Source: Rikenella microfusus (GTDB lineage Bacteria; Bacteroidota; Bacteroidia; Bacteroidales; Tenuifilaceae). From it: 64,000 nt of DNA. Every line of letters begins with the position of its first letter. The first letter of the stretch is position 1. The stretch lies in the NCBI GenBank assembly GCA_020722565.1, contig DYKO01000007.1, forward strand, positions 62,001-126,000. Reading direction: 5' to 3'. Made by a program: the position numbers and the translations under genes. Positions 1 to 64,000 of the stretch are shown piece by piece. The notes below the pieces were generated by a model, which ran no database searches, was not told where the DNA came from, and saw only the letters and a list, made by a program, of their open reading frames with translations.

Positions 1-215
1 AATCCCTTCAGATAGGAAAGTTCCAAATGGCTGTGGGCATTTACAAACCCTGGAACAATTACGCCATTAAAAAACTGGGTAGAATGGATTTCGGCAAATT
101 CATTTCCTAGATCAATTATTCTTATAACCTCCCCATCATCGGTTGTTTCTATAATCCCATTTTTAATGGGTTTACTATTGACCGGGAAAACATAGTTGGC
201 TGCAAAACGTTTCAT
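1..215 (-). CDS. Amidohydrolase family protein, N-terminal part only (cut by window edge)
   Basis: The minus strand reads from ATG at 215 down through the window edge, giving about 71 residues. They contain the metal-dependent amidohydrolase signature GFVNAHSHLE, in which the HxH pair normally binds the catalytic metal. The short beta-rich stretch before it is usual for cytosine/guanine deaminase-type amidohydrolases. The best guess is the group annotated in Bacteroidota as aminodeoxyfutalosine or S-adenosylhomocysteine deaminase-like proteins, but the substrate cannot be read from this fragment. The ATG overlaps the stop of the upstream lipoprotein gene (ATGA at 212-215), which suggests translational coupling. 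Confidence 0.75.
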   Translation of the reverse strand, partial: MKRFAANYVFPVNSKPIKNGIIETTDDGEVIRIIDLGNEFAEIHSTQFFNGVIVPGFVNAHSHLELSYLKG

Positions 216-1060
216 CGTTCAGCCTCTACCACTTTAATTTTCTTGACTTCCTTAAATTTTGGTTCTTTGGGTAAATGTTTTTCGTTCTTGGGGAAATCTT
301 CTGTTTTTGGAGTATAGTAAACCTTAAAGTTTGAGAAAATAGCCTTTCGCATGAATTTATCATCGCTGTTACCATGATCATATAACCAACCCTTTAAATG
401 GGTTATCTCAGGATTTTCAAGTTTAAAAATATGCGAGTATTTATGAACCTGACCATCCTTAATGTATGTTGCCAGTACAGAATTCTCCCTAATACCAACA
501 GGGGTCTTGTTGTCACAATAAAAGAAAATGTAGTATCTTACATTTAGTGCTTCGTCCTCAGGAAAAACTTGGGCATCGAAGGAAATCATATAATCACCGA
601 GTCCTATTACAGGGATATCAAATCCCAGCGAGGGATTGATAGTGTAATCAATGGCCATTTCCCAACGGTTTTTGAGAGGCCAAAGATTTCCATCGGCGCT
701 AGGCTCCGATATCGTTGTATTCTCATCCGATTTTTCATTCTGTTTATCTTGCAGGCGCGATAATTCAGTTACAACCTTATCAAAAATTACATCAAATCGC
801 TCGGTTCTTTTTGAGTAGTACTTTATGGAGCTATCGAATTGTGCTGTGGTGTAGCCAAACGATTCAATTATGGGTTCATAGTAAGCAATGGTATCGTGTC
901 CATAAAGTTGGGAATGGGCGTTGATAAAGGTAACACCATCGGTTATGTAAATCTTTGTAAGAATTTTAACCATGTTGTTTTCGGGGATAACAGAATTGTT
1001 CCTGCACGAGCCTAATGCAAGTAAAATACTAAGGTTAAGCCAAAAAAAGTATCGGTTCAT
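212..1060 (-). CDS. DUF4296-type lipoprotein
   Basis: The 282-residue product starts with a lipoprotein signal peptide; the lipobox LALGSC puts the modified Cys at residue 19, so it should be anchored in the envelope. Residues about 28-105 (starting NMVKILTKIYITDG) look like the DUF4296 helical domain found in Bacteroidota lipoproteins. The C-terminal half (about 130-262) is a beta-rich region of unknown function, followed by a Lys/Glu-rich tail. Function is unknown. It is translationally coupled (ATGA) to the amidohydrolase and has its own TAnnTTTG box 18 bases upstream, so it probably starts a transcription unit separate from the adhesin cluster. Confidence 0.8.
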   Translation of the reverse strand: MNRYFFWLNLSILLALGSCRNNSVIPENNMVKILTKIYITDGVTFINAHSQLYGHDTIAYYEPIIESFGYTTAQFDSSIKYYSKRTERFDVIFDKVVTELSRLQDKQNEKSDENTTISEPSADGNLWPLKNRWEMAIDYTINPSLGFDIPVIGLGDYMISFDAQVFPEDEALNVRYYIFFYCDNKTPVGIRENSVLATYIKDGQVHKYSHIFKLENPEITHLKGWLYDHGNSDDKFMRKAIFSNFKVYYTPKTEDFPKNEKHLPKEPKFKEVKKIKVVEAER

Positions 1061-1077
1061 TATAAATTTCTTTTGTG

Positions 1078-1085
1078 CAAATCTA
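1078..1085 (-). promoter_or_regulatory. Bacteroidota -7 box (TAGATTTG) for the DUF4296 gene
   Basis: On the minus strand TAGATTTG matches the TAnnTTTG consensus and lies 18 bases before the ATG at 1060. No clear TTTG -33 element is seen at the expected distance. Confidence 0.4.
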
Positions 1086-1120
1086 TTACATTTTATGTAA
1101 ATCGGATCTACGGTTAAATG

Positions 1121-1150
1121 TAAAAAGCGACCGAATTAATTGCGGTCGCT
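1121..1150 (-). terminator. Intrinsic terminator downstream of the PorP/SprF gene
   Basis: An 8-bp perfect hairpin (AGCGACCG at 1126-1133 against CGGTCGCT at 1143-1150, 9-base loop) is followed on the minus strand by a run of five T. It sits 20 bases past the stop at 1170 and separates the surface-protein cluster from the DUF4296 gene. Confidence 0.7.
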
Positions 1151-1169
1151 GAAAGGAAGAAACAAATTG

Positions 1170-2111
1170 TTACTTAATTTTATCAAACTTATATCCAATC
1201 ATAACCTCATGTGATCCCGAGTTATACTTTTTGATTCCCAAAAGGCTCCAGTCAAAAGAGTACCCGAACATGTATCGCTTTTGCCAAGTAATACCAAGTA
1301 GTATTGAAACGGCATCCTTCCAACGCAGCGAAAGACCACCCCAAATGTTGTAATCTTTTTGCAAATAGGTATATTTCCCGTTTAGTTCAATTTGCATGGG
1401 ACTTCCAAACATATACTTCAGTATTCCCGAAGCTTCAACCTCCATATTTCGGTTCAGGTTCACCCAATACCCACCACTTAGCATGATATGCTGTTTTAAA
1501 CGATTATCTTCAATTGGATTGGGATAAAATTTTAACCTTTGGCCAAAGAGCTGGTGTGCAGATAAACCTACATTGAATGAGCTGCTATAAAGATAAAACC
1601 CAACAGAAGCATCAGGGGTAACTAAAGTTTTTGTTGCCGAAATAATGGCAGGATCAAAACGGGGATCAAATTCCTCACCCAACTTTAACTTGGTCCCATC
1701 TAACCGGTACATCATAAACCCAAAAGATAATCCTCCCGATACCCTTATTCCAGATGAAGTAATTTGCATGTTATAGGCGTATGTCCCCATAATATTTGTT
1801 CTTGATGTAGGCCCTGTTACATCGTTGGTAATGTATGCCCCCCATCCCATATCGCGTTTGCTGAAAGGACCATAAACGCTTGCGCTAACCGTAAAGGGTG
1901 CATCTTCTATGCCCACCCACTGGTTACGGTTATTGGCTCGAATCTGATAATGATTCAATGTTCCTGCCACAGCTGGATTGTATAGGTAGGGGTTAAACAT
2001 GAACTGGGTGTAATGGGGTATCTGCTGTGATTTTGAAAAAATTGGTATTAACAAGCATAATGCCGCTGTCAGTACACCAATTCTCTTCGCCATAGAAATG
2101 AATATTTTCAT
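1170..2111 (-). CDS. PorP/SprF family type IX secretion membrane protein
   Basis: The 313-residue protein has a signal peptide (residues 1-28) followed by the family signature QIPHYTQFMFNPYLYNPA, then a beta-barrel-like region to the C-terminus. PorP/SprF proteins are outer-membrane partners of T9SS. SprF is needed for secretion or attachment of the giant adhesin SprB in Flavobacterium and is encoded right after it. Here the same order is seen: the gene starts 28 bases after the stop of a 2883-residue SprB-repeat protein, so this copy is probably that protein's dedicated partner. MKIFISM offers a second Met at residue 7; the longer start is kept. A strong terminator follows. Confidence 0.92.
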   Translation of the reverse strand: MKIFISMAKRIGVLTAALCLLIPIFSKSQQIPHYTQFMFNPYLYNPAVAGTLNHYQIRANNRNQWVGIEDAPFTVSASVYGPFSKRDMGWGAYITNDVTGPTSRTNIMGTYAYNMQITSSGIRVSGGLSFGFMMYRLDGTKLKLGEEFDPRFDPAIISATKTLVTPDASVGFYLYSSSFNVGLSAHQLFGQRLKFYPNPIEDNRLKQHIMLSGGYWVNLNRNMEVEASGILKYMFGSPMQIELNGKYTYLQKDYNIWGGLSLRWKDAVSILLGITWQKRYMFGYSFDWSLLGIKKYNSGSHEVMIGYKFDKIK

Positions 2112-2139
2112 AACCGTAATATTTTTAATTTATGGCATT

Positions 2140-5100
2140 CTACCTTACAATGGTAACAGAACCGGTTAATGGTTTCCAACCAGACCCTTGAGCCTGAATG
2201 TTAAACTTAATCACGTAGTAATAGGTTCCTATGGGCAACTCATTTCCGTTGTTTGAGGTACCATCCCAACCCTTAGCAGCCTGTTCACCAGTTGCAGACC
2301 AAACCAATGATCCCCAGCGATTGAAAATTTCGATTGATAAATCGGGGAAGAGATAGCTCTTGGGAACCCTCCATATATCATTAATACCATCGCCGTTGGG
2401 AGAAAATACATTGCCAAAGGCCAAATCATCAACTACTTTGGTGTACAACTTCAGCGTATCGGTACAACCGGCTTCGGTATGGGCAATTACATCCACCAAT
2501 ATATACTCTACAAAGCGCTTAGTAATAGGATCCTGAAGTTTCACTATCCTATCTTGAGGAATTTGTTGCTTAATCTCCTCGCTGAAGAGAATCTGTGAAT
2601 TCCAACTATTTGAAGGAATAAACATTTCTTCGGGTATCCACTCAAAGGTGGTGTTAAAGTCGGTATTCTTGGTTATTACATCAATATTGTACTCCTTACC
2701 CAACAGTATTGAGATAATGGAATCCTGAACAGCGGTAACGTAAAGAGGAACATGGAGGCCAATCTCAGGAAGAGCATTCAGGTTGATGGTATCCATATCA
2801 TAACACATGGGATCGCCTATATTGTAAACCTTAAGCATGTACGACTTACTACTTGTAAGATTTACCTGTATGGTTTGACTATTACTGATTTCTATATCGG
2901 TCGAAGGTAATTCGTACCAGTAGTAATTAAATATGAGACCTGTACCTCCATTTACATAACCAGTAAGAGTAACGGGATTATTAAAACATACGGTGGTATC
3001 ATTACCTGCAAAGGGTTTAAAGTTGTACTGATCCTCAATTCCCACAAAGAAAGTAGTATCGTACACACAACCGTTGAGATCGGTAACCCTTAGTGTGTAG
3101 TATCCTGAGGTTAGATTTGAAATTTGTGTTCCTGTTTCAGTTCTTCCTATCCATTCAAAATTACTCTTTATTTCGTCGAAAGTCCCTGTTCCTCCTGTTG
3201 AATTAGTAATTGTTATGCTCCCCTTATCGGTTCCATTAATGTATCTACAGTTGGCAACTTGAATATTGGCATCGAGGTGCAGCATTTCCGGACCATTTAC
3301 TGTAAATGCCTTTTGAACGGAACAGTTAAGGGCATCGGTTACGGTAAGAATATATGTTCCAACGGTAACATTTTCCAAATCGGGGGTGGTTTGTCCATTT
3401 GACCATAGGTAGGTATAGTCGGGTTGTCCTCCGCTAACCTGTACCCTAACATAACCTTCAGCCACATTAGGACATGTTAATGGATCGGATGGGGTGAGAC
3501 CAGTAATAATAATAGGTTCAGGTTCCGAAAGAGTTATACGGAGCGGAGGATCGAACGATGCTGAGCAGGAGTTCTCATCAGTAATGGTTACATCGTAAAC
3601 ACCTGCAGGAAGGTTCTCGAAAACACCAGTGGAATTGGATAAATTTAATGTACCACTAATTGTATAGGTAAGGGCTCCTGTTCCACCCGTTGCCGTTAAA
3701 TTGATAGCCCCTATGGCCTGCCCATTACATGTAGGATCAAACTGAGAGAGTTCAGTTAATTGGATTGCCGGGGGATTTGTCATGGCAGGAACATCACTTA
3801 CTACAGTAGTACATCCATGCGAATCGGAAATGGTAAAATTGGTGTACGATCCGGCAGCAACACCTGTTGCCACTGTTCCAATTGATGAGCCGCCATCCCA
3901 ACTAATGGTGTAATCTGGGGTTCCCCCAGTAATGTTAAAGGTTACCGTACCGGATGCCTCTCCGTTACATAGCGGATTAGTGAAACTTTCAAAGGATGCA
4001 ACAAGTTTTGCCGGTTCAGCAATATCAACCTGACGGTTGGGGAAAACTGTAGATATGTTATCGGTAATAGATATTAAATACGAATCTGCTGTAAGATTTT
4101 CAACAGTAAATACATTGCCTCCCATATCGTTAACGGGTACCGAAGTCATATCAGAAATTCTGTTGCAAGTTACAGTGAAAGGAGGAAATCCGCCGGTAAT
4201 GGTTATAGTAATTAAGCCATCGGATAATCCATTGCAGGTAACATCGGTTGAGGTAATATCAACATTAACTCCACTTATAACTAAATCGTTGGTTTCAATA
4301 TTACAACCATTTGAATCGGTTACCCTCACCCTATAGGTTCCTGAACCCAACCCGGTAAAGTCGCCTGTTCCGTTTGATATTGAATTAGGAAGGAGCGTAT
4401 AGGTTAATGCTCCTGTACCGCCTGTAGAAATAAGATGGATTTCACCGTCGTTGGCCCCCGGAGTGGTTTCTTGAACTACATTTACGTTGGTAATTACCAG
4501 TTGAGCGGGCTGGGTGATGGTAACCAGTTGCGATTGAGGGCAGTTGTTCACATCGTTCACCACAACAATGTAGTCATTTGCAGCGAGGTTGGTGAAAGTA
4601 TTGGTTGGGAAGAAATTAGCACCTCCATCAATGGAGTATTGTAAAGGAGGAGTACCGCCAGATGCGATAATTTCAATGCTGCCGTTAGTATCACCAAAAC
4701 ATCCTGTAACATTTGTTACATTAACATTATCAATGGTAATTAACGATGGAGAGCTAAGGGTTATATTACCCGTAGATACAGGGCCACAACCATTGGCATC
4801 GGTTACATCTACCGTATAGGATCCATCACCAAGTCCGTTGAAATCACCTGTAGTATTTGACACGGCACCGGGATTCAAAGTGTAGGTCAATGTTCCGGTA
4901 CCACCACTTGCAACAACTGTAATGCTGCCAAAAGTGGTGCAGGTGGGATTAACTGTAGCTATATTATCGATTGAAATGGCTGGAGGTTCACTAATGGTGG
5001 TACTTGAGGAGGCCATACATCCATTGTTGTCCATTACCTCAACAAGGTAGTTATTGGCGGCAAGGGCTATAAATAAGCCTGTACCCTGCCAAGCACCACT

Positions 5101-8100
5101 ATTTATACGGTACTGAATAGGTTCAACACCACCCGAAACGGTAACATTTATTTGACCATCGGACAAACCATTACATGAAACATTGGTTGATAAAACATTT
5201 AGAACGATGGGAGCAGGTTCATTAATTGTAACATCCTGAGAGGTTGTACAGAGATTGGCATCGCGTACCACCACTGTGTAAATGCCACCGCTGAGGCCAG
5301 TTTTACTGCTCGAGGCCTCAAAAGTACTACCTCCATCGTACGAGTATTCATATGGCGGAGTACCGCCAGATGCGTTTACGCTGATTTGTCCACTGCCATC
5401 GCCGTTACATACCAAATCTACAGTTGTGTAGGTGAACGATAGCTGCGGCGGTTCGATAATAGTGAATGGCCCTGCAACAATAGGACCACAGCTATTGGCA
5501 TCATCAATTTCAACAGTATAGGTTCCGGCTGAAATATTGGTAAATGTCCCTGTACCATTGGTTGCAATTATGTTAGAACCCGCATCGAGCAAATTGTAAG
5601 TAAGTGGAGCAGTTCCTCCTGATCCGGAAACCGATATGGTTCCATCGTTTGCCCCAAAGCAGGTTATATCAGTAGAGTTCTGACTGCTTATAGAAAGGAG
5701 ATCGGGTTCAATAATTGTTAAATCTGTTCCAATTGTAATACAACCATTGTTGTCCTGAACAGCAGGAGTATAAGTCCCAGCACCAAGACCTGTGAAAAGC
5801 CCAGTAGCATTCCCAAATGGTGCGCCCCCTGTAATACTGTAATTATAGGGGCTGGTGCCACCTGATGCAACCAAAGTTATGGATCCGTCGCTAAGGCCAT
5901 TACAAGTTATATCGGTTTTGGTTTGTGTTGTAAAAAACAATGCCGGGGGTTGACCAACGGTAGTATCTTGGGTCAAAATACAGCCATTTACATCGCGAAC
6001 ATAAATGGTGTAAGGCCCTGCGGTTAAACCGGTAAAGTTGCCCGCTGCATAAAAATCAGTACCATTAATGGAATATTCCAGTGCACCAGTTCCTCCACTT
6101 GCAACAGCATCTACCGCACCATTGTTGCCTCCGAAGCAAGTTACATCGGTAACAGTAAGGTTGTCAATTACTATAGGAGGCGGACCAGCTATGCTGGCAG
6201 GTTTTGTTACAATGCAACCATTAGCGTCTCTTACATATACTGTGTAAGAACCTACGCCCACATTAAATGTGTATGTTGTAGGATGGTACGTAACTCCATC
6301 AATGGAAACCTGCTTTAATCCGGTACCACCCGATACCCCTGTAACCTTTATTATACCGTTGGTGTTGTACCAGCATCCCGTAACATCGGTGGTTTGAACC
6401 GTAAAGCTAATTGGCGAAGGTTGATTGATATAAATTGGGTTACCATTGTTTGCAGCTGAGATACAACCATTAGAATCGCGTACCTTTATATAGTAGGGAT
6501 TAGTGGTACCAGCAGGTAGTCCCTCGAATACAGGGTTTGAACCCCAAAGCTCGGGCTGGTATATAGAGTACTCATAACCAGAACCTGAACCACCAGAAAC
6601 ATTACTAATGGTAATCTTACCGGTGTTGTCGCCATAGCAGGTAGTTACCTGAGTAATCTCATATGTGAACGATATGGCCGAAGGTTCTACAAGTTGAACC
6701 GTAGTAGGCCATGTCTCAGTACATCCATTCGCATCGCGAACAACAATATCGTAATACCCTTCCCCTACAGTGAAAACATTACTGGCCTGGAAAGTTGCAC
6801 CATTGTCAATTGAGTATTCAAGAGGAGGCGTCCCCCCTGTTGCAGTTACTGTAATGGTTCCGTCCGATGCACCCGCACAGGAAATTGGTGTTGTTGAAAC
6901 ATCGGTTATCTTAATTGAGTCCGGACCGCTAACAATTATGTCTTCGGTGTATGCAGGACAAGCTTTTGTATCGATTATTTCAAGGGTATAAGTTCCTTGT
7001 CCAAGACCGTTGAAAATAGCAGTGGTTGGATACGAAGGGGTTTGAGTACCTATAGTTGTTGAGCCCAAGTACAGCGTGTAGGTGTAATCAGGTGTTCCTC
7101 CATTGCCAAGCACTTCAATCGAGCCGTTGGTATTGGTAGCACAAATCGTAACATCTGTAATTGTTTTTGAATCAATTCCAATTGCTGCTGGTTCAGTAAG
7201 TGTAACATTTCCGATAGTTTGGCAACTAGCGGCATCGGTAACAGTAACGTTGTAGGCTACTCCTGCAGAAAGTCCGGTTGCCGTTTGTCCCGTTTGTACA
7301 GGAGATGTGTCCCAACTGTAAAAGTAACCTGGCGTTCCACCGGAAACATTAACGGTTGCCTGTCCATCAGAATATCCATTACATGAAGGTTCCGTTATGG
7401 TAAAACCATCAATTACCAATTCTGCGCTAACGATGATTTGAACAACATTGCTCGGGTGATCGGTACAAGGACCACTAGTAACCAACCTGCGGAACCAGGT
7501 GGTTTGGGTTAGTGGCCCAGGTTGATAGTTAATAGCGGTAGCCCCAGCTATATCTGAGAATGGTCCAGCGGCACCAGCTGTACTGCTTTGCCACTTATAT
7601 GTAAAAGACCCATTACCGCCCGTTGGGGTAGAACCATCAAGTTGAGTAGGGGTAGCGTTATAGCAGATAGTTTGATCGGCGCTAATTGTGTTATTATCAA
7701 TGGCAGGTAAAACAGTAATGGAAACAGCATTGCTTATATTAACACAAGATCCAGAAGTAACTACTCGCCTATACCAAGTATCAGCAGTAAGTGCTGGTGG
7801 GGAGTAGTTTTGAGAGGTAGCACCAGTAATATTACTATAAGGTCCAGTAGCCCCGGTAGTGCTAATCTGCCAACGATAAGAGTAAGTGCCATTACCTCCT
7901 CCAGGAACAGGGCCTGTTAGTTGTGCTGGTGCTGTGTTATAGCATATGGTTTGATCTGATGCAATACTATTACCTGTTATTTCAGGAATAACGGTAATGG
8001 TAACGGTATTTGAGTAGGTGGTACCACAGGTGTTATTTTCAACCCTCCGGTAGCAGCGACTTTCAGTAAGGCCTGCTGGGGGATCGTAACTTGAACCGGT

Positions 8101-10791
8101 AGCGCCGGAAATACTTATCCAGCCGCCTGCACAATTAGATTGGTATTCCCATGAGTAGGACCAGTTACCGTCGCCTCCAGTAGGAAGTGTTACGTTATCA
8201 ATTTGAAGTGGGTCGCTGTTGTAACAAAGGGTTTGATCACCTGTAATAGAACCAGCAACAGTATTGGGATAAACGGTTACGGTAACCTCATTGGAGTAAC
8301 CTGTTCCGCAACTGTTTGTTGCAACACGTCTGTAGGTACGAGTTGTTGTTTGCCCGCCAGGAATATCGTAGGTAAGGCTGTTAACTCCAAGAGATGTCCA
8401 TGGACCAGCACCTTCTTTGTACTCCCAGTCATAGGTCCATGTACCATTGCCCCCGGAGGGATCAGCACTGCTGGTAAATGGATCGGGGTCGCCATTGTAA
8501 CAAACCGGAGCGGAAGTACTAATAGTACCGCCATCAACTGCAGGAGCAACAGTTACCGTTAGGGTATTAGAATAGTCGGTACCACAACTATTGGTTGCAC
8601 CCCTACGATAACTTGTGGTTTGGGTAATACCAGCAGGGGGGTCATAGGTTAATCCATTAGCCCCTGTTATGCTTGTCCAACCGCTTCCTGTATCTTCTTC
8701 CCAGAAGTAGCTGAAAGCACCATTTCCACCACTTGGATCGGAGGTGCTGGTGAATGTAGCGGGGTCATCGCCATAGCAAACGGTTTGATCCGATGCAATT
8801 GTTCCTCCATTAATATCGGCATAAATGGTTATGGTTACCGTATTGGAGTAAACCGTACCGCAGCTGTTGGTGGCTACCCTTCGGTAGCAACGAGTTTCAG
8901 TTTGATTGGCAGGAGGATCATACGAAAGGCCATTGGCTCCGGGAATGGATATCCACACCCCTGCACAATTACTCTGGTACTCCCAGCTATAGGTCCATGT
9001 ACCATTGCCACCGGAGGGATCAGCACTGCTGGTATTTGGATCGGGATCGGAGTTGTAGCAAAGCGCCTGATCTCCAGTAATTGTCCCACCATCCATTTGT
9101 GGGTAAACGGTAATGGTAATTTCGTTAGAATAGGCCGAGCCACAGGCATTGGTTGAGAGCCTGCGGTACTTAGTGGTTTGTGTTATACCGGCTGGAACAT
9201 CGTAGGTTATTCCATTGGCTCCACCTATGGTTGTCCATGGACCTGCACCTACCTGCTGTTCCCAGCTATAACTCCAAGCACCACTACCTCCTGCTGGTGA
9301 AACAACATCGGTAAATGCAGTGGGGTCGCCTCCATAGCATACGCTTTGATCGGAACCTATGGTACCACCAGTTACCTGGTCAAAAACGGTAACTGTAAGT
9401 TCATTGGAATATACCACACCGCAAAGATTAGTGGCTTCGCGACGGTACGAAGTTGTTTGCGTTAGACCTGCTGGAACATCGTATGTTAATCCTGTAGCTC
9501 CCGAAATGTTTGTCCAGCTACCCGCACCCACCTTCTGTTGCCAAAGGTAGGTAAAGGTTCCATCGCCTCCTGATGCAGCTGCATCGTTATTGAAAACTGC
9601 AGGATCTCCGGCATAGCAGATGGATTGATCGGAACTTATGCTTCCGCCATTAATATCTGCGTAAACTGTTACGGTTATGGTATTGGAGTAAACAGTACCA
9701 CAGCCATTTGTTGCAACCCTTTGGTAATGAGTTGTTTGAGTGAGGCCCGCAGGAACATCATAGGTTAAACCTGTTGCGCCAGCTATATCTGACCAGCTAC
9801 CGGCGCCAACTTTCTCTTGCCATATATAGGTCCAAGCACCATCGCCACCGGTTGGAGAGGCACTGTTTGTAAATGCTGCAGGATCGCCGTTATAGCAAAT
9901 GGTTTGGTCGCTACCAATGGTGCCCCCATTTAGCTGATCGTAAACCACAACTGTGGTTTGAGCAGAGTTAACACATCCGTTGGCATCCTGGACTGTTACC
10001 GTATAATCGCCCGCATTATCAGGAGTAACGTTGGTAATTGACGGGTTTTGATCGCTGGAGCTAAAAGGAATAGTAGAGTTGCTGGTCCAGCTATAGCTTA
10101 CCATTCCGTTAGGAGTGGATGTCAGATTTATGGTTCCATTATAGCATGCTGGTCCATCGTTGCTTGCAGTAACCGCTGGTAGCGGATTAACCGTAATGGA
10201 GATGGAGTTAGATAATCGTGAACATCCTGTGGTAGTAAGGGTTACACTTGCTCTGTATGAGCCGCTTTGAGTAGCTGAATACTGGTAGTTTGTTGCTCCG
10301 CTTATATTTGCCCCATTCTTTGTCCATTGGTAAGAGTAGTTAGGTTCAGTATAGGCTTCTAAAAGCGCGGAACCGCCTTCGCAGAATGTTGTGGGATCGG
10401 CAGTTGAAATGCTTGCCGTAGGTGATTGAAGGAGCTCAATGCTAATATCATCTGAAGCCACATTTGAACCTTCATCAGTAACCTCGCAGTTGAAATAATA
10501 AGTTTTTGCGGTTGAGTTTGTATTTAATACCGCAATATTTCCTGGGGCAATAATGTTCAAAACGCTAACATCTCCGGTCCAGTTATATGTGTAATTATTA
10601 GGGTCTCCTACTCCGTTTTGTGTATCAACTGTGAGAACAAAGGTAGAGCCCTGACAGGTTTGAGTTTGTCCACCAGTGGTTTGAATTGTTACGGTAAATT
10701 GTCCCTTTGCAATATTTGAAGCAAACATCAATGCCATTAATAAAATAGATGATGTTTGAATTAGTCTGCGGAGGATATTATGTGCTATCAT
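2140..10791 (-). CDS. Giant SprB-repeat adhesin with T9SS type B sorting domain
   Basis: The 2883-residue protein is the largest in the window. Visible order: signal peptide (1-31); a Cys-containing beta domain (about 32-120); two further Ig-like units (about 120-284); nine tandem repeats of about 93 residues (about 284-1122), each with a Cys near the start (CYNGDP-type) and another near the end (NSCGT-type); about eighteen SprB repeats of about 80 residues (about 1122-2585; typical CNGLSDGQINVTVSGG); a PKD-like segment; and a C-terminal gliding-associated domain from about 2790 (FSPNGDGINDIW, then IFNRWG and GTYYYVI). That last domain directs export by T9SS as type B cargo. It is inferred to be a cell-surface filament or adhesin for gliding or attachment. 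It lies between a small secreted domain protein and a PorP/SprF partner, all on one strand with gaps of about 30 bases. Confidence 0.92.
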   Translation of the reverse strand: MIAHNILRRLIQTSSILLMALMFASNIAKGQFTVTIQTTGGQTQTCQGSTFVLTVDTQNGVGDPNNYTYNWTGDVSVLNIIAPGNIAVLNTNSTAKTYYFNCEVTDEGSNVASDDISIELLQSPTASISTADPTTFCEGGSALLEAYTEPNYSYQWTKNGANISGATNYQYSATQSGSYRASVTLTTTGCSRLSNSISITVNPLPAVTASNDGPACYNGTINLTSTPNGMVSYSWTSNSTIPFSSSDQNPSITNVTPDNAGDYTVTVQDANGCVNSAQTTVVVYDQLNGGTIGSDQTICYNGDPAAFTNSASPTGGDGAWTYIWQEKVGAGSWSDIAGATGLTYDVPAGLTQTTHYQRVATNGCGTVYSNTITVTVYADINGGSISSDQSICYAGDPAVFNNDAAASGGDGTFTYLWQQKVGAGSWTNISGATGLTYDVPAGLTQTTSYRREATNLCGVVYSNELTVTVFDQVTGGTIGSDQSVCYGGDPTAFTDVVSPAGGSGAWSYSWEQQVGAGPWTTIGGANGITYDVPAGITQTTKYRRLSTNACGSAYSNEITITVYPQMDGGTITGDQALCYNSDPDPNTSSADPSGGNGTWTYSWEYQSNCAGVWISIPGANGLSYDPPANQTETRCYRRVATNSCGTVYSNTVTITIYADINGGTIASDQTVCYGDDPATFTSTSDPSGGNGAFSYFWEEDTGSGWTSITGANGLTYDPPAGITQTTSYRRGATNSCGTDYSNTLTVTVAPAVDGGTISTSAPVCYNGDPDPFTSSADPSGGNGTWTYDWEYKEGAGPWTSLGVNSLTYDIPGGQTTTRTYRRVATNSCGTGYSNEVTVTVYPNTVAGSITGDQTLCYNSDPLQIDNVTLPTGGDGNWSYSWEYQSNCAGGWISISGATGSSYDPPAGLTESRCYRRVENNTCGTTYSNTVTITVIPEITGNSIASDQTICYNTAPAQLTGPVPGGGNGTYSYRWQISTTGATGPYSNITGATSQNYSPPALTADTWYRRVVTSGSCVNISNAVSITVLPAIDNNTISADQTICYNATPTQLDGSTPTGGNGSFTYKWQSSTAGAAGPFSDIAGATAINYQPGPLTQTTWFRRLVTSGPCTDHPSNVVQIIVSAELVIDGFTITEPSCNGYSDGQATVNVSGGTPGYFYSWDTSPVQTGQTATGLSAGVAYNVTVTDAASCQTIGNVTLTEPAAIGIDSKTITDVTICATNTNGSIEVLGNGGTPDYTYTLYLGSTTIGTQTPSYPTTAIFNGLGQGTYTLEIIDTKACPAYTEDIIVSGPDSIKITDVSTTPISCAGASDGTITVTATGGTPPLEYSIDNGATFQASNVFTVGEGYYDIVVRDANGCTETWPTTVQLVEPSAISFTYEITQVTTCYGDNTGKITISNVSGGSGSGYEYSIYQPELWGSNPVFEGLPAGTTNPYYIKVRDSNGCISAANNGNPIYINQPSPISFTVQTTDVTGCWYNTNGIIKVTGVSGGTGLKQVSIDGVTYHPTTYTFNVGVGSYTVYVRDANGCIVTKPASIAGPPPIVIDNLTVTDVTCFGGNNGAVDAVASGGTGALEYSINGTDFYAAGNFTGLTAGPYTIYVRDVNGCILTQDTTVGQPPALFFTTQTKTDITCNGLSDGSITLVASGGTSPYNYSITGGAPFGNATGLFTGLGAGTYTPAVQDNNGCITIGTDLTIIEPDLLSISSQNSTDITCFGANDGTISVSGSGGTAPLTYNLLDAGSNIIATNGTGTFTNISAGTYTVEIDDANSCGPIVAGPFTIIEPPQLSFTYTTVDLVCNGDGSGQISVNASGGTPPYEYSYDGGSTFEASSSKTGLSGGIYTVVVRDANLCTTSQDVTINEPAPIVLNVLSTNVSCNGLSDGQINVTVSGGVEPIQYRINSGAWQGTGLFIALAANNYLVEVMDNNGCMASSSTTISEPPAISIDNIATVNPTCTTFGSITVVASGGTGTLTYTLNPGAVSNTTGDFNGLGDGSYTVDVTDANGCGPVSTGNITLSSPSLITIDNVNVTNVTGCFGDTNGSIEIIASGGTPPLQYSIDGGANFFPTNTFTNLAANDYIVVVNDVNNCPQSQLVTITQPAQLVITNVNVVQETTPGANDGEIHLISTGGTGALTYTLLPNSISNGTGDFTGLGSGTYRVRVTDSNGCNIETNDLVISGVNVDITSTDVTCNGLSDGLITITITGGFPPFTVTCNRISDMTSVPVNDMGGNVFTVENLTADSYLISITDNISTVFPNRQVDIAEPAKLVASFESFTNPLCNGEASGTVTFNITGGTPDYTISWDGGSSIGTVATGVAAGSYTNFTISDSHGCTTVVSDVPAMTNPPAIQLTELSQFDPTCNGQAIGAINLTATGGTGALTYTISGTLNLSNSTGVFENLPAGVYDVTITDENSCSASFDPPLRITLSEPEPIIITGLTPSDPLTCPNVAEGYVRVQVSGGQPDYTYLWSNGQTTPDLENVTVGTYILTVTDALNCSVQKAFTVNGPEMLHLDANIQVANCRYINGTDKGSITITNSTGGTGTFDEIKSNFEWIGRTETGTQISNLTSGYYTLRVTDLNGCVYDTTFFVGIEDQYNFKPFAGNDTTVCFNNPVTLTGYVNGGTGLIFNYYWYELPSTDIEISNSQTIQVNLTSSKSYMLKVYNIGDPMCYDMDTINLNALPEIGLHVPLYVTAVQDSIISILLGKEYNIDVITKNTDFNTTFEWIPEEMFIPSNSWNSQILFSEEIKQQIPQDRIVKLQDPITKRFVEYILVDVIAHTEAGCTDTLKLYTKVVDDLAFGNVFSPNGDGINDIWRVPKSYLFPDLSIEIFNRWGSLVWSATGEQAAKGWDGTSNNGNELPIGTYYYVIKFNIQAQGSGWKPLTGSVTIVR
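3040..7425 (-). repeat. About eighteen SprB-type repeats inside the adhesin gene
   Basis: In-frame units of about 75-85 codons with the pattern D.(T)C.G..DG.I.V..SGGT.P..YSI. They are diverged from one another at DNA level, unlike the Ig-like block upstream in the protein. SprB repeats are the building unit of the Flavobacterium gliding adhesin. Confidence 0.85.
7425..9940 (-). repeat. Nine tandem Ig-like repeats, about 279 bp each, inside the adhesin gene
   Basis: Nine in-frame units with the frame GGTI.SDQ..CYNGDP... ending NSCGT.YSN.VTVTVY. Some units are still close at DNA level: 8421-8500 and 8979-9058 differ at only about ten positions by eye and are 558 bp (two units) apart, so duplication or gene conversion has been recent. 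Each unit carries one conserved Cys pair, suggesting one disulfide per unit. Confidence 0.85.
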
Positions 10792-10825
10792 AAGCGTATA
10801 CTTTTCAGAACCTATTTCGCTAACA

Positions 10826-11398
10826 TTAATTCATAGTTAAAAAATTGCTTGATGCCGAACAGCCATTTTCAAATGTTACAGAAACCCAGTAATTGCCCTG
10901 CATTTTTGCTTCCTGAAATGCTTCCTTTTCAGTAACTTTATTATCAATCATATATTTTATACTTTTAAATGGTTGCGTAATAACAAGTGTAGGCTTACCA
11001 TTTTCAAGTTTTAAAATAGGTTTAACAACATCTAAAATCCTAAATGTTATAGAAGCAGAAAATTCGCAGCCATTTTTATCGGTAGCTGTACAACGAAAAG
11101 AGTAAGACCCAGCCTTAGTGGGGCTAACTATCAAAATATCACCTAAATTTTTATTAACAACCTCTACATCTCCCTCCCAATTGAATTTTTGTATATCCTC
11201 ATTATTTAATCCATGTTTGAAAACTAATGTGATAGGATGATTCAAACAAAACTCAACTTTATTTCCGGGTGTTTCAATAATCGGATCAAATGGCTGGCTG
11301 TAAACGAATGTACTAATAAATACATTCATTATGATGACTAAGATAATTGCAACTTGTTGCATGACTTTATTAAAATTTAATTTTAAAATGTAACCCAT
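10826..11398 (-). CDS. Small secreted protein resembling the adhesin N-terminal domain
   Basis: The 190-residue product has a signal peptide ending near VYSQPF (about residue 35). Its beta domain can be aligned by eye with residues 32-120 of the next gene's product: both have an early Cys, then NW.GDV.V.N, a GDI/GNI turn, and Y.F.C..TD. The C-terminal part (about 125-190) has no recognised family. It is the first gene of the minus-strand unit, 34 bases before the adhesin, so a role in adhesin assembly is inferred only from position and similarity. Met13 (11362) is an alternative start, favoured if the weak promoter at 11411-11441 is real. Confidence 0.75.
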   Translation of the reverse strand: MGYILKLNFNKVMQQVAIILVIIMNVFISTFVYSQPFDPIIETPGNKVEFCLNHPITLVFKHGLNNEDIQKFNWEGDVEVVNKNLGDILIVSPTKAGSYSFRCTATDKNGCEFSASITFRILDVVKPILKLENGKPTLVITQPFKSIKYMIDNKVTEKEAFQEAKMQGNYWVSVTFENGCSASSNFLTMN

Positions 11399-11887
11399 TT
11401 AAAATTAATTCGAATGTATAACATTTTGTTTACTAAAACAATACGTTTACCTATTAATTTTAGCAATGCATCAAAAAAATAAATCATATCAACATGACAT
11501 TCAACATATTATATTTTTGCCTAATAAATGGCATGTTTTAAAATAAGCTACATTACCATTATAAATTTATCAAAAATTCTGCCAAACACGCTAATAAACA
11601 GATTATCAGAATATATATCAAAACAATAGTGGAAATATGACCGAATTCGAACCTTTAGATTGGGAAAAAAGGTAGCATGTAATAAAAACACTACTTCAAC
11701 AATGGTCAATATTCATTGATTGTTTTTTAAATAGTAACCATCTTCCTAAAAAAGCATTTAAATTTTTATATTATATTCCTACTGTTAAAGAAATATATAT
11801 CAATATAAATTTCTTTGTAAGAATTACCTAAAGGTTCTATTTAGCCTTTTTGAAAAATTTGGTTAGGTATAATTTTGTAGCAATAGG
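11399..11887 (-). other. Gene-free AT-rich stretch upstream of the adhesin cluster
   Basis: Very AT-rich. A weak minus-strand promoter candidate lies at 11411-11441 (TTG, 20 bases, TACATTCG, one mismatch to TAnnTTTG). On the plus strand 11637-11831 reads as 64 codons from an ATG with one internal TAG (11673); it resembles no family I know and may be chance or a relic. Nothing else is visible. Confidence 0.4.
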
Positions 11888-12493
11888 TTATAAATTGAAA
11901 ACCAGAAAAGTTATGGCAAAACCAGAAAGAAATCCTGCATAAACTTGCCCCGGGGAATGATCGCCTTTTAGCAGGCGCGCAGAGGCAAGAAACCCAGATA
12001 TAATAAAACAAATAAGTAAAAGAATCAAAGCAGATTGATTTTCTTGAAAAGCAGACGATAAAAGAAACCCACAGATACCTCCCATTCCAGTAGTGTGAAG
12101 GCTAATCTTCCAAAAATATGAAATCAACGCACTGATTAAAAGAATGTAAATTCCTGCCTGTAAAATTTTGATAAGTACAAGTGGGGTTTGTAATCTGGTA
12201 AACAAAAAAATATTGAAAAAGTAGGGCAATATAGAAATAGCTAAAGGGAAAACCCGTTCGCGATTGTTTGTTAGATGAAAATCTTTCATCAACCCAATCC
12301 TTTTGAATATTAAGAGCATTAGTAGAGGAAGTAGGATTGTATTTATGGCAACAATAAGTGATAGCATTACCTTGTACTGTTGGGGAAGAAATGCTACAAA
12401 GGAATCGGAAGTAAAAATTATTAAAAATACATAGGTTGTTGCCAGCAGGGGATGGAATATTATGGAAAGGGTTAAGGCAAGTTTATTGAGCAT
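11888..12493 (-). CDS. PAP2-like integral membrane protein
   Basis: The 201-residue protein has five or six hydrophobic segments. Late in the sequence it carries HTTG (about residue 135) and SARLLKGDHSPGQ (about 172-184), which resemble degenerate PAP2 phosphatase motifs 2 and 3; the conserved His of motif 3 is present, the usual following Asp is not, and no KxxxxxxRP motif 1 is seen. Related Bacteroidota proteins are annotated as PAP2-family or phosphatidate phosphatase-like, so activity is uncertain. It lies 11 bases after rpoN and is probably cotranscribed with asnS-rpoN. Confidence 0.65.
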   Translation of the reverse strand: MLNKLALTLSIIFHPLLATTYVFLIIFTSDSFVAFLPQQYKVMLSLIVAINTILLPLLMLLIFKRIGLMKDFHLTNNRERVFPLAISILPYFFNIFLFTRLQTPLVLIKILQAGIYILLISALISYFWKISLHTTGMGGICGFLLSSAFQENQSALILLLICFIISGFLASARLLKGDHSPGQVYAGFLSGFAITFLVFNL

Positions 12494-12504
12494 AAAAAAT
12501 CAAG

Positions 12505-13959
12505 TTAAAGTTCTTTTCTAAGGCGGGCAACCGGGATTTCTAGCTGTTCGCGGTATTTGGCAATGGTTCTACGTGCAATGGAATAGCCCTTGCTTTTGAG
12601 AATCCCCATAAGTTCCTCATCGGTTAAAGGGTTTCGTTTATCTTCGTTTTCAATGCACTCTGCAAGTATATTTTTTATTTCGCGGGTCGATACTTCTTCG
12701 CCGAAATCGGTTTGCATGCCCTCGCTGAAGAAGTGCTTAAGTGGAAATATGCCGAAATGGGTTTGTATGTACTTGCTATTGGCTACGCGTGAAATGGTAG
12801 AAATATCAAGTCCAGTTGCATCGGCAATATCCTTAAGTATCATGGGTTTGAGTTTGCTCTCATCGCCATCACGGAAGTATTCCTTTTGGTAATTGAGAAT
12901 GGCCTGCATGGTAACCAACAGCGTATTCTGCCGCTGTTTAAGAGCCTCAATGAACCACTTTGCCGATTCAATTTTTTGCTTTACAAAGGCAATGGCCTCA
13001 CGTTCATGGGAGTTAGGATTATCCCTGTTATAGGAATAATTCTCAATCATATCGGAATACTCCTTGCTAATGCGCAGTTCAGGTACGCTGTATGTGTTCA
13101 GGCTCAGACGAAATTCTCCATCCTCGTAGTCAAGAATAAAATCGGGGATTATATGCTGAGCCGATTGATCGTAGGGATCGGTAAAACTGCCACCGGGTTT
13201 GGGATTTAACTTTAGAATTTCATTAATAGCTTTCTTTAGCTCCTCATCGGAAAGGTTTAGCTTTGAGGCAATTTTATCGTAGTGTTTTTTTATAAATTCA
13301 TCAAAGTGATACTTTACAATTTTGAAGGCCAGCTTCACAATTTTGCCCTGATCTTCCTTGGCACGTAGCTGAATAAGCAGGCACTCCTGTAGGTCACGGG
13401 CTCCCACCCCAGGTGGATCAAACTCCTGAATAACGTAAAGTATTCGTTCCAGCTCATCTTCGTTGGTCTCAATGCCTAAGGCGAAGGTAATATCGTCAGC
13501 AATGGCAGTAAGTTTACGACGGATATATCCGTCCTCATCGATATTTCCAATTAGGTAAAACCCCAGTTGTTTTTCGCGTTCGTTAAGGTCGGCCATGCCG
13601 AGCTGGTTTTCAAGGTGCTCATGAAACGATACTCCAATAGAAAAAGGTATTTCCTCACGCTTATCATTGCGCAATGTGTTGCTCGTGTAAAGCCGGTAAG
13701 AGGGAATATCGTCGTCATTTATGTAGTCCTCTATTGAAAATTCATCGTCGTTGCCCTCCATGTTGTCGTCGGGCAAAACAATCTCGGGTTCCGATTGGGT
13801 TTCGGATTGTTCAACCTCTTCGAGTATAGGGTTCTCCTCCAGTTCCTTTTTAATACGTTGCTCAAGCAGCATGGTGGGTATCTCCAGCAACTTTATCATT
13901 TGGATTTGCTGTGGCGATAGCTTCTGAAGAAGCTTCTGTTGTAACCGCTGCTTAAGCAT
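12505..13959 (-). CDS. rpoN: RNA polymerase sigma-54 factor
   Basis: 484 residues, normal length for RpoN. The N-terminal activator-interacting region is Gln/Leu-rich (LSPQQIQMIKLLEIP), followed by an acidic region (about 45-90), the core-binding domain, and the DNA-binding C-terminus with the RpoN box (ARRTIAKYRE, about 463-472) that reads -24 promoters. Sigma-54 needs AAA+ activators, none of which is in this window. The gene starts 6 bases after asnS, so it is translated from the same message; pairing with asnS has been seen in other Bacteroidota. Confidence 0.97.
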   Translation of the reverse strand: MLKQRLQQKLLQKLSPQQIQMIKLLEIPTMLLEQRIKKELEENPILEEVEQSETQSEPEIVLPDDNMEGNDDEFSIEDYINDDDIPSYRLYTSNTLRNDKREEIPFSIGVSFHEHLENQLGMADLNEREKQLGFYLIGNIDEDGYIRRKLTAIADDITFALGIETNEDELERILYVIQEFDPPGVGARDLQECLLIQLRAKEDQGKIVKLAFKIVKYHFDEFIKKHYDKIASKLNLSDEELKKAINEILKLNPKPGGSFTDPYDQSAQHIIPDFILDYEDGEFRLSLNTYSVPELRISKEYSDMIENYSYNRDNPNSHEREAIAFVKQKIESAKWFIEALKQRQNTLLVTMQAILNYQKEYFRDGDESKLKPMILKDIADATGLDISTISRVANSKYIQTHFGIFPLKHFFSEGMQTDFGEEVSTREIKNILAECIENEDKRNPLTDEELMGILKSKGYSIARRTIAKYREQLEIPVARLRKEL

Positions 13960-13965
13960 ATTTTG

Positions 13966-15363
13966 TTAGAATTCGCAGTTTTTAGGGGTACGGGGGAAAG
14001 GAATAACATCACGAATGTTACTCATACCGGTTACAAAGAGCAAAAGACGCTCAAAACCTAAACCAAAACCGCTATGGGGTGCCGAACCAAACTTTCGAGT
14101 ATCAATATACCACCAAACATCTTTTTCGGGGATATGCAGCTCCTTTATTCGAGCTAAAAGTTTTTCGTACACCTCCTCGCGCTGCGAGCCGCCGATTATT
14201 TCTCCAATTTTTGGGAATAGGACATCCATGGCCCTAACAGTTTTGTCATCATCGTTCTGCTTCATGTAAAAGGCCTTGATTTCCTTGGGATAGTTTGTGA
14301 GAATTACAGGTTTTTTGAAATGCTTTTCCACCAGGTAGCGCTCATGCTCCGATTGTAGGTCAGCACCCCAAAAAACAGGGAATTCCCATTTCTGGTTTAC
14401 CTTTTCGAGAATTTCAATGGCCTCGGTGTAGGTAAGCCGTTCAAATGGGTTGGCAATAACAAATTTCAGGCGGTCGATAAGTTCATTATCGTACATTTTG
14501 TTGAGGAATTCCAGGTCGTCCATACAGTTCTCGAGAGCATAGCGAATGAGATATTTTAGGAAATCCTCAGCAAGGTCCATGTTATCCTGAATATCGTAAA
14601 AGGCCATTTCGGGCTCAATCATCCAGAACTCGGCTAGGTGGCGGGGAGTGTTGGAGTTTTCAGCCCTGAAGGTTGGGCCAAAGGTGTAAACCTCTGAAAG
14701 GGCCAGCGCCCCCAACTCGGCTTCCAACTGTCCCGAAACGGTTAGCTTTGCCTCCTTTCCAAAAAAATCCTCGCTCCAGTCAATTTTACCATCCACGGTA
14801 CGGGGTAGGTTTTCAAAATCAAGAGTGGTAACCCTAAACATAGCGCCCGCCCCCTCGGCATCGGATCCGGTAATAATTGGTGCGTGTATGTAGTAAAAAC
14901 CTTTGTCATTAAAGTACTTATGTATGGCATAAGCCATGGCATGCCTAATACGAAGTACAGCACCAAAGGTATTGGTACGTGGGCGAAGGTGGGCAATTTC
15001 CCTAAGAAACTCCATGCTGTGTCCCTTCTTCTGAAGTGGATATGTTGCCGCATCGGCAGCACCAAGAACCGCCAGGTAGCTAGCTTGTATTTCAACCCTT
15101 TGTCCGGAACCGGGCGATTCAACCAGTTTGCCCCTTACGGCAATGCAGGCACCAGTGGAAACATCCTTGAACTGTTCCTCGGTAAATTGTGTCATATCGA
15201 ACACAACCTGAATGTTATGAATGGTTGAGCCATCGTTCAGCGCAACAAAAGCCACATTTTTGTTTCCACGCTTGGTGCGTACCCAACCCATTGCTGCAAC
15301 TTCGGTCCCAACAATACCACTATCGAGCAATTGCTTTACCTTTGTTCTTTCACTATTTCTCAT
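13966..15363 (-). CDS. asnS: Asparaginyl-tRNA synthetase
   Basis: 465 residues, full length. An N-terminal OB-fold anticodon-binding domain (about 1-115) is followed by a class II synthetase core; motif 2 appears as [20 protein letters not shown] and motif 3 as [13 protein letters not shown], with the ending [12 protein letters not shown] typical of AsnRS. It charges tRNA-Asn in the cytoplasm. It is the first gene of the unit asnS-rpoN-PAP2-like. A TAnnTTTG box lies about 56 bases upstream. Confidence 0.97.
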
Positions 15364-15418
15364 GCTAATAAATATATCTTACTGAAAAACGATATTTTTA
15401 CACATCAATTTAAACATA

Positions 15419-15426
15419 CAAAAATA
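15419..15426 (-). promoter_or_regulatory. -7 box (TATTTTTG) for asnS
   Basis: Exact TAnnTTTG on the minus strand, 56 bases before the asnS ATG, within the 80-base divergent gap shared with the plus-strand membrane gene at 15444. No TTTG at -33 spacing. Confidence 0.35.
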
Positions 15427-15443
15427 GTAACTTTTATCAGATT

Positions 15444-16952
15444 ATGGGAGTTAGGCAACAAATCGTTCAGTTGTTTAGCTATATTTTTGAACGCCAACCG
15501 GCTTTAATGGCCGCATTTATAGCCTTAATAGTTTATTTAGTGGGAATTTCTGATGTTAGTGCAATCGATAGTTGGGGATATGCTGCTGATATAGCTAATG
15601 GTGAATACCTTTTCCGGCCCCATCACCTGCTTTATACCATTTCAGGATACTATTGGGTTAGACTTTTGATGGGGGTTTTTACAAAAATTGAACTAATTTT
15701 TTTGCTAAAATTGATGAATGCCATTGCCGCATCAGCTGCTATTTATATGCTGATGAAGATATTGCTTCTTCTGGGGGTTGATACCATTAAGGCTCTGTTG
15801 TTAAGCCTATTCGTTTCATTCAGCTGGGGGGTTATTCGTTTTGCAATTGATAATGAAGCCTATATTATCCCTATTGCCCTCTCAGTATCGGCAAGTTATT
15901 TTTACATAAAAGCACAGAAACGCGATATCAATCGGTACTACATCATATCTGGGCTGCTTGCAGCATTAGCCTGCCTCTACCATCAGGTAATGTTTTTTTG
16001 GTGGTTAGCGCTTGCTGCACCAATAATTAGAAGACTGCCCGAAAGAAAAGCATTGCTTTTCTTGCTTCCCTCAGCAATAGTACCTATAACCTACATAGCC
16101 GTAATGATCTACGAAGGGCTTGAAATCTCGCTAACAAGTTTATTGGCTTACATTTTTTATGATTATGAAAAAGGCAACGCCTCGGTTAACTTTAATGTCA
16201 ATTTATTTTTACTGGGGGGTATAAACCTGTTTCGAAGTTTCCTACAGGTACACGGATATATTGTTTTCTTATTAAAACAGTCGTGGATTTGGTTAGCTCC
16301 ATTGGTTATTTCAGTATTTTCTTTTTCAATATCCTCATACCTAATAGGTAGAAGTAAAATAGGTTTTCAAAACTTTAGCACATACCAAAGAATACATCTA
16401 GCTGCACTTTTTATGCAGATAATTTTTGCCTTTTTGAGTGAAGGCAATGCCGAATTTATGGCTATGGTCCCTTTTTTGGTTGCAATTGTTGTTTCAAATC
16501 TTCGCCTAAGCAAAACTGCGCTGGGTTTCATGGTTGGGGGATTAATATTTTGGAACATCTCTTTCGGCATTCTACCAGTTAAGATATACCCCGACTCTAC
16601 CAATATGTTAGTAAATCGGATAAGCCAAACGGCTAATGATAAATCGGCATATATACTTACAGAAGCCCCCAAAGTTTTAAACCGATTGGATTACCTTAGC
16701 ATTTCTAAGCCCATGATTATGAAAAAAGAGAAATTGCAAAATGAGAGCATCATACAGATTATCGACAGCCTGACCGTCATGGGCTTTACCATTTATACCG
16801 ATTGCATCAATAGACCAAACCCCATTTCAAGGGCTAGCTTGTTGACAAGCGGGTCAATAGATACAAACTTATTGACTGGATATCAACTTATACCCATTGA
16901 CTCGATTGTTGCTCTGGGTGGCAAATACTATTTGTATCAAGTTACGCCCTAA
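15444..16952 (+). CDS. Multi-pass membrane protein, GT-C glycosyltransferase-like
   Basis: 502 residues with about ten hydrophobic segments through residue 385 and a soluble C-terminal part of about 115 residues. The first extracytoplasmic loop carries DSWGYAADIANGEYLFRPHH; an acidic residue in this loop is a hallmark of GT-C enzymes that use polyprenyl-linked sugars, so a mannosyl- or arabinosyltransferase-like role in surface glycans is possible. No close family is recognised. It is divergent from asnS, and its stop overlaps that of the convergent universal stress protein gene by 3 bases. Confidence 0.65.
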   Translation: MGVRQQIVQLFSYIFERQPALMAAFIALIVYLVGISDVSAIDSWGYAADIANGEYLFRPHHLLYTISGYYWVRLLMGVFTKIELIFLLKLMNAIAASAAIYMLMKILLLLGVDTIKALLLSLFVSFSWGVIRFAIDNEAYIIPIALSVSASYFYIKAQKRDINRYYIISGLLAALACLYHQVMFFWWLALAAPIIRRLPERKALLFLLPSAIVPITYIAVMIYEGLEISLTSLLAYIFYDYEKGNASVNFNVNLFLLGGINLFRSFLQVHGYIVFLLKQSWIWLAPLVISVFSFSISSYLIGRSKIGFQNFSTYQRIHLAALFMQIIFAFLSEGNAEFMAMVPFLVAIVVSNLRLSKTALGFMVGGLIFWNISFGILPVKIYPDSTNMLVNRISQTANDKSAYILTEAPKVLNRLDYLSISKPMIMKKEKLQNESIIQIIDSLTVMGFTIYTDCINRPNPISRASLLTSGSIDTNLLTGYQLIPIDSIVALGGKYYLYQVTP

Positions 16953-17818
16953 TAACCGCTACCATAAGTTTTGAAGCTGCCCAAAATAAATACCTCTTTG
17001 GGAGTTACACTTAAAACTGGTATTGGGCTTCGACTAAGCATTTGCTGGGCTTGGCTTCCCAAAACAAAATTGCTTAGGGCAATATTCTGCTCGGTCATTA
17101 TACTAATTAGGTCGGCATTAACGTCAAGAGCGTACTCAATGGTAATATCGGTGATACTTTCACCTTTAAGGCTTGCCTGCTGGAACCGTACCTCATGATC
17201 TTTTAAATAGGAACAAACCTGCTTGGAGTAGGCATTTAGCTTAAGGTCGATATCATCGGCTTGCATTGTAGACACTGCAATTACATGCACTTCGGCATTA
17301 AAAACTTTAGCTATTTCAGTAGTTATGGGAACTTTTTGGCGGGTATCGGCTGTAACATCGATGGGTAAAATAATTTTTTGAATATCCCTGGGCATGGTAC
17401 CATGCCTGATTGTAATTACCGGACACTGCGTTGCAGAAATGATACGGAATGCATTGCTGCCTATAAAAAACTCTTCAAAACCCGAAGCCCCATGGGTTGA
17501 ACAAATAATAACTGAGTCCTCAAAGGCATGCGCCTGATTAACCACTTCCCTGTAAATTTTACCCTTCTTGATGATATGGGTGAGATTGGCGCTGTTGTCC
17601 ATTTTGATAGAGTACTCCTCAACTAAGGCATCAAATTTCTTCGCAATTTCCTTATACTCCTCTCCAAACTGGCCAGGGCTTAGGTCGGTTGGATACTTCT
17701 GAACGTGAACCATTTCAACTACGCTATCAAACTTATTGGCAAAGAGTATAGCCAATCTTAAACCATTTATCGATTCTTTAGAAAAATCGATTGGAACAAC
17801 AATGTGGTTCATTACCAT
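16949..17818 (-). CDS. Universal stress protein, two UspA domains
   Basis: 289 residues forming two tandem UspA folds (about 3-145 and 148-280). The first starts NHIVVPIDFSKES and carries GASGFEEFFIGSN, close to the ATP-binding GxxG...GS loop. The second keeps LGSQAQQMLSRSPIPVLSV but lacks the preceding GxxG, so nucleotide binding may be limited to the first domain. Proteins of this type respond to starvation, redox or respiratory stress; the partner is unknown. Met3 is an alternative start. Single-gene unit with its own -7 box. Confidence 0.93.
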   Translation of the reverse strand: MVMNHIVVPIDFSKESINGLRLAILFANKFDSVVEMVHVQKYPTDLSPGQFGEEYKEIAKKFDALVEEYSIKMDNSANLTHIIKKGKIYREVVNQAHAFEDSVIICSTHGASGFEEFFIGSNAFRIISATQCPVITIRHGTMPRDIQKIILPIDVTADTRQKVPITTEIAKVFNAEVHVIAVSTMQADDIDLKLNAYSKQVCSYLKDHEVRFQQASLKGESITDITIEYALDVNADLISIMTEQNIALSNFVLGSQAQQMLSRSPIPVLSVTPKEVFILGSFKTYGSGY

Positions 17819-17834
17819 GAGGTTTAGTTTTAAG

Positions 17835-17842
17835 CAAATCTA
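17835..17842 (-). promoter_or_regulatory. -7 box (TAGATTTG) for the universal stress protein gene
   Basis: Exact TAnnTTTG on the minus strand, 17 bases before the ATG at 17818, implying a very short leader. No clear -33 element. Confidence 0.4.
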
Positions 17843-17992
17843 CTAAAAAATTGAAAACTAAATCATATGCTTAGTGTTAAAAGAATGTTATATTAATCCT
17901 TTTTTTACTCTATTTAACCTAAATAAACATTAGCTTGCAAATCGTTTTGTTATATTGGCCTACCTGAAATCCGTTTTTTTAAACGATACAAC

Positions 17993-19066
17993 ATGGGCAA
18001 AAGAAGGTTTTTAATAGTAATAATATCTGTTTTAGCAATTGCAGCAATAATTTCATTTGCTAAACAACCTACAAGCGAACGAGATAAGCTGGGAAACCAA
18101 AAGCAACAGGCCAAAGGGACAGCCATAATTATAACAGGTGCGGCAGCAAAAATTGCACAAGAAGCAGCACTGCTTGAAAGTCTTTACCAACGTGGAGAGC
18201 TGAACGATGTAGTTTTTATATCAGGAGCCAGTTCCGGCGCCCTGAATGCCGTGATGCTCAATGCTATTCTGGAGAAAAAACTAACATGGAAAGAATACAG
18301 AAGAATTTTTACTGATATTAATAATGATAAAGTTTTTAGGATCGATAAAAAGGGGTTTCCGGTTAGCAACAAGCCCCTGCGAAAACTTCTTGAAGATGTT
18401 GTGGTAGAGCGGTTAGGATATCGAACCCTGGCCGATTTACCAATTCCCACTGCCATATCGGTGGTTAGCCTGAGGCCATCACCCTTGAGCGAGGGAACAT
18501 ACCGATTTTGCAACCGAAAAATTAATCGCGAAAGCGATTCAACCCTTAATCTGGTAGATGTTCTGATGGCCTCAACGGCCTATCCTCTTGTATTTCCTCC
18601 TGCCCGCATCAATGGTATTTCCCGTATCCCCGATATTCCCTACTACGACGGTGGTATTGGCGAAGATCGGGTACCCTTTCAGGCACTTATTGATTTTGAG
18701 CAATACCGTGGTCAACCCGTTGAGCGGGTAATCATAATTTCACGTAAGCGCGATAAAGAGATGACCTTAGCCGATGAGCTAAAACCTTTTGGCTACAACC
18801 TAAAGGCTAAATCGGGCGGTAATTTTTCACCCGATGTGCTAACGTCTCTTGGTTTCTGGCGCAGGTTGGAATACCTGCATAAGAGGCACCCCGAAATTGC
18901 TGCTAAAACCTTGGTTTTTGTTCCGGAGTATGAGTACAACTTCCCTATGTTCGATTTTAATAATCTTGACTATCAGTATGAGGTAACCCTAAAATGGGCA
19001 CTGCACAACTCCCCGGTTACACTTTCGGAATACCTGAAGCGAAAACCTAAACTCATTAAACCCTAA
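17993..19066 (+). CDS. Patatin-like phospholipase family protein
   Basis: 357 residues. An N-terminal hydrophobic segment (about 5-22) suggests membrane anchoring or export. The patatin fold shows the nucleophile motif GASSG (GxSxG, Ser about residue 80) and the catalytic DGG (YYDGGIGED, about residue 219), forming a Ser-Asp dyad. The oxyanion-hole loop, normally GGGxRG, reads TGAAAKIAQEA here, an unusual degenerate form. It is predicted to be a lipid acyl hydrolase acting at the envelope. The trpS start region follows directly, but trpS seems to have its own promoter inside this junction. Confidence 0.8.
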   Translation: MGKRRFLIVIISVLAIAAIISFAKQPTSERDKLGNQKQQAKGTAIIITGAAAKIAQEAALLESLYQRGELNDVVFISGASSGALNAVMLNAILEKKLTWKEYRRIFTDINNDKVFRIDKKGFPVSNKPLRKLLEDVVVERLGYRTLADLPIPTAISVVSLRPSPLSEGTYRFCNRKINRESDSTLNLVDVLMASTAYPLVFPPARINGISRIPDIPYYDGGIGEDRVPFQALIDFEQYRGQPVERVIIISRKRDKEMTLADELKPFGYNLKAKSGGNFSPDVLTSLGFWRRLEYLHKRHPEIAAKTLVFVPEYEYNFPMFDFNNLDYQYEVTLKWALHNSPVTLSEYLKRKPKLIKP

Positions 19067-19072
19067 AAATGT

Positions 19073-19080
19073 TATTTTTG
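19073..19080 (+). promoter_or_regulatory. -7 box (TATTTTTG) deciding the trpS start
   Basis: Exact TAnnTTTG 16 bases before ATG 19096. A transcript from here would begin after the upstream ATG at 19069, so it supports 19096 as the real start. No -33 TTTG seen. Confidence 0.45.
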
Positions 19081-19095
19081 CGAAAAAATATTGAG

Positions 19096-20085
19096 ATGGA
19101 TATTGTACTAAGCGGGATACGCTCCACCGGAAAACTACACCTGGGCAACTATTTTGGCGCCCTCAAGAACTTTGTTCGTATGCAGCACGAGAGCAAGTGC
19201 TATTTTTTTATAGCCGATTATCACTCATTAACCACACATCCCACACCTGAGGATCTTCATGGCACGGTGAAACAGGTTATGGCAGAATATCTGGCCTGTG
19301 GGCTCGATCCCGAAGTGGCTACCCTTTATATTCAAAGTGATATTCCTGAAATTCCCGAACTTTACCTTTTGCTTAACATGAATGCATATAAGGGTGAACT
19401 GGAGCGCTGCACCTCATTTAAGGAAAAGGTACGCAAACAACCCGATAACGTAAATGCAGGCTTATTAACCTACCCTACCCTAATGGCTGCCGATATTCTG
19501 ATTCATAAAGCCACCAAGGTACCAGTAGGAAAGGATCAGGAACAACACCTGGAAATGACACGTACCTTTGCTAACCGCTTTAACCGTATGTATAAGGTTG
19601 ATTACTTCCCCGAACCGTTGGCCTTTAACTTTGGTGAGCAACTGGTTAAAATTCCCGGCCTCGATGGTTCCGGTAAAATGGGTAAATCCGAAGGAAATGC
19701 CATATACCTTTCCGATGATCCCGAAACCATTCGTAAAAAAGTGATGAAAGCGGTTACCGATGCAGGCCCCACTGAACCCAATCAACCCAAACCAGAACCC
19801 ATACAAAACCTATTTACTATTATGAAAGCTGTTTCGTCGCCTGATACGCTACAGTATTTTGAAAATAAATACAATGCCTGTGAAATTCGTTATGGAGATA
19901 TGAAGAAACAGCTGGCCGAGGATATTATTAAGGTTACCTCTCCTATTCGCGAACGTATTGAAGCCATTCTTGCTAATGACGACTATCTGAGAAAGGTAGC
20001 CCGTTTAGGCGCCGAAAAGGCACGCGAAAGTGCCTCTAAAACGATTCGCGAGGTACGACATATAATTGGTTTTCGCGAATTCTGA
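19096..20085 (+). CDS. trpS: Tryptophanyl-tRNA synthetase
   Basis: 329 residues from ATG 19096, matching the usual TrpRS N-terminus (MDIVLSGIRSTGKLHLGNYF). An upstream in-frame ATG at 19069 would add nine atypical residues and is likely not used because a TATTTTTG promoter box lies just after it. Class I signatures are present: HLGN (HIGH) near residue 16 and KMGKS (KMSKS) near residue 194. It charges tRNA-Trp in the cytoplasm. A bidirectional terminator separates it from convergent cysS. Confidence 0.97.
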   Translation: MDIVLSGIRSTGKLHLGNYFGALKNFVRMQHESKCYFFIADYHSLTTHPTPEDLHGTVKQVMAEYLACGLDPEVATLYIQSDIPEIPELYLLLNMNAYKGELERCTSFKEKVRKQPDNVNAGLLTYPTLMAADILIHKATKVPVGKDQEQHLEMTRTFANRFNRMYKVDYFPEPLAFNFGEQLVKIPGLDGSGKMGKSEGNAIYLSDDPETIRKKVMKAVTDAGPTEPNQPKPEPIQNLFTIMKAVSSPDTLQYFENKYNACEIRYGDMKKQLAEDIIKVTSPIRERIEAILANDDYLRKVARLGAEKARESASKTIREVRHIIGFREF

Positions 20086-20088
20086 AAC

Positions 20089-20122
20089 AAAAAAGGGTGC
20101 TGTCTGGTCAACACCCTTTTTT
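20089..20122. terminator. Bidirectional intrinsic terminator between trpS and cysS
   Basis: AAAAAAGGGTG (20089-20099) pairs with CACCCTTTTTT (20112-20122) around a 12-base loop. The A and T runs give a T-tract in both directions, serving the convergent trpS (ends 20085) and cysS (ends 20157). Confidence 0.85.
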
Positions 20123-20156
20123 CAAAACATGATTTATTCAATTTTAGACTTTATAC

Positions 20157-21626
20157 CTATTCAATCTCCCAATCGAATCCGTCCTTACGGTCACGAACTA
20201 TAACTCCAAGTTTAGAAAGTTCGTCACGAATTCTATCCGAAGTAGCAAAGTCCTTACGTTGCTTGGCCTCGAGCCTCATGCTTAAGAGCATCTCTATCAA
20301 TTTTGCCGTAAGTTCAGCTTGCTTTGAACCCGTTGTCTGCTCATCGGCCATGCCTAGAACATCGAAAATTATGGTTCTGAAAAATGTTTTCAGCTCCACG
20401 AGATTATTTGCAGTAATCGACTCCTTGTCCTCGGCAAGTAGGTTTATTAATCTAACCCAGTCAAAAAGCACCGCAATGGCAAGGGCACTGTTCAGATCGT
20501 CGTTCAGTGCTTCGTAAACTTTTTCCTTTAGCTGTTCCACCTGAACGCTCGATGAATCTGCTGGTTTGATACGATCAAGCATGCGATTGGCTGCCATCAA
20601 CCGCGAAAGGCCCTTTTCGGCAGCCTGCAATGCCTCGTTGGAAAAATCTAGGGTTGAACGGTACTGAGCCTGTAGAATAAAGAACCTAATAGTCATTGGG
20701 CTGTATGCCTGCTCTAAGAGAGCGTGTTTTCCGTTAAATAGTTCCTCAAGGGTGATGAAGTTGCCCAACGATTTACCCATTTTTTGGCCGTTAATGGTAA
20801 TCATATTGTTGTGCATCCAGTACCTTACAGCCTGTTTGCCATTAGCAGCAACGCTTTGTGCAATTTCGCATTCATGGTGAGGGAACAGTAGGTCCATTCC
20901 GCCGCCATGAATGTCGAATGGCTCTCCTAAGTACTTGGTGCTCATAACAGAGCACTCCAAATGCCAACCCGGAAATCCCTCGCCCCATGGCGATAGCCAT
21001 CGCATGATATGCTCAGGTGCAGCCTTTTTCCAAAGGGCAAAATCAAAAGGGTTCTGCTTTTCATCCTGCCCCTCCAATTCGCGAGTGTTGGCTATCATTT
21101 CCTCAATATTTCGCCCCGACAGGATGCCATAGCTATGCTGCTTGTTGTACTTTACCACATCAAAGTAGATGGAGCCATTGCGTTCGTATGCAAAACCATT
21201 GGCTAATATTTTTTTAACCAACTCTATTTGTTCAATAATATGCCCCGAAGCCCGTGGCTCAATACTTGGAGGCAAAACGTTCAACCTGCGCATGGCAGCA
21301 TGATACCTGTCGGTATAGTATTGTACCACCTCCATGGGCTCCAGCTCCTCGAGCCTAGCCTTCTTGGCTATTTTATCCTCGCCCTCATCGGCATCATTCT
21401 CTAGGTGCCCTACGTCGGTTATATTTCTGACATATCGAACTTTATATCCTAAGTGCTTAAGGTATCGGAATAGCAAATCAAAAGTAATGGCAGGACGGGC
21501 ATGCCCCAGGTGAGGATCGCCGTATACCGTAGGACCACAAACATATAAGCCCACATGTGGTGGATTTAACGGTTCAAATACCTCCTTCTTTCGAGTTAAT
21601 GTATTATAAATAGATAACTTATTCAT
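20157..21626 (-). CDS. cysS: Cysteinyl-tRNA synthetase
   Basis: 489 residues, normal length. Class I motifs: [10 protein letters not shown] (HIGH) at about residues 36-45 and KMGKS at about 280. The zinc-binding set of the family is visible (VCGPTVYG Cys, WHLECS Cys, and [15 protein letters not shown]). The C-terminal helical domain has the usual DALE-type region. It charges tRNA-Cys in the cytoplasm. A -7 box lies 119 bases upstream, giving a longer leader than neighbouring genes. Confidence 0.97.
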
Positions 21627-21744
21627 GATTTGATTGGATCGATTATAAAAATGATTAAGCGATATGAATTATCTCGATTATAGCCCATTATTACTGGCAA
21701 CATCGTATTGTTAGCCTTATGTGGTGTTTCCTATACATGATGTG

Positions 21745-21752
21745 CAAAATTA
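21745..21752 (-). promoter_or_regulatory. -7 box (TAATTTTG) for cysS
   Basis: Exact TAnnTTTG on the minus strand, 119 bases before the cysS ATG. No -33 TTTG at 19-20 bases. Confidence 0.3.
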
Positions 21753-21847
21753 GTAAAATTTTTAAAAACGGTTTTGAACGACAAAGAGAGGTTAAGTGTT
21801 ATTTGTTTTTAATAATCAAAATCAATGTCGTCCGATAAAAAGTTAAA

Positions 21848-22739
21848 CTAAAAACTTCCAACGTATCCAGTTGCCTGATGAGCCATTATCAAAATGGCTC
21901 CTGCATCTTCAATATACATCTGCATTTCGTCGGATGATGGATTCTCAATCTGTTGACCGAGAATTTTCTTTTATGTAAGTTCTTTTAACCTGGGCAATGG
22001 ATTAATAACCGAAATATTCAATTGCCAGGAATTGTCTTTGCAAAGATTCAGAATAAATTGCGCTGAACGTTGATTTTTCGCCACTAACAAGTCGCCATGA
22101 AACAAAAAATACTCTCCAAGTCCCGGGGAACGAACTACTTATACTTACAAATTCATAAAATGAACGAATAAAAAGTGTTGTTAATTTTTGTTTTTTTGTT
22201 ATAGCAGTATCATTTGAAGAGATGGCAATAACGCTTCGAACCCTAACTATGTGTAAATGGTTCTTTATTAACTTTAAAGGGTTCTACACAGTAAAACATT
22301 TTTTTGGGAATTTATCGTTCTGCTCGTGCTGGTTGTAAGTATTACTCATGCTCAATATTATGAATTCTCAATCACTTTATTTATTTTTTTACAAGGGGTG
22401 TCCAGGGTAATTAGTTGTATGAAGCCCCTCAAATAGTAATGGATAATCATCAGGTGCCAATCGATTTTGCAGATACAAATCTTTGCGACTTTTAATAATA
22501 TAACATATGGGGTTACTATTGGCTGATTAACAAATAAAAGATTCCTCTTGTAGTAAAACCTTAGATCAATGTTTTGAAAGTTCATTTGATGGCATTCTAT
22601 TGTATTGAAAAAATATGTAAAATAGTTTTATGCCTATACTAGGCATTGCCTTTTTTATAATAATACATTCATACCTCCACACTTACCTGTAAACCATGGT
22701 ACTGTAAAACTTGAAAAATATAAAGTTTTTGATTTCCAT
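21848..22739 (-). pseudogene. Decayed glycosyltransferase (family 4-like) relic
   Basis: No long frame is open, but on the minus strand pieces of a glycosyltransferase common in Bacteroidota appear in the right order and spacing across frames: KAMPSIGIKLFYIFFQYNR (near 22600-22650), DDYPLLFEGLHTTNYPGHP (FEGLHTT at 22413-22433), HNIEHE (22345-22362), VIAISSND, FLFHGDL (22088-22108), IENPSSDEMQMYIEDAG and HQATG (21866-21880). Several stops and frameshifts interrupt it, including TAG/TAA codons between motifs and a shift just before FLFHGDL. The spacing (FEGLHT about codon 100, HNIEHE about 125, HGDL about 210, QATG about 290) fits the intact family as I recall it. The C-terminal part after QATG is missing. 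The proposed start is ATG 22739. Confidence 0.72.
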
Positions 22740-22791
22740 GAATTTTATTCACCCCAAAATAGTATTTTTAGGGTATATTTATGAATAAATT

Positions 22792-23256
22792 ATGGCAATT
22801 TATCAATTTAAGCGAGAGCAATTTATTCCGGCCAACCTTAATGAAGTATGGGATTTTGTTTCATCCCCATAAAACCTTAGTTTAATAACTCATTCGTACA
22901 TGGGGTTCAAAATATTAAATGAGATCCCTGAAAAAATGTATCGGGGCATGTTAATCTCGTATCGGGTAAGTCCGTTTCCGTGTATTCCAATGCTTTGGGT
23001 CTCGGAAATTACACATATGGTTGAAAAATTATACTTTATCGATGAACAGCGAATTGGCCCTTACAGGCTATGGCACCACGAACATCATCTTAAATCCGCT
23101 GAGAGCGGGGTTTTGATTACCGATATTGTTCACTACAGTCCACCTTTAGGTGTATTGGGCAGCATAGCCAACGCACTTTTTATCAGAAAGAAACTAAATG
23201 GCATATTTGAGTACAGAAAAAACGCTATGGAGCAGCTATTTCCTCATAAAAAGTAA
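22792..23256 (+). pseudogene. SRPBCC-family gene with an in-frame nonsense codon
   Basis: From ATG 22792 the frame reads MAIYQFKREQFIPANLNEVW and continues to DFVSSP, then meets TAA at 22870-22872 and continues in the same frame as NLSLITHSYMGFKILNEIP to a stop at 23256. Without the stop it would be a typical 154-residue SRPBCC ligand-binding domain protein (VWDFVSSPKNL is the usual opening; MYRGMLISYRVSP, WVSEITH, DEQRIGPYRLWHHEH and TDIVHYSPPLG follow). One base change (for example AAA to TAA) explains the break. A product from the internal ATG 22900 (118 residues) would lack the first strand and helix. It lies next to the glycosyltransferase relic, in a decaying patch. Confidence 0.85.
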
Positions 23257-23303
23257 AGTCTAACATCAATGCCAAATTATCTAAAACTACTTTAAAAATT
23301 GGC

Positions 23304-23311
23304 TATCTTTG
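23304..23311 (+). promoter_or_regulatory. -7 box (TATCTTTG) for rnr
   Basis: Exact TAnnTTTG 28 bases before the rnr ATG. No -33 TTTG recognised. Confidence 0.4.
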
Positions 23312-23338
23312 AACATGTTTACATTTCAATAAATAATC

Positions 23339-25630
23339 ATGGCAAAAGGTAAGAAAAAAAACAACGACGAGGAGAAGCCCAAGCGCATTACCAAAAAAGT
23401 TCTGAAGCAAGAGGTAATTGATTTAATGCTGGCAAATCCCGACAACAACTATAATTATAAACAAATATCAAATAAACTAGGGGTTAGCGATGAGCCAACC
23501 CGACGAATGGTCAACGAAATACTTTACGAACTTGCACAAGAGGAGCGCATTGAGGAGTTACAGCGCGGGAAGTTTAGAGCAGTAATGCAAAGCCCTCTTG
23601 TAGTGGGTATTATAGAAATGAACCCCGATGGCTCCGCCGATGTAACCACCGACGATAACAAGGAAATATTTATTCCTGATTTCAGGTTGAACCATGCTTT
23701 ACATGGCGATAGGGTTGAGGTTAGTGTTTACCGTCATCGCCGAAGGGGCTTGCTTGATGGCGAAGTTGTTCGTGTTATTGAGCGCGCCAAGCGCAACTTT
23801 GTGGGAACCATCAGCATTATTCGCAACCATGCATTTGTTATCCCCGACAACAAGTTAATGCCCTATGATATATTTATTCCAAGGGTTGATACCCGCGAGG
23901 TACGGAATGGTCAAAAAGTGATTGTTCAGATTACTGACTGGCCGGCTCGTGAGAAAACTCCTAACGGAAAGATTGTTGAGGTTTTAGGAGACCCTGGCGT
24001 ACACGAGGTTGAAATGCATGCCATTCTAGCCGAATTTGAGCTCCCCTACCGATTCCCGGAAGAACTTGATAGGCTGGCCGAAAAGATTAGCGATAAAATA
24101 ACCGAAGCCGATTACCGTGAACGTCGCGATTTTAGAGGGGTTCCTACCTTTACCATCGACCCTTTCGATGCCAAAGATTTTGACGATGCCCTTTCGGTTC
24201 AGTATCTTCCCAATGGGAATATTGAGATTGGGGTACACATTGCCGATGTTACACACTACGTACAACCAAATACCCCAATCGATAACGAGGCCATTGAAAG
24301 GGGCACCTCGGTTTACCTTGTCGACAGGTGTGTACCCATGCTACCTGAGCGATTATCGAACTACATCTGCTCGCTTCGCCCCAATGAGGAAAAACTTTGC
24401 TTTTCAGCTGTTTTTGAGATGAATGAAAATGCTGAGGTGCTTAGCCAATGGTTTGGTCGAACAGTAATACTTTCGAAACGAAGGTTTAGCTACGAGGAGG
24501 CCCAAGCCATAATTGAAACGGGTAAGGGCGATATGAGCGAACAGATATTGCTGCTGCATAAACTAGCACAAAAGCTCCGGGCCGAAAGGTTCAAAAAGGG
24601 GGCCATTGCTTTTGAACGGGTTGAGGTTAAGTTTAACTTAGACGATAAGGGTCGCCCACTTGGCGTTTATTTTAAGGAGAATAAGGAATCAAACCAGCTC
24701 ATTGAGGAGTTTATGTTACTAGCCAACCGTAAGGTTGCCAAACTCATTGGTACGCGTAAGGATGGGAAACATGTGCTGCCCTTTGTTTACCGAATTCACG
24801 ACAAACCTAATGAGGAAAAAATAAACGCATTTCGTTCATTCATTACCCGTTTTGGTTACAGCATAAGTGGTACAACCGATAGGCAGGTGAGCAAATCGCT
24901 CAACCAGCTTATGGAAAAGGTTAAGGGCCGACCCGAACAGAACCTGATTGAAACGCTTGCCCTACGGTCGATGGCTAAGGCTCGCTACTCCACCGAAAAC
25001 ATCGGACATTATGGTTTGGCTTTTCGTTACTACACCCATTTTACTTCCCCTATTCGCCGCTATCCCGATATGATGGTGCATCGCCTGCTGGCACATTATT
25101 TAAACAATGGAAAACCCAAGGATAAGGAGCAAATTGAACAGCTGTGCAAGCACTCCACCGATATGGAAATAAAGGCTACCGAAGCCGAACGGGCTTCGAT
25201 TAAATACAAGCAGGTGGAGTTTATGCAGGACAAGATTGGCGACACCTTTAAAGGGGTAATATCTGGCGTTACAAATTTTGGACTTTTTATTGAACTTACA
25301 GCTAACCAATGCGAAGGTTTAGTGGCCATCCGCGATTTAGACGATGATTACTATCGTTTTGATGAGGAGGGGTATGCCCTTGTGGGGCAGCGCAACGGTC
25401 GAAGGTTTACACTAGGTGACGAAGTGGAGGTAGAAATTTGGCGTACCAATCTTGCCAAAAAACAACTCGATTTTAAACTGGTGGGAATGATTGGAAGGAG
25501 TGATAAACCCTTGGCTGGAAAACCGGGGAAAAGCGAACCTAACAGTAAAAAAAGTACAAAACCTAAAGTAAAATCGAGCCGAAAAGGGCAACAGAAAACC
25601 CGTAACAAACAAAAAAGCAGAAGGCGCTAA
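23339..25630 (+). CDS. rnr: Ribonuclease R
   Basis: 763 residues. Order: Lys-rich N-terminus and winged-helix RNase_B OB-type region (about 20-80), cold-shock-like domains (about 85-240), the RNB catalytic domain (about 260-590) with DPFDAKDFDDALS carrying the metal-binding Asp residues, an S1 domain (about 630-715; GVISGVTNFGLFIEL), and a Lys/Arg-rich tail typical of RNase R. It degrades structured RNA 3' to 5' in the cytoplasm. It stands alone with its own promoter box, following a pseudogene region. Confidence 0.96.
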   Translation: MAKGKKKNNDEEKPKRITKKVLKQEVIDLMLANPDNNYNYKQISNKLGVSDEPTRRMVNEILYELAQEERIEELQRGKFRAVMQSPLVVGIIEMNPDGSADVTTDDNKEIFIPDFRLNHALHGDRVEVSVYRHRRRGLLDGEVVRVIERAKRNFVGTISIIRNHAFVIPDNKLMPYDIFIPRVDTREVRNGQKVIVQITDWPAREKTPNGKIVEVLGDPGVHEVEMHAILAEFELPYRFPEELDRLAEKISDKITEADYRERRDFRGVPTFTIDPFDAKDFDDALSVQYLPNGNIEIGVHIADVTHYVQPNTPIDNEAIERGTSVYLVDRCVPMLPERLSNYICSLRPNEEKLCFSAVFEMNENAEVLSQWFGRTVILSKRRFSYEEAQAIIETGKGDMSEQILLLHKLAQKLRAERFKKGAIAFERVEVKFNLDDKGRPLGVYFKENKESNQLIEEFMLLANRKVAKLIGTRKDGKHVLPFVYRIHDKPNEEKINAFRSFITRFGYSISGTTDRQVSKSLNQLMEKVKGRPEQNLIETLALRSMAKARYSTENIGHYGLAFRYYTHFTSPIRRYPDMMVHRLLAHYLNNGKPKDKEQIEQLCKHSTDMEIKATEAERASIKYKQVEFMQDKIGDTFKGVISGVTNFGLFIELTANQCEGLVAIRDLDDDYYRFDEEGYALVGQRNGRRFTLGDEVEVEIWRTNLAKKQLDFKLVGMIGRSDKPLAGKPGKSEPNSKKSTKPKVKSSRKGQQKTRNKQKSRRR

Positions 25631-26331
25631 TGTACTATTCCCTCAAAATTTAGGATTGTAATTGTGTTAAATAAAGGTATTTTTTGATACTGCTAATAGT
25701 TAAGTTCGATTCATACCTTCACTCTTAACATCATTAAATTTTTGGCTACCATTATCGAGATTAATTATCTGGCATTACCTGATTTACATCTCAACGCATT
25801 ATGTATCATCCATTTAATTATACCGCTAACCCTAACCGTTTCAAGGAACAAAGCAAGGCACATATGTGCCTTGAAAACCTGATTATGACTGGCTTTTTCA
25901 ATTGTAGCAATATCGATTGATACCTAAATTCCAATGTTGTAAGATGTTGGAACGAATTCTCTGAATAATCGTATGCAAATTGGTATATCAACCACAACAT
26001 TAATCCCAAATTACGCATTAGGTAATGCGATTTTTGCCTAAAGACCGACTAAATCAATGATTTGTCGGGATTAACCCAGAAGCCCATTGAGTAACCAACA
26101 TACTAAGTACTAATCCATTACATTCCTAATGCTTAATCTGGGTTCAAGTAAAATCTGTACAGTGAAGTAAACATATAAAATATCGCTTTTATTAGATATT
26201 CTGATATAGTGGCAAAATTATTGCGGAAAGAACTATTTATTTTGTAATGTAGAATCCAATGCTTTCAATATTCTTTGATAGCTACACAAAACTAGCATCA
26301 GGTATCAGAAATTTAAAAGAATTGGCATTGG
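25631..26331. other. Gene-free stretch of 700 bases with a 20-bp palindrome
   Basis: No convincing gene. The minus-strand frame 25818-26018 (66 codons, Leu/Arg-rich, membrane-like start) resembles no family I recognise and could be a relic. A perfect 20-bp palindrome lies at 25854-25873, flanked by imperfect TTTCAAGG/CCTTGAAA arms. No terminator was identified for rnr. Confidence 0.4.
25854..25873. repeat. Perfect 20-bp palindrome
   Basis: CAAGGCACATATGTGCCTTG reads the same on both strands. It sits in gene-free DNA 224 bases after rnr and has no T-tract, so it looks more like a dyad protein-binding site or element relic than a terminator. Confidence 0.6.
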
Positions 26332-27264
26332 TTATTTTTTCCCTTTGAAAAGATAAACAAAACCCGAAGCAGGCTCGTATTGATTGGTATAGTCCTCTAT
26401 AACGTAGTAGTAGATTCCCTCTGGCATATCATTACCTTGATTATTTTTCCCATCCCAAAGAATAATGCTCGATTCTGTTTTATTGATGAGTGCACCAGAA
26501 CGAGTAAATATCCTGATATCGAACCATGCCGTACCACTTGTAGATACTTCAAAAAAATCGTTTAATCCATCACCGTTTGGTGTAAAAACATTTGGTATGT
26601 TTTCAAGTTTCACCCTTCCCGAAGTAAGGTCGGGTTGTATATTGAGGGTATGAGTGAATTCTGCTGTTTCCCCGGAATTGGTATTACTAACCTCAAGTTT
26701 AACCGAGTGAATTCCCGCGGTTGAAAAGCTGTAGTAAATATTAGGCCATTGGCCTAAAAGATTATTGTCAAAAGTATTTCCGCTGAGTGGACTGCCATCG
26801 ATAAACCAACTGAATCGGAGGTTTCCGAGGGAATCGGGATTATTGGGAATAATGTAGCCATTAAGGAATACTCTTTTATAAGTGACTAAACGTCCTAAGT
26901 TTATGTCGGGTCTAACAAAAAAGAATGCCGGGCTAAGGGGTATTTCCCTAGAATGGGTTAGGGTTTCGCCATTAAGCGAATAGCTCAGGGTAACAGCAAT
27001 GCTATCGTCCCAGCTGGTATAGCTGTAGGTATGGATAGGGGTTGCTTCATTGGAACTATTGCTATCGCCAAAGTCCCAACTAATTGGGACTATATCTTGC
27101 CTAGGAATGAACTGAAGTGTTGATTGGGAGCTTATGTTATTTGTTTCTATTAACTTCCAGGTAAAGATAGAATCTGACTCAAATCTCTGAGAAAAAACAT
27201 TCATGGAATTGATTAGTAAGGCTGTTAGGGTTACCATTACTATTTGCACTATGTTTCGAAACAT
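26332..27264 (-). CDS. Secreted protein with T9SS type B (gliding-type) C-terminal domain
   Basis: 310 residues. Signal peptide (1-26), a PKD-like region (about 50-110; PISWDFGDSNSSNEATPIHTYS fits the PKD motif), a second Ig-like region (about 120-210), and a C-terminal sorting domain from about 222 (NVFTPNGDGLNDFFEV, IFTRSGALI, WDGKNNQGNDMPEGIYYYVI). This ending matches that of the giant adhesin, so both should use the same secretion route. Binding partner unknown. Monocistronic; no PorP/SprF gene nearby. Confidence 0.9.
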   Translation of the reverse strand: MFRNIVQIVMVTLTALLINSMNVFSQRFESDSIFTWKLIETNNISSQSTLQFIPRQDIVPISWDFGDSNSSNEATPIHTYSYTSWDDSIAVTLSYSLNGETLTHSREIPLSPAFFFVRPDINLGRLVTYKRVFLNGYIIPNNPDSLGNLRFSWFIDGSPLSGNTFDNNLLGQWPNIYYSFSTAGIHSVKLEVSNTNSGETAEFTHTLNIQPDLTSGRVKLENIPNVFTPNGDGLNDFFEVSTSGTAWFDIRIFTRSGALINKTESSIILWDGKNNQGNDMPEGIYYYVIEDYTNQYEPASGFVYLFKGKK

Positions 27265-27312
27265 TGCTAAACGGGTTTATTAGGTAAAATTAAGATAATT
27301 TTGTTTTTGTGG

Positions 27313-28416
27313 CTATATCTTTTCAGTCAATTTTTGAACCACCCTAAAGTTATTGAAAAATTCCTTGGCAAAAACCCTAATAACGGTATAGCCCGGAATG
27401 GCCAAAAGCATACCCAGAATACCTGCAACGCTACCAGCAATTAGCAGGACGATAAAAATTTCAAGAGGATGGGCCCTAACGCTACTACCATATATCAAAG
27501 GTTGAAATATTACGTTGTCAATCAGTTGGGTAATTAAAAATACGGCTAAAATGACCAACGTAAGAGTTAACAAATCGGCATTAAACCCAGTTTGGAGCTG
27601 AGTAGCCAGTGCAATTAGGGTTCCCAAAATTGTGCCGGTTAGTGGACCCACATAGGGAACAACATTCATAATTCCGGCAATCAGACCAACCACAACGGCT
27701 GTTTCAAACTTTATGCCTACTATGGTCAAACCAATAGTATCCAGTATTAGTATTCCTGTGCTTTCAATCATTATACCTATGAAATACCGGCGTAATAAAC
27801 GGTTTATACTAATGAGCGCTCGGGTAATCTGATTCTCATACTTTTGCGGGAAAATCAGTATAACGCTTTTAAAGAAAAGTGTATCATCCTTTAAGAAAAA
27901 GAATGTTATAAAACTGATTGAGAATAGTGCGATGAACATGCTAACCAGTAAATTGGCGGTTGATGTAAAGGCACTGGTTACCGTCGAAACGGTAAATATT
28001 CCCGATATCTTCTGAACTAAAAACTCGCGTAGCGAGAAACTCTGTGCGCTTAAAGGCAGGTAATGCCTGATAAAATTCTGTACGGAATCAATTGGTGCCG
28101 AAAATGATGCAACCAGACCCTGAACATCAATTGAGCCAAGCTCATTTAGCTGTGCCACAACCAACGGAATCATAATACTGAAAAAGGCAATGAAAAGCAT
28201 CCAAATGGTTAATAGCGCCACCAAGGCACCAAGAAAACGCGGTGGCGACCAACTACGAATTTTAAGGTTTGATATAAAGTCAACAATAGGCTTCCCCATT
28301 AAACTTAGAACGGCTGATATAAGTATATAGGCCACAATATTTGAAAAATACCAAACCAGAAATGCTACAAGAGAAACAATAAACCCTATAATTATATACC
28401 GAACCAGCTGATTCAT
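27313..28416 (-). CDS. AI-2E family transporter
   Basis: 367 residues with about eight membrane segments: an N-terminal pair, a paired segment near 60-90, a soluble extracytoplasmic part (about 95-145), and a conserved C-terminal half with VGLIAGIMNVVPYVGPLTG and AHPLEIFIVLLIAGSVAG. The family (PerM/YhhT) includes exporters of AI-2 and Na+/H+ antiporters; substrate cannot be assigned. A complete Bacteroidota promoter lies just upstream (28433-28463), which fits the start at 28416. Confidence 0.92.
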   Translation of the reverse strand: MNQLVRYIIIGFIVSLVAFLVWYFSNIVAYILISAVLSLMGKPIVDFISNLKIRSWSPPRFLGALVALLTIWMLFIAFFSIMIPLVVAQLNELGSIDVQGLVASFSAPIDSVQNFIRHYLPLSAQSFSLREFLVQKISGIFTVSTVTSAFTSTANLLVSMFIALFSISFITFFFLKDDTLFFKSVILIFPQKYENQITRALISINRLLRRYFIGIMIESTGILILDTIGLTIVGIKFETAVVVGLIAGIMNVVPYVGPLTGTILGTLIALATQLQTGFNADLLTLTLVILAVFLITQLIDNVIFQPLIYGSSVRAHPLEIFIVLLIAGSVAGILGMLLAIPGYTVIRVFAKEFFNNFRVVQKLTEKI

Positions 28417-28432
28417 GAAGCAAAATTTTTAT

Positions 28433-28463
28433 CAAACCTAATTGAAAAAAGGAAAAATTCAAA
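28433..28463 (-). promoter_or_regulatory. Complete Bacteroidota promoter for the AI-2E gene
   Basis: On the minus strand TTTG (28463-28460), 19 bases, then TAGGTTTG (28440-28433). Both elements are exact and at consensus spacing. The -7 box ends 17 bases from the ATG, so the leader is about 10 bases. Confidence 0.7.
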
Positions 28464-28535
28464 ATTTATTTCGGCTTAAAGGCTTTTATTTAGATAATAG
28501 CTAAATTGATACCCAAATTATAAATTGCGATTAGA

Positions 28536-29291
28536 ATGCCAACCCTTGGAATTATTGGTGGTTCAGGTCTCGATAATCCCGATATTTTAAAGGATGTTCA
28601 AACTGAAGAGGTTCAAACACCTTATGGTAAACCCAATGCACCAATTAAAATTGGCTATTTAGAAGAGAATAGAGTATTGATTCTTGCCCGCCACGGATTA
28701 AAGCATCAGTACAGCCCAAGTGAGGTAAACTACCGGGCAAATGTTTGGGCATTGAAACAGCTTGGTGCAAATTGCATTATTGCCACCACGGCCTGTGGCA
28801 GCTTGCGCGAAGAGATAAAAAGAGGCGATTTTGTACTTCTCAATCAGTTTATCGATTTTACACGCAGGCGAATAAATACTTTCCATGAGACCTTTTCAAA
28901 TGGTGCGGTCCATACCCCAATGGCTGAACCTTTTGATGCGCGGCTCAGGAAACATATTTTAAAATGCACAAAGGAAATGGGGATTACCTGTCATCCAAAA
29001 GGCACAGTGGTTACCATAGAGGGCCCACGTTTCTCAACCCGGGCCGAATCCATGATGTTTCGGTCATGGGATACCGATGTTATAAATATGTCGGTTGCCA
29101 CTGAAGCAGCCCTGGCCAATGAAATTAGAATCCCCTATGCTGCCATTGCCATGAGCACCGATTACGATTGCTGGAAAACCGATGAACAACCCGTTTCATG
29201 GGAAGAAGTGACTAACATTTTTGAGGCTAATGCCGGCAATATGATTAACCTGTTAAGGCATGTTATCCAAACTTTTACCTTGGAGCTATGA
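28536..29291 (+). CDS. mtnP: S-methyl-5'-thioadenosine phosphorylase
   Basis: 251 residues. It splits methylthioadenosine (MTA) with phosphate to adenine and methylthioribose-1-phosphate. Visible: GIIGGSGL (phosphate loop), ARHG, TACGSL, GPRFSTRAE, and STDYDCWK, whose Asp residues in the MTA phosphorylases bind the adenine base and separate them from 6-oxopurine phosphorylases. Near residue 188 the usual MS(V/T)xPE reads MSVATEAAL, so the conserved Pro is changed. It is coupled to a GNAT gene by an ATGA overlap. MtnA and a possible next-step aldolase lie 13 kb away. Confidence 0.9.
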   Translation: MPTLGIIGGSGLDNPDILKDVQTEEVQTPYGKPNAPIKIGYLEENRVLILARHGLKHQYSPSEVNYRANVWALKQLGANCIIATTACGSLREEIKRGDFVLLNQFIDFTRRRINTFHETFSNGAVHTPMAEPFDARLRKHILKCTKEMGITCHPKGTVVTIEGPRFSTRAESMMFRSWDTDVINMSVATEAALANEIRIPYAAIAMSTDYDCWKTDEQPVSWEEVTNIFEANAGNMINLLRHVIQTFTLEL

Positions 29292-29722
29292 TTGCTATTC
29301 GTTATGCCCGCCCCGATGATTTTGATGATGTATATCAATTGATATGCGATCTGGAGAGCGAAAGGTTAGATTTTAACTCTTTACATCAAACTTACCTGCA
29401 TAATCTTAATGATCCACTAATACGGTACCTAGTTGCTTTTGCTAACCAAAGAGTTATAGGTTTTTTAAGCCTACATATCCAACACATCCTACATCATGAA
29501 AAGCCCACCTGTGAGCTACAGGAGCTCAACATTGCCGAACCCTACCGTTCGCAGGGCATCGGTACCAAGCTATTGGAACAGGCAGAGCAAATAGCATCCG
29601 ATTTAGGTTTTGAGGAGATTGAGCTAACCACACGGATACACAGGGTAAAAGCACAGGAATTTTATAATCGTCACAGCTACAATAAAACTCATTTTAAGTA
29701 CGTAAAAAAATTTAAGGTGTAA
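29288..29722 (+). CDS. GNAT family N-acetyltransferase
   Basis: 144 residues, one GNAT fold. The acetyl-CoA loop is visible as EPYRSQGIGTKLLEQAE (about 94-110), and the C-terminal strand/helix contains RVKAQEFYNRHSY. Acceptor unknown. Its ATG overlaps the mtnP stop by four bases, so the two are probably made together, though no pathway link is evident. Confidence 0.88.
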   Translation: MIAIRYARPDDFDDVYQLICDLESERLDFNSLHQTYLHNLNDPLIRYLVAFANQRVIGFLSLHIQHILHHEKPTCELQELNIAEPYRSQGIGTKLLEQAEQIASDLGFEEIELTTRIHRVKAQEFYNRHSYNKTHFKYVKKFKV

Positions 29723-30046
29723 GAGACTCGATAAAAGTTGTAAATAGTTAAATAAAAGTAAAATTTAAAAATACAGGCCTTCATGGCCAGAAGCATAACA
29801 AATATTTGGGTCTGATTAAGTAAGCAAAAGGGAAATATCTAAGATATGGAGTTTGAAGTCCATATTATTAAATGGCAGAAAGGATGCTACCAATTAAGGA
29901 GCAACCAAAATACATCGCTACAGTCAACCCATAAAATGCTTTTCTTTTTTTGGGGGGTGATAATTGTTTGTTTATATTTGTTCAAGCATTTTAGTGCAAG
30001 GAATTAGAATTATTAACATACTGATAATTAATATACAATAACAAAA
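29723..30046 (+). other. Intergenic stretch holding the adk promoter
   Basis: 324 bases without a gene. A 7-bp inverted repeat (ATATGGA/TCCATAT, 29844-29865) and a short GGCC-type hairpin are present but weak. The only feature I would support is the adk promoter at 29949-29980. Confidence 0.5.
29949..29980 (+). promoter_or_regulatory. Complete Bacteroidota promoter for adk
   Basis: TTTG (29949-29952), 20 bases, TATATTTG (29973-29980). Both elements exact. The leader to the adk ATG would be about 60 bases, longer than most here. Confidence 0.65.
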
Positions 30047-30622
30047 ATGCTAAACATTGTTCTATTTGGCCCCCCAGGAGCAGGCAAGGGCACGCAGTCG
30101 CAAAAAATTATTGAGAAATACAAGCTGCAGCATCTGGCAACCGGCGATATGTTAAGAGCTGCAATACGTGAAAAATCGCCAATTGGAATAGAGGCTCAGA
30201 AGTATATCGATAAGGGACAGCTGGTTCCCGACGAAATGGTAATAGACCTTATTGCTGCTGAGCTCGACAATCATTACGAAGTCCCTGGTTTTGTTTTCGA
30301 TGGTTTCCCCCGAACTACTGTTCAGGCCCGCAAGCTCGATGAAATGCTTGAAGTCAAAAAAGCTCCAATAACAGTAATGCTGGCACTTGAGGTCGATTAC
30401 GACGAACTTATCGCCCGCTTGGTAAATAGAGGGAAGATTAGCGATCGTACCGATGATCAGGACGAAAATGTAATTCGTAGCAGGATTGATATTTACAACA
30501 AAACCACGCTACCGGTTATGGATTACTACAAGACTCAGGGGAAGTATCGAGGCATAAACGGAATGGGCAGCATTGATGAGATTTTTAACCGAATATGCAA
30601 GGTAATTGATAGCAGCAAATAG
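30047..30622 (+). CDS. adk: Adenylate kinase, short-LID form
   Basis: 191 residues. P-loop GPPGAGKGTQS (about 8-18), AMP-binding TGDMLR and DGFPRT motifs, then a short LID (NRGKISDRTDDQDENVIRSR, about 126-145) in place of the long, often Zn-binding LID. Short-LID forms are common in Bacteroidota. It interconverts ATP+AMP and 2 ADP in the cytoplasm. Followed by a strong terminator, so it appears to be monocistronic. Confidence 0.97.
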   Translation: MLNIVLFGPPGAGKGTQSQKIIEKYKLQHLATGDMLRAAIREKSPIGIEAQKYIDKGQLVPDEMVIDLIAAELDNHYEVPGFVFDGFPRTTVQARKLDEMLEVKKAPITVMLALEVDYDELIARLVNRGKISDRTDDQDENVIRSRIDIYNKTTLPVMDYYKTQGKYRGINGMGSIDEIFNRICKVIDSSK

Positions 30623-30645
30623 ATTTTTTTTACGTTTTTCAAAGG

Positions 30646-30670
30646 CCATCAGGTATTGATGGTTTTTTTT
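30646..30670 (+). terminator. Intrinsic terminator of adk
   Basis: CCATCA (30646-30651), loop of five, TGATGG (30657-30662), then eight T. The stem is extended by weak pairs. Confidence 0.8.
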
Positions 30671-30740
30671 GTATCTTAATTCTACTAATTATCATGCAAT
30701 TGACTTTTAGTGTTCTTTTTTACCATTCGGGTTTTTAGAG

Positions 30741-30748
30741 TAACTTTG
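30741..30748 (+). promoter_or_regulatory. -7 box (TAACTTTG) for obg
   Basis: Exact TAnnTTTG 20 bases before the obg ATG; no -33 TTTG found. Confidence 0.4.
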
Positions 30749-30767
30749 CCGTCAGTACTGAAAAACT

Positions 30768-31769
30768 ATGTCGAATTCCAACTTTGTTGATTACGTAAAA
30801 ATATTTTGCCGTTCCGGCAAGGGCGGTGCAGGGAGCGTTCATTTCAGGCGAGAAAAGTTTGTTCAAAAGGGAGGCCCGGATGGCGGCGATGGTGGCCGGG
30901 GTGGAAACATTTACCTAAAGGGAAACAGTCAGCTATGGACCCTACTTCACCTTAAATATAAGAGGCATATTTTTGCAGGGAATGGTGAATCAGGGGGTGG
31001 GGCTCGCTGCACGGGGAAGGATGGTGAAGATGTTTACATTGATGTCCCCATTGGAACCATTGCACGTAATGCTGAAACCGGTGAGGTAATTGCTGAAATA
31101 ACCGAGCACAATCAGGCTGAGATGATAATGAGGGGAGGGCGCGGTGGTCTTGGCAACTGGAATTTCCGTACGGCAACCCTGCAAACACCCCGATTTGCCC
31201 AGCCGGGCGAACCGGCTGAAGAAGGCTACATCATACTGGAACTTAAAATATTGGCCGATGTGGGGCTGGTTGGTTTCCCAAATGCCGGTAAGTCAACCCT
31301 GCTTTCTGTGGTGAGTGCAGCAAAACCAAAAATTGCCGATTATCCGTTCACCACACTGGTACCCAACGTGGGCATTGTTCGTTATCACGATGAAAGGTCG
31401 TTTGTTATGGCCGATATCCCCGGCATCATTGAAGGTGCTCATGAAGGGAAAGGCCTTGGTTTGCGATTTCTGCGCCACATTGAGCGAAACTCAATGCTAC
31501 TCTTCATGGTTCCCGCCAACTCCGATGATGTAATTACACAATATGAAATTTTGGTAAATGAGCTTAGAATGTATAACCCTGAGCTACTTGAAAAGAAACG
31601 TGCTCTGGCCATAACCAAGTGCGACCTTGTTGATGCGGAGCAGAAGAAAAAAATAGTCAGTAATCTACCGCCTATCCCTACAGTATTTATTTCATCGGTT
31701 ACCGGAGAGGGCATCGAAAAACTTAAGGATATACTTTGGCAGAATTTAAACTCAAACAGCAATGATTGA
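30768..31769 (+). CDS. obg: GTPase Obg
   Basis: 333 residues. Gly-rich Obg domain (about 1-158; RGGRGGLGN), then the G domain with G1 GFPNAGKST (about 166-174), G3 [10 protein letters not shown]4 TKCD and G5-like SSVTGEG. It ends after the G domain and lacks the C-terminal OCT domain. Obg is an essential ribosome-associated GTPase linked to stress and growth control. The gene opens a run obg-PAP2-pssA; its stop overlaps the PAP2 start by 8 bases. Confidence 0.96.
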
Positions 31770-32331
31770 CTACCTAGTAAAACTCGACACCCAACTGTTT
31801 CTATGGCTTAATGGCATGCATTCACCTTTTTGGGATGGCATCATGCTGTTTGCCTCGGGCAAGCTCACCTGGCTGCCCTTATACCTTATCATAATTTACT
31901 TTTTGGCTCGTCGCTACCAATGGAAAACCATATGGTGGTTGGTTGCCGTAGCATCGGTAATTATACTTTCAGACCAACTTTCGGTTCATCTTTTTAAAAA
32001 TGTATTTCAGCGGTTAAGGCCCTGTCATGAACCCAGTTTAAACGGTTTAATACATCTTGTAAGGGGTTGCGGTGGTAAATATGGTTTTGTATCGTCGCAT
32101 GCGGCCAATACATTTGGGGTGGCAACGTTTCTTAGCTTCCTTTTCCTTAGAAAGTCGGCAACCATAGGATTAATTTTATGGGCAGCATTTGTTTCGTACA
32201 GCCGTATATACCTGGGAGTTCATTACCCAGCAGATGTTATTGTTGGAGGTATGCTTGGCGCTGCTGTTGGATATTTAGTGTGGTTGGCAATCAACTTAGC
32301 CATAAATAAAAATATTTTTAAAAGTAGGTAG
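31762..32331 (+). CDS. PAP2 family phosphatase, membrane
   Basis: 189 residues, about five membrane segments. The three PAP2 motifs are complete: KNVFQRLRP (about 74-82), SSHA (about 112-115, for PSGH) and [12 protein letters not shown] (about 152-163). These proteins dephosphorylate undecaprenyl pyrophosphate, phosphatidate or phosphatidylglycerol phosphate at the outer face of the inner membrane. Next to pssA, a lipid role is plausible, but undecaprenyl recycling is equally possible. Overlaps obg by 8 bases. Confidence 0.92.
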
Positions 32332-32382
32332 AATATTCATCGGCCTTTTTTGTATGTTTAGTATCAGAAAATAAAAACTGAA

Positions 32383-33132
32383 ATGTATAAATTTAAAAAG
32401 GTAATTAGGCACTTTCCCAATGTTATCACCCTAATGAATTTGGTATCGGGGAGCATATCAATTGTGGCATCGTTTGAAGGCAAGTTTGAAATTGCGGGGC
32501 TCCTAATAATTCTGGCAGGGATATTTGACTTTTTCGATGGCTTTACTGCAAGGCTCATTGGAGCCTATACCCAGTTAGGTAAGGAACTCGACTCGCTATC
32601 GGATGTGGTAAGTTTTGGTGTGGCACCCTCCATTATTCTTTACCACCTTATGAGACAAAGACTGGGACTTTCCGGCTTCCACGGTGTTTTTGATGGTCAT
32701 ATTATCTTGCTTATTCCATTTGTAGTAGCGGCATTCTCATCGTTACGTTTGGGGCTGTTTAATATAGATGAGCGCCAGACCTCTTCGTTTATTGGTCTGC
32801 CTACCCCTGCCAATGCCTTTTTGATAGTTGGTCTTGTGTTTGGTATTCACAGCAATTGGGCAGAACTTTTTATATGGCTTACCAATTCGACACTGAAATT
32901 AACGGTTATTTCTATAATTCTATCGTTCCTATTGGTTTGCGAGTTACCCATGTTTTCGCTAAAAATAAAGTCGCTGAAACCCTCTATTGCCTACAAGCAG
33001 TTCACCTTTTTAGCCGGTATTATTGTATTGCTGTTGATTTTCCAAAAAGCAGCACTTTCGCTCATTATTGTTTGGTACCTTGTTCTTTCGTTGATTTATT
33101 TTGGTTACGAACGATTAGTGGCAAAGCAGTGA
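32383..33132 (+). CDS. pssA: CDP-diacylglycerol-serine O-phosphatidyltransferase
   Basis: 249 residues with about seven membrane segments. The CDP-alcohol phosphotransferase motif is complete: DFFDGFTARLIGAYTQLGKE followed by LDSLSD, matching DxxDGxxARx8Gx3Dx3D (about residues 47-69). It makes phosphatidylserine from CDP-diacylglycerol and serine, the first step to phosphatidylethanolamine, at the inner membrane. No psd gene is in the window. It follows the PAP2 gene by 51 bases. Confidence 0.93.
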   Translation: MYKFKKVIRHFPNVITLMNLVSGSISIVASFEGKFEIAGLLIILAGIFDFFDGFTARLIGAYTQLGKELDSLSDVVSFGVAPSIILYHLMRQRLGLSGFHGVFDGHIILLIPFVVAAFSSLRLGLFNIDERQTSSFIGLPTPANAFLIVGLVFGIHSNWAELFIWLTNSTLKLTVISIILSFLLVCELPMFSLKIKSLKPSIAYKQFTFLAGIIVLLLIFQKAALSLIIVWYLVLSLIYFGYERLVAKQ

Positions 33133-33162
33133 AAGTAATCAGCAATCAAAGTAAAAATTATC

Positions 33163-33170
33163 TATTTTTG
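33163..33170 (+). promoter_or_regulatory. -7 box (TATTTTTG) for purS
   Basis: Exact TAnnTTTG 24 bases before the purS ATG; no -33 TTTG found. Confidence 0.4.
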
Positions 33171-33193
33171 TCGAAGTAAAAAACTAACAACAC

Positions 33194-33451
33194 ATGAAAT
33201 TTCTTGCAGAAATTAACGTAATGCCACTAAAGGCACTTCTCGACCCACAGGGGAAAGCCGTAAACGCTACCCTTCATGGAATTGGCTATAACGAGGTTTC
33301 CAATGTTCGCATTGGTAAGCACATCAACTTTGAAATTGATGCCCCAACCCGTGAAACCGCCATTGAGAAGGTTACTGAGATTTGTTCAAAAGTGTTGTCG
33401 AATCCGGTAATGGAGGGCTTTGATTTTAAGTTAACAGAAATTACCGATTAG
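33194..33451 (+). CDS. purS: Phosphoribosylformylglycinamidine synthase subunit PurS
   Basis: 85 residues, the normal length. PurS features are visible: VMPLKALLDPQGKAV near the start, LHGIGYNEVSNVRIGK in the middle, and ICSKVLSNPVMEGFDF at the end. PurS bridges PurQ and PurL in the three-part enzyme making FGAM in purine synthesis. PurQ and PurL are not in the window. It is convergent with the DAHP synthase gene, 4 bases apart. Confidence 0.9.
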   Translation: MKFLAEINVMPLKALLDPQGKAVNATLHGIGYNEVSNVRIGKHINFEIDAPTRETAIEKVTEICSKVLSNPVMEGFDFKLTEITD

Positions 33452-33455
33452 CCAG

Positions 33456-34565
33456 TTACTCCCCATTAACTGGTTTATTGCCTCTCAATATTTCGGCCTG
33501 CTTCTTTATGGATTCCTTGTGAACCAGTTGAAGCAGGCTTTTTATATAATCCACATCGAGGCCCATTTTTTCCCCACACTCAATGCGTGATTCAAGAATT
33601 TTTTCCCACCTGCGCAGCTGAAAAATTGTAACATTATTGTTTCGTTTGTACACACCAATTTGCTCTACAATGCGCATGCGGTTTGCCAGTAATTCGATGA
33701 TTTGCTGATCGATGGAGTCGATTTTATTGCGGGCCTGCTCAAGAAAATCGATATACTCATGGCTGTTTGACGAAGTATCCCTAAAGTTAAGGGTCGAAAG
33801 CATTTGGGAAAATGCATCTGGAGTAAGTTGTTGGAGCGGATCAGTGAGTGCAGCCGATGGCAGGGGATGAACCTCAACCATCAGACCATCAAACGAAAGA
33901 TCAATTGACCGCTGGGCTATTTCGGGCACAAGTGCTGCTATGCCAGCTATATGACTGGGGTCGCAAATCACAGGTAGGCTGGGCATTCGGCTTTTAAGAT
34001 CGATGGGAATTTCCCATTTGGGAATATTTCGTAGTCGGGAACGCTCGTAGGGGTGGAATCCCCTGTGAACGGCTACCAGCCTTTTGATACCCGAACGCCA
34101 TAGGCGTTCGATGGCGCCAATCCATAGCTCAAGGTCAGGGCTAACTGGATTTTTAACCAATACCGGAATATTAACCCCAGCTAAAGCATCAGCCAACTGG
34201 TCTACCAGAAAGGGGTTAGCCGAGGTTCGTGCTCCCACCCAAACCATGTCGATGCCGTATTTCAGCACCATCTCAACATGCTGTGGCATAACCACCTCAG
34301 TGGCCACCATTAGGCCTGTTTCACGCTTAACCTGCGAGAACCATTTCAAACCATCCTTTCCGACTCCTTCAAAACTGCCAGGGCGAGTTCGGGGCTTCCA
34401 TATGCCCGCCCTGAATACCCTTACCCGTCCATCATTAGAAAGAGCACGGGCTACGCCCATTACCTGTTCCTCACTTTCAGCACTGCATGGGCCGGCAATT
34501 AATAATGGGAAGTTTAGGTTCTGTCCCCAATCTGTTATGGGTGGTATTTCTATTTTGGTTTGCAA
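33456..34565 (-). CDS. Bifunctional DAHP synthase / chorismate mutase type II
   Basis: 369 residues. N-terminal domain (about 1-260): 3-deoxy-7-phosphoheptulonate synthase of the KDO8P-synthase-like type, with AGPCSAESEEQ, FRAGIWKPRTRPGSFEG, WVGARTSANP, VKNPVSPD and CDPSHIAG. C-terminal domain (about 270-365): AroQ-type chorismate mutase, IDSIDQQIIELLANRMRIVEQIG. It catalyses the first step of aromatic amino acid synthesis and the branch to prephenate. The fusion is normal for Bacteroidota. A TAnnTTTG box lies 20 bases upstream. Confidence 0.95.
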   Translation of the reverse strand: MQTKIEIPPITDWGQNLNFPLLIAGPCSAESEEQVMGVARALSNDGRVRVFRAGIWKPRTRPGSFEGVGKDGLKWFSQVKRETGLMVATEVVMPQHVEMVLKYGIDMVWVGARTSANPFLVDQLADALAGVNIPVLVKNPVSPDLELWIGAIERLWRSGIKRLVAVHRGFHPYERSRLRNIPKWEIPIDLKSRMPSLPVICDPSHIAGIAALVPEIAQRSIDLSFDGLMVEVHPLPSAALTDPLQQLTPDAFSQMLSTLNFRDTSSNSHEYIDFLEQARNKIDSIDQQIIELLANRMRIVEQIGVYKRNNNVTIFQLRRWEKILESRIECGEKMGLDVDYIKSLLQLVHKESIKKQAEILRGNKPVNGE

Positions 34566-34584
34566 GACTCAATTCATTATTTGG

Positions 34585-34592
34585 CAAAGTTA
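34585..34592 (-). promoter_or_regulatory. -7 box (TAACTTTG) for the DAHP synthase gene
   Basis: Exact TAnnTTTG on the minus strand, 20 bases before the ATG at 34565; a -33 TTTG at the right distance is not seen. Confidence 0.4.
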
Positions 34593-34613
34593 GCTACATT
34601 TCCAAACCTTTAA

Positions 34614-35618
34614 TCAGAAAACATCATACTGCCCTCCGTATCGTTCAGCCAGTTCGTTCAGGCTGATATTTCTCTGTGGTAAAAAAATCTTTTTTAATAT
34701 TGAAATGTACCATCCCGAACGGTTCAAATAGCTTCGATAGTTTTCTTCCTGCCAATGGAAATCGGAGGAAACTACAATGTATGGTGAAACATATTTATAT
34801 GTTTCGGTAATTACTTGATTTGACTGTGTTTTCTTATACCCAGGGTTTTGCAAATTGGCTAAAAGGGTTATTCCCATTTCCCTTGATTTCTGCTTAAGAC
34901 TTGCAACTACTTTGTTGTAGCTATGGAGTGCCTCCTCAGCAAAAAGTTCATTGTACTCGCCGCCTATTTCCATAATAGGACGAATTTGCAGGATACTAAT
35001 AGGATACAAGCCAAAAACATCAAAAAAGTGGTAAAGCTCATTAACATTGCTGGGATTTGCCGTAAAATTAATTCTAATTGCATAGCTGATTTGCCGAGCC
35101 CGCTTAAGCGATTTAATCTCATTGAGCAGCACCATTAATTTATCCCAACTGGCACCCGACATAAAATGCTCATAGGTCTGCTTTTGTACACCATGAACCG
35201 AAAGGGTAAGCTCATCAAGCCCGGCATCGGACAAAGTAGTCAAATCGGATGGCTTTAACAGCTGCCCATTGGTTACCATTCCCACATGGGGTACACCCTG
35301 TTGCTTCGCCAGTTTTACAATATAAGCAAAATCGGTGTGAAGCGTTGGTTCGGCACCACAACCAACCACTACCTGTAGAGCGTTTCCAAACAGGTTTTTC
35401 GATAAAATGGTAAGTTCGTCGTGGGTAAATCGTTTGGGTTGCGACTTTCGACTTTTGCTAAAGTAGCACATCCGGCAACGCAGGTTACAGGCAAAAATAG
35501 GATCAATGCGAACAGAGTAGTACCTACGATTTAGCAAATTAGCAAAAAAGATTAGGAGTAATTTTAACCGATTACTCCTAATCATACGATTAACCTGTAA
35601 AAGTCGATAGATATTCAT
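34614..35618 (-). CDS. Radical SAM protein
   Basis: 334 residues. The radical SAM cluster motif CNLRCRMC (CxxxCxxC) is at about residues 44-51 in IFACNLRCRMCYFSKS. GCGAEPTLH stands in place of the usual GGEPTL SAM-binding loop. No further Cys cluster is seen in the C-terminal part, so a SPASM domain with auxiliary clusters is unlikely. Substrate unknown. It lies 27 bases after the small peptide gene that ends the cytochrome bd operon, so it may be on the same message, but no functional link is known. Confidence 0.88.
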   Translation of the reverse strand: MNIYRLLQVNRMIRSNRLKLLLIFFANLLNRRYYSVRIDPIFACNLRCRMCYFSKSRKSQPKRFTHDELTILSKNLFGNALQVVVGCGAEPTLHTDFAYIVKLAKQQGVPHVGMVTNGQLLKPSDLTTLSDAGLDELTLSVHGVQKQTYEHFMSGASWDKLMVLLNEIKSLKRARQISYAIRINFTANPSNVNELYHFFDVFGLYPISILQIRPIMEIGGEYNELFAEEALHSYNKVVASLKQKSREMGITLLANLQNPGYKKTQSNQVITETYKYVSPYIVVSSDFHWQEENYRSYLNRSGWYISILKKIFLPQRNISLNELAERYGGQYDVF

Positions 35619-35645
35619 TCGGGGCCTACTCTGTTGGCCTCAAAA

Positions 35646-35774
35646 TTACATTTCTTTTAGCTGTCCGGGATTTTTTCTCTCCCAGAAACTCACAGCCCAT
35701 AACGACAGCCTGTAGGAAACATACATGAGCATAGGCCAGCTAACAAACCAAAGCATTTCATTTATGTACTTCAT
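35646..35774 (-). CDS. 42-residue membrane peptide, candidate cytochrome bd small subunit
   Basis: ATG 35774 to TAA 35646 on the minus strand gives 42 residues: an N-terminal MKYINEML, one hydrophobic Trp-rich segment of about 22 residues (WFVSWPMLMYVSYRLSLWA), and a charged tail WERKNPGQLKEM. It begins 12 bases after the cydB stop. Cytochrome bd oxidases often carry a single-helix peptide of 30-50 residues (CydX/CydS) encoded directly after cydB, and this fits in size, topology and place. It is not similar enough to E. coli CydX for me to use that name. Confidence 0.75.
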   Translation of the reverse strand: MKYINEMLWFVSWPMLMYVSYRLSLWAVSFWERKNPGQLKEM

Positions 35775-35786
35775 AGGAACTTGGTA

Positions 35787-36938
35787 TTAGTAAACATGTG
35801 TTTCGGTTCGTATCTCCTCTTCATCAATCTTCTTAACATTAATACTTTTCCAGGCATACCAGATATAGGCTACCACAAAGGGAACCAAAAGCGATACAAA
35901 ACTCATCACCGTTAAGGTGAACTTGCTCGAGGAGCTGTTGAAAATGGTAAGCGAATGCTGCAGGTTGAAGGTGGATGGATAGTATGCTGTATTGTTGTAT
36001 CCCGCAATAAGGAATAATGACAGAACAGTTAGTACTGTTCCAAAACCGGTAAACCAAATCCCCTTTGTATAGGTTTTTAGCAACGATTTAGTAATACCCC
36101 AAAGAACCAAAACCACTCCTGTAAGAAACATGATTAGCACAACAGGCATTTGTATAAGGTTTAGCAAGTATTTATTCTTTTGCATAAATACCAAACCGTT
36201 AGTGGGATTAACTGCAAACCCATCGCGAATAAACAGCCAAATTACAAAGGTTAGGAAGAAAAACAAAAAAGGAATAGCGTTGTATAGTAGCTGCTTACGT
36301 GAGCGGGCATTAATTTGGTCGTGATTTACATGGTTCATGAAATAAAGAATGGCTAAAACCCGGGCTAAAAAGAATACGGCAAGTCCCAACGATAAGTTAT
36401 GTAAGTTTAGTGCTGCCTCAAGCCCATGCCAGGGGGTTTCCCATGACGAAATTACTGGATTAGAAAGATTAGTCAAATTAATTTTACTTACCGAGAACTG
36501 TGAACCAGTAAAAAAGGTGGCCACAGCTGTGCCCAGCAATACCGTTCCCAATAGCCCATTTACGAATAGGAATATCTCAAAAGTTCTTGCCCCAAGAAAG
36601 TTATTGGGTTTACTACGATACTCATACGAAACAGCCTGAATTACAAAACAAAACAAAATGGCCATCCAAACCCAATAGGCCCCTCCGAAACTGGTGGAAT
36701 AAAAGAGCGGAAATGATGCAAAAAAGGCACCGCCAAAGGTTACCAATGTGGTAAATGTAAACTCCCATTTGCGTCCCAGTGCATTAACCAACATAGTTCG
36801 TTCCGTTTCGGTTTTTCCAATGGTATATATCAGCGTCTGCCCACCCTGAACAAACAAAAGGAAAACCAGCAAAGCACCCAGTAGCGAGATAATAAACCAC
36901 CAATAGTGTTGTAAAAAGATAAATGTTGTATCAATCAT
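35787..36938 (-). CDS. cydB: Cytochrome bd ubiquinol oxidase subunit II
   Basis: 383 residues with about nine membrane segments and the CydB opening IFLQHYWWFIISLLGALLVFL with FVQGGQTLIYTIGKTETERT. CydB pairs with CydA to form the quinol oxidase that reduces oxygen to water at low oxygen in the inner membrane. The start is 2 bases past the cydA stop. Part of the run DUF4492-cydA-cydB-small peptide. Confidence 0.96.
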   Translation of the reverse strand: MIDTTFIFLQHYWWFIISLLGALLVFLLFVQGGQTLIYTIGKTETERTMLVNALGRKWEFTFTTLVTFGGAFFASFPLFYSTSFGGAYWVWMAILFCFVIQAVSYEYRSKPNNFLGARTFEIFLFVNGLLGTVLLGTAVATFFTGSQFSVSKINLTNLSNPVISSWETPWHGLEAALNLHNLSLGLAVFFLARVLAILYFMNHVNHDQINARSRKQLLYNAIPFLFFFLTFVIWLFIRDGFAVNPTNGLVFMQKNKYLLNLIQMPVVLIMFLTGVVLVLWGITKSLLKTYTKGIWFTGFGTVLTVLSLFLIAGYNNTAYYPSTFNLQHSLTIFNSSSSKFTLTVMSFVSLLVPFVVAYIWYAWKSINVKKIDEEEIRTETHVY

Positions 36939-36940
36939 GG

Positions 36941-38503
36941 CTAATTCCCTCCATCTTTAGGTCCTTTTTTAATTTGGGTAAACATTATTCGCAGCTCTGC
37001 GATTAGCAAAGTGGTGAAGATTATGAAAAATAGGAAGAACGTTACCTGAACAGCGCTAGCATCGATGCGCGAAACAGCGGCAACGTTAGGAAGAACATCC
37101 TGGATAACCCAGGGCTGGCGGCCCACCTCGGCAACAATCCATCCCGCCTGACTGGCAATATAAGCAAGGGGTATCATTAGTATCGAAAGGCGCAGCAGCC
37201 ATTTATTTATTTTGAAGCTCCTGAAGTAGATAAGGTAGAGTATCAATATAAAAAATGCGATAAATAGAAAACCCAGTCCAACCATAATGTGGAAGCTGTA
37301 GAAGGTAAGCGGCACATTTGGAATTATGCTATTTGGGTCGTTCAGATAGCCATAGCCAAAGTACTCAAAGTTTTCGTCGATGAGCTTACGGTGATAAGCC
37401 ATTGCGGCGCTATCGCCTGCCTCCCGGGCATTCTTGTAATCGGCCAGGGCCTGAATGGCAATCTTCCCGTGTTCAATCTTCTGTTCCGCCGAAAGAGCCA
37501 CCTTCTGGTTGCCATCCTTATCGGTGTAGGTGTATTCACCCTTAATAATATCCTCCACTCCTGGCACAAAAGCATCGGATGAACGATAGCCAAGAAATGA
37601 TAACAATTTAGGTATTTGTATCTTAAAGATAAAGGGATCCTTATTGTCGTTATACTCTTTCCCAGGTGTAAGCGCACCAATAACAATAAGAGAAGCACGC
37701 TCGGTTCCCTCGTAGAGACCCTCCATAGCTGCAAGCTTCATGGGTTGCTTTTGGGCAACCTGATAGGCCGAGCCATCGCCGGTTAGGGCCAGAAATAAAG
37801 ATGATATCAATCCAAATACCGATGCAATTATGATGCTTCGCTTAGAAAGAAGTATATGCCGCCCCTTCAGCAAGAACCAGGCACTAATGCCTATAACAAA
37901 AAGCGCAGCCAAAACGTACCCTGACGTAATGGTGTGCAAAAACTTATTTATGGCAACGGGGGAGAATAGAACCTCCCAAAAGTTGTGCATCTCATTACGG
38001 GCGGTATCAGGATTAAAGTACATACCTGCTGGATACTGCATCCAAGCATTGGCAACTAAAATCCATAGAGCCGACAGATTGGCGCCAAGGGCTACTAACC
38101 ATGTTGAGACGAGGTGAAACTTTTTGCTTACCTTGTTCCAACCGAAAAACATCACAGCAATAAAGGTCGATTCCATGAAAAAAGCCATGATGCCCTCAAT
38201 GGCAAGCGGAGCCCCAAAGATATCGCCCACAAACCAGGAGTAGTTACTCCAATTTGTTCCAAACTCAAACTCCAAGATAATTCCAGTGGCAACGCCAATG
38301 GCAAAGTTTATTCCAAAGAGCGTCATCCAAAATTTGGTAATACGCTTCCACTCCTCATCATCCGTTTTGTAGTAAATGGTTTCCATGAAAGCCATTATAA
38401 ACGCCAATCCTAAGGTTAACGGAACAAAAACCCAATGATACATGGCCGTAAGGGCAAATTGCGCCCTCGACCAGTTGACTAATGATAAGTCGAAATGTTC
38501 CAT
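36941..38503 (-). CDS. cydA: Cytochrome bd ubiquinol oxidase subunit I
   Basis: 520 residues, E. coli-like length with a long Q-loop (about 255-395). Haem-ligand motifs: YHWVFVPLTLG near residue 22 (His for a high-spin haem), KFLHTITSGY near residue 186 (His for b558) and FHIMVGLG near residue 405 (Met for b558). Quinol oxidase subunit holding all three haems; non-proton-pumping, high oxygen affinity, and protective against oxygen and NO. Preceded by the DUF4492 gene (8-base gap). Confidence 0.97.
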   Translation of the reverse strand: MEHFDLSLVNWSRAQFALTAMYHWVFVPLTLGLAFIMAFMETIYYKTDDEEWKRITKFWMTLFGINFAIGVATGIILEFEFGTNWSNYSWFVGDIFGAPLAIEGIMAFFMESTFIAVMFFGWNKVSKKFHLVSTWLVALGANLSALWILVANAWMQYPAGMYFNPDTARNEMHNFWEVLFSPVAINKFLHTITSGYVLAALFVIGISAWFLLKGRHILLSKRSIIIASVFGLISSLFLALTGDGSAYQVAQKQPMKLAAMEGLYEGTERASLIVIGALTPGKEYNDNKDPFIFKIQIPKLLSFLGYRSSDAFVPGVEDIIKGEYTYTDKDGNQKVALSAEQKIEHGKIAIQALADYKNAREAGDSAAMAYHRKLIDENFEYFGYGYLNDPNSIIPNVPLTFYSFHIMVGLGFLFIAFFILILYLIYFRSFKINKWLLRLSILMIPLAYIASQAGWIVAEVGRQPWVIQDVLPNVAAVSRIDASAVQVTFFLFFIIFTTLLIAELRIMFTQIKKGPKDGGN

Positions 38504-38511
38504 AGGTTTGA

Positions 38512-38727
38512 TTATTTAGTTTTGGTTGTTAATTGCTCAATTACATACTTGCTGCGCTCCTCATCAGTTTTGAAGTTGCGCTTCAAAATATTCGGAAAGA
38601 AAAAAACTTTAAGTATGGCAAACATTACAAAAAGTTTTATGAGTATTATTATCCAAAGAGTTTTACCTATGGTCATACTCCTAAAACCTTCCCAGTAAAA
38701 AAATAAAATTCTTTTGATAAGGCTCAT
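38512..38727 (-). CDS. DUF4492 small membrane protein of the cytochrome bd operon
   Basis: 71 residues with one membrane segment (about 22-45). It opens with ILFFYWEGFRSMTIGKTLW and ends with the charged TDEERSKYVIEQL, the pattern of DUF4492. Members are regularly encoded directly before cydA in Bacteroidota and some Campylobacterota, so it is probably an accessory factor for the bd oxidase. It is first in the operon, 17 bases after a TAAATTTG promoter box. Confidence 0.88.
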   Translation of the reverse strand: MSLIKRILFFYWEGFRSMTIGKTLWIIILIKLFVMFAILKVFFFPNILKRNFKTDEERSKYVIEQLTTKTK

Positions 38728-38743
38728 GGTACTTTAACTTAAG

Positions 38744-38773
38744 CAAATTTAAAACATTTTAATTTATTTCAAA
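38744..38773 (-). promoter_or_regulatory. Promoter of the cytochrome bd operon
   Basis: Minus strand: TTTG (38773-38770), 18 bases, TAAATTTG (38751-38744). Exact elements with spacing one base below the usual 19. The leader to the DUF4492 ATG is about 10 bases. Confidence 0.55.
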
Positions 38774-38840
38774 CAGTTTCTGCTACATTTTGTTCAGATT
38801 TTTCAGTATTACTCAGGTCTAATGATATAATTTTCTTTAG

Positions 38841-38848
38841 TAAATTTG
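38841..38848 (+). promoter_or_regulatory. -7 box (TAAATTTG) for the first AsmA gene
   Basis: Exact TAnnTTTG 34 bases before the ATG at 38882; no -33 TTTG found. Confidence 0.35.
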
Positions 38849-38881
38849 TATGTACTTGAGAAAACATAAATTGATTTATCT

Positions 38882-41674
38882 ATGAATAAGATAGTAAAGA
38901 TTGCTGGTAAAACCCTAGCTGTCCTGATTGGACTATTTATTGTTACTGCTATAGTTGTTCCTGTTGTTTTTAAACCCCAACTAATGCGGCTTGCCAAAAA
39001 CGAGTTAAACAGCATGCTCAATGCGCAGGTTGATTTTACCGATTTTCAGGTATCTCTAATAAAAGGATTTCCCAATCTTTACATTGGCATGAAAGGCCTG
39101 AATGTGATAGGTGTCGATAGCTTTAAAAACGATACGCTGGTTGCCTTTAAGGAATTCAGTGTTAAGGTCAACCTTTGGAGCGTAATTGACATGGAGAATT
39201 TTGAGGTGAAATCCATATTATTGGATGGAGCCATCGTAAGGGCTAAGGTTTCCCACGATGGTAAGGCAAATTGGGACGTAATGAAACCCTCCGAAACCCC
39301 TGAAACTGAAGTTGAGGATACAGCAGACTTAACTCCTATAAACACAAGAGTTTCGCTTCGAAAATTCGAAATTAGAAATGCTAATATTTCCTATATCGAC
39401 GATTCCTCCAACATGAAGGCAAACATTAAGAACTTCAACCTAATCCTATCGGGTAATATGGGAGTAAAACAAACCAACCTCAACCTTAAGAGTTCCATTG
39501 AGTCGCTCAACTTCTGGATGGATGGCATCCGCTACATTAAGAACTCCACCCTTGGTTTTGATGCACTCATTGAAGCCAATCTCGATAGCAGCTACTACAC
39601 CTTTAAGGAAAACCGCTTTAGCATTAACCAGCTTATGCTGCTATTTGATGGATCAATACGTATGCCTAACAACAGCATTGACATCAACCTGAATTTTAAA
39701 ACACCCTCAACCAATTTCAAAGCTTTACTATCAATGATTCCTGCTATTTACATAAAAGATTTTGAGGGTCTTCAGGCATCGGGTAATTTTGGAATTGAAG
39801 GCTACGTAAGGGGAACATACAACGATACCCAACTGCCTAACGCATTTATTGTCCTTTCGGTTGACAATGGAATGTTTAAGTATCCCGATTTGCCCAAATC
39901 GATTAGCAATGTCAACATCAGCACCAAGGCTTGGTTCGATGGAACCCACATGGACAACTCCTTGGTTAACGTCGATAGGTTCTCGCTAGAACTGGGCGGA
40001 AATCCCTTCAGCATGAACCTGCACGTGGCTACGCCAATAAGCGATATGCTGGTTAACGGAAATGTTACCGGGAAAATTGATTTTGCCTCCCTAACCGATA
40101 TTGTCCCCCTTGATAGTACCTTTATTGAGGGAATCCTTGAGTCGAATCTCGACTTTGGCGGAAAACTTTCATTTATTGAAAAGGAACAGTATGATCGCTT
40201 TAAAGCCGATGGCATGCTTAAGCTGTCCCGCTTTAAGTTCAAATCGCCCGATCTACCGGCCGAGGTTGCCATTAACGATATCACCCTAAATTTTTCCCCA
40301 CAATATGTAAATTTGGCCAACTTCGACATGAATATTGGTTCGAGTGATGTACACATGAAAGGGCTCTTAGAAAACTTTATCCCCTATATCTTCAGCAACG
40401 CCACCCTTTCCGGCAACCTCGAGGTACACTCCAATCTGTTCAACACAAACGAACTGATGACTGGTGATAGCACACCAAATGAAGAGACCACCGATAGCAC
40501 AGTCCTAAGTGTAATTGAAATTCCAAAGAATATAAACTTTGTAACCAAGGTTGATTTTAAAAAAATTGTTTACGATAAACTGATAATTAGCAATACTACT
40601 GGAAATGTTACGATTTCGGACCGCGTTGCCGACCTTAAAAATCTATCCATGAACATGCTTGAGGGCTCCGTTCAGATGTCGGGCACGTATGACCCGCGAG
40701 ACCCCAAAGTCCCAAGGGTTAACTTCGATTTTAACATGCGCGATATTGAAATTCCGGCTGCCTTTAAATCATTCTCGACCCTACAGAAGATGGCGCCGGC
40801 AGTAAAGGATATGACAGGTAGGGTATCCACCCAGTTCCGGTTTACCTCACTGCTCGATACCACAATGATGCCAGTTATGAGTAGTATCGATGCATACGGG
40901 AAATTACAATCCTACAGCATTGGCATTAGCAACTCCAAAGCATTTGCCAAACTGGCCGATTTTACAAAGAAGGAGGAACTTCGTAATCCAAGTCTAAAAG
41001 ACGTTAACGTGAGCTTTAGCGTAAGGGATGAACGCATCTACATCGAGCCATTCGATACAAAAATTGTCCAAGCGAAGATGAACTTCGGCGGGGATATGGG
41101 CATTGATCAAACCCTCAATTTTAAGGCAAAGGTTGCCATTCCCACATCGTATCTTGGCGGCGCCACCAATTTGGCCAACGACCTATTGGGTAAGTATGGG
41201 GCTAAGCTACCCCAAAACCTTGATATTAAAATAAAGATTCTGGGGACATCTTCTAAGCCTGAGGTAATCCTAGATTCGGGAATGGGTTCAGAATCGGCAA
41301 GCAGTTCTGTTAAGGAAACTGCCCGTGAGGTTGTTAAGGGAAAGATAGATGATGCCAAGGTTGAAGCCCGTCAAAAGGCTAAGGCAGAATCCGATAGGTT
41401 AATTGCAGATGCCGAAAGGGAAGCCGAAAGAATTAGAGCCGAAGCAGCCAAGCAGGCCGAGCAAATAAGAAAGGAAGCAGAAGCACAGGCCCAAAAAACT
41501 GAAGCAGAAGGCAAAAAGAAAGGCTCAATTGCCGAAAAAATTGCAAAGGAAGCTGCAAAGAAAATCAGGCAAAATGGTGAAGCTGCCGCACAAAAGGTTA
41601 TATCTGAAGCCGATGAAAAAGCCAATGCACTTGTGGCTAAGGCCAAAGCAGAAGCAGCTAAGTTGGAACAATAA
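38882..41674 (+). CDS. AsmA family protein with long coiled-coil tail
   Basis: 930 residues. One N-terminal membrane helix (about 8-30) anchors it in the inner membrane, followed by a long beta-rich periplasmic body of the AsmA/TamB-like type (AsmA N-terminal region about 30-140, AsmA C-terminal-like region about 540-790). From about 800 to the end the sequence changes to an Ala/Glu/Lys/Arg-rich helix with heptad character (AEREAERIRAEAAKQAEQIR, then KIAKEAAKKI), about 125 residues. AsmA-like proteins are thought to bridge the periplasm and move phospholipid between membranes; the tail is an unusual addition. A second AsmA-like gene lies at 44246. Confidence 0.88.
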   Translation: MNKIVKIAGKTLAVLIGLFIVTAIVVPVVFKPQLMRLAKNELNSMLNAQVDFTDFQVSLIKGFPNLYIGMKGLNVIGVDSFKNDTLVAFKEFSVKVNLWSVIDMENFEVKSILLDGAIVRAKVSHDGKANWDVMKPSETPETEVEDTADLTPINTRVSLRKFEIRNANISYIDDSSNMKANIKNFNLILSGNMGVKQTNLNLKSSIESLNFWMDGIRYIKNSTLGFDALIEANLDSSYYTFKENRFSINQLMLLFDGSIRMPNNSIDINLNFKTPSTNFKALLSMIPAIYIKDFEGLQASGNFGIEGYVRGTYNDTQLPNAFIVLSVDNGMFKYPDLPKSISNVNISTKAWFDGTHMDNSLVNVDRFSLELGGNPFSMNLHVATPISDMLVNGNVTGKIDFASLTDIVPLDSTFIEGILESNLDFGGKLSFIEKEQYDRFKADGMLKLSRFKFKSPDLPAEVAINDITLNFSPQYVNLANFDMNIGSSDVHMKGLLENFIPYIFSNATLSGNLEVHSNLFNTNELMTGDSTPNEETTDSTVLSVIEIPKNINFVTKVDFKKIVYDKLIISNTTGNVTISDRVADLKNLSMNMLEGSVQMSGTYDPRDPKVPRVNFDFNMRDIEIPAAFKSFSTLQKMAPAVKDMTGRVSTQFRFTSLLDTTMMPVMSSIDAYGKLQSYSIGISNSKAFAKLADFTKKEELRNPSLKDVNVSFSVRDERIYIEPFDTKIVQAKMNFGGDMGIDQTLNFKAKVAIPTSYLGGATNLANDLLGKYGAKLPQNLDIKIKILGTSSKPEVILDSGMGSESASSSVKETAREVVKGKIDDAKVEARQKAKAESDRLIADAEREAERIRAEAAKQAEQIRKEAEAQAQKTEAEGKKKGSIAEKIAKEAAKKIRQNGEAAAQKVISEADEKANALVAKAKAEAAKLEQ

Positions 41675-41706
41675 AAATTTATAGTAATTAACTTGTATGG
41701 ATACAA

Positions 41707-41797
41707 CTGATGGCTTTTGCAATAAATGTCCCTATAATAAGTTGAAACGAAAAATGTTGGCATAGCCATTTACTAATTCATTTGCAAAAGCCATCAG
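41707..41797. repeat. 16-bp perfect inverted repeat with 59-base spacer
   Basis: CTGATGGCTTTTGCAA (41707-41722) is exactly inverted at 41782-41797, ending on the base before the class II aldolase stop codon. The gene-free gap lies between convergent genes. It could form a long stem for both messages or be the ends of a tiny element; neither arm is followed by a T-tract. Confidence 0.7.
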
Positions 41798-42394
41798 CTA
41801 ACACTCCTCCGCCCAATTAAACAGTATGCTTGCGGCAGTGGCCATATCGGGGCCAAAGGTTACTATACCTTCTTCGTGACCAGCCATAACCAAAATACCC
41901 TCCTTTTTCAAATTGGTTTGGTTGTACAACCTTATAATTTCTTTTGCCACTTCTGATGTACCATACTCGGCCTTTTTATCGGTTCGGGGAACTCTGCGCT
42001 GCAATGCGCGCCACATGTTCAAATTGTGAACATGTAAAACAGCCCCTATTGCGGGGTCACAAAGGTATAGAGCGGCATGGGTTAGCGATTCTGAAGATGC
42101 TATTACCGGCCCGATTGAGTCAACAGTGTTGCGATGAATGTTGAATGATGTAACCAGCACCAGATGTTGTACACCTATTTCGATGAACACTCCAGTACCG
42201 CTTCCGGTAATCAGGAACTCATTGCCCGTTATCCTACAACTGATATTACCGTAACCAATGCCTTTGGCATCAACCCCAATAAATCCCTTGCGATGAAGAA
42301 CCTGTCGCCAATAAATGAGATCATCGGTTTGGGGCAGTACAACGGGATCAGTTTTAGTCCAGTTGCAGCTAAATTTGATTACACCATCCTTCAT
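41798..42394 (-). CDS. Class II aldolase/adducin family protein, MtnB- or Ald2-like
   Basis: 198 residues from ATG 42394 (MKDGVIKFSCNW, a typical family opening). ATG 42400 is two codons earlier, and a TTG at 42472 overlapping the mtnA stop would add an implausible hydrophobic leader; a promoter box at 42434-42441 also argues against it. Visible: GIGYGNIS, ITGSGTG, ESLTHAALY (Glu), HVHNLNMW (HxH metal ligands, about 122-124) and AGHEEG (third His). It probably acts on 5-methylthioribulose-1-phosphate made by the adjacent MtnA, either as dehydratase (MtnB) or as an aldolase giving DHAP. Confidence 0.82.
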   Translation of the reverse strand: MKDGVIKFSCNWTKTDPVVLPQTDDLIYWRQVLHRKGFIGVDAKGIGYGNISCRITGNEFLITGSGTGVFIEIGVQHLVLVTSFNIHRNTVDSIGPVIASSESLTHAALYLCDPAIGAVLHVHNLNMWRALQRRVPRTDKKAEYGTSEVAKEIIRLYNQTNLKKEGILVMAGHEEGIVTFGPDMATAASILFNWAEEC

Positions 42395-42433
42395 CTGCAT
42401 TACTCTATTGACACAGCAATTTGTAGCAAAACT

Positions 42434-42441
42434 CAAAACTA
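42434..42441 (-). promoter_or_regulatory. -7 box (TAGTTTTG) inside the mtnA/aldolase junction
   Basis: Exact TAnnTTTG on the minus strand, 34-40 bases before ATG 42400/42394 and downstream of the possible TTG start, so it helps decide the start. No -33 TTTG at proper spacing. Confidence 0.35.
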
Positions 42442-42468
42442 GAGCTAATGGGTAAAAATAAAAAATAT

Positions 42469-43572
42469 TCAAGAACCACCCAGTTTAGCTATCTCATCGC
42501 TTAAGGCATTAACTATACCCTTTTCCGTAATAATTCCGGTAACCAGCCGTGCAGGGGTGACATCAAAAGCATAGTTAATGGCAGGAGTTTCCCTTGGACA
42601 GATGAGCACATCCACCACCTTGTTATTATAAAGACCGCTAACGTAGCGCACCTCATTGGCTGAGCGCTGCTCAATGGGGATTCCAATTCCCCGATAAAGA
42701 TTAAAATCAATGGTTGAGGTGGGAGCTGCTACGTAAAATGGTATTTGGTTATCGAAGGCAGCCAAAGCTTTAAGGTAGGTCCCAATTTTATTGGCAAAAT
42801 CGCCATTAACAGCAATGCGGTCGGCTCCCACAATTACCAGATCAATCATACCGTTTTGCATTAAATGGCCACCAGTGTTGTCGGCTATAAGTGTGTGGGG
42901 AACACCCTCATTGAGTAGCTCCCAAGCGGTAAGTGCCGCTCCCTGGTTTCGCGGTCGAGTTTCATCAACCCAAACATGAACCCTTATCCCTTTACGATGG
43001 GCAAGATATATGGGTGAAAGTGCCGATCCGTAATCGGTAAAGGCCAGCCATCCGGCGTTACAATGGGTAAGAATATTAACCGTATAGCCTCTTTTCCGTA
43101 CTGCAATCTGCTCAATTATGGGTAAACCGTTTAAACCAATACGTTTGCAACTCTCAGCATCGAGGTTGGCAATATGCTGGGAACTGGTAAGGGCCAACCG
43201 AACCCTATCGGCATTAGCCGGTAAATGCATCACCTTCGAAATCATTTGTTCGATACCCCACTTCAGATTAACTGCCGTTGGACGGGTATTCATTAGCTCA
43301 TCGGTGGCTCGTTTTATAAACTCATCGTTTTTACCTGTAGTAAAGGCCTCGCGAATGGTAAGATATACCCCAAATGCACCAGCAACACCAATTAACCCAG
43401 ATCCCCTAACGTGCATGTCGGAAATGGCTGTTACCATTTCCTTATAGGTTGATAGCGTTTCAACCTCAAAACGATGGGGAAGAAAACGCTGGTCTATTAC
43501 CTGAACATCTGCAAATATCGATTTTGCATTATAAACCCAAATGGTTCTAAAGTATTGACCATTTACCTGCAT
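42469..43572 (-). CDS. mtnA: S-methyl-5-thioribose-1-phosphate isomerase
   Basis: 367 residues. It isomerises methylthioribose-1-phosphate to methylthioribulose-1-phosphate. Visible: GVAGAFGVYL, NLKWGIEQM, the catalytic Cys in LTHCNAGWLA (about residue 168), VDETRPRNQGAALTAWEL, and the catalytic Asp in VGADRIAVNGDFANKIGTY (about residue 250). Divergent from the TlpA gene by 136 bases and followed closely by the class II aldolase gene. Confidence 0.93.
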   Translation of the reverse strand: MQVNGQYFRTIWVYNAKSIFADVQVIDQRFLPHRFEVETLSTYKEMVTAISDMHVRGSGLIGVAGAFGVYLTIREAFTTGKNDEFIKRATDELMNTRPTAVNLKWGIEQMISKVMHLPANADRVRLALTSSQHIANLDAESCKRIGLNGLPIIEQIAVRKRGYTVNILTHCNAGWLAFTDYGSALSPIYLAHRKGIRVHVWVDETRPRNQGAALTAWELLNEGVPHTLIADNTGGHLMQNGMIDLVIVGADRIAVNGDFANKIGTYLKALAAFDNQIPFYVAAPTSTIDFNLYRGIGIPIEQRSANEVRYVSGLYNNKVVDVLICPRETPAINYAFDVTPARLVTGIITEKGIVNALSDEIAKLGGS

Positions 43573-43708
43573 CTGATTTAGTATCTATTTAAACATGTCT
43601 TAAAGCACAATCCTAATTCAACTAATTCACATGAAAAGTAAGAATTATATTGGTAAAACTTTGTATCTTGGCATAAAATTTATAGGATAGCCTGTAAAAA
43701 AGAATACT

Positions 43709-44242
43709 ATGAGACAATTGGCTTTAGTTTTCATATTGTTGGTTTTATTTGCTGGCAAAGCAGCTACTCAGGAAATTCAAGTTGGACAAACCGCACCTGA
43801 AATTATTATGACGGGGCCAAATGGCGAGGAATATAAACTATCCTCGTTACGAGGGAAACTGGTGCTGGTTGACTTTTGGGCATCATGGTGCTCCCCCTGT
43901 AGAAAAGAAAATCCGTTACTGACCGAGGTATATAAACGATATAAGGAAGCCTGCTTTACCAATGGCAAGGGGTTCGAAATTTTTAGCGTATCGCTCGACC
44001 TGAAGCGTAACAATTGGGTGGAGGCTATAGAATCCGATAATCTTATATGGAATTATCATGGTAGCGATTTAAACGGCTGGCGAAGCAGTATTGCAAGAAT
44101 GTATAACATCAAGGCAATTCCTATGAATTTTCTTATCGATAGTGCCGGTATTATAATAGCCAAAAATCTGAGAGGTTCTGAGCTAAACTCAACCCTTCGG
44201 AAGTATAAAAAAATCCATTTTTTTATAAAAGATTGTAGGTAA
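43709..44242 (+). CDS. TlpA-like periplasmic thiol-disulfide oxidoreductase
   Basis: 177 residues with a signal peptide (1-20, cleavage near AATQE). Thioredoxin fold with active site WCSPC (about 57-61) in LVDFWASWCSPCRKENP and a cis-Pro region IKAIPMNFLID. Reducing or oxidising role on envelope proteins is likely. First of a compact four-gene unit: AsmA-like gene 3 bases on, then DsbA-like, then a Cys-rich lipoprotein. Confidence 0.92.
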   Translation: MRQLALVFILLVLFAGKAATQEIQVGQTAPEIIMTGPNGEEYKLSSLRGKLVLVDFWASWCSPCRKENPLLTEVYKRYKEACFTNGKGFEIFSVSLDLKRNNWVEAIESDNLIWNYHGSDLNGWRSSIARMYNIKAIPMNFLIDSAGIIIAKNLRGSELNSTLRKYKKIHFFIKDCR

Positions 44243-44245
44243 ATT

Positions 44246-47200
44246 ATGAAAACTACGCACATCGTCAGGAAATCACTAAATATTTTACTCTATCTGTTTT
44301 TAGGATTAATCCTTTTCTTGATCCTATTTATATTAGCTATCAAATTATTTGAGGGGAAGATTACCCAATTAGCCATTCATGAGGTAGAAAAGACCATTAA
44401 GGCCCCCATCAGCTATGGCCAGGTTTCCATTATCCCCTTCAGGGATTTTCCTAATCTTACCGTAAGGATTTCGGACTTTAAGTTAGGACAGCAGTCCGAT
44501 TCGGTTCGGGTTTTCGGGATCGCTCAACTCCCCGACACCCTAATTGGTTTTAAAAATGTGTTTATCTCTATACGAGCATACCCGCTGATACACAACAATA
44601 TACAGGTTGAAGGTTTTGAGCTTAACGGCTTTAGGGCAAACTATGTGGTTGACTCAACCGGACGCAGCAACTTCGACTTTCTAATACCCTCTGATACACT
44701 TCCTGAGCAAAACGATTCATCCGTACAAACCATTCTTAACATCCTGCTAAAAAATCTTACTATAAGCGATATTAACCTCACCTACTTCGATAGCCGCGAA
44801 AATGCTTCGGCAAACATCAACATTTCAAAGCTTCACCTTAACGGAAGGGTAACGGGCGATAGCATTCAGTTTAAAAGCTTTGGCGATGTAGTTCTTAGCC
44901 GACTTACCTATCAGGATTTTCCGGTAAATAAATTAAATAAAGCGGCTCTCAGCTACAGCATCGAGTACGATAATGGTAATGTTACCATCTCATTGGCAAC
45001 CCTCGAAACCGATGGTATTCAGGTAAGGGCAAAGGGAAACGTGGTCCTTTCCGATTCCATTTGGATCGACATGGGTGTTGCCCTACCAAAAATTAATCTG
45101 ATTGAACTTTCGAAGTTTATCCCCGACAGCTTGACACAAAGTTTTGGGATAGACCGGGTTGCAGGGCAAATAGCCCTAAACTCAACCATCAGGGGATACC
45201 TATATGACACGATAATGTTTCCCAGCGTTTTTGTTGATTTTGCTTTAAAAAATGGATATCTGAGAACCACTAAGTATCCCAAGATTAAACGGTTTAATAT
45301 TACCGGAAGCCTTGCCGTTCCCAATACAAACTTTTTAACCACCACATCCATCAGCATCAAGAAGCTAGATATTCAGACAGAGCAAAGTAGTGTGAATTTG
45401 TCGCTAACGCTTAAAAACCCCAACAAACCTGTGTACAACATTCAGGGAAACCTGTTAATTAACCTCGATGAGTTTACTCCGTTGCTTCCCGACAGCACTC
45501 TGACCCAACTTTCAGGAATAGTTGAAGCCGATTTTTATACCAAAGGCAAGCTACCAGAATATCTTGGATTAAGCAGCAGCGATTACTTTATGGCTAACTC
45601 TGGCTTTAATATTAATCTACGAAATATAAGTGCAGCCATCGATTCCATTAACGCTATAACGAACCTAAATGCCGCCATTTCGTTCTCATCGAATAAGCAA
45701 CTCAATATAAACGGACTGGAGCTGCAGCTGCCCGGATATAATCTTAAAGTTACCAATGGGTTACTTAAAGCAACACTTAACGGCGATATATCCTACCCCG
45801 AAAAAATCGACATAAAAGTAGATACACTAAATATTGCCCTAGGCAGCAGCCTAATTGGATTAAAATTTAAGGTGCGTAACCTGCAAAATCCAGTATTCCG
45901 AGCCGATGGCCTATTTAAAGTCAATCTTAATGAAATAAAGTTCTACCTCCCCGACACACTGGTTAGCTACATTACAGGTTTAGCCGAGTTAAAGTTTAAC
46001 ACATATGGCAACCTAAAACTCGATTCGCTCGAACGCGACCTGATGCCTATTATCTTTGAAAATAGCCGGTTTTCAGCTACCGTTACCGATTTCGGCTTTT
46101 CGCTCCCCAACGATACCCTTATTGGTATTGATCATCTCTCGTTTAACATGTCCATGGCCAACGATACCATTAGGCTTAACAATCTTAGCGGACGCTATAA
46201 AGATTTGGAATTCCAATCGGACTCAACCTCTATATGGAATGCTTACAAGACTATAATTCAAGAACAAAAGAACAAAAAACTAATTATTAACACATCACTT
46301 TGGGCTAGCAGGATTGACTACGCCATGTTCCTACCATTTATGGCAGAGGACACCACCACAAATATTGAGGCAGACTCTATCAAAACAGAAACTATAGAAG
46401 ATGATTCATCGTCCAGCTACATGCCTCAATACATTATAAGGGGTATTGCCAAAGTGGATAGGATAAAATACGGGAAGATTCTAATTAGTGATCTTTCTAC
46501 CAAATTCAGGCTCGATGATAGCCTTTACGTGATTGATGATATGCGTTTGAAGGCTTTTGGTGGCACAATGGTTACCTCAGCCATTTACGATACCCGTAAA
46601 GCACCTCTTGAAATAATTGAATTTAAAAACGAATCGAAAAACATTAACATTAAACAGCTTCTTGCAGAAAACGAAGATTTTGAACAAGACTATTTCACAC
46701 ATAAAAACATTGAGGGACTATTGACTGGAACTGTTTTTGGTAGGGTTGTAATGCAGGATACGAATATCTTTTACGAAAAATTTAACCTAATGGGTGATTT
46801 TACCCTTGAGGATGGCGGTATTTACAATTTTGAACCCGCAATGGAATTGTCCAAGTTCACAAACTTAAAAGAACTTGATAATATTGTGTTCCGCACGCTT
46901 AAAACTAAAGTTTTTATTTACAACAATCAGATTTATTTCCCCAAAACCGATATAGTTAGTACAGCCATGGATATGTCGGTTTACGGAATGCAAAGCTTTG
47001 GCGACGATTACGAGTACCATTTTGTAGTTTATCCGGGTGATATGATGTTTGGTAAATCTAAAAAGCTACTTAAGAGGCAGGGACTTAAGGCAGAAGATTT
47101 CGAGGGCGACAACAAGGCAAAACGATCGGGGTTATACCTGGTTGCACTTGAAAGGGGTAAGAATTCAAAGTATAGTTTTGATACCAAGCAGCTACAACGG

Positions 47201-47344
47201 GTAATGAAAGCTACAATTAGGGTTCAGGAACGGGGATTGAACCTTGTATTTCACCCCTATGTAATGAATTTTAGCACCGATTTAGATAGAAAAGAATTCA
47301 AACCGAAAGTTGAAAAAGATGGTAAAAAGGATCAGGCCAATTGA
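44246..47344 (+). CDS. AsmA-like envelope protein
   Basis: 1032 residues. N-terminal membrane helix (about 12-34), AsmA-like start (IKLFEGKITQLAIHEVEKTI), then repeated beta-strand blocks with recurring LPDSTLTQLSG / LPDTLVSYITG / IPDSLTQSFGI segments, each about 160-180 residues apart, so the body is built of repeated modules. A C-terminal charged end follows a conserved block (MSVYGMQSFGDDYEYHFVVY). Likely spans the periplasm. Three bases after tlpA-like; its end overlaps the DsbA-like gene by 26 bases. Confidence 0.85.
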   Translation: MKTTHIVRKSLNILLYLFLGLILFLILFILAIKLFEGKITQLAIHEVEKTIKAPISYGQVSIIPFRDFPNLTVRISDFKLGQQSDSVRVFGIAQLPDTLIGFKNVFISIRAYPLIHNNIQVEGFELNGFRANYVVDSTGRSNFDFLIPSDTLPEQNDSSVQTILNILLKNLTISDINLTYFDSRENASANINISKLHLNGRVTGDSIQFKSFGDVVLSRLTYQDFPVNKLNKAALSYSIEYDNGNVTISLATLETDGIQVRAKGNVVLSDSIWIDMGVALPKINLIELSKFIPDSLTQSFGIDRVAGQIALNSTIRGYLYDTIMFPSVFVDFALKNGYLRTTKYPKIKRFNITGSLAVPNTNFLTTTSISIKKLDIQTEQSSVNLSLTLKNPNKPVYNIQGNLLINLDEFTPLLPDSTLTQLSGIVEADFYTKGKLPEYLGLSSSDYFMANSGFNINLRNISAAIDSINAITNLNAAISFSSNKQLNINGLELQLPGYNLKVTNGLLKATLNGDISYPEKIDIKVDTLNIALGSSLIGLKFKVRNLQNPVFRADGLFKVNLNEIKFYLPDTLVSYITGLAELKFNTYGNLKLDSLERDLMPIIFENSRFSATVTDFGFSLPNDTLIGIDHLSFNMSMANDTIRLNNLSGRYKDLEFQSDSTSIWNAYKTIIQEQKNKKLIINTSLWASRIDYAMFLPFMAEDTTTNIEADSIKTETIEDDSSSSYMPQYIIRGIAKVDRIKYGKILISDLSTKFRLDDSLYVIDDMRLKAFGGTMVTSAIYDTRKAPLEIIEFKNESKNINIKQLLAENEDFEQDYFTHKNIEGLLTGTVFGRVVMQDTNIFYEKFNLMGDFTLEDGGIYNFEPAMELSKFTNLKELDNIVFRTLKTKVFIYNNQIYFPKTDIVSTAMDMSVYGMQSFGDDYEYHFVVYPGDMMFGKSKKLLKRQGLKAEDFEGDNKAKRSGLYLVALERGKNSKYSFDTKQLQRVMKATIRVQERGLNLVFHPYVMNFSTDLDRKEFKPKVEKDGKKDQAN

Positions 47345-47960
47345 GTGGTTAGCCATTGTGTTATCGGCTATACTATTGGTTCTAATAGGGATAAAATCAT
47401 ATAACCTTATAAATGCCAAAAAAAATAGCAGGATTGTTGATGTTACTGCTAGCCCACTTGATATTACTTTTGGTAGCGATACAGCAAAACTTACTCTATA
47501 TGCCTATGTAAGCTATCATTGCGGCTATTGCAGGCTTTTTTTTACCGAGGTTTTCCCAAAACTTCGGGAGGAGTACATTGCAAACGGGAGGGTAAAGTTG
47601 GTTTTAAAACTTGTGGAACATTCAACCAGCGAGGCTCGTTTAAAAGAGGTAAAAACTGCGGTATGTATTAACCGGTACGGTTACTACGAGAAGCTACATG
47701 AACTGTTGGTAACCAATAGTAATGTTATTTATACCGATGAATTTAGTAACATGGTAAACTATTTTATTGATAGCGACCCCATAATTGCAGAGTGTATTCT
47801 TGGCGATGAATCGATGAACTATGTATTGCATATACGCAACGAATTTAATAAATTTGATTTTACAGGTACACCAACATTTGTAATTGCAGGTAAAGTTTAT
47901 AAGGGTTACATGCCATACGATAGTTTTAAAAAGATAATTCAGTACCATTTAAAACAATAA
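47319..47960 (+). CDS. Membrane-anchored DsbA-like thioredoxin-fold protein
   Basis: 213 residues from ATG 47319; a TTG three codons earlier is less likely. One membrane helix (about 6-28), then a thioredoxin_4/DsbA-type domain with active site YHCGYC (CGYC, about residues 65-68) in LYAYVSYHCGYCRLFF, and cis-Pro motif FTGTPTFVIAGKVYKG near 180-195. CxxC plus helical insertion suggests disulfide formation or isomerisation of envelope proteins. Overlaps the AsmA-like gene; the Cys-rich lipoprotein gene is 4 bases on and may be its substrate. Confidence 0.85.
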   Translation: MVKRIRPIEWLAIVLSAILLVLIGIKSYNLINAKKNSRIVDVTASPLDITFGSDTAKLTLYAYVSYHCGYCRLFFTEVFPKLREEYIANGRVKLVLKLVEHSTSEARLKEVKTAVCINRYGYYEKLHELLVTNSNVIYTDEFSNMVNYFIDSDPIIAECILGDESMNYVLHIRNEFNKFDFTGTPTFVIAGKVYKGYMPYDSFKKIIQYHLKQ

Positions 47961-47964
47961 AGCC

Positions 47965-48309
47965 ATGCGAAAAAAGTTATTAGCCACCCCAATCATCCTT
48001 GGCGCCATTCTGGCATTACTAACCTGGGGCTGTAAGAAGGTTGAAGATGATGTATGCCAGCTCTTTGAGCCACCCGAGTGTGAAATAGCTAATGTATGCT
48101 GCCCCCCCGATGGAGGTAATTGCTACTATGAGGTTGGCGATCAAAAGTTTTACTGCGATAAAAGTGGTTGTGCTGAGGCGGAAAACAAGGCAATTGAAAT
48201 TCTTTGCGGAACCGCATCAGTTCAAGGGAAAATGTATGCAAAGGCAGAGCTTCAGCGCCTAACCATACAACTGATTCAACAGGCTAAAATGTATTCGGTT
48301 TGCCACTAG
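47965..48309 (+). CDS. Cysteine-rich lipoprotein, unknown function
   Basis: 114 residues. Lipobox LLTWGC puts the lipidated Cys at 23. Nine more Cys follow in 91 residues, including VCCPP, NCYY, YCDKSGC, ILCG and a near-terminal VCH; ten in all is far above the window's norm. An even number of disulfides would leave one free Cys besides the lipid anchor. No family recognised. Last gene of the TlpA-AsmA-DsbA unit and followed by a hairpin, so it belongs to that unit. Confidence 0.78.
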   Translation: MRKKLLATPIILGAILALLTWGCKKVEDDVCQLFEPPECEIANVCCPPDGGNCYYEVGDQKFYCDKSGCAEAENKAIEILCGTASVQGKMYAKAELQRLTIQLIQQAKMYSVCH

Positions 48310-48319
48310 CAGCGAGCGG

Positions 48320-48356
48320 GAGTGTCCTATTAGCATCCAGCAGCTATAGGACACTC
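48320..48356 (+). terminator. Strong hairpin closing the TlpA-AsmA-DsbA-lipoprotein unit
   Basis: GAGTGTCCTAT (48320-48330) pairs perfectly with ATAGGACACTC (48346-48356), with an inner AGC/GCT pairing. The T-tract after it is weak (TTGCTTTC), so it may be a terminator or an RNA-end stabiliser. Confidence 0.65.
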
Positions 48357-48381
48357 TTGCTTTCATTAAAATTCAGCAGCC

Positions 48382-49920
48382 ATGTTGGTAAAAACGTATG
48401 GAAGCGCTGTACATGGGATAAAGGCTACTACCATAACCATTGAGGTTAGTGTAGGGCAAGGCATTAACTTTTTTCTTGTTGGGCTACCCGATAATGCCGT
48501 TAAGGAAAGCCAGCAGCGTATAATGTCGGCACTGGAAACTAATGGCTATAAATTCCCCAAAAAGCGCATTGTTATTAATATGGCACCTGCCGATATCCGA
48601 AAAGAGGGATCGGCATACGATTTACCCCTCGCCATTGGGATAATGGCTGCATCGGAGCAGATCACATCCGATAACCTACATGAGTACGTTATTATGGGCG
48701 AGCTATCGCTCGACGGATTGATTCAACCCATAAAGGGGGTTCTCCCAATAGCCATTCAGGCTCGCGAAGATGGGTTTAAAGGTTTTATTGTGCCCAAGCA
48801 GAATGCACGCGAGGCTGCAGTGGTTAACAATTTAGAAGTTTATGGCGTTGAGCACATTAAAGAGGTAGTTGACTTTTTTAATGGGAGCAGCAACCTGAAA
48901 CCCACTGTGGTAAATACCCGCGAAGAGTTTTTTGCCCATGCCAATAGCTACGATGTTGACTTTTCCGATGTAAAAGGACAGGAGAATGTTAAGCGAGCTC
49001 TTGAGGTAGCAGCAGCTGGTGGCCATAATATCATCATGATTGGGCCCCCTGGAGCTGGTAAAACCATGTTGGCTAAACGCATACCCACCATCATACCGCC
49101 GCTAACGCTTCGCGAGGCCCTTGAAACCACAAAAATTCACTCGGTTGCTGGGAAAATTGACAGAAACACTTCTCTGATGACCCGTCGCCCATTCCGAAGT
49201 CCTCATCACACCATTTCGGATGTGGCACTGGTAGGTGGTGGGCAGTTCCCTCAACCCGGCGAAATTTCATTAGCCCATAATGGAGTTCTGTTTCTGGATG
49301 AACTTCCTGAATTTAAGCGCTCAGTACTTGAGGTGATGCGACAACCCCTTGAGGATAGGGTAATCACTATTTCACGAGCTAAGTTTACCGTTGAATACCC
49401 AGCCAGCTTCATGCTGGTGGCATCCATGAATCCTTGCCCCTGCGGCTACTACAACCACCCTGAAAAGGAATGCGTTTGTTCGATTGGTGAGGTGCAGAGG
49501 TATCTTAATCGAATTTCAGGGCCACTGCTCGACAGAATTGACATACACATTGAGGTGATCCCCGTGCCATTCGAAAAGCTATCGTCGGGTCCGCCAGCCG
49601 AAAGTAGCACCGAGATAAGGGCACGAGTGGTAAAAGCTCGTCAAATTCAAGAGGAACGATTTATTGAGTGGAGCAATGTCCACTGCAATGCCCAAATGAA
49701 CTCTAAACTCATACGCCAATTCTGCGTATTGGACGAAGCTGGAACCGCCCTTTTAAAAACCGCCATGGAACGTCTCAACCTTTCGGCACGGGCCTACGAC
49801 CGCATTCTAAAGGTATCGCGTACCATTGCCGATTTGGAAGGATCAGATAAAATTATGCCCCAGCACGTGGCTGAGGCAATTCAGTATCGTAGTCTGGACA
49901 GAGAAAACTGGGCAGGCTAA
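48382..49920 (+). CDS. YifB/ComM family Mg-chelatase-like AAA+ ATPase
   Basis: 512 residues, full length. N-terminal Lon-like fold region (about 1-170; [20 protein letters not shown]), AAA+ core with Walker [10 protein letters not shown] (about 219-227) and Walker [11 protein letters not shown] (about 304-313), and a zinc-type [15 protein letters not shown] stretch, then the Mg-chelatase C-terminal domain (about 410-507). ComM-type helicases promote branch migration of recombined DNA. Single gene; its stop overlaps that of the convergent YitT gene by 4 bases. Confidence 0.93.
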
Positions 49921-50804
49921 TGCCTAATTCGTTCAAATCCGCGCCCGTAAACCCCCGTAACCGTTGCAACCGAGATAAAAGCCTCAGAGTCAACCTCCTT
50001 TATTATTTTGTACACATCACTCACCTCGTGTTTTCGCACCAATGATATTAGCACCTTTTGGTGGTCTTTTGTGTACCATCCCATTCCGTCAACCACGGTT
50101 ACGCCACGGTTTATTTCTTTAGTAATGCGATCGGCAATTTCCTGATACTTTTTGGAAAAAATAAAAACCTGTACCGACTGCTTACTACCAGAAAGAACCG
50201 CATCGAGCGAGTAGGCGGTTATAGCCATTGCTACATAGCCATAAACAATGGTTTCAATACGCTTAGCTGGTTCCAGATCGAGCAACACAAGAAAGGATGA
50301 ACCTATAATAAAAACATCGCAGAGCATGATTACCCTACCGGGACTAATGTTACGGTACTTATTAATAATCATGGCAATTATATCGGTTCCGCCCGTGCTA
50401 CCCCCTTGGGTAAAAACTATGCCCAAACCTACTCCCGCAAGCGCCCCCCCTATTATGGCGGACATAAATTTATCGTCCACCACAACAACCTTTATGGTCA
50501 TTTGCAAAAGTGAGAGTAAAAAAGCACCAACGGTGACCCCGAATACGGTTTTAACACCAAAATTTGCCCCAAGCATTTTAATGGCTATGAGTATTAAGCC
50601 AACGTTTATAAGAAAGTAGGTGTAACCCATGGGGAGGCCTGTGGCATAGTAAACCAATGCACCTATACCTGAAACCCCCCCCCCGGTTATTTTATGAGGG
50701 ATCAGAAATGCTGTCCATGACAGTGCATAAAGCAACAGTCCGAACACTATAATGGCATAGGATCGGACTGTTTTAAAAATTTTTGAATCAGTCATTTTTT
50801 CCAA
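49917..50804 (-). CDS. YitT family membrane protein (DUF2179 C-terminus)
   Basis: 295 residues. Five or six membrane segments (about 12-195) with the family pattern [19 protein letters not shown] and [13 protein letters not shown], then a cytoplasmic DUF2179 domain (about 210-290; [19 protein letters not shown]). Function of the family is unknown. It lies 5 bases after the four-helix-bundle gene, so the two are likely cotranscribed. Confidence 0.92.
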
Positions 50805-50809
50805 TCAAG

Positions 50810-51214
50810 CTACTCTTTACTATCATCTTCCTGCTGGCGACGCCTAATGGATTTAACGTAAGAGTTAAGCAAGTAGCTAACCTCGTTAAGGTTGCCCTCC
50901 ATTTCCTCAGCCTGGAACGAATCTAAAAGGCTCAGGTCGGCGGCAAGGGTAATAAAGTACCTGCACTCTTCGAGTGCCTCCTGTGCTGTGGTTAGGAAAA
51001 GAAGTTTTTCCTCGCGTTCCTTCTTCTTGTATCCACCAACAATGTTTGTGGCAATTGCCGTTGCGCTCTCGCATAGCATGTCACCAACAAGAGAGGCCTG
51101 ATTTTCATCGGGGAAAATTTTAACCTGCTGGTAAACATTAAGCACAAACGAGTGAGCTTTCTGCCATACCACCAAATCTTTAAACGATTTGGTTTTGTTT
51201 TCCGATTTCTCCAT
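50810..51214 (-). CDS. Four-helix-bundle protein (23S rRNA IVS/S23 family)
   Basis: 134 residues, all helical. The family start FKDLVVWQKAHSFVLNVYQ and middle ESATAIATNIVGGYKKK are visible. Members are encoded in 23S rRNA intervening sequences or as stand-alone genes in Bacteroidota; function is unknown. Here it stands alone, not in rRNA, 5 bases before the YitT gene and 85 bases after the leuS stop. Confidence 0.88.
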   Translation of the reverse strand: MEKSENKTKSFKDLVVWQKAHSFVLNVYQQVKIFPDENQASLVGDMLCESATAIATNIVGGYKKKEREEKLLFLTTAQEALEECRYFITLAADLSLLDSFQAEEMEGNLNEVSYLLNSYVKSIRRRQQEDDSKE

Positions 51215-51299
51215 ATTGTAATCCTTTTTTAAAGTAAAAAATGAAATTTAAGGGTTTACTAAAATTAGGCAATTTTCATCGACCTACAAATATTTTTTA

Positions 51300-54083
51300 T
51301 TAAACAACAATATTTACAATTTTGTTAGGTACCACAATAATTTTTTTGGGCTGTTTCCCATCGAGATACTTTTGGGTATTAGCATCGGCTAACACAATTT
51401 GCTCCACGTCTGTTGGTTTAAGATTTAGAGGTATTTCAAGAGTAAACCGTGTTTTTCCATTAAACGATACCGGACAGCTAAAGGTTGATTCTTTAATGAA
51501 TTCCTCGTTGAATAAAGGCCAACTGGCAACATTTACTGATGTTTCATGACCCAGTAAATGCCAGAGCTCCTCAGCTATATGAGGTGCGTAAGGGGCAATT
51601 AGCACAACCAAGGGTTCCAATACGCTACGCTTGTTGCACTTGAGATCCGAAAGTTCATTTACACAAATCATAAAGGCCGAGACGCCGGTATTTAAACTGA
51701 ACTTTTCAATATCCTCTGTAACCTTTTTAATGGTTTTATGAAGAAACTTAAGCTCTTGAGCAGTAGGTTCGGCATCCGATACTATAAATTCGTTTTCTGT
51801 ATTATGGAATAAACGCCAGAACTTGCGTAGGAACTTGTGAACGCCATCGATACCATTGGTATCCCAGGGTTTGCTCTGCTCCAGCGGGCCAAGAAACATC
51901 TCATACATGCGAAGGGTATCGGCGCCATAGCGCGCCACTATGGTATCGGGGTTTACCACGTTCCACATGCTCTTGCTCATTTTTTCAACTGCCCAACCGC
52001 AGATGTATTTGCCATCTTCTAAAATAAATTCGGCGTTCTCGAACTCGGGTCTCCATTTTCTAAACGCTTCAATATCCAGAATATCATTGCTGACTATGTT
52101 AACGTCAACATGTATGGGAGTAACATCATACTTTCCCTTAAGATTGAACGAGACAAAAGTATTAGTACCCTTTATCCGGTAAACAAAATTTGAGCGACCC
52201 TGAATCATTCCTTGGTTAATGAGCTTTTTGAACGGTTCGGGCTTGCAAACATAACTTAGGTCGTAGAGGAACTTATTCCAGAACCTTGAATATATCAAGT
52301 GACCCACAGCATGTTCAGTACCACCTATGTAAAGATCTACATTTTCCCAGTATCTGTTTGCTTCAGGCGAAACAAGTGCGGTATCATTGTGGGGATCCAT
52401 GTAGCGTAGGTAATACGCCGAAGAACCGGCAAATCCGGGCATGGTGTTCAGCTCATAGGGATACCCCTCGGGAGTATGCCAGTTTTTTGCACGAGCAAGA
52501 GGGGGCTCTCCCTTTTCGGTTGGTAAATAGGCATCTACTTCGGGTAGTTCAAGGGGTAGTTTATCCTCATCTAAGGGATAGGGTACTCCATCCTTGTAGT
52601 AGATTGGGAATGGTTCACCCCAGTAACGCTGACGGCTAAAAATTGCATCACGAAGGCGATAGTTTACCTTACGTTTACCTAAACCCCGTGATTCTAATAC
52701 CTCACATATTCTCAAAATGGCCTCTTTAACTTCTAAGCCGTTGATTATAGGGCTGTTAATTACAATACCTTCTTTGGAATCGTACGATTCAATCCACGAT
52801 TCGGGATTAGTGGGCTGCTCGCCCGGCCGGATTACCGTTTGAACAATGGGCAAACCAAAGGTTTTGGCAAAGGCAAAATCACGGCTATCGTGGGCGGGTA
52901 CAGCCATTATGGCACCAGTTCCATACCCAGCCAAAACATATTCGCTAACCCAAATAGGGATGCGTTCATTGGTGAATGGGTTTATGGCGTAACTACCTGT
53001 AAATTGTCCTGTCACCTTACGTGCTTCGGCCAAGCGTTCACGCTCGGTTTTCCGCTTAACCTCCTGACGGTACTGCTCCATTTTTTCGGCATATTCAGGA
53101 GTGGTTAGCTCATCAACCAATTCACTTTCTGGGGCAATCACCATGAAGGTTGCGCCATAGATGGTGTCGGGTCGGGTAGTAAAAATAAGTATCTTACGAT
53201 TGCTCCCCTCTACTCTGAACCATACCTCAGCACCTTCGGATTTTCCAATCCAGTTTCGTTGAATCTCCTTTAATGAATCAGTCCAATCGAGGGCATCTAA
53301 ATCATTTAGCAAACGATCGGCGTAAGCCGAAATTCGAAGGCACCATTGGCGCATTTTGCGCTGCTCAACGGGATGTCCCCCGCGTATGGAAACACCTTCT
53401 TTAACCTCATCGTTAGCCAGTACTGTCCCCAGGGCTGGGCACCAGTTTACCATCACATCGGCCAAATAGGCCAAACGGTAGGCCAGCAGCACCTCTTGCT
53501 GTTCTCTTTCGCTCATGGCCTTCCATTCGGAAGCACTAAATGTGCGAACATCGCTACATGCCGCATCAATATTAATGTTCCCGTTACTCTCAAACTCCGC
53601 AACAAGACTTTCAATGGGTTCTGCTTTTTGGGTTTTATTGTTGTACCAGTGCTTAAACATTTTAATGAACGCCCATTGGGTCCACTTGTAATACTCAGGG
53701 TCGCATGTGCGAAACTCACGGTCCCAGTCGTAGCTAAAGCCAATCTTATCGAGCTGCTCACGGTAGCGTTTAATATTTTTGTCAGTGGTTATTGCGGGAT
53801 GCTGGCCCGTTTGAATGGCGTACTGCTCGGCCGGCAAGCCAAAGGCATCGTATCCCATTGGGTGAAGCACATTAAAGCCATTTAGCCTTTTGTAACGGGA
53901 AAAAATATCGGAAGCAATGTAGCCCAACGGATGACCAACGTGCAAACCTGCTCCTGAAGGGTAAGGGAACATATCGAGTACATAATACTTGGGGCTGCTC
54001 TCATCAATATCAACCCTATATGTTTTACTTTTACGCCAGTAATCCTGCCATTTTTGCTCAATATCTCTGAAATTATAATCCAT
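51300..54083 (-). CDS. leuS: Leucyl-tRNA synthetase
   Basis: 927 residues. Class I motifs: [10 protein letters not shown] (HIGH) at about 46-55 and [10 protein letters not shown] at about 697. The CP1 editing domain is in the middle ([12 protein letters not shown] and VPAHDSRD, about 304-400). A C-terminal anticodon-binding region follows ([11 protein letters not shown]). It charges tRNA-Leu in the cytoplasm. A TAnnTTTG box lies 36 bases upstream. Confidence 0.97.
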
Positions 54084-54118
54084 AAAAGCCTGATTTTGTT
54101 AATGTTGATTTCAACCTG

Positions 54119-54126
54119 CAAAGATA
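54119..54126 (-). promoter_or_regulatory. -7 box (TATCTTTG) for leuS
   Basis: Exact TAnnTTTG on the minus strand, 36 bases before the ATG at 54083; no -33 TTTG found. Confidence 0.4.
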
Positions 54127-54491
54127 GAAAAAACAACTTAACTACCTAAGTTTTTTTGATGGTAAGGCTTAGGGTTTAATAGATAATTGGTAAAACTCGT
54201 CAAAAGATTTTTTGTATTGCATTACAGGTAAACCCTTTACTTGTTCTATAATTTTTTATTTACTCTTGTTTTCAATATTTTAACATCAACTTATCCTAAA
54301 CTTTTGTAACTTTAGCATACTATTTGAACCAATGGTAATTCCCGATTCAAATGCTCTATGCATATAAAAGTACCAGTGATTTTATAACAAACAATACAAT
54401 AACCACGAGTGCTTTTTACCGTATGCGGAAACAAAAGAGATACAGGAGAAATGATAACTTTTTGATGTACCACTAAAAACATTTTAAACCG
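54127..54491 (+). other. Intergenic stretch between divergent leuS and serpin genes
   Basis: About 365 bases without a gene. TAACTTTA at 54307-54314 is a near match to TAnnTTTG and could serve the serpin gene with a leader of about 170 bases. Nothing else is visible. Confidence 0.35.
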
Positions 54492-55673
54492 ATGAAAAAA
54501 ATTTCAATCTTTCTCATAATGCTAATAACAGCAGGTGGTGCTGGTGCACAAAAGGCTTCAGAATCAGTAAATCGCTTTGGCTTTGACCTGTACCAAGCGT
54601 TAAGCAGGACATCAACCGAGAACATTGTTTTCTCCCCATTCAGCATTTCAAATGCTTTCGGAATGGTTACGCTTGGGGCCCGAGACGAAACTCTTAGTCA
54701 ACTCAACTCAACCTTTCATTTTGAAAAGGGATTAACGTTTCACAAATCGTTGGGTAACATTCAAAATCGTGTTCAAAAGTCAACCTCCGACTCCGTAGTG
54801 GCATCCATTACCAATAGGGTTTGGATTGAACAAAGCTACAGCGTTTTAAGAAAGTATAAGAGAGGACTTAAGAAAGGATATGGAGCCACAATACATAAGG
54901 CCGATTTTATTAACGCTCCAGATGCAAGCCGGCTTTCCATTAACCAAGTTATTGAAACCGATACCCGGGGATACATTAAGAACCTTTTACCCGAGGGCAG
55001 CATTAATAAGCTCACCCGATTGGTTCTTACCAATGCCATTTTCTTTAAAGGGAAATGGTCTCAGCCCTTTAATCCTAAAAAGACATCGGAACGCTACTTT
55101 ACCAACTTAGCTGGCAACAAGCTTAAACACCCCTTTATGAGTGCAGAACAAACATTTGGTTTTTACCGTGGCAGCAACTATTCGGCTCTCGAAATGGACT
55201 ATAAAGGAAATAAACTATCAATGATAATAGTTTTACCAAATGACACCACACCTTTTTTAGAATTTGAGAAGAACTTTTCTTATACCCAATACCATGAGTT
55301 AATTGGTAAAATAGAGCCTCAAAAAACCTTGGTTTTCATACCTAAATTTACCATTGAAACTGACTTTGCCATGAAAAAAATGCTACAGGCAATGGGTCTC
55401 ATTGCTCCTTTTAACGATAGTGCAGATTTTTCAGGCATTTCAGGTTACTCCAACCTTAAAATATCCGATGCATACCATAAGGCTTTTATTGAGGTATCGG
55501 AGGAGGGAACCACTGCTGCTGCAGCAACTGCAGTTGTAATAGCCATGAAATCGATGCCTAATTTCAATGTTTTTGATGCCAACCGCCCCTTTATATACAT
55601 CCTTCGGCATAAGCCTACCAACACTATCCTTTTTATCGGACGATTTGTTTCTCCTGCAGGGGTTAACCAGTAA
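54492..55673 (+). CDS. Secreted serpin (serine protease inhibitor)
   Basis: 393 residues with a signal peptide (1-20, cleavage near GAGAQ). Full serpin fold: NIVFSPFSISNAFGMV (about 38-53), LTNAIFFKGKW (about 179-189), FIPKFTIE, and the C-terminal NRPFIYILRHKPTNTILFIG. The reactive loop hinge EEGTTAAAAT fits inhibitory serpins (small residues P15-P9). Counting from P17 Glu puts Lys-Ser (in AMKSMP) at P1-P1', predicting inhibition of trypsin-like or Lys-specific proteases. Likely exported to the periplasm or outside. Monocistronic. Confidence 0.93.
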   Translation: MKKISIFLIMLITAGGAGAQKASESVNRFGFDLYQALSRTSTENIVFSPFSISNAFGMVTLGARDETLSQLNSTFHFEKGLTFHKSLGNIQNRVQKSTSDSVVASITNRVWIEQSYSVLRKYKRGLKKGYGATIHKADFINAPDASRLSINQVIETDTRGYIKNLLPEGSINKLTRLVLTNAIFFKGKWSQPFNPKKTSERYFTNLAGNKLKHPFMSAEQTFGFYRGSNYSALEMDYKGNKLSMIIVLPNDTTPFLEFEKNFSYTQYHELIGKIEPQKTLVFIPKFTIETDFAMKKMLQAMGLIAPFNDSADFSGISGYSNLKISDAYHKAFIEVSEEGTTAAAATAVVIAMKSMPNFNVFDANRPFIYILRHKPTNTILFIGRFVSPAGVNQ

Positions 55674-55744
55674 TAGCGCGGATAAAAATAATATATCTGG
55701 CTACATAGGATAAACCGTTAATTGGATGCATCAAAAATGCTATG

Positions 55745-56401
55745 CTACATCAATGTGGCTAGAATACTTTTTAGGGGGAAAGCACTATTAGCGCCTTTCA
55801 AGAGAAATGCCTGAATGCCAAGTTTGTGCGCCGCATTGATGTGCTCCTTTGTATCATCAATAAAAATGGTTTCAAATGGATTTAGGTTGTTTTCAATTAT
55901 CAACCGCTGAAATATTTCGGGTTGGGGTTTTCGCATTCCCAACTCAAATGATAGGTACGCTTTATGAAAGTAGTCCTTTAGCTCTCTGCCTGTTTTTTTA
56001 TAAAGCATCTGGTTGTAATGGTTAAAATGAATGGAGTTGGTATTGCTCAGCAGAAACACCCTGTGTTTTTTCCTTAGCTCCTCTATTAGATTTAATCTTT
56101 CAACATCCCAATCCAGAAGCAATGCGTTCCAAGCTTCATCAAATTCTCTTTGGCTAAGGTTTGAGTGAAACAACTGGTTGAACTTTTGCCGAAACAGTTC
56201 AGGGCTTATTAGGCCACAATCAAATTGATTAAAAAATTCGTTTTGGCCTGTTAGCGTTGAAACTTCAACTATTTTTATTCCCAAACACTTAAAGGCAGCC
56301 AGAGTTAAGGTATAATCAATGTCAAGAACCACTCCGCCCAAGTCAAGAATTATATTATTGATAGTCAATTCATCAATTACTTTAAACTTGTCAATCAACA
56401 T
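55745..56401 (-). CDS. HAD-IA family hydrolase
   Basis: 218 residues from ATG 56401. A longer frame reaches 56491 but would run into the tRNA gene on the other strand and adds an unrelated leader. HAD motifs: I ILDLGGVVLDID (about 17-28, nucleophile Asp), II LLSNTNSIHF (about 119), III/IV LGMRKPQPEIF (Lys) and FIDDTKEHINAA (acidic pair, about 188). A helical cap (about 33-95) marks class IA, small phosphatases of sugars or nucleotides; substrate unknown. Confidence 0.88.
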   Translation of the reverse strand: MLIDKFKVIDELTINNIILDLGGVVLDIDYTLTLAAFKCLGIKIVEVSTLTGQNEFFNQFDCGLISPELFRQKFNQLFHSNLSQREFDEAWNALLLDWDVERLNLIEELRKKHRVFLLSNTNSIHFNHYNQMLYKKTGRELKDYFHKAYLSFELGMRKPQPEIFQRLIIENNLNPFETIFIDDTKEHINAAHKLGIQAFLLKGANSAFPLKSILATLM

Positions 56402-56483
56402 AATTTTTACGTGTCTATTTTGAAAATTCAAATGCAAATATGTAATTTTGCAAACCAATATGAAAACAGGCCATCTGTTTTTT

Positions 56484-56560
56484 GGGCCCATAGCTCAGCA
56501 GGTTAGAGCATCTGACTCATAATCAGAGGGTCGCTGGTTCGAGCCCAGCTGGGCCCACCA
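56484..56560 (+). tRNA. tRNA with CAU anticodon (Ile2 or elongator Met)
   Basis: 77 nt including encoded CCA. Acceptor GGGCCCA/TGGGCCC, D-arm GCTC..GAGC, anticodon stem TCTGA/TCAGA with loop CTCATAA (anticodon CAT at 56518-56520), T-arm GCTGG/CCAGC with TTCGAGC. C4-G69 and C5-G68 pairs are like tRNA-Ile2, whose C34 is changed to lysidine by TilS, so Ile2 (AUA) is somewhat favoured; elongator Met cannot be excluded. It is not the initiator, which lacks such pairing at position 1. Confidence 0.93.
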
Positions 56561-56581
56561 ACCGCCGATAGGCGGTTTTTT
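56561..56581 (+). terminator. Intrinsic terminator of the tRNA
   Basis: ACCGCC (56561-56566), loop GATA, GGCGGT (56571-56576), then T run, directly after the CCA end. Confidence 0.8.
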
Positions 56582-56636
56582 ATTTACCAAAATTTAAAAT
56601 CTGCTTAAAAGTATAAATTTAAAATGCCAAAAACGG

Positions 56637-56667
56637 TTTGATGTATTAATCAGAAGATATACTTTTG
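56637..56667 (+). promoter_or_regulatory. Complete Bacteroidota promoter for the threonine dehydrogenase gene
   Basis: TTTG (56637-56640), 19 bases, TACTTTTG (56660-56667): exact consensus and spacing. It covers the alternative TTG start at 56665, so translation must start downstream at ATG 56707. Confidence 0.75.
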
Positions 56668-56706
56668 CGAAAAATCATAAGTTTTATTACTCTAATACAT
56701 AAATTT

Positions 56707-57669
56707 ATGAAACGAATTTTGATTGTAGGCGCAGGTGGTCAAATTGGCTCTGAGCTGGTACCCCATCTGCAAAAGATATATGGGAACAATAATGTAGTTG
56801 CTGCCGATATCAATAGCAATTGTGCCAGCAATTTAGGTGATGTAGCCTTTGAAGTGCTTGATGCACTCGATACACAGCGTTACGTTGAAATAGTAAAGAA
56901 ATACAAGGTTGACTCAATTTTCAATTTGGTAGCACTACTTTCAGCAACCGGCGAACGCAATCCCCAGCTAGCATGGAAAATTAACATGAGCGCCTTGATG
57001 AATTCATTGGAAATAGCCCGTGAGTTCAACTGCGCTGTGTTCACTCCCAGTTCTATTGGCGCATTTGGGCCAACCTCACCAAAAGATAACACACCGCAGG
57101 ATACCATTATGCGCCCTACTACCATTTATGGAATTTGCAAGGTAACCGGCGAAATGCTTAGCGATTACTATTTCCTCAAATACGGCGTTGATACCCGAAG
57201 CGTTCGATTCCCCGGAATCATCTCCAATGTTACCCTACCCGGTGGTGGAACTACCGACTATGCGGTTGAGATATACTATGGGGCCATTCAGCATAAACAC
57301 TTTATTTGCCCTTTGCCCCAGGGGACCTATCTGGATATGATGTATATGCCCGACGCACTGGATGCCTGTGTTCAACTTATGGAGGCCGATCCTGCTAAGC
57401 TTAAGCATCGAAATAGTTTCAATGTTACCGCCATGAGTTTTGAACCATCGCAAATTTATGCGACAATAAAGAAACGCATTCCTGATTTTACCCTGGAATA
57501 CAACATTGATCCTATTAAAAAGTCCATTGCCGATAGCTGGCCGAATTACATGGACGATAGCTGCGCCCGTGAGGAATGGGGCTGGAACCCCAAGTGGAAT
57601 CTCGAAACCATGACCGACGATATGCTAAAGGTTATTGGCGAAAAGTATAAAGCTGGAGTACTTAAATAA
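56707..57669 (+). CDS. L-threonine 3-dehydrogenase, short-chain (epimerase-like) type
   Basis: 320 residues from ATG 56707. SDR extended fold: NAD loop VGAGGQIGSEL (about 6-16), catalytic TPSSIGAFGPT and YGICKVTGE (Tyr/Lys, about 142-150), substrate region PGIISNVTLPGGGTTDYAVE, and end SWPNYMDDSCAREEWGW. It matches the Flavobacterium-type TDH that turns threonine into 2-amino-3-oxobutyrate; kbl is not in the window. A TTG-start extension to 56665 is rejected because the promoter lies there. Confidence 0.9.
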   Translation: MKRILIVGAGGQIGSELVPHLQKIYGNNNVVAADINSNCASNLGDVAFEVLDALDTQRYVEIVKKYKVDSIFNLVALLSATGERNPQLAWKINMSALMNSLEIAREFNCAVFTPSSIGAFGPTSPKDNTPQDTIMRPTTIYGICKVTGEMLSDYYFLKYGVDTRSVRFPGIISNVTLPGGGTTDYAVEIYYGAIQHKHFICPLPQGTYLDMMYMPDALDACVQLMEADPAKLKHRNSFNVTAMSFEPSQIYATIKKRIPDFTLEYNIDPIKKSIADSWPNYMDDSCAREEWGWNPKWNLETMTDDMLKVIGEKYKAGVLK

Positions 57670-57683
57670 CTCAATACTACAAT

Positions 57684-57712
57684 AAAAAGAAGGCCGTAAG
57701 CCTTCTTTTTTT
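57684..57712. terminator. Bidirectional terminator after the threonine dehydrogenase gene
   Basis: AAAAAGAAGGC (57684-57694), loop of five, GCCTTCTTTTT (57700-57710), T run on. It also ends the convergent gene whose stop is at 57711-57713. Confidence 0.85.
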
Positions 57713-58412
57713 ATTCAAGACCCGTATCCCTTTTTACCATACGAATAAAGTAATCTTTATTGGGAAGTGTTGACGTTTTCAACTGGTTAAGCCAAAAGCC
57801 TGCAGTTAACTTGTTGCCGCTGGAATAATAAATCATTACCAAATGGTAATAGGCGTAACCGTAAACATGCGTTGGATTTGAAGGTATATCCTCTACCACA
57901 CGCGTAAAACAATCAATAGCTTGGGCAATTTCATTGCCTGTATAGAACTCCATTCCCTGATTAAACACACGTATATCGTTATTCAACTTATTGTTTAAAA
58001 TTAAGCCCTTAAAGTAGAAACATGCTTTATTGCACTCTTCAATCAAATTAACCGTGCTTAAACCAGCAGGGATGGCCGGAAAGATTAATGAGAACGAAAG
58101 CGTTTCGCCCTTTCGGGAGAAGTTATGAACAGTTGGACAAGTAGGTATGCCCCTGGAGACCCTGCGGTAAAAACGCTGTCGGGTTTGGGGAATTTCAATG
58201 TAGATATTTTTGTCGGCACAGAACCAGCCACCCTTGTCGGCGTTATTCTCAACGGTTAGATTTACAACTGTAGAATCGGCATATAGAATTATCTCATCTA
58301 CATTAAGTTCAGGATGTGACAGCTCAGCCGAAAATGGGCCTGTGATAACCTCTTGGGCATAAGTGCAATTCCCCATAAAAACCGATGTAAAGAATAGTAG
58401 GATGTATCGCAT
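57711..58412 (-). CDS. Secreted protein of unknown function with TPR-like C-terminus
   Basis: 233 residues with a signal peptide (1-19). The N-terminal half is beta-rich (about 20-125) with Cys pairs (GWFCAD, IPTCPT, EECNKACFYF). The C-terminal part (about 150-225) is helical with TPR-like spacing (GNEIAQAIDCFTRVVEDIP, YGYAYYHLVMIYYSSGNK). Family not recognised. A terminator-like hairpin ends 4 bases before its start codon, leaving little room for a promoter. Confidence 0.72.
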   Translation of the reverse strand: MRYILLFFTSVFMGNCTYAQEVITGPFSAELSHPELNVDEIILYADSTVVNLTVENNADKGGWFCADKNIYIEIPQTRQRFYRRVSRGIPTCPTVHNFSRKGETLSFSLIFPAIPAGLSTVNLIEECNKACFYFKGLILNNKLNNDIRVFNQGMEFYTGNEIAQAIDCFTRVVEDIPSNPTHVYGYAYYHLVMIYYSSGNKLTAGFWLNQLKTSTLPNKDYFIRMVKRDTGLE

Positions 58413-58415
58413 GGT

Positions 58416-58449
58416 AAAAAAAATTAGGGGTTGTAAAACAACCCCTAAT
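58416..58449 (-). terminator. 12-bp perfect hairpin terminator abutting the next start codon
   Basis: ATTAGGGGTTGT and ACAACCCCTAAT (58423-58434, 58438-58449) pair perfectly around a 3-base loop. On the minus strand the stem is followed by a T-run that stops 4 bases before the ATG at 58412. It terminates the FadL-type gene, and any read-through would be the leader of the next gene. Confidence 0.8.
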
Positions 58450-58469
58450 GTAAACCATTTTTTTATGTT

Positions 58470-60098
58470 TTAAAATCTGTAAGCAGCACCAATTGCAAAA
58501 ACTATGTTTGTTCGTGAGTATATTTCTTTTACTTCTGTAATAGAAGGAATGCTATACGAGGAGTAATCGATATACTTTGAATCGGGATTATAGAAGGTGT
58601 ATAGCGTACCAACTTCAATTGCGAGCTTTTCATTAACCTTAAACATACCACCAAAACCTACAGAATTTGAGGTAAGGCTATGTGTAAGGTCGGTTTGGTA
58701 TCCTTTACCAACACCTGTTTTTGCATAAAGGTACCCAGCCGAAACAAGGACTCTGTCGGTAATATCATATTCCAAGCCTGCTGCAATCTCGTAGAAATTT
58801 CCTTCAATATCTTTTTTAACACCAGGTGCACTTTCGATTACCGCATCCTTATCGAAGAAGTAGTGGAAACCAGCTGCAATCCTTAGGTTCTGAAGCGCTT
58901 TATACTCAAATCCACCAGAAAGTATGGCTGGAATATCGTAACGTAGCTTCCCGCCATCAGGGAATAGACCGGTACCGTCAACCTTTGTGTCGTTGGTGAG
59001 TGTTAAAGAGGTGCGGAATTCGTATTTAATGCCAACATTTAACTTATCACCAAATGTTAGATTAGCTCCTATAATTGGGGTAAAACCGGTACCTGTTTGA
59101 ATGGCATCAACTTCCTTGTCAGAGGTTAAAGCAGCATATCCGCTCATTTGATTGGCATTGGCTGTAAAAACTGGTGCGGCTGCACCAAGAGTTGCTTGTG
59201 CATTTTGTATGTTAATTGCTGAAATTGCTTCGGGTGCTAAACCTGCTGCTGCAAGCAACCCCTGAATCTCTGCAATCTGCTGTTCAGTTAGCCCTACAGA
59301 TGTTCCATCAGAAAGAAGAGTAGAACCATGCCCCCCTTGCACAATTGGATTAAGGCCATCATAGTAAGCATTAGCACCATCAGCCCATGTGTTCAATGTT
59401 GTGGCAGCATCGGTAAAAAATTGCTGGGCCGATACCATGTTTACCCCATTGTAGCTTGTCCCAAATGCTGGTTGATTGGGGTTAATAAGAATATTCTTGA
59501 GGTAACCGTTATAAGTATTCTTGGCATAGATATACCTAAACCCGGCCGAAAGCGAAATCATGTCGTTAATTGCATAGCTAGCATTTAGCTGAGCCCCCCA
59601 AAACACACTTGAGCCGTCAAAATTGATATCGGCAGAGTATTTATTAGTAGGTATCCCATTGGAGGTAAGCAGAGGAGGAATAATTGAAATGGGTATCTCA
59701 AAACTTGGGAGCCCAGTATTATAGGTTGCCGATCCACCTCCGCCGTTTGGCTGGAAGCCAAAGCCCAATGCAAGTTTATCTTTTTTATAAACAGCATAGA
59801 AGTTTGGGAACAACGGAGCTGCAACATCACCAACATATGTGTCATCGTTCAGCAGCGGGAACTTGTTTTCAATTGTTTTTTTCTGAAATATCGATTGGTT
59901 ACTTAGGTAAAGATGAAAGCCATCGTCCATTTTTACCAAACCTGCAGGGTTAAAATAAACTGCATCAATACTTGTTGAGGCATCACGTGCCAACATACGA
60001 ATGTAAGTAGCACTCTGATTGGTATTGGTTACAATACCCCCGGCCATAACCAGCAATGTTAATCCGGTTCCCCAAAATGTAAGTAGTAGTTTTCTCAT
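58470..60098 (-). CDS. OmpP1/FadL family outer-membrane transport protein
   Basis: 542 residues with signal peptide (1-20). N-terminal FadL hatch signature FNPAGL (about 48-55, in DAVYFNPAGLVKMDDG), then a 14-strand-type barrel, with strands such as KLNVGIKYEFRTSLTL, GFEYKALQNLRIAAGF and GGMFKVNEKLAIEVGTLYTFYNP. A long Ala/Gly-rich insert (about 260-320) sits in the middle. Family members import hydrophobic compounds such as fatty acids or aromatics. No promoter recognised. Confidence 0.92.
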   Translation of the reverse strand: MRKLLLTFWGTGLTLLVMAGGIVTNTNQSATYIRMLARDASTSIDAVYFNPAGLVKMDDGFHLYLSNQSIFQKKTIENKFPLLNDDTYVGDVAAPLFPNFYAVYKKDKLALGFGFQPNGGGGSATYNTGLPSFEIPISIIPPLLTSNGIPTNKYSADINFDGSSVFWGAQLNASYAINDMISLSAGFRYIYAKNTYNGYLKNILINPNQPAFGTSYNGVNMVSAQQFFTDAATTLNTWADGANAYYDGLNPIVQGGHGSTLLSDGTSVGLTEQQIAEIQGLLAAAGLAPEAISAINIQNAQATLGAAAPVFTANANQMSGYAALTSDKEVDAIQTGTGFTPIIGANLTFGDKLNVGIKYEFRTSLTLTNDTKVDGTGLFPDGGKLRYDIPAILSGGFEYKALQNLRIAAGFHYFFDKDAVIESAPGVKKDIEGNFYEIAAGLEYDITDRVLVSAGYLYAKTGVGKGYQTDLTHSLTSNSVGFGGMFKVNEKLAIEVGTLYTFYNPDSKYIDYSSYSIPSITEVKEIYSRTNIVFAIGAAYRF

Positions 60099-60208
60099 AA
60101 ATGAATTGATTTAGGTTAGAAATAAATTGTTTGAGTTAAACGTTTGTTTATAATAATAGTTCAAGCAAAGGAGTGCGCAAACTATTTGCCCTTTGCCTAT
60201 TTGGATTA

Positions 60209-60448
60209 TTAATTACGAAGAAACTGATAGAGAAAGCCCTGCTCCATACCAATATTAAGGTGGTTCCCTCCTTCATAAAATAAATCATAACCTACCGGAA
60301 GGGTTCGAAGGCCTTTAGTTTTATGGGTAGATATAATACCTAATCGATGCTTAATGCGAGCAATAAACCTGTAAAGCGTTTTGGTTATAAATCGCCTTAC
60401 AAGAGTAAAGTAAGCTACAATTGCTAAGTAAAAACTTGCCCTTCGCAT
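60209..60448 (-). CDS. Doubtful 79-residue frame, perhaps an outer-membrane barrel fragment
   Basis: The frame starts MRRASFYLAIVAYF and ends VGYDLFYEGGNHLNIGMEQG, the end resembling barrel-strand patterns in Bacteroidota outer-membrane proteins. No signal peptide, no promoter and no family identified. It could be a 3' relic of a larger gene; it is the only candidate in a 627-base gap (60099-60725). Confidence 0.25.
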   Translation of the reverse strand: MRRASFYLAIVAYFTLVRRFITKTLYRFIARIKHRLGIISTHKTKGLRTLPVGYDLFYEGGNHLNIGMEQGFLYQFLRN

Positions 60449-60725
60449 CGAATAAGGGTAATATTTGGAGCTAATATATGTATTTATCGATATAAATTCA
60501 AGTTTGACTCTTTTTTATTTTATGGAACTGAAACGGAGGGCATTGAAGTTGACTACTATGTCAAATATTTAAAAATTAGAATCAAAGAAGCCGATTGATT
60601 AAATGAATTTTATAATTTTTGTTATTGGTTTTAAGTAACAAATCGGATAAATTCATTAACTTGGCATATTGATAGATCTCATTTAAGTAAAACCTTCACC
60701 TATTGGTTTACCAAAAAAACTACAT
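60449..60725 (+). other. Gene-poor stretch upstream of the C1 peptidase gene
   Basis: The plus strand at 60499-60597 reads about 33 codons (KFKFDSFLFYGTETEGIEVD and on) with no start and no known family. Near-match TAACTTGG at 60657-60664 may serve the downstream peptidase. No other feature seen. Confidence 0.35.
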
Positions 60726-61883
60726 ATGAACCCTACGAAAATAAAATTGTTGCTTATCGTTCTCATTTTTATTGAGTTTAATACAATTGCGCAAACCGAA
60801 GGTTTTGTTTTCAAAACCCTTAACGAGGTGCCAACCAGTCCGGTAAAAGATCAGCAACGAACCGGAACCTGTTGGAGCTTTGCCACTACATCGTTCATTG
60901 AAACGGAGCTGATAAGAATGGGGCAACCGATTTTCGATATCTCAGAAATGTACTTTGTGCGTCATGCATATGCGCTAAAAGCTAAAGAGTACATCCGTTT
61001 TCAGGGCGCCAATAACTTTGGCCAGGGTGGACAGGCTCACGATGTGTTGAATGTAATCAGAGAGCACGGTATGGTAGATGAAACGGAATATCCTGGGTTG
61101 AATTACGATTCCGATGTACATGCCCATGCCGAACTGGAAAAGATTCTCAGCGCTTTTGTTGAAACTATTGTAAAAAATCCCATTAAAAAACTCTCCACCG
61201 CATGGTTCAATGCTTACAATGGAATACTGGATGCATATCTTGGTAAACTCCCCAACAAAAATGTCTCGCCATTAGCGAACGTAGGTTTTAATCCCGATGA
61301 TTACGTTGAGTTGACTTCTTTTAGCCATCATCCTTACTACAAAAAGGTGATATTAGAAATTCCTGATAACTGGTCGCACAATCAGTACTACAATCTTCCT
61401 CTTGACGAACTAATGCAGGTTTTGAAGTATGCAATTGAAAATGGTTTCTCGGTTTGTTGGGATGGCGATGTAAGCGAAAAAAGTTTTGCCTACAGTAAGG
61501 GCGTTGCTGTATTACCCATATCAAAAGTTGAAGAGCTAACCGGTTCCGACAAGGACCGTTGGACAAATATTTCCAAAGACGATCTCAGCCACCTTTTAGC
61601 CAACTTCGATAGGCCTGTTCCTGAGCTAAGGGTTACACAAGAAAATCGGCAGCAAAACTTTGAGAACCTTACCACCACCGACGATCACCTGATGCACATA
61701 ACTGGTATGGCTACTGATCAAAACGGAACGCTGTATTTTATTACCAAAAATAGCTGGGGCTCCGATGGAGTTTACAAGGGCTTTTTATACATGTCGGAGG
61801 CCTACGTAAGAATGAAAACCATTGCCATTATGGTACATAGGAAAGCTATCCCACAGGAGATTGCACACAAATTAGGTATTTAA
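60726..61883 (+). CDS. Secreted C1 family (papain/bleomycin hydrolase-like) cysteine peptidase
   Basis: 385 residues with a signal peptide (1-22). Papain-type triad: Gln and Cys in QQRTGTCWSF (Cys about residue 49), His in DHLMHITGMA (about residue 325), Asn in KNSWG (about residue 346). The arrangement and length fit the C1B/aminopeptidase C-bleomycin hydrolase group, but with an export signal, unlike the cytoplasmic type. Its stop overlaps that of the convergent LuxE-like gene by 4 bases. Confidence 0.92.
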   Translation: MNPTKIKLLLIVLIFIEFNTIAQTEGFVFKTLNEVPTSPVKDQQRTGTCWSFATTSFIETELIRMGQPIFDISEMYFVRHAYALKAKEYIRFQGANNFGQGGQAHDVLNVIREHGMVDETEYPGLNYDSDVHAHAELEKILSAFVETIVKNPIKKLSTAWFNAYNGILDAYLGKLPNKNVSPLANVGFNPDDYVELTSFSHHPYYKKVILEIPDNWSHNQYYNLPLDELMQVLKYAIENGFSVCWDGDVSEKSFAYSKGVAVLPISKVEELTGSDKDRWTNISKDDLSHLLANFDRPVPELRVTQENRQQNFENLTTTDDHLMHITGMATDQNGTLYFITKNSWGSDGVYKGFLYMSEAYVRMKTIAIMVHRKAIPQEIAHKLGI

Positions 61884-62860
61884 CCGTAAACCAAAAGGTT
61901 ACAACCACGAATAGGAGCGGAGTCCATTCGACCAAGGACCTCAAAATAACCATTAGGATGTAACTTCCCCATATCCTGAGTTTGGATAAAAGCACAGGAG
62001 TATATATTGGCCAAGTCAATTATGTTTATTCCTCCGGTTGTTTCTACTGGTGCAAGAGAGAATGGATCGTTAGTTTCACGAATTAGTACCCTCATCCATG
62101 GGGGGCATTGAAAAAGACCATCGCCTTTTGAGTAGGCCTGCGAAAGCAGCTCGGTCATGCCATACTCCGAATGAATGCTCCCCACTCCATAAGCCAACTT
62201 TAGCTGGGTATGCAGCTCCTCACGTATCATCTCCTTACGTCGTCCCTTCATTCCTCCGGTTTCCATAACAATGGTATTGCGCAGCTGCAGCTTATGTTGC
62301 TCCGACAAATCAAGTAGGGCAAAGGAAACTCCTATTAGTAGGCACTTGAGACCCTCACTATCGAGGCGTTGAAGTTTGCTTGCCAACTCATCGAACTGGT
62401 AAAGATAAAAGCCGCTTTCGCTGCTGCCCGACTGGCGGATTAAATCATCCACCATAAAAACCAGCGATGAACCGGTTCGTTCCAGATAAGCGGGTAGAAG
62501 TGCCAATATGGTATAATTGGAAATATCCCCGTAAAAGGATTTAAACCCTTGGGTGAAGCTCTGCTTGTATAAATTAACATCGGCCACCAGGTGGCGGCTG
62601 GTTTCAGAACCAGTGGTACCGCTACTGGTAAACTCTACTTCGGGTTTATAACCCTTTGTGATTATTTGTTGGGTTTTAAAAAACTGTATTGGTAAAAAGG
62701 GAATTGCACCAATGGTATCAACACTTTCGGGGTGTATCCTAAGTAAATCGACGTAGGTTCGGTAAACTTCAACATTGGCGTATTGGAAGCGGAAAATCTC
62801 GAGTGCCAATTGCTCAAAATCGGCATTATCTTTAATTTGAAAAATTTTATCTGCAAGCAT
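61880..62860 (-). CDS. LuxE-type acyl-protein synthetase family protein
   Basis: 326 residues. The ANL-like ATP loop FTSSGTTGSETSRH (about 77-90) and the downstream YGMTELLSQAY (about 236-246) match LuxE acyl-protein synthetases, which activate fatty acids with ATP and carry them on a Cys. In Bacteroidota they are often annotated just as acyl transferase. No LuxC, LuxD or luciferase gene is in the window, so the role is unknown. TATTTTTG lies 20 bases upstream. Confidence 0.85.
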   Translation of the reverse strand: MLADKIFQIKDNADFEQLALEIFRFQYANVEVYRTYVDLLRIHPESVDTIGAIPFLPIQFFKTQQIITKGYKPEVEFTSSGTTGSETSRHLVADVNLYKQSFTQGFKSFYGDISNYTILALLPAYLERTGSSLVFMVDDLIRQSGSSESGFYLYQFDELASKLQRLDSEGLKCLLIGVSFALLDLSEQHKLQLRNTIVMETGGMKGRRKEMIREELHTQLKLAYGVGSIHSEYGMTELLSQAYSKGDGLFQCPPWMRVLIRETNDPFSLAPVETTGGINIIDLANIYSCAFIQTQDMGKLHPNGYFEVLGRMDSAPIRGCNLLVYG

Positions 62861-62879
62861 ATCATCTAGTAAGATAATG

Positions 62880-62887
62880 CAAAAATA
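62880..62887 (-). promoter_or_regulatory. -7 box (TATTTTTG) for the LuxE-like gene
   Basis: Exact TAnnTTTG on the minus strand, 20 bases before the ATG at 62860; no -33 TTTG found. Confidence 0.4.
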
Positions 62888-62932
62888 GCAAGCAGAAATT
62901 TCTTTTAAGTGTAAAGCTAAAAAAATTGTGAG

Positions 62933-63826
62933 CTAATCCACATCACGACCTAAAATTGCCCTATATATTGAAAACCAGTGTTGATGTTCCAGCGTAACTG
63001 TTGATGCCTCAATTGCCATTTTTATGCGTTGAAAATTTCCGGTTCCTATAACCGGTATAATCCCAGAAGGATGAGTAATCAACCAGCTAATGGCCACCTG
63101 CTCGGGTTGCAGCTTTAGCATTTGGCCAGCTTGTTGCAGCGACTGGAAGACCCTCCTTTCAGTGTTTGAAACAGGATTCAAAAGTTTTCCTCCCGCCAAG
63201 GGAGACCAAGCCATTGGTATAATCCGCTTTGCCATCATGTAATCGAGGGTACCATTATGAATGCAGTTGGGTTTAAGTGGCGATATTTCAACCTGATTGA
63301 CCACCAAGGGAACATCAAGGTAGGATTGTAGTATATCAATTTGTAGGGGTTGAAAATTGGATATGCCAAAGTGCAGCACCTTTCCCGATTGCCTTAAATG
63401 GCTGAAAGCCATTGCCACTTCGGCTGGATTTAGCAGCGGCGATGGTCGATGAAGCAATAGCAGATCGATGTAATCGGTTCCAAAGTTGCGTAGCGATTGT
63501 TCCACTGAGTTAACAATGTGCCGATAACTATATTCGTAATGCTTTATAAAAACATCGGGGAATTTTTTGGAGAGCAAACGGATGCCGCATTTGGTAACCA
63601 GTTTGATTTTGCTCCGAACCAAAGGTTTTAAAGCCAGAGCTTTACCAAAAAGTTGCTCGCAGGAGTAATCGCCATAAATATCGGCGCTATCTATGGTATC
63701 AACTCCAATATCGATGCACTTTTCGGTTAGGTCGAGCAGCTCTCTGGCGCTTAGTTTCCATTCTGGCAAACGCCAATGCCCCAACGCTATAGGTGAAATT
63801 TTTATTTTTTCAAAATTGTGTGCCAT
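62933..63826 (-). CDS. Aldo/keto reductase
   Basis: 297 residues, a single TIM barrel. Visible: DTIDSADIYGDYSCE (Asp/Tyr of the tetrad, about 40-54), KCGIR (Lys about 79), LLLHRPSPLLNP (His about 125), and the NADPH end VIGTGNFQRI (about 262-271). It resembles the YdhF group, which reduce carbonyls in the cytoplasm. It overlaps the upstream receptor-like gene by one base (TAATG), so the two are likely coupled. Confidence 0.93.
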   Translation of the reverse strand: MAHNFEKIKISPIALGHWRLPEWKLSARELLDLTEKCIDIGVDTIDSADIYGDYSCEQLFGKALALKPLVRSKIKLVTKCGIRLLSKKFPDVFIKHYEYSYRHIVNSVEQSLRNFGTDYIDLLLLHRPSPLLNPAEVAMAFSHLRQSGKVLHFGISNFQPLQIDILQSYLDVPLVVNQVEISPLKPNCIHNGTLDYMMAKRIIPMAWSPLAGGKLLNPVSNTERRVFQSLQQAGQMLKLQPEQVAISWLITHPSGIIPVIGTGNFQRIKMAIEASTVTLEHQHWFSIYRAILGRDVD

Positions 63827-64000
63827 TATTCAATTTTAAAGTATGAAGATGCGTCCTTAAGATCGGTAGCCAGTTTAAGCAGATGCTCAGAGTAAATTCT
63901 TAAATCGGCGGCAATAGTACTGGTTTGCTGGCTAACATCCGATAGGATGGTCATGGATTCCTTAATTTTTTCGGTTTCAACCTGCTGCTCGCTGAACTCA
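63826..64000 (-). CDS. Methyl-accepting chemotaxis-type protein, C-terminal 57 residues only
   Basis: The minus strand reads into the window edge and ends with TAA at 63828-63826. The 57 residues (QQVETEKIKESMTILSDVSQ, then IAADLRIYSEHLLKLATDLK and SYFKIE) form a helical hairpin end like that of chemotaxis receptor signalling domains. The stop shares an A with the ATG of the aldo/keto reductase (TAATG). Upstream domains lie outside the window. Confidence 0.65.
   Translation of the reverse strand, partial: EFSEQQVETEKIKESMTILSDVSQQTSTIAADLRIYSEHLLKLATDLKDASSYFKIE

Follow-up and report, generated by a model that had tools for sequence, protein, structure and literature searches.

The constant core of a four-gene envelope unit in Rikenella microfusus is formed by the genes for an AsmA-like protein and a small cysteine-rich lipoprotein (Lip), and the two thiol enzymes encoded with them, a DsbA-like and a TlpA-like protein, are accessory, because AsmA and Lip are found together in all 25 Bacteroidales genomes read, the DsbA-like protein in 23 and the TlpA-like protein variably, whereas none of 20 control AsmA loci has such partners. 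The arrangement may represent a trans-envelope unit resembling YdbH-YnbE, whose lipoprotein would be matured by the thiol enzymes of the unit itself, a proposal made tentatively and at somewhat less than an even chance.

Organization of the gene unit

The window (the whole stretch of 64,000 nucleotides that was analysed) contains the following features:

43709-44242, + strand: TlpA-like gene, 177 aa, with the motif WCSPC
44246-47344, + strand: AsmA-like gene, 1032 aa, after a gap of 3 bases to the TlpA-like gene
47319-47960, + strand: DsbA-like gene with ATG start, 213 aa, with the motif CGYC, overlapping the AsmA-like gene by 26 bases
47965-48309, + strand: Lip gene, 114 aa, ten Cys, after a gap of 4 bases to the DsbA-like gene
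about 48312-48364, + strand: strong hairpin 3' of the Lip gene (z -7.1 for folding energy against shuffles)

This succession of four genes, with its spacing and closing hairpin, had been described in an earlier sequence-only reading and is borne out by the open reading frames and the energy test. The 26-base overlap seems to be more than a chance feature, since a comparison of coordinates shows that it recurs in all seven genomes of the genus; an alternative in-frame TTG for the DsbA-like gene is located at 47310. The hairpin, with an energy of -31.3 kcal/mol versus -13.45 in shuffles (none of 200 equalling it), is the probable terminator of the unit and is followed by no long U run. Rfam yielded no matches across 43000-49000.

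Conservation among Bacteroidales

A search with the window AsmA among 60 relatives found strong matches, at E 3e-119 or below, in 16 genomes, the next match following at 1e-27. The same 16 genomes also encode the DsbA-like protein and Lip, the latter within the same gene run in 15 of them and at the end of another contig in G014. A DsbA profile run against 295 genomes of the order returned 11 strong matches, seven of them new to the profile, and AsmA and Lip adjoin the DsbA-like gene in every one. The 25 genomes read, G014 with its two contigs included, represent six family codes, and the DsbA-like gene lies between those for AsmA and Lip except in G122 and G222, where it is missing. A TlpA gene leads the unit on its strand in no more than 18 of the 25 genomes, the divergent one of G121 being counted among them, and was not found in the sequence stretch read around the unit in G044, G157, G253 and G261. 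The idea that these envelope genes are kept as a unit in relatives, for which their lying apart had been named as the adverse outcome, has thus held up when the comparison was run, the unit staying together across the 25 genomes.

None of 20 other, lower-scoring AsmA loci carries Lip, DsbA or TlpA within three open reading frames, these controls having been taken non-randomly from the upper part of the lower-scoring list, with several of them ending at contig edges. An AsmA profile applied to 198 genomes of the order scored seven unit members at 1230-1437 bits and the next match at 241 bits, and no AsmA above 241 bits was found without Lip in these genomes. This search is no independent test of the AsmA-Lip pairing, because the profile contains rows from six of the seven top genomes and the remaining one (G001) is a close relative; the high scores follow from its construction, and its value lies in the score gap beneath the unit members. 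As judged from sequence, the AsmA of the unit is a separate, sharply bounded subfamily.

Six regions among the weak Lip matches (G317, two in G253, G137, G107 and G223; E 4e-5 to 7e-3) have no adjoining AsmA or DsbA gene, one of these regions having a neighbouring TlpA-domain protein, and were dropped because most of them match the lipobox region. DsbA matches outside Bacteroidales occur in 16 genomes, and the four of these that were read (G692, G391, G394 and G561) have no AsmA or Lip adjoining DsbA. The same holds for the two loci read, in G181 and G055, among the weak DsbA matches within the order (G181, G055, G130 and G285). No paper on this gene set was found in the open-licence PMC literature, judged by titles and the openings of abstracts.

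Properties of the encoded proteins

Members of the AsmA family are anchored in the inner membrane and span the periplasm with a beta-groove for lipids. The window AsmA belongs to this family (PF05170, 61.7 bits; curated cut-off 29.8), shows a hydrophobic N-terminal anchor when judged by eye and reaches 41.0 bits with DUF748, under the cut-off of 50. All 19 aligned AsmA rows match PF05170 at E<=0.01, 17 of them also matching DUF748 and three YhdP (best E 6e-11). The predicted structure is strand-rich but poor (pLDDT 56, from an alignment of four sequences), and its Foldseek and VIA matches are generic, comprising barrels, LptD, ApoB and TamAB, with none counted at E<=0.001; a search of the PDB by sequence profile gave no accepted match (best E 0.029).

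Lip had been described as a lipoprotein with ten Cys, a count which is correct but includes the acylated lipobox residue C23, leaving an odd number of nine (C31, C39, C45, C46, C53, C64, C69, C81 and C113). For the window Lip, neither Pfam nor NCBIfam gave a family match at E<=1. Among 23 Lip rows, no more than three match any one family (best E 0.0047 in Pfam and 0.0019 in NCBIfam), including LptM, the lipoprotein of the LPS translocon (three rows, best 0.0071); the families are mutually unrelated, and the hits were taken for signal-peptide matches. An AF2 model (pLDDT 77.5) has four strands, ends in a long helix and matches no PDB fold at E<=0.001, nor was any PDB match accepted by sequence (best E 0.45).

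The cysteines of Lip probably form structural disulfides, because C46 and C53 are either both present or both absent in each of the 25 Lips, a state that changed at least four times along the AsmA tree, and because the number of Cys is even in all seven Lips lacking a C-terminal Cys (it is odd in 16 of the 18 having one). C64 and the following Cys are likewise concordant, in 21 of 25 Lips by exact column and in 25 of 25 by spacing, with two changes. Of the two roles previously suggested for Lip, that of a substrate of the thiol enzymes is likely, but that of a redox carrier is less well supported, since Cys pairs which come and go in concert fit static disulfides better.

The DsbA-like protein, membrane-anchored as judged by eye, is a thioredoxin-fold oxidoreductase with a CxxC motif (PF13462, Thioredoxin_4, 83.3 bits, cut-off 23.2; PF01323, 22.4 bits, below its cut-off of 25.6), and its profile matches PDB chains of BdbD, ScsC-type proteins and DsbA. 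It shares the Thioredoxin_4 domain and CxxC with these enzymes and differs from them in the tie of its gene to AsmA and Lip, in two further invariant cysteines seen in the alignments (C116 and C159) and in the lack of a DsbB or VKOR match in its own genome. CxxC is present in 20 of 20 aligned rows, and the enclosed dipeptide varies (GY, TY, TF, FY, RY, PH, PY, SY, HH, QY, LF), so that oxidase and isomerase cannot be told apart; CGYC as proof of a DsbC-like isomerase was rejected on the same ground.

DsbB and VKOR models gave no match in the own genome, where a DsbA-DsbB/VKOR pathway was consequently not recognized, and this was counted against a bridge function as far as the reoxidation of DsbA is concerned. 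Among the 60 relatives, DsbB was above cut-off in none and VKOR was present in seven, including three of the 16 unit carriers (G006, G019 and G024), while a DsbD-type transporter of reductant occurs in 57, the own genome among them.

The TlpA-like protein contains a thioredoxin-like domain with a WCxPC motif (PF13905, 68.8 bits, 5e-19, cut-off 27), conserved as WC[SAK]PC in 15 of 15 aligned rows, and scores 84.8 bits with the ResA model NF002854, under the cut-off of 170; its N-terminus was judged by eye to be a signal peptide without lipobox. The presence of TlpA and that of the C-terminal Lip Cys co-occur, with exceptions in G261, which has two C-terminal Cys but lacks TlpA, and in G121, where TlpA is present and a C-terminal Cys is missing, and no claim is made on this link because each changed only twice (two independent pairs, sign test p 1).

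Discussion

The closest analogy to the AsmA-Lip core appears to be YdbH-YnbE, an AsmA-like protein with a small outer-membrane lipoprotein partner (PMC12977461 and PMC12045153), encoded in E. coli by the locus ydbH-ynbE-ydbL (PMC8593681). In both cases an AsmA-superfamily protein is encoded together with a small lipoprotein, as seen here in all 25 genomes (in G014 on two contigs), and in E. coli this lipoprotein is its partner. The unit differs by the DsbA- and TlpA-like genes, by the lack of a recognized YdbL-like third gene and by a lipoprotein that is Cys-rich and matches no YnbE-type family. YnbE itself is small and is not known to be Cys-rich. Pfam presumably includes models for YdbH and YnbE, and neither family was detected by Pfam on the window proteins, the 23 Lip rows (E<=1) or the 19 AsmA rows (E<=0.01), nor by NCBIfam on the window proteins or Lip rows.

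In a bridge of this kind, AsmA would be anchored in the inner membrane and span the periplasm as a groove for lipids, as known for its family, and Lip, held in the outer membrane by its lipid anchor, may cap or extend the far end. From the evolution of its cysteines, Lip would fold only after about four intramolecular disulfides have formed, putatively C46-C53, C64-C69 and two further bonds connecting C31, C39, C45 and C81. The DsbA-like protein, whose gene overlaps that of AsmA, may make or proof-read these bonds, and TlpA, upstream in one clade, might, more speculatively, handle the extra C-terminal C113.

A bolder version, which we regard as a long shot, is that disulfides license the bridge: Lip would dock on AsmA and open the trans-envelope path only once four disulfides have been introduced by the DsbA-like protein, itself oxidised with neither DsbB nor VKOR, TlpA would control the lone C-terminal thiol, and the redox state of the envelope would thereby gate the flow of lipids from the inner to the outer membrane in Bacteroidales. 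LptD-LptE-LptM is an LPS bridge under disulfide control. If the present reading is right, both systems would have an envelope lipid bridge controlled by disulfide state, with the difference that the cysteines reside here in the lipoprotein and not in the beta-groove protein.

An unlikely alternative is that Lip is a disulfide-rich surface cargo, which AsmA shields or guides outward in its lipidated form after folding by DsbA, in the manner of GspN of type II secretion, another AsmA-like protein linked to a lipoprotein. A beta-taco AsmA-like GspN is reported (PMC12802150) to be necessary for surface lipoproteins of Acinetobacter, and the window AsmA has a sub-threshold match to the GspN model TIGR04411 (T2SS_GspN_Lepto, 25.7 bits, cut-off 50), whereas no secretin or other type II secretion gene is among the four of the unit. 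The N-termini of the Lips are acidic, with at least three acidic residues at +2 to +6 after the lipobox in 15 of 25 versus two of 20 lipoproteins sampled by a simple lipobox rule from one genome (G002), a small background. They thereby resemble a surface-export signal of Bacteroidota, and exposure at the surface would be awkward for a partner facing the periplasm. The optimal signal in Capnocytophaga, C-X-K-(D/E)2 according to PMC5080379, fits nine of 25 Lips versus one of the 20, but the lineage in which it was defined is a different one within Bacteroidota, Bacteroides has another consensus, and the window Lip (CKKVEDD) does not fit. One large AsmA for a single cargo of 114 aa would also be uneconomical.

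It is improbable that AsmA and Lip serve another step of outer-membrane assembly, such as the insertion of barrels or lipoproteins in the manner of TamAB, with the thiol genes retained only for the folding of Lip. TamB is an AsmA-like periplasmic protein with an outer-membrane partner, which in Bacteroidota is the lipoprotein TamL (PMC12045153), the TamAB chain 9xdd_B is among the weak Foldseek matches (E 0.024), and the YhdP hits among the AsmA rows point in the same direction. However, the unit proteins match no TamB or TamA family, 114 aa are too few for Lip to be a TamL-type barrel, and the AsmA model is weak.

The sequence-only reading had suggested a dedicated thiol/disulfide system with Lip as substrate or redox carrier and AsmA as a bridge, and a relay of this type, made up of TlpA, DsbA and Lip as carrier with AsmA as mere scaffold, now appears improbable too, if anything a shade more so. 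Two thioredoxin-fold proteins within the unit, the widespread DsbD-type transporter and the 14 of 25 Lips with nine non-lipobox Cys, the final one lying at the C-terminus or close to it, would suit such a relay, but AsmA and Lip persist in the genomes lacking DsbA and in those without TlpA in the stretch read, the Cys pairs of Lip change like static disulfides, and AsmA has no Cys in ten of 25 members, among them the window copy, which is therefore unable to pass electrons. Finally, that unrelated envelope genes are co-transcribed and kept together by descent only is very unlikely, since the carriers, although all Bacteroidales of shared ancestry with several family codes represented by one to three genomes, show changing neighbours around a constant unit (YifB being next in seven of seven genomes of genus g1 and not found in nine other carriers, two of them with contigs ending near Lip, while the remaining flanks differ again) and the control AsmA loci lack the partners.

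The passage of lipids and lipoproteins across the periplasm of Bacteroidota is, to our knowledge, poorly known. The AsmA subfamily named here, with its uncharacterised lipoprotein partner and, unlike the 20 paralogue loci, built-in thiol enzymes, makes the function of AsmA proteins in bacteria other than Proteobacteria directly accessible to genetics, and likewise disulfide formation in a genome without a DsbB or VKOR model match.

Results

The sequence-only reading had described four closely spaced genes, and both the genes and their spacing match exactly the coordinates read from the window. By ORF reading, they are arranged as follows:

end at 44242, + strand: TlpA (WCSPC)
start at 44246, + strand: AsmA-like protein (AsmA) of 1032 amino acids
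ATG start at 47319, 26 bases within AsmA, + strand: DsbA-like protein (CGYC)
start at 47965, + strand: Lip, a 114-amino acid lipoprotein with the lipobox Cys C23 and C31, C39, C45, C46, C53, C64, C69, C81, and C113

A hairpin is present 3' of Lip (-31.3 kcal/mol, z -7.1), and the genome carrying the window comprises 2.84 Mb. A gene for a YifB-type AAA ATPase (48382-49920) follows the unit, as in 7/7 genomes of the same genus, and was not found in the other nine genomes searched outside this genus. Upstream lies a second AsmA-like gene (38882-41674), which codes for a 930-amino acid protein with a long, charged, coiled-coil-like C-terminus and falls outside the unit subfamily (150 bits).

Among 60 relatives, the DsbA-like protein is present in 16, and a long AsmA is encoded on the same contig in the identical 16 genomes. 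These carriers consist of genome G044 and 15 genomes sharing the family code of the window genome, which has 27 members; the remaining 12, some of them incomplete, lack the unit. The order TlpA, AsmA, DsbA, Lip was read in 14 genomes including that of the window; G044 shows AsmA-DsbA-Lip without TlpA, and the adjacency of Lip in G014 is inferred, because TlpA, AsmA, and DsbA lie at one contig end and Lip at the end of another contig. When 295 genomes of the order were searched with a DsbA profile, 11 strong matches (E 5e-42 or better) emerged, seven from genomes that had contributed no rows to the profile, and all 11 are flanked by AsmA upstream and Lip downstream. Two genomes detected via Lip (G122 and G222) contain AsmA-Lip without DsbA. 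Altogether, loci of the unit were read in 25 genomes, which represent six family codes. At one locus (L057 6637-7263, genome G261), the DsbA-like protein is apparently a lipoprotein itself rather than membrane-anchored, with a lipobox-like GGC at its start.

The AsmA profile yielded seven matches of 1230 to 1437 bits in 198 genomes of the order, the next scoring 241; these high scores arise by construction, because each of the seven belongs to a known unit and six had supplied rows to the profile. The informative outcome is that no top-scoring AsmA lacking Lip was found in this set. Of 20 control loci with a lower-scoring AsmA, several truncated by contig ends, none had any of the partners (Lip, DsbA, TlpA) at a distance of up to three ORFs. 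A search of 395 genomes from the phylum as a whole revealed no additional unit: Lip matches there were short or partial only, and neither AsmA nor Lip stood beside DsbA at the four loci read from the 16 DsbA-match genomes outside the order. In Bacteroidota beyond the order, three DsbA-like genes (L065 6666-7304, L066 6607-7272, and L067 6089-6760) each directly adjoin a gene for 365-381 amino acids, representing a different DsbA association in which AsmA and Lip are absent. At L059 6904-9446 (G306:C9), a second DsbA-like gene (E 1e-28) is accompanied nearby by a gene for a small, acidic lipoprotein with Cys that matches the Lip profile (5e-6), but by no AsmA, and a lipoprotein-like protein of 457 amino acids at L077 5516-6889 (G253:C8) also matches that profile (1e-11).

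The Lip model, built from four sequences (pLDDT 77.5), shows four strands between residues 30 and 63 and helices at 70-80 and 86-112, and had no PDB match at E<=0.001. The AsmA model, likewise from four sequences, is poor and carries no evidential weight.

Apart from the lipobox Cys, the invariant Cys of Lip are C31, C39, C45, and C81. C46 and C53 are co-present or co-absent in 25/25 Lips, the pair having changed at least four times on the AsmA tree. By exact column, C64 and C69 are concordant in 21/25; the second Cys of the four exceptions is found eight residues further along, within a variable-length loop, so that concordance by spacing is 25/25, with two changes on the tree. The seven Lips without C-terminal Cys contain four or six Cys, and the 18 with it an odd number in 16 cases (nine in 14, seven in one, eleven in one) and ten in two. 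AsmA lacks Cys in 10/25 members, including that of the window.

DsbB was absent above the cut-off from all 60 relatives (one sub-threshold match, G019). VKOR gave no match in the window genome and occurs in 7/60 relatives, three of which carry the unit (G006, G019, and G024), while a DsbD-type transporter is present in 57/60, including the window genome. In the DsbA-like proteins, the two residues between the Cys of the CxxC motif are highly variable (GY to PH), so that either an oxidase or an isomerase function is possible.

Discussion

As judged from the sequences, the Cys counts of Lip would be expected if stable disulfides were accompanied by a single additional thiol at the C-terminus, a pattern which a pure redox carrier should not need. 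The sequence-only reading was right about the unit; Lip was probably rightly proposed as a substrate, and a redox relay is probably not the purpose of the unit. AsmA-superfamily proteins are regarded as carriers of phospholipids through the periplasm, and the outer membrane lipoprotein YnbE is the working partner of the AsmA-like YdbH of E. coli (PMC12977461, PMC12045153, PMC8593681). The unit resembles this pair in that an AsmA-type protein is constantly combined with a lipoprotein, while the thiol genes are changeable, and by this analogy a YdbH-YnbE-like design appears most likely: Lip would be the outer membrane partner of AsmA, and DsbA and TlpA would serve as maturation factors.

The main doubt about this reading concerns the location of Lip. 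The first rival explanation is that Lip represents cargo exported to the surface, because the Lips have acidic N-termini, 9/25 fit the Capnocytophaga surface-export motif (PMC5080379; vs. 1/20 lipoproteins sampled in genome G002), and the AsmA-like GspN is reported to be required for surface lipoproteins in Acinetobacter (PMC12802150); however, the Lip of the window itself does not match the motif. The gene unit is real and conserved, a variant of the AsmA-plus-lipoprotein kind of which no description was found in a literature search limited to open-licence papers.
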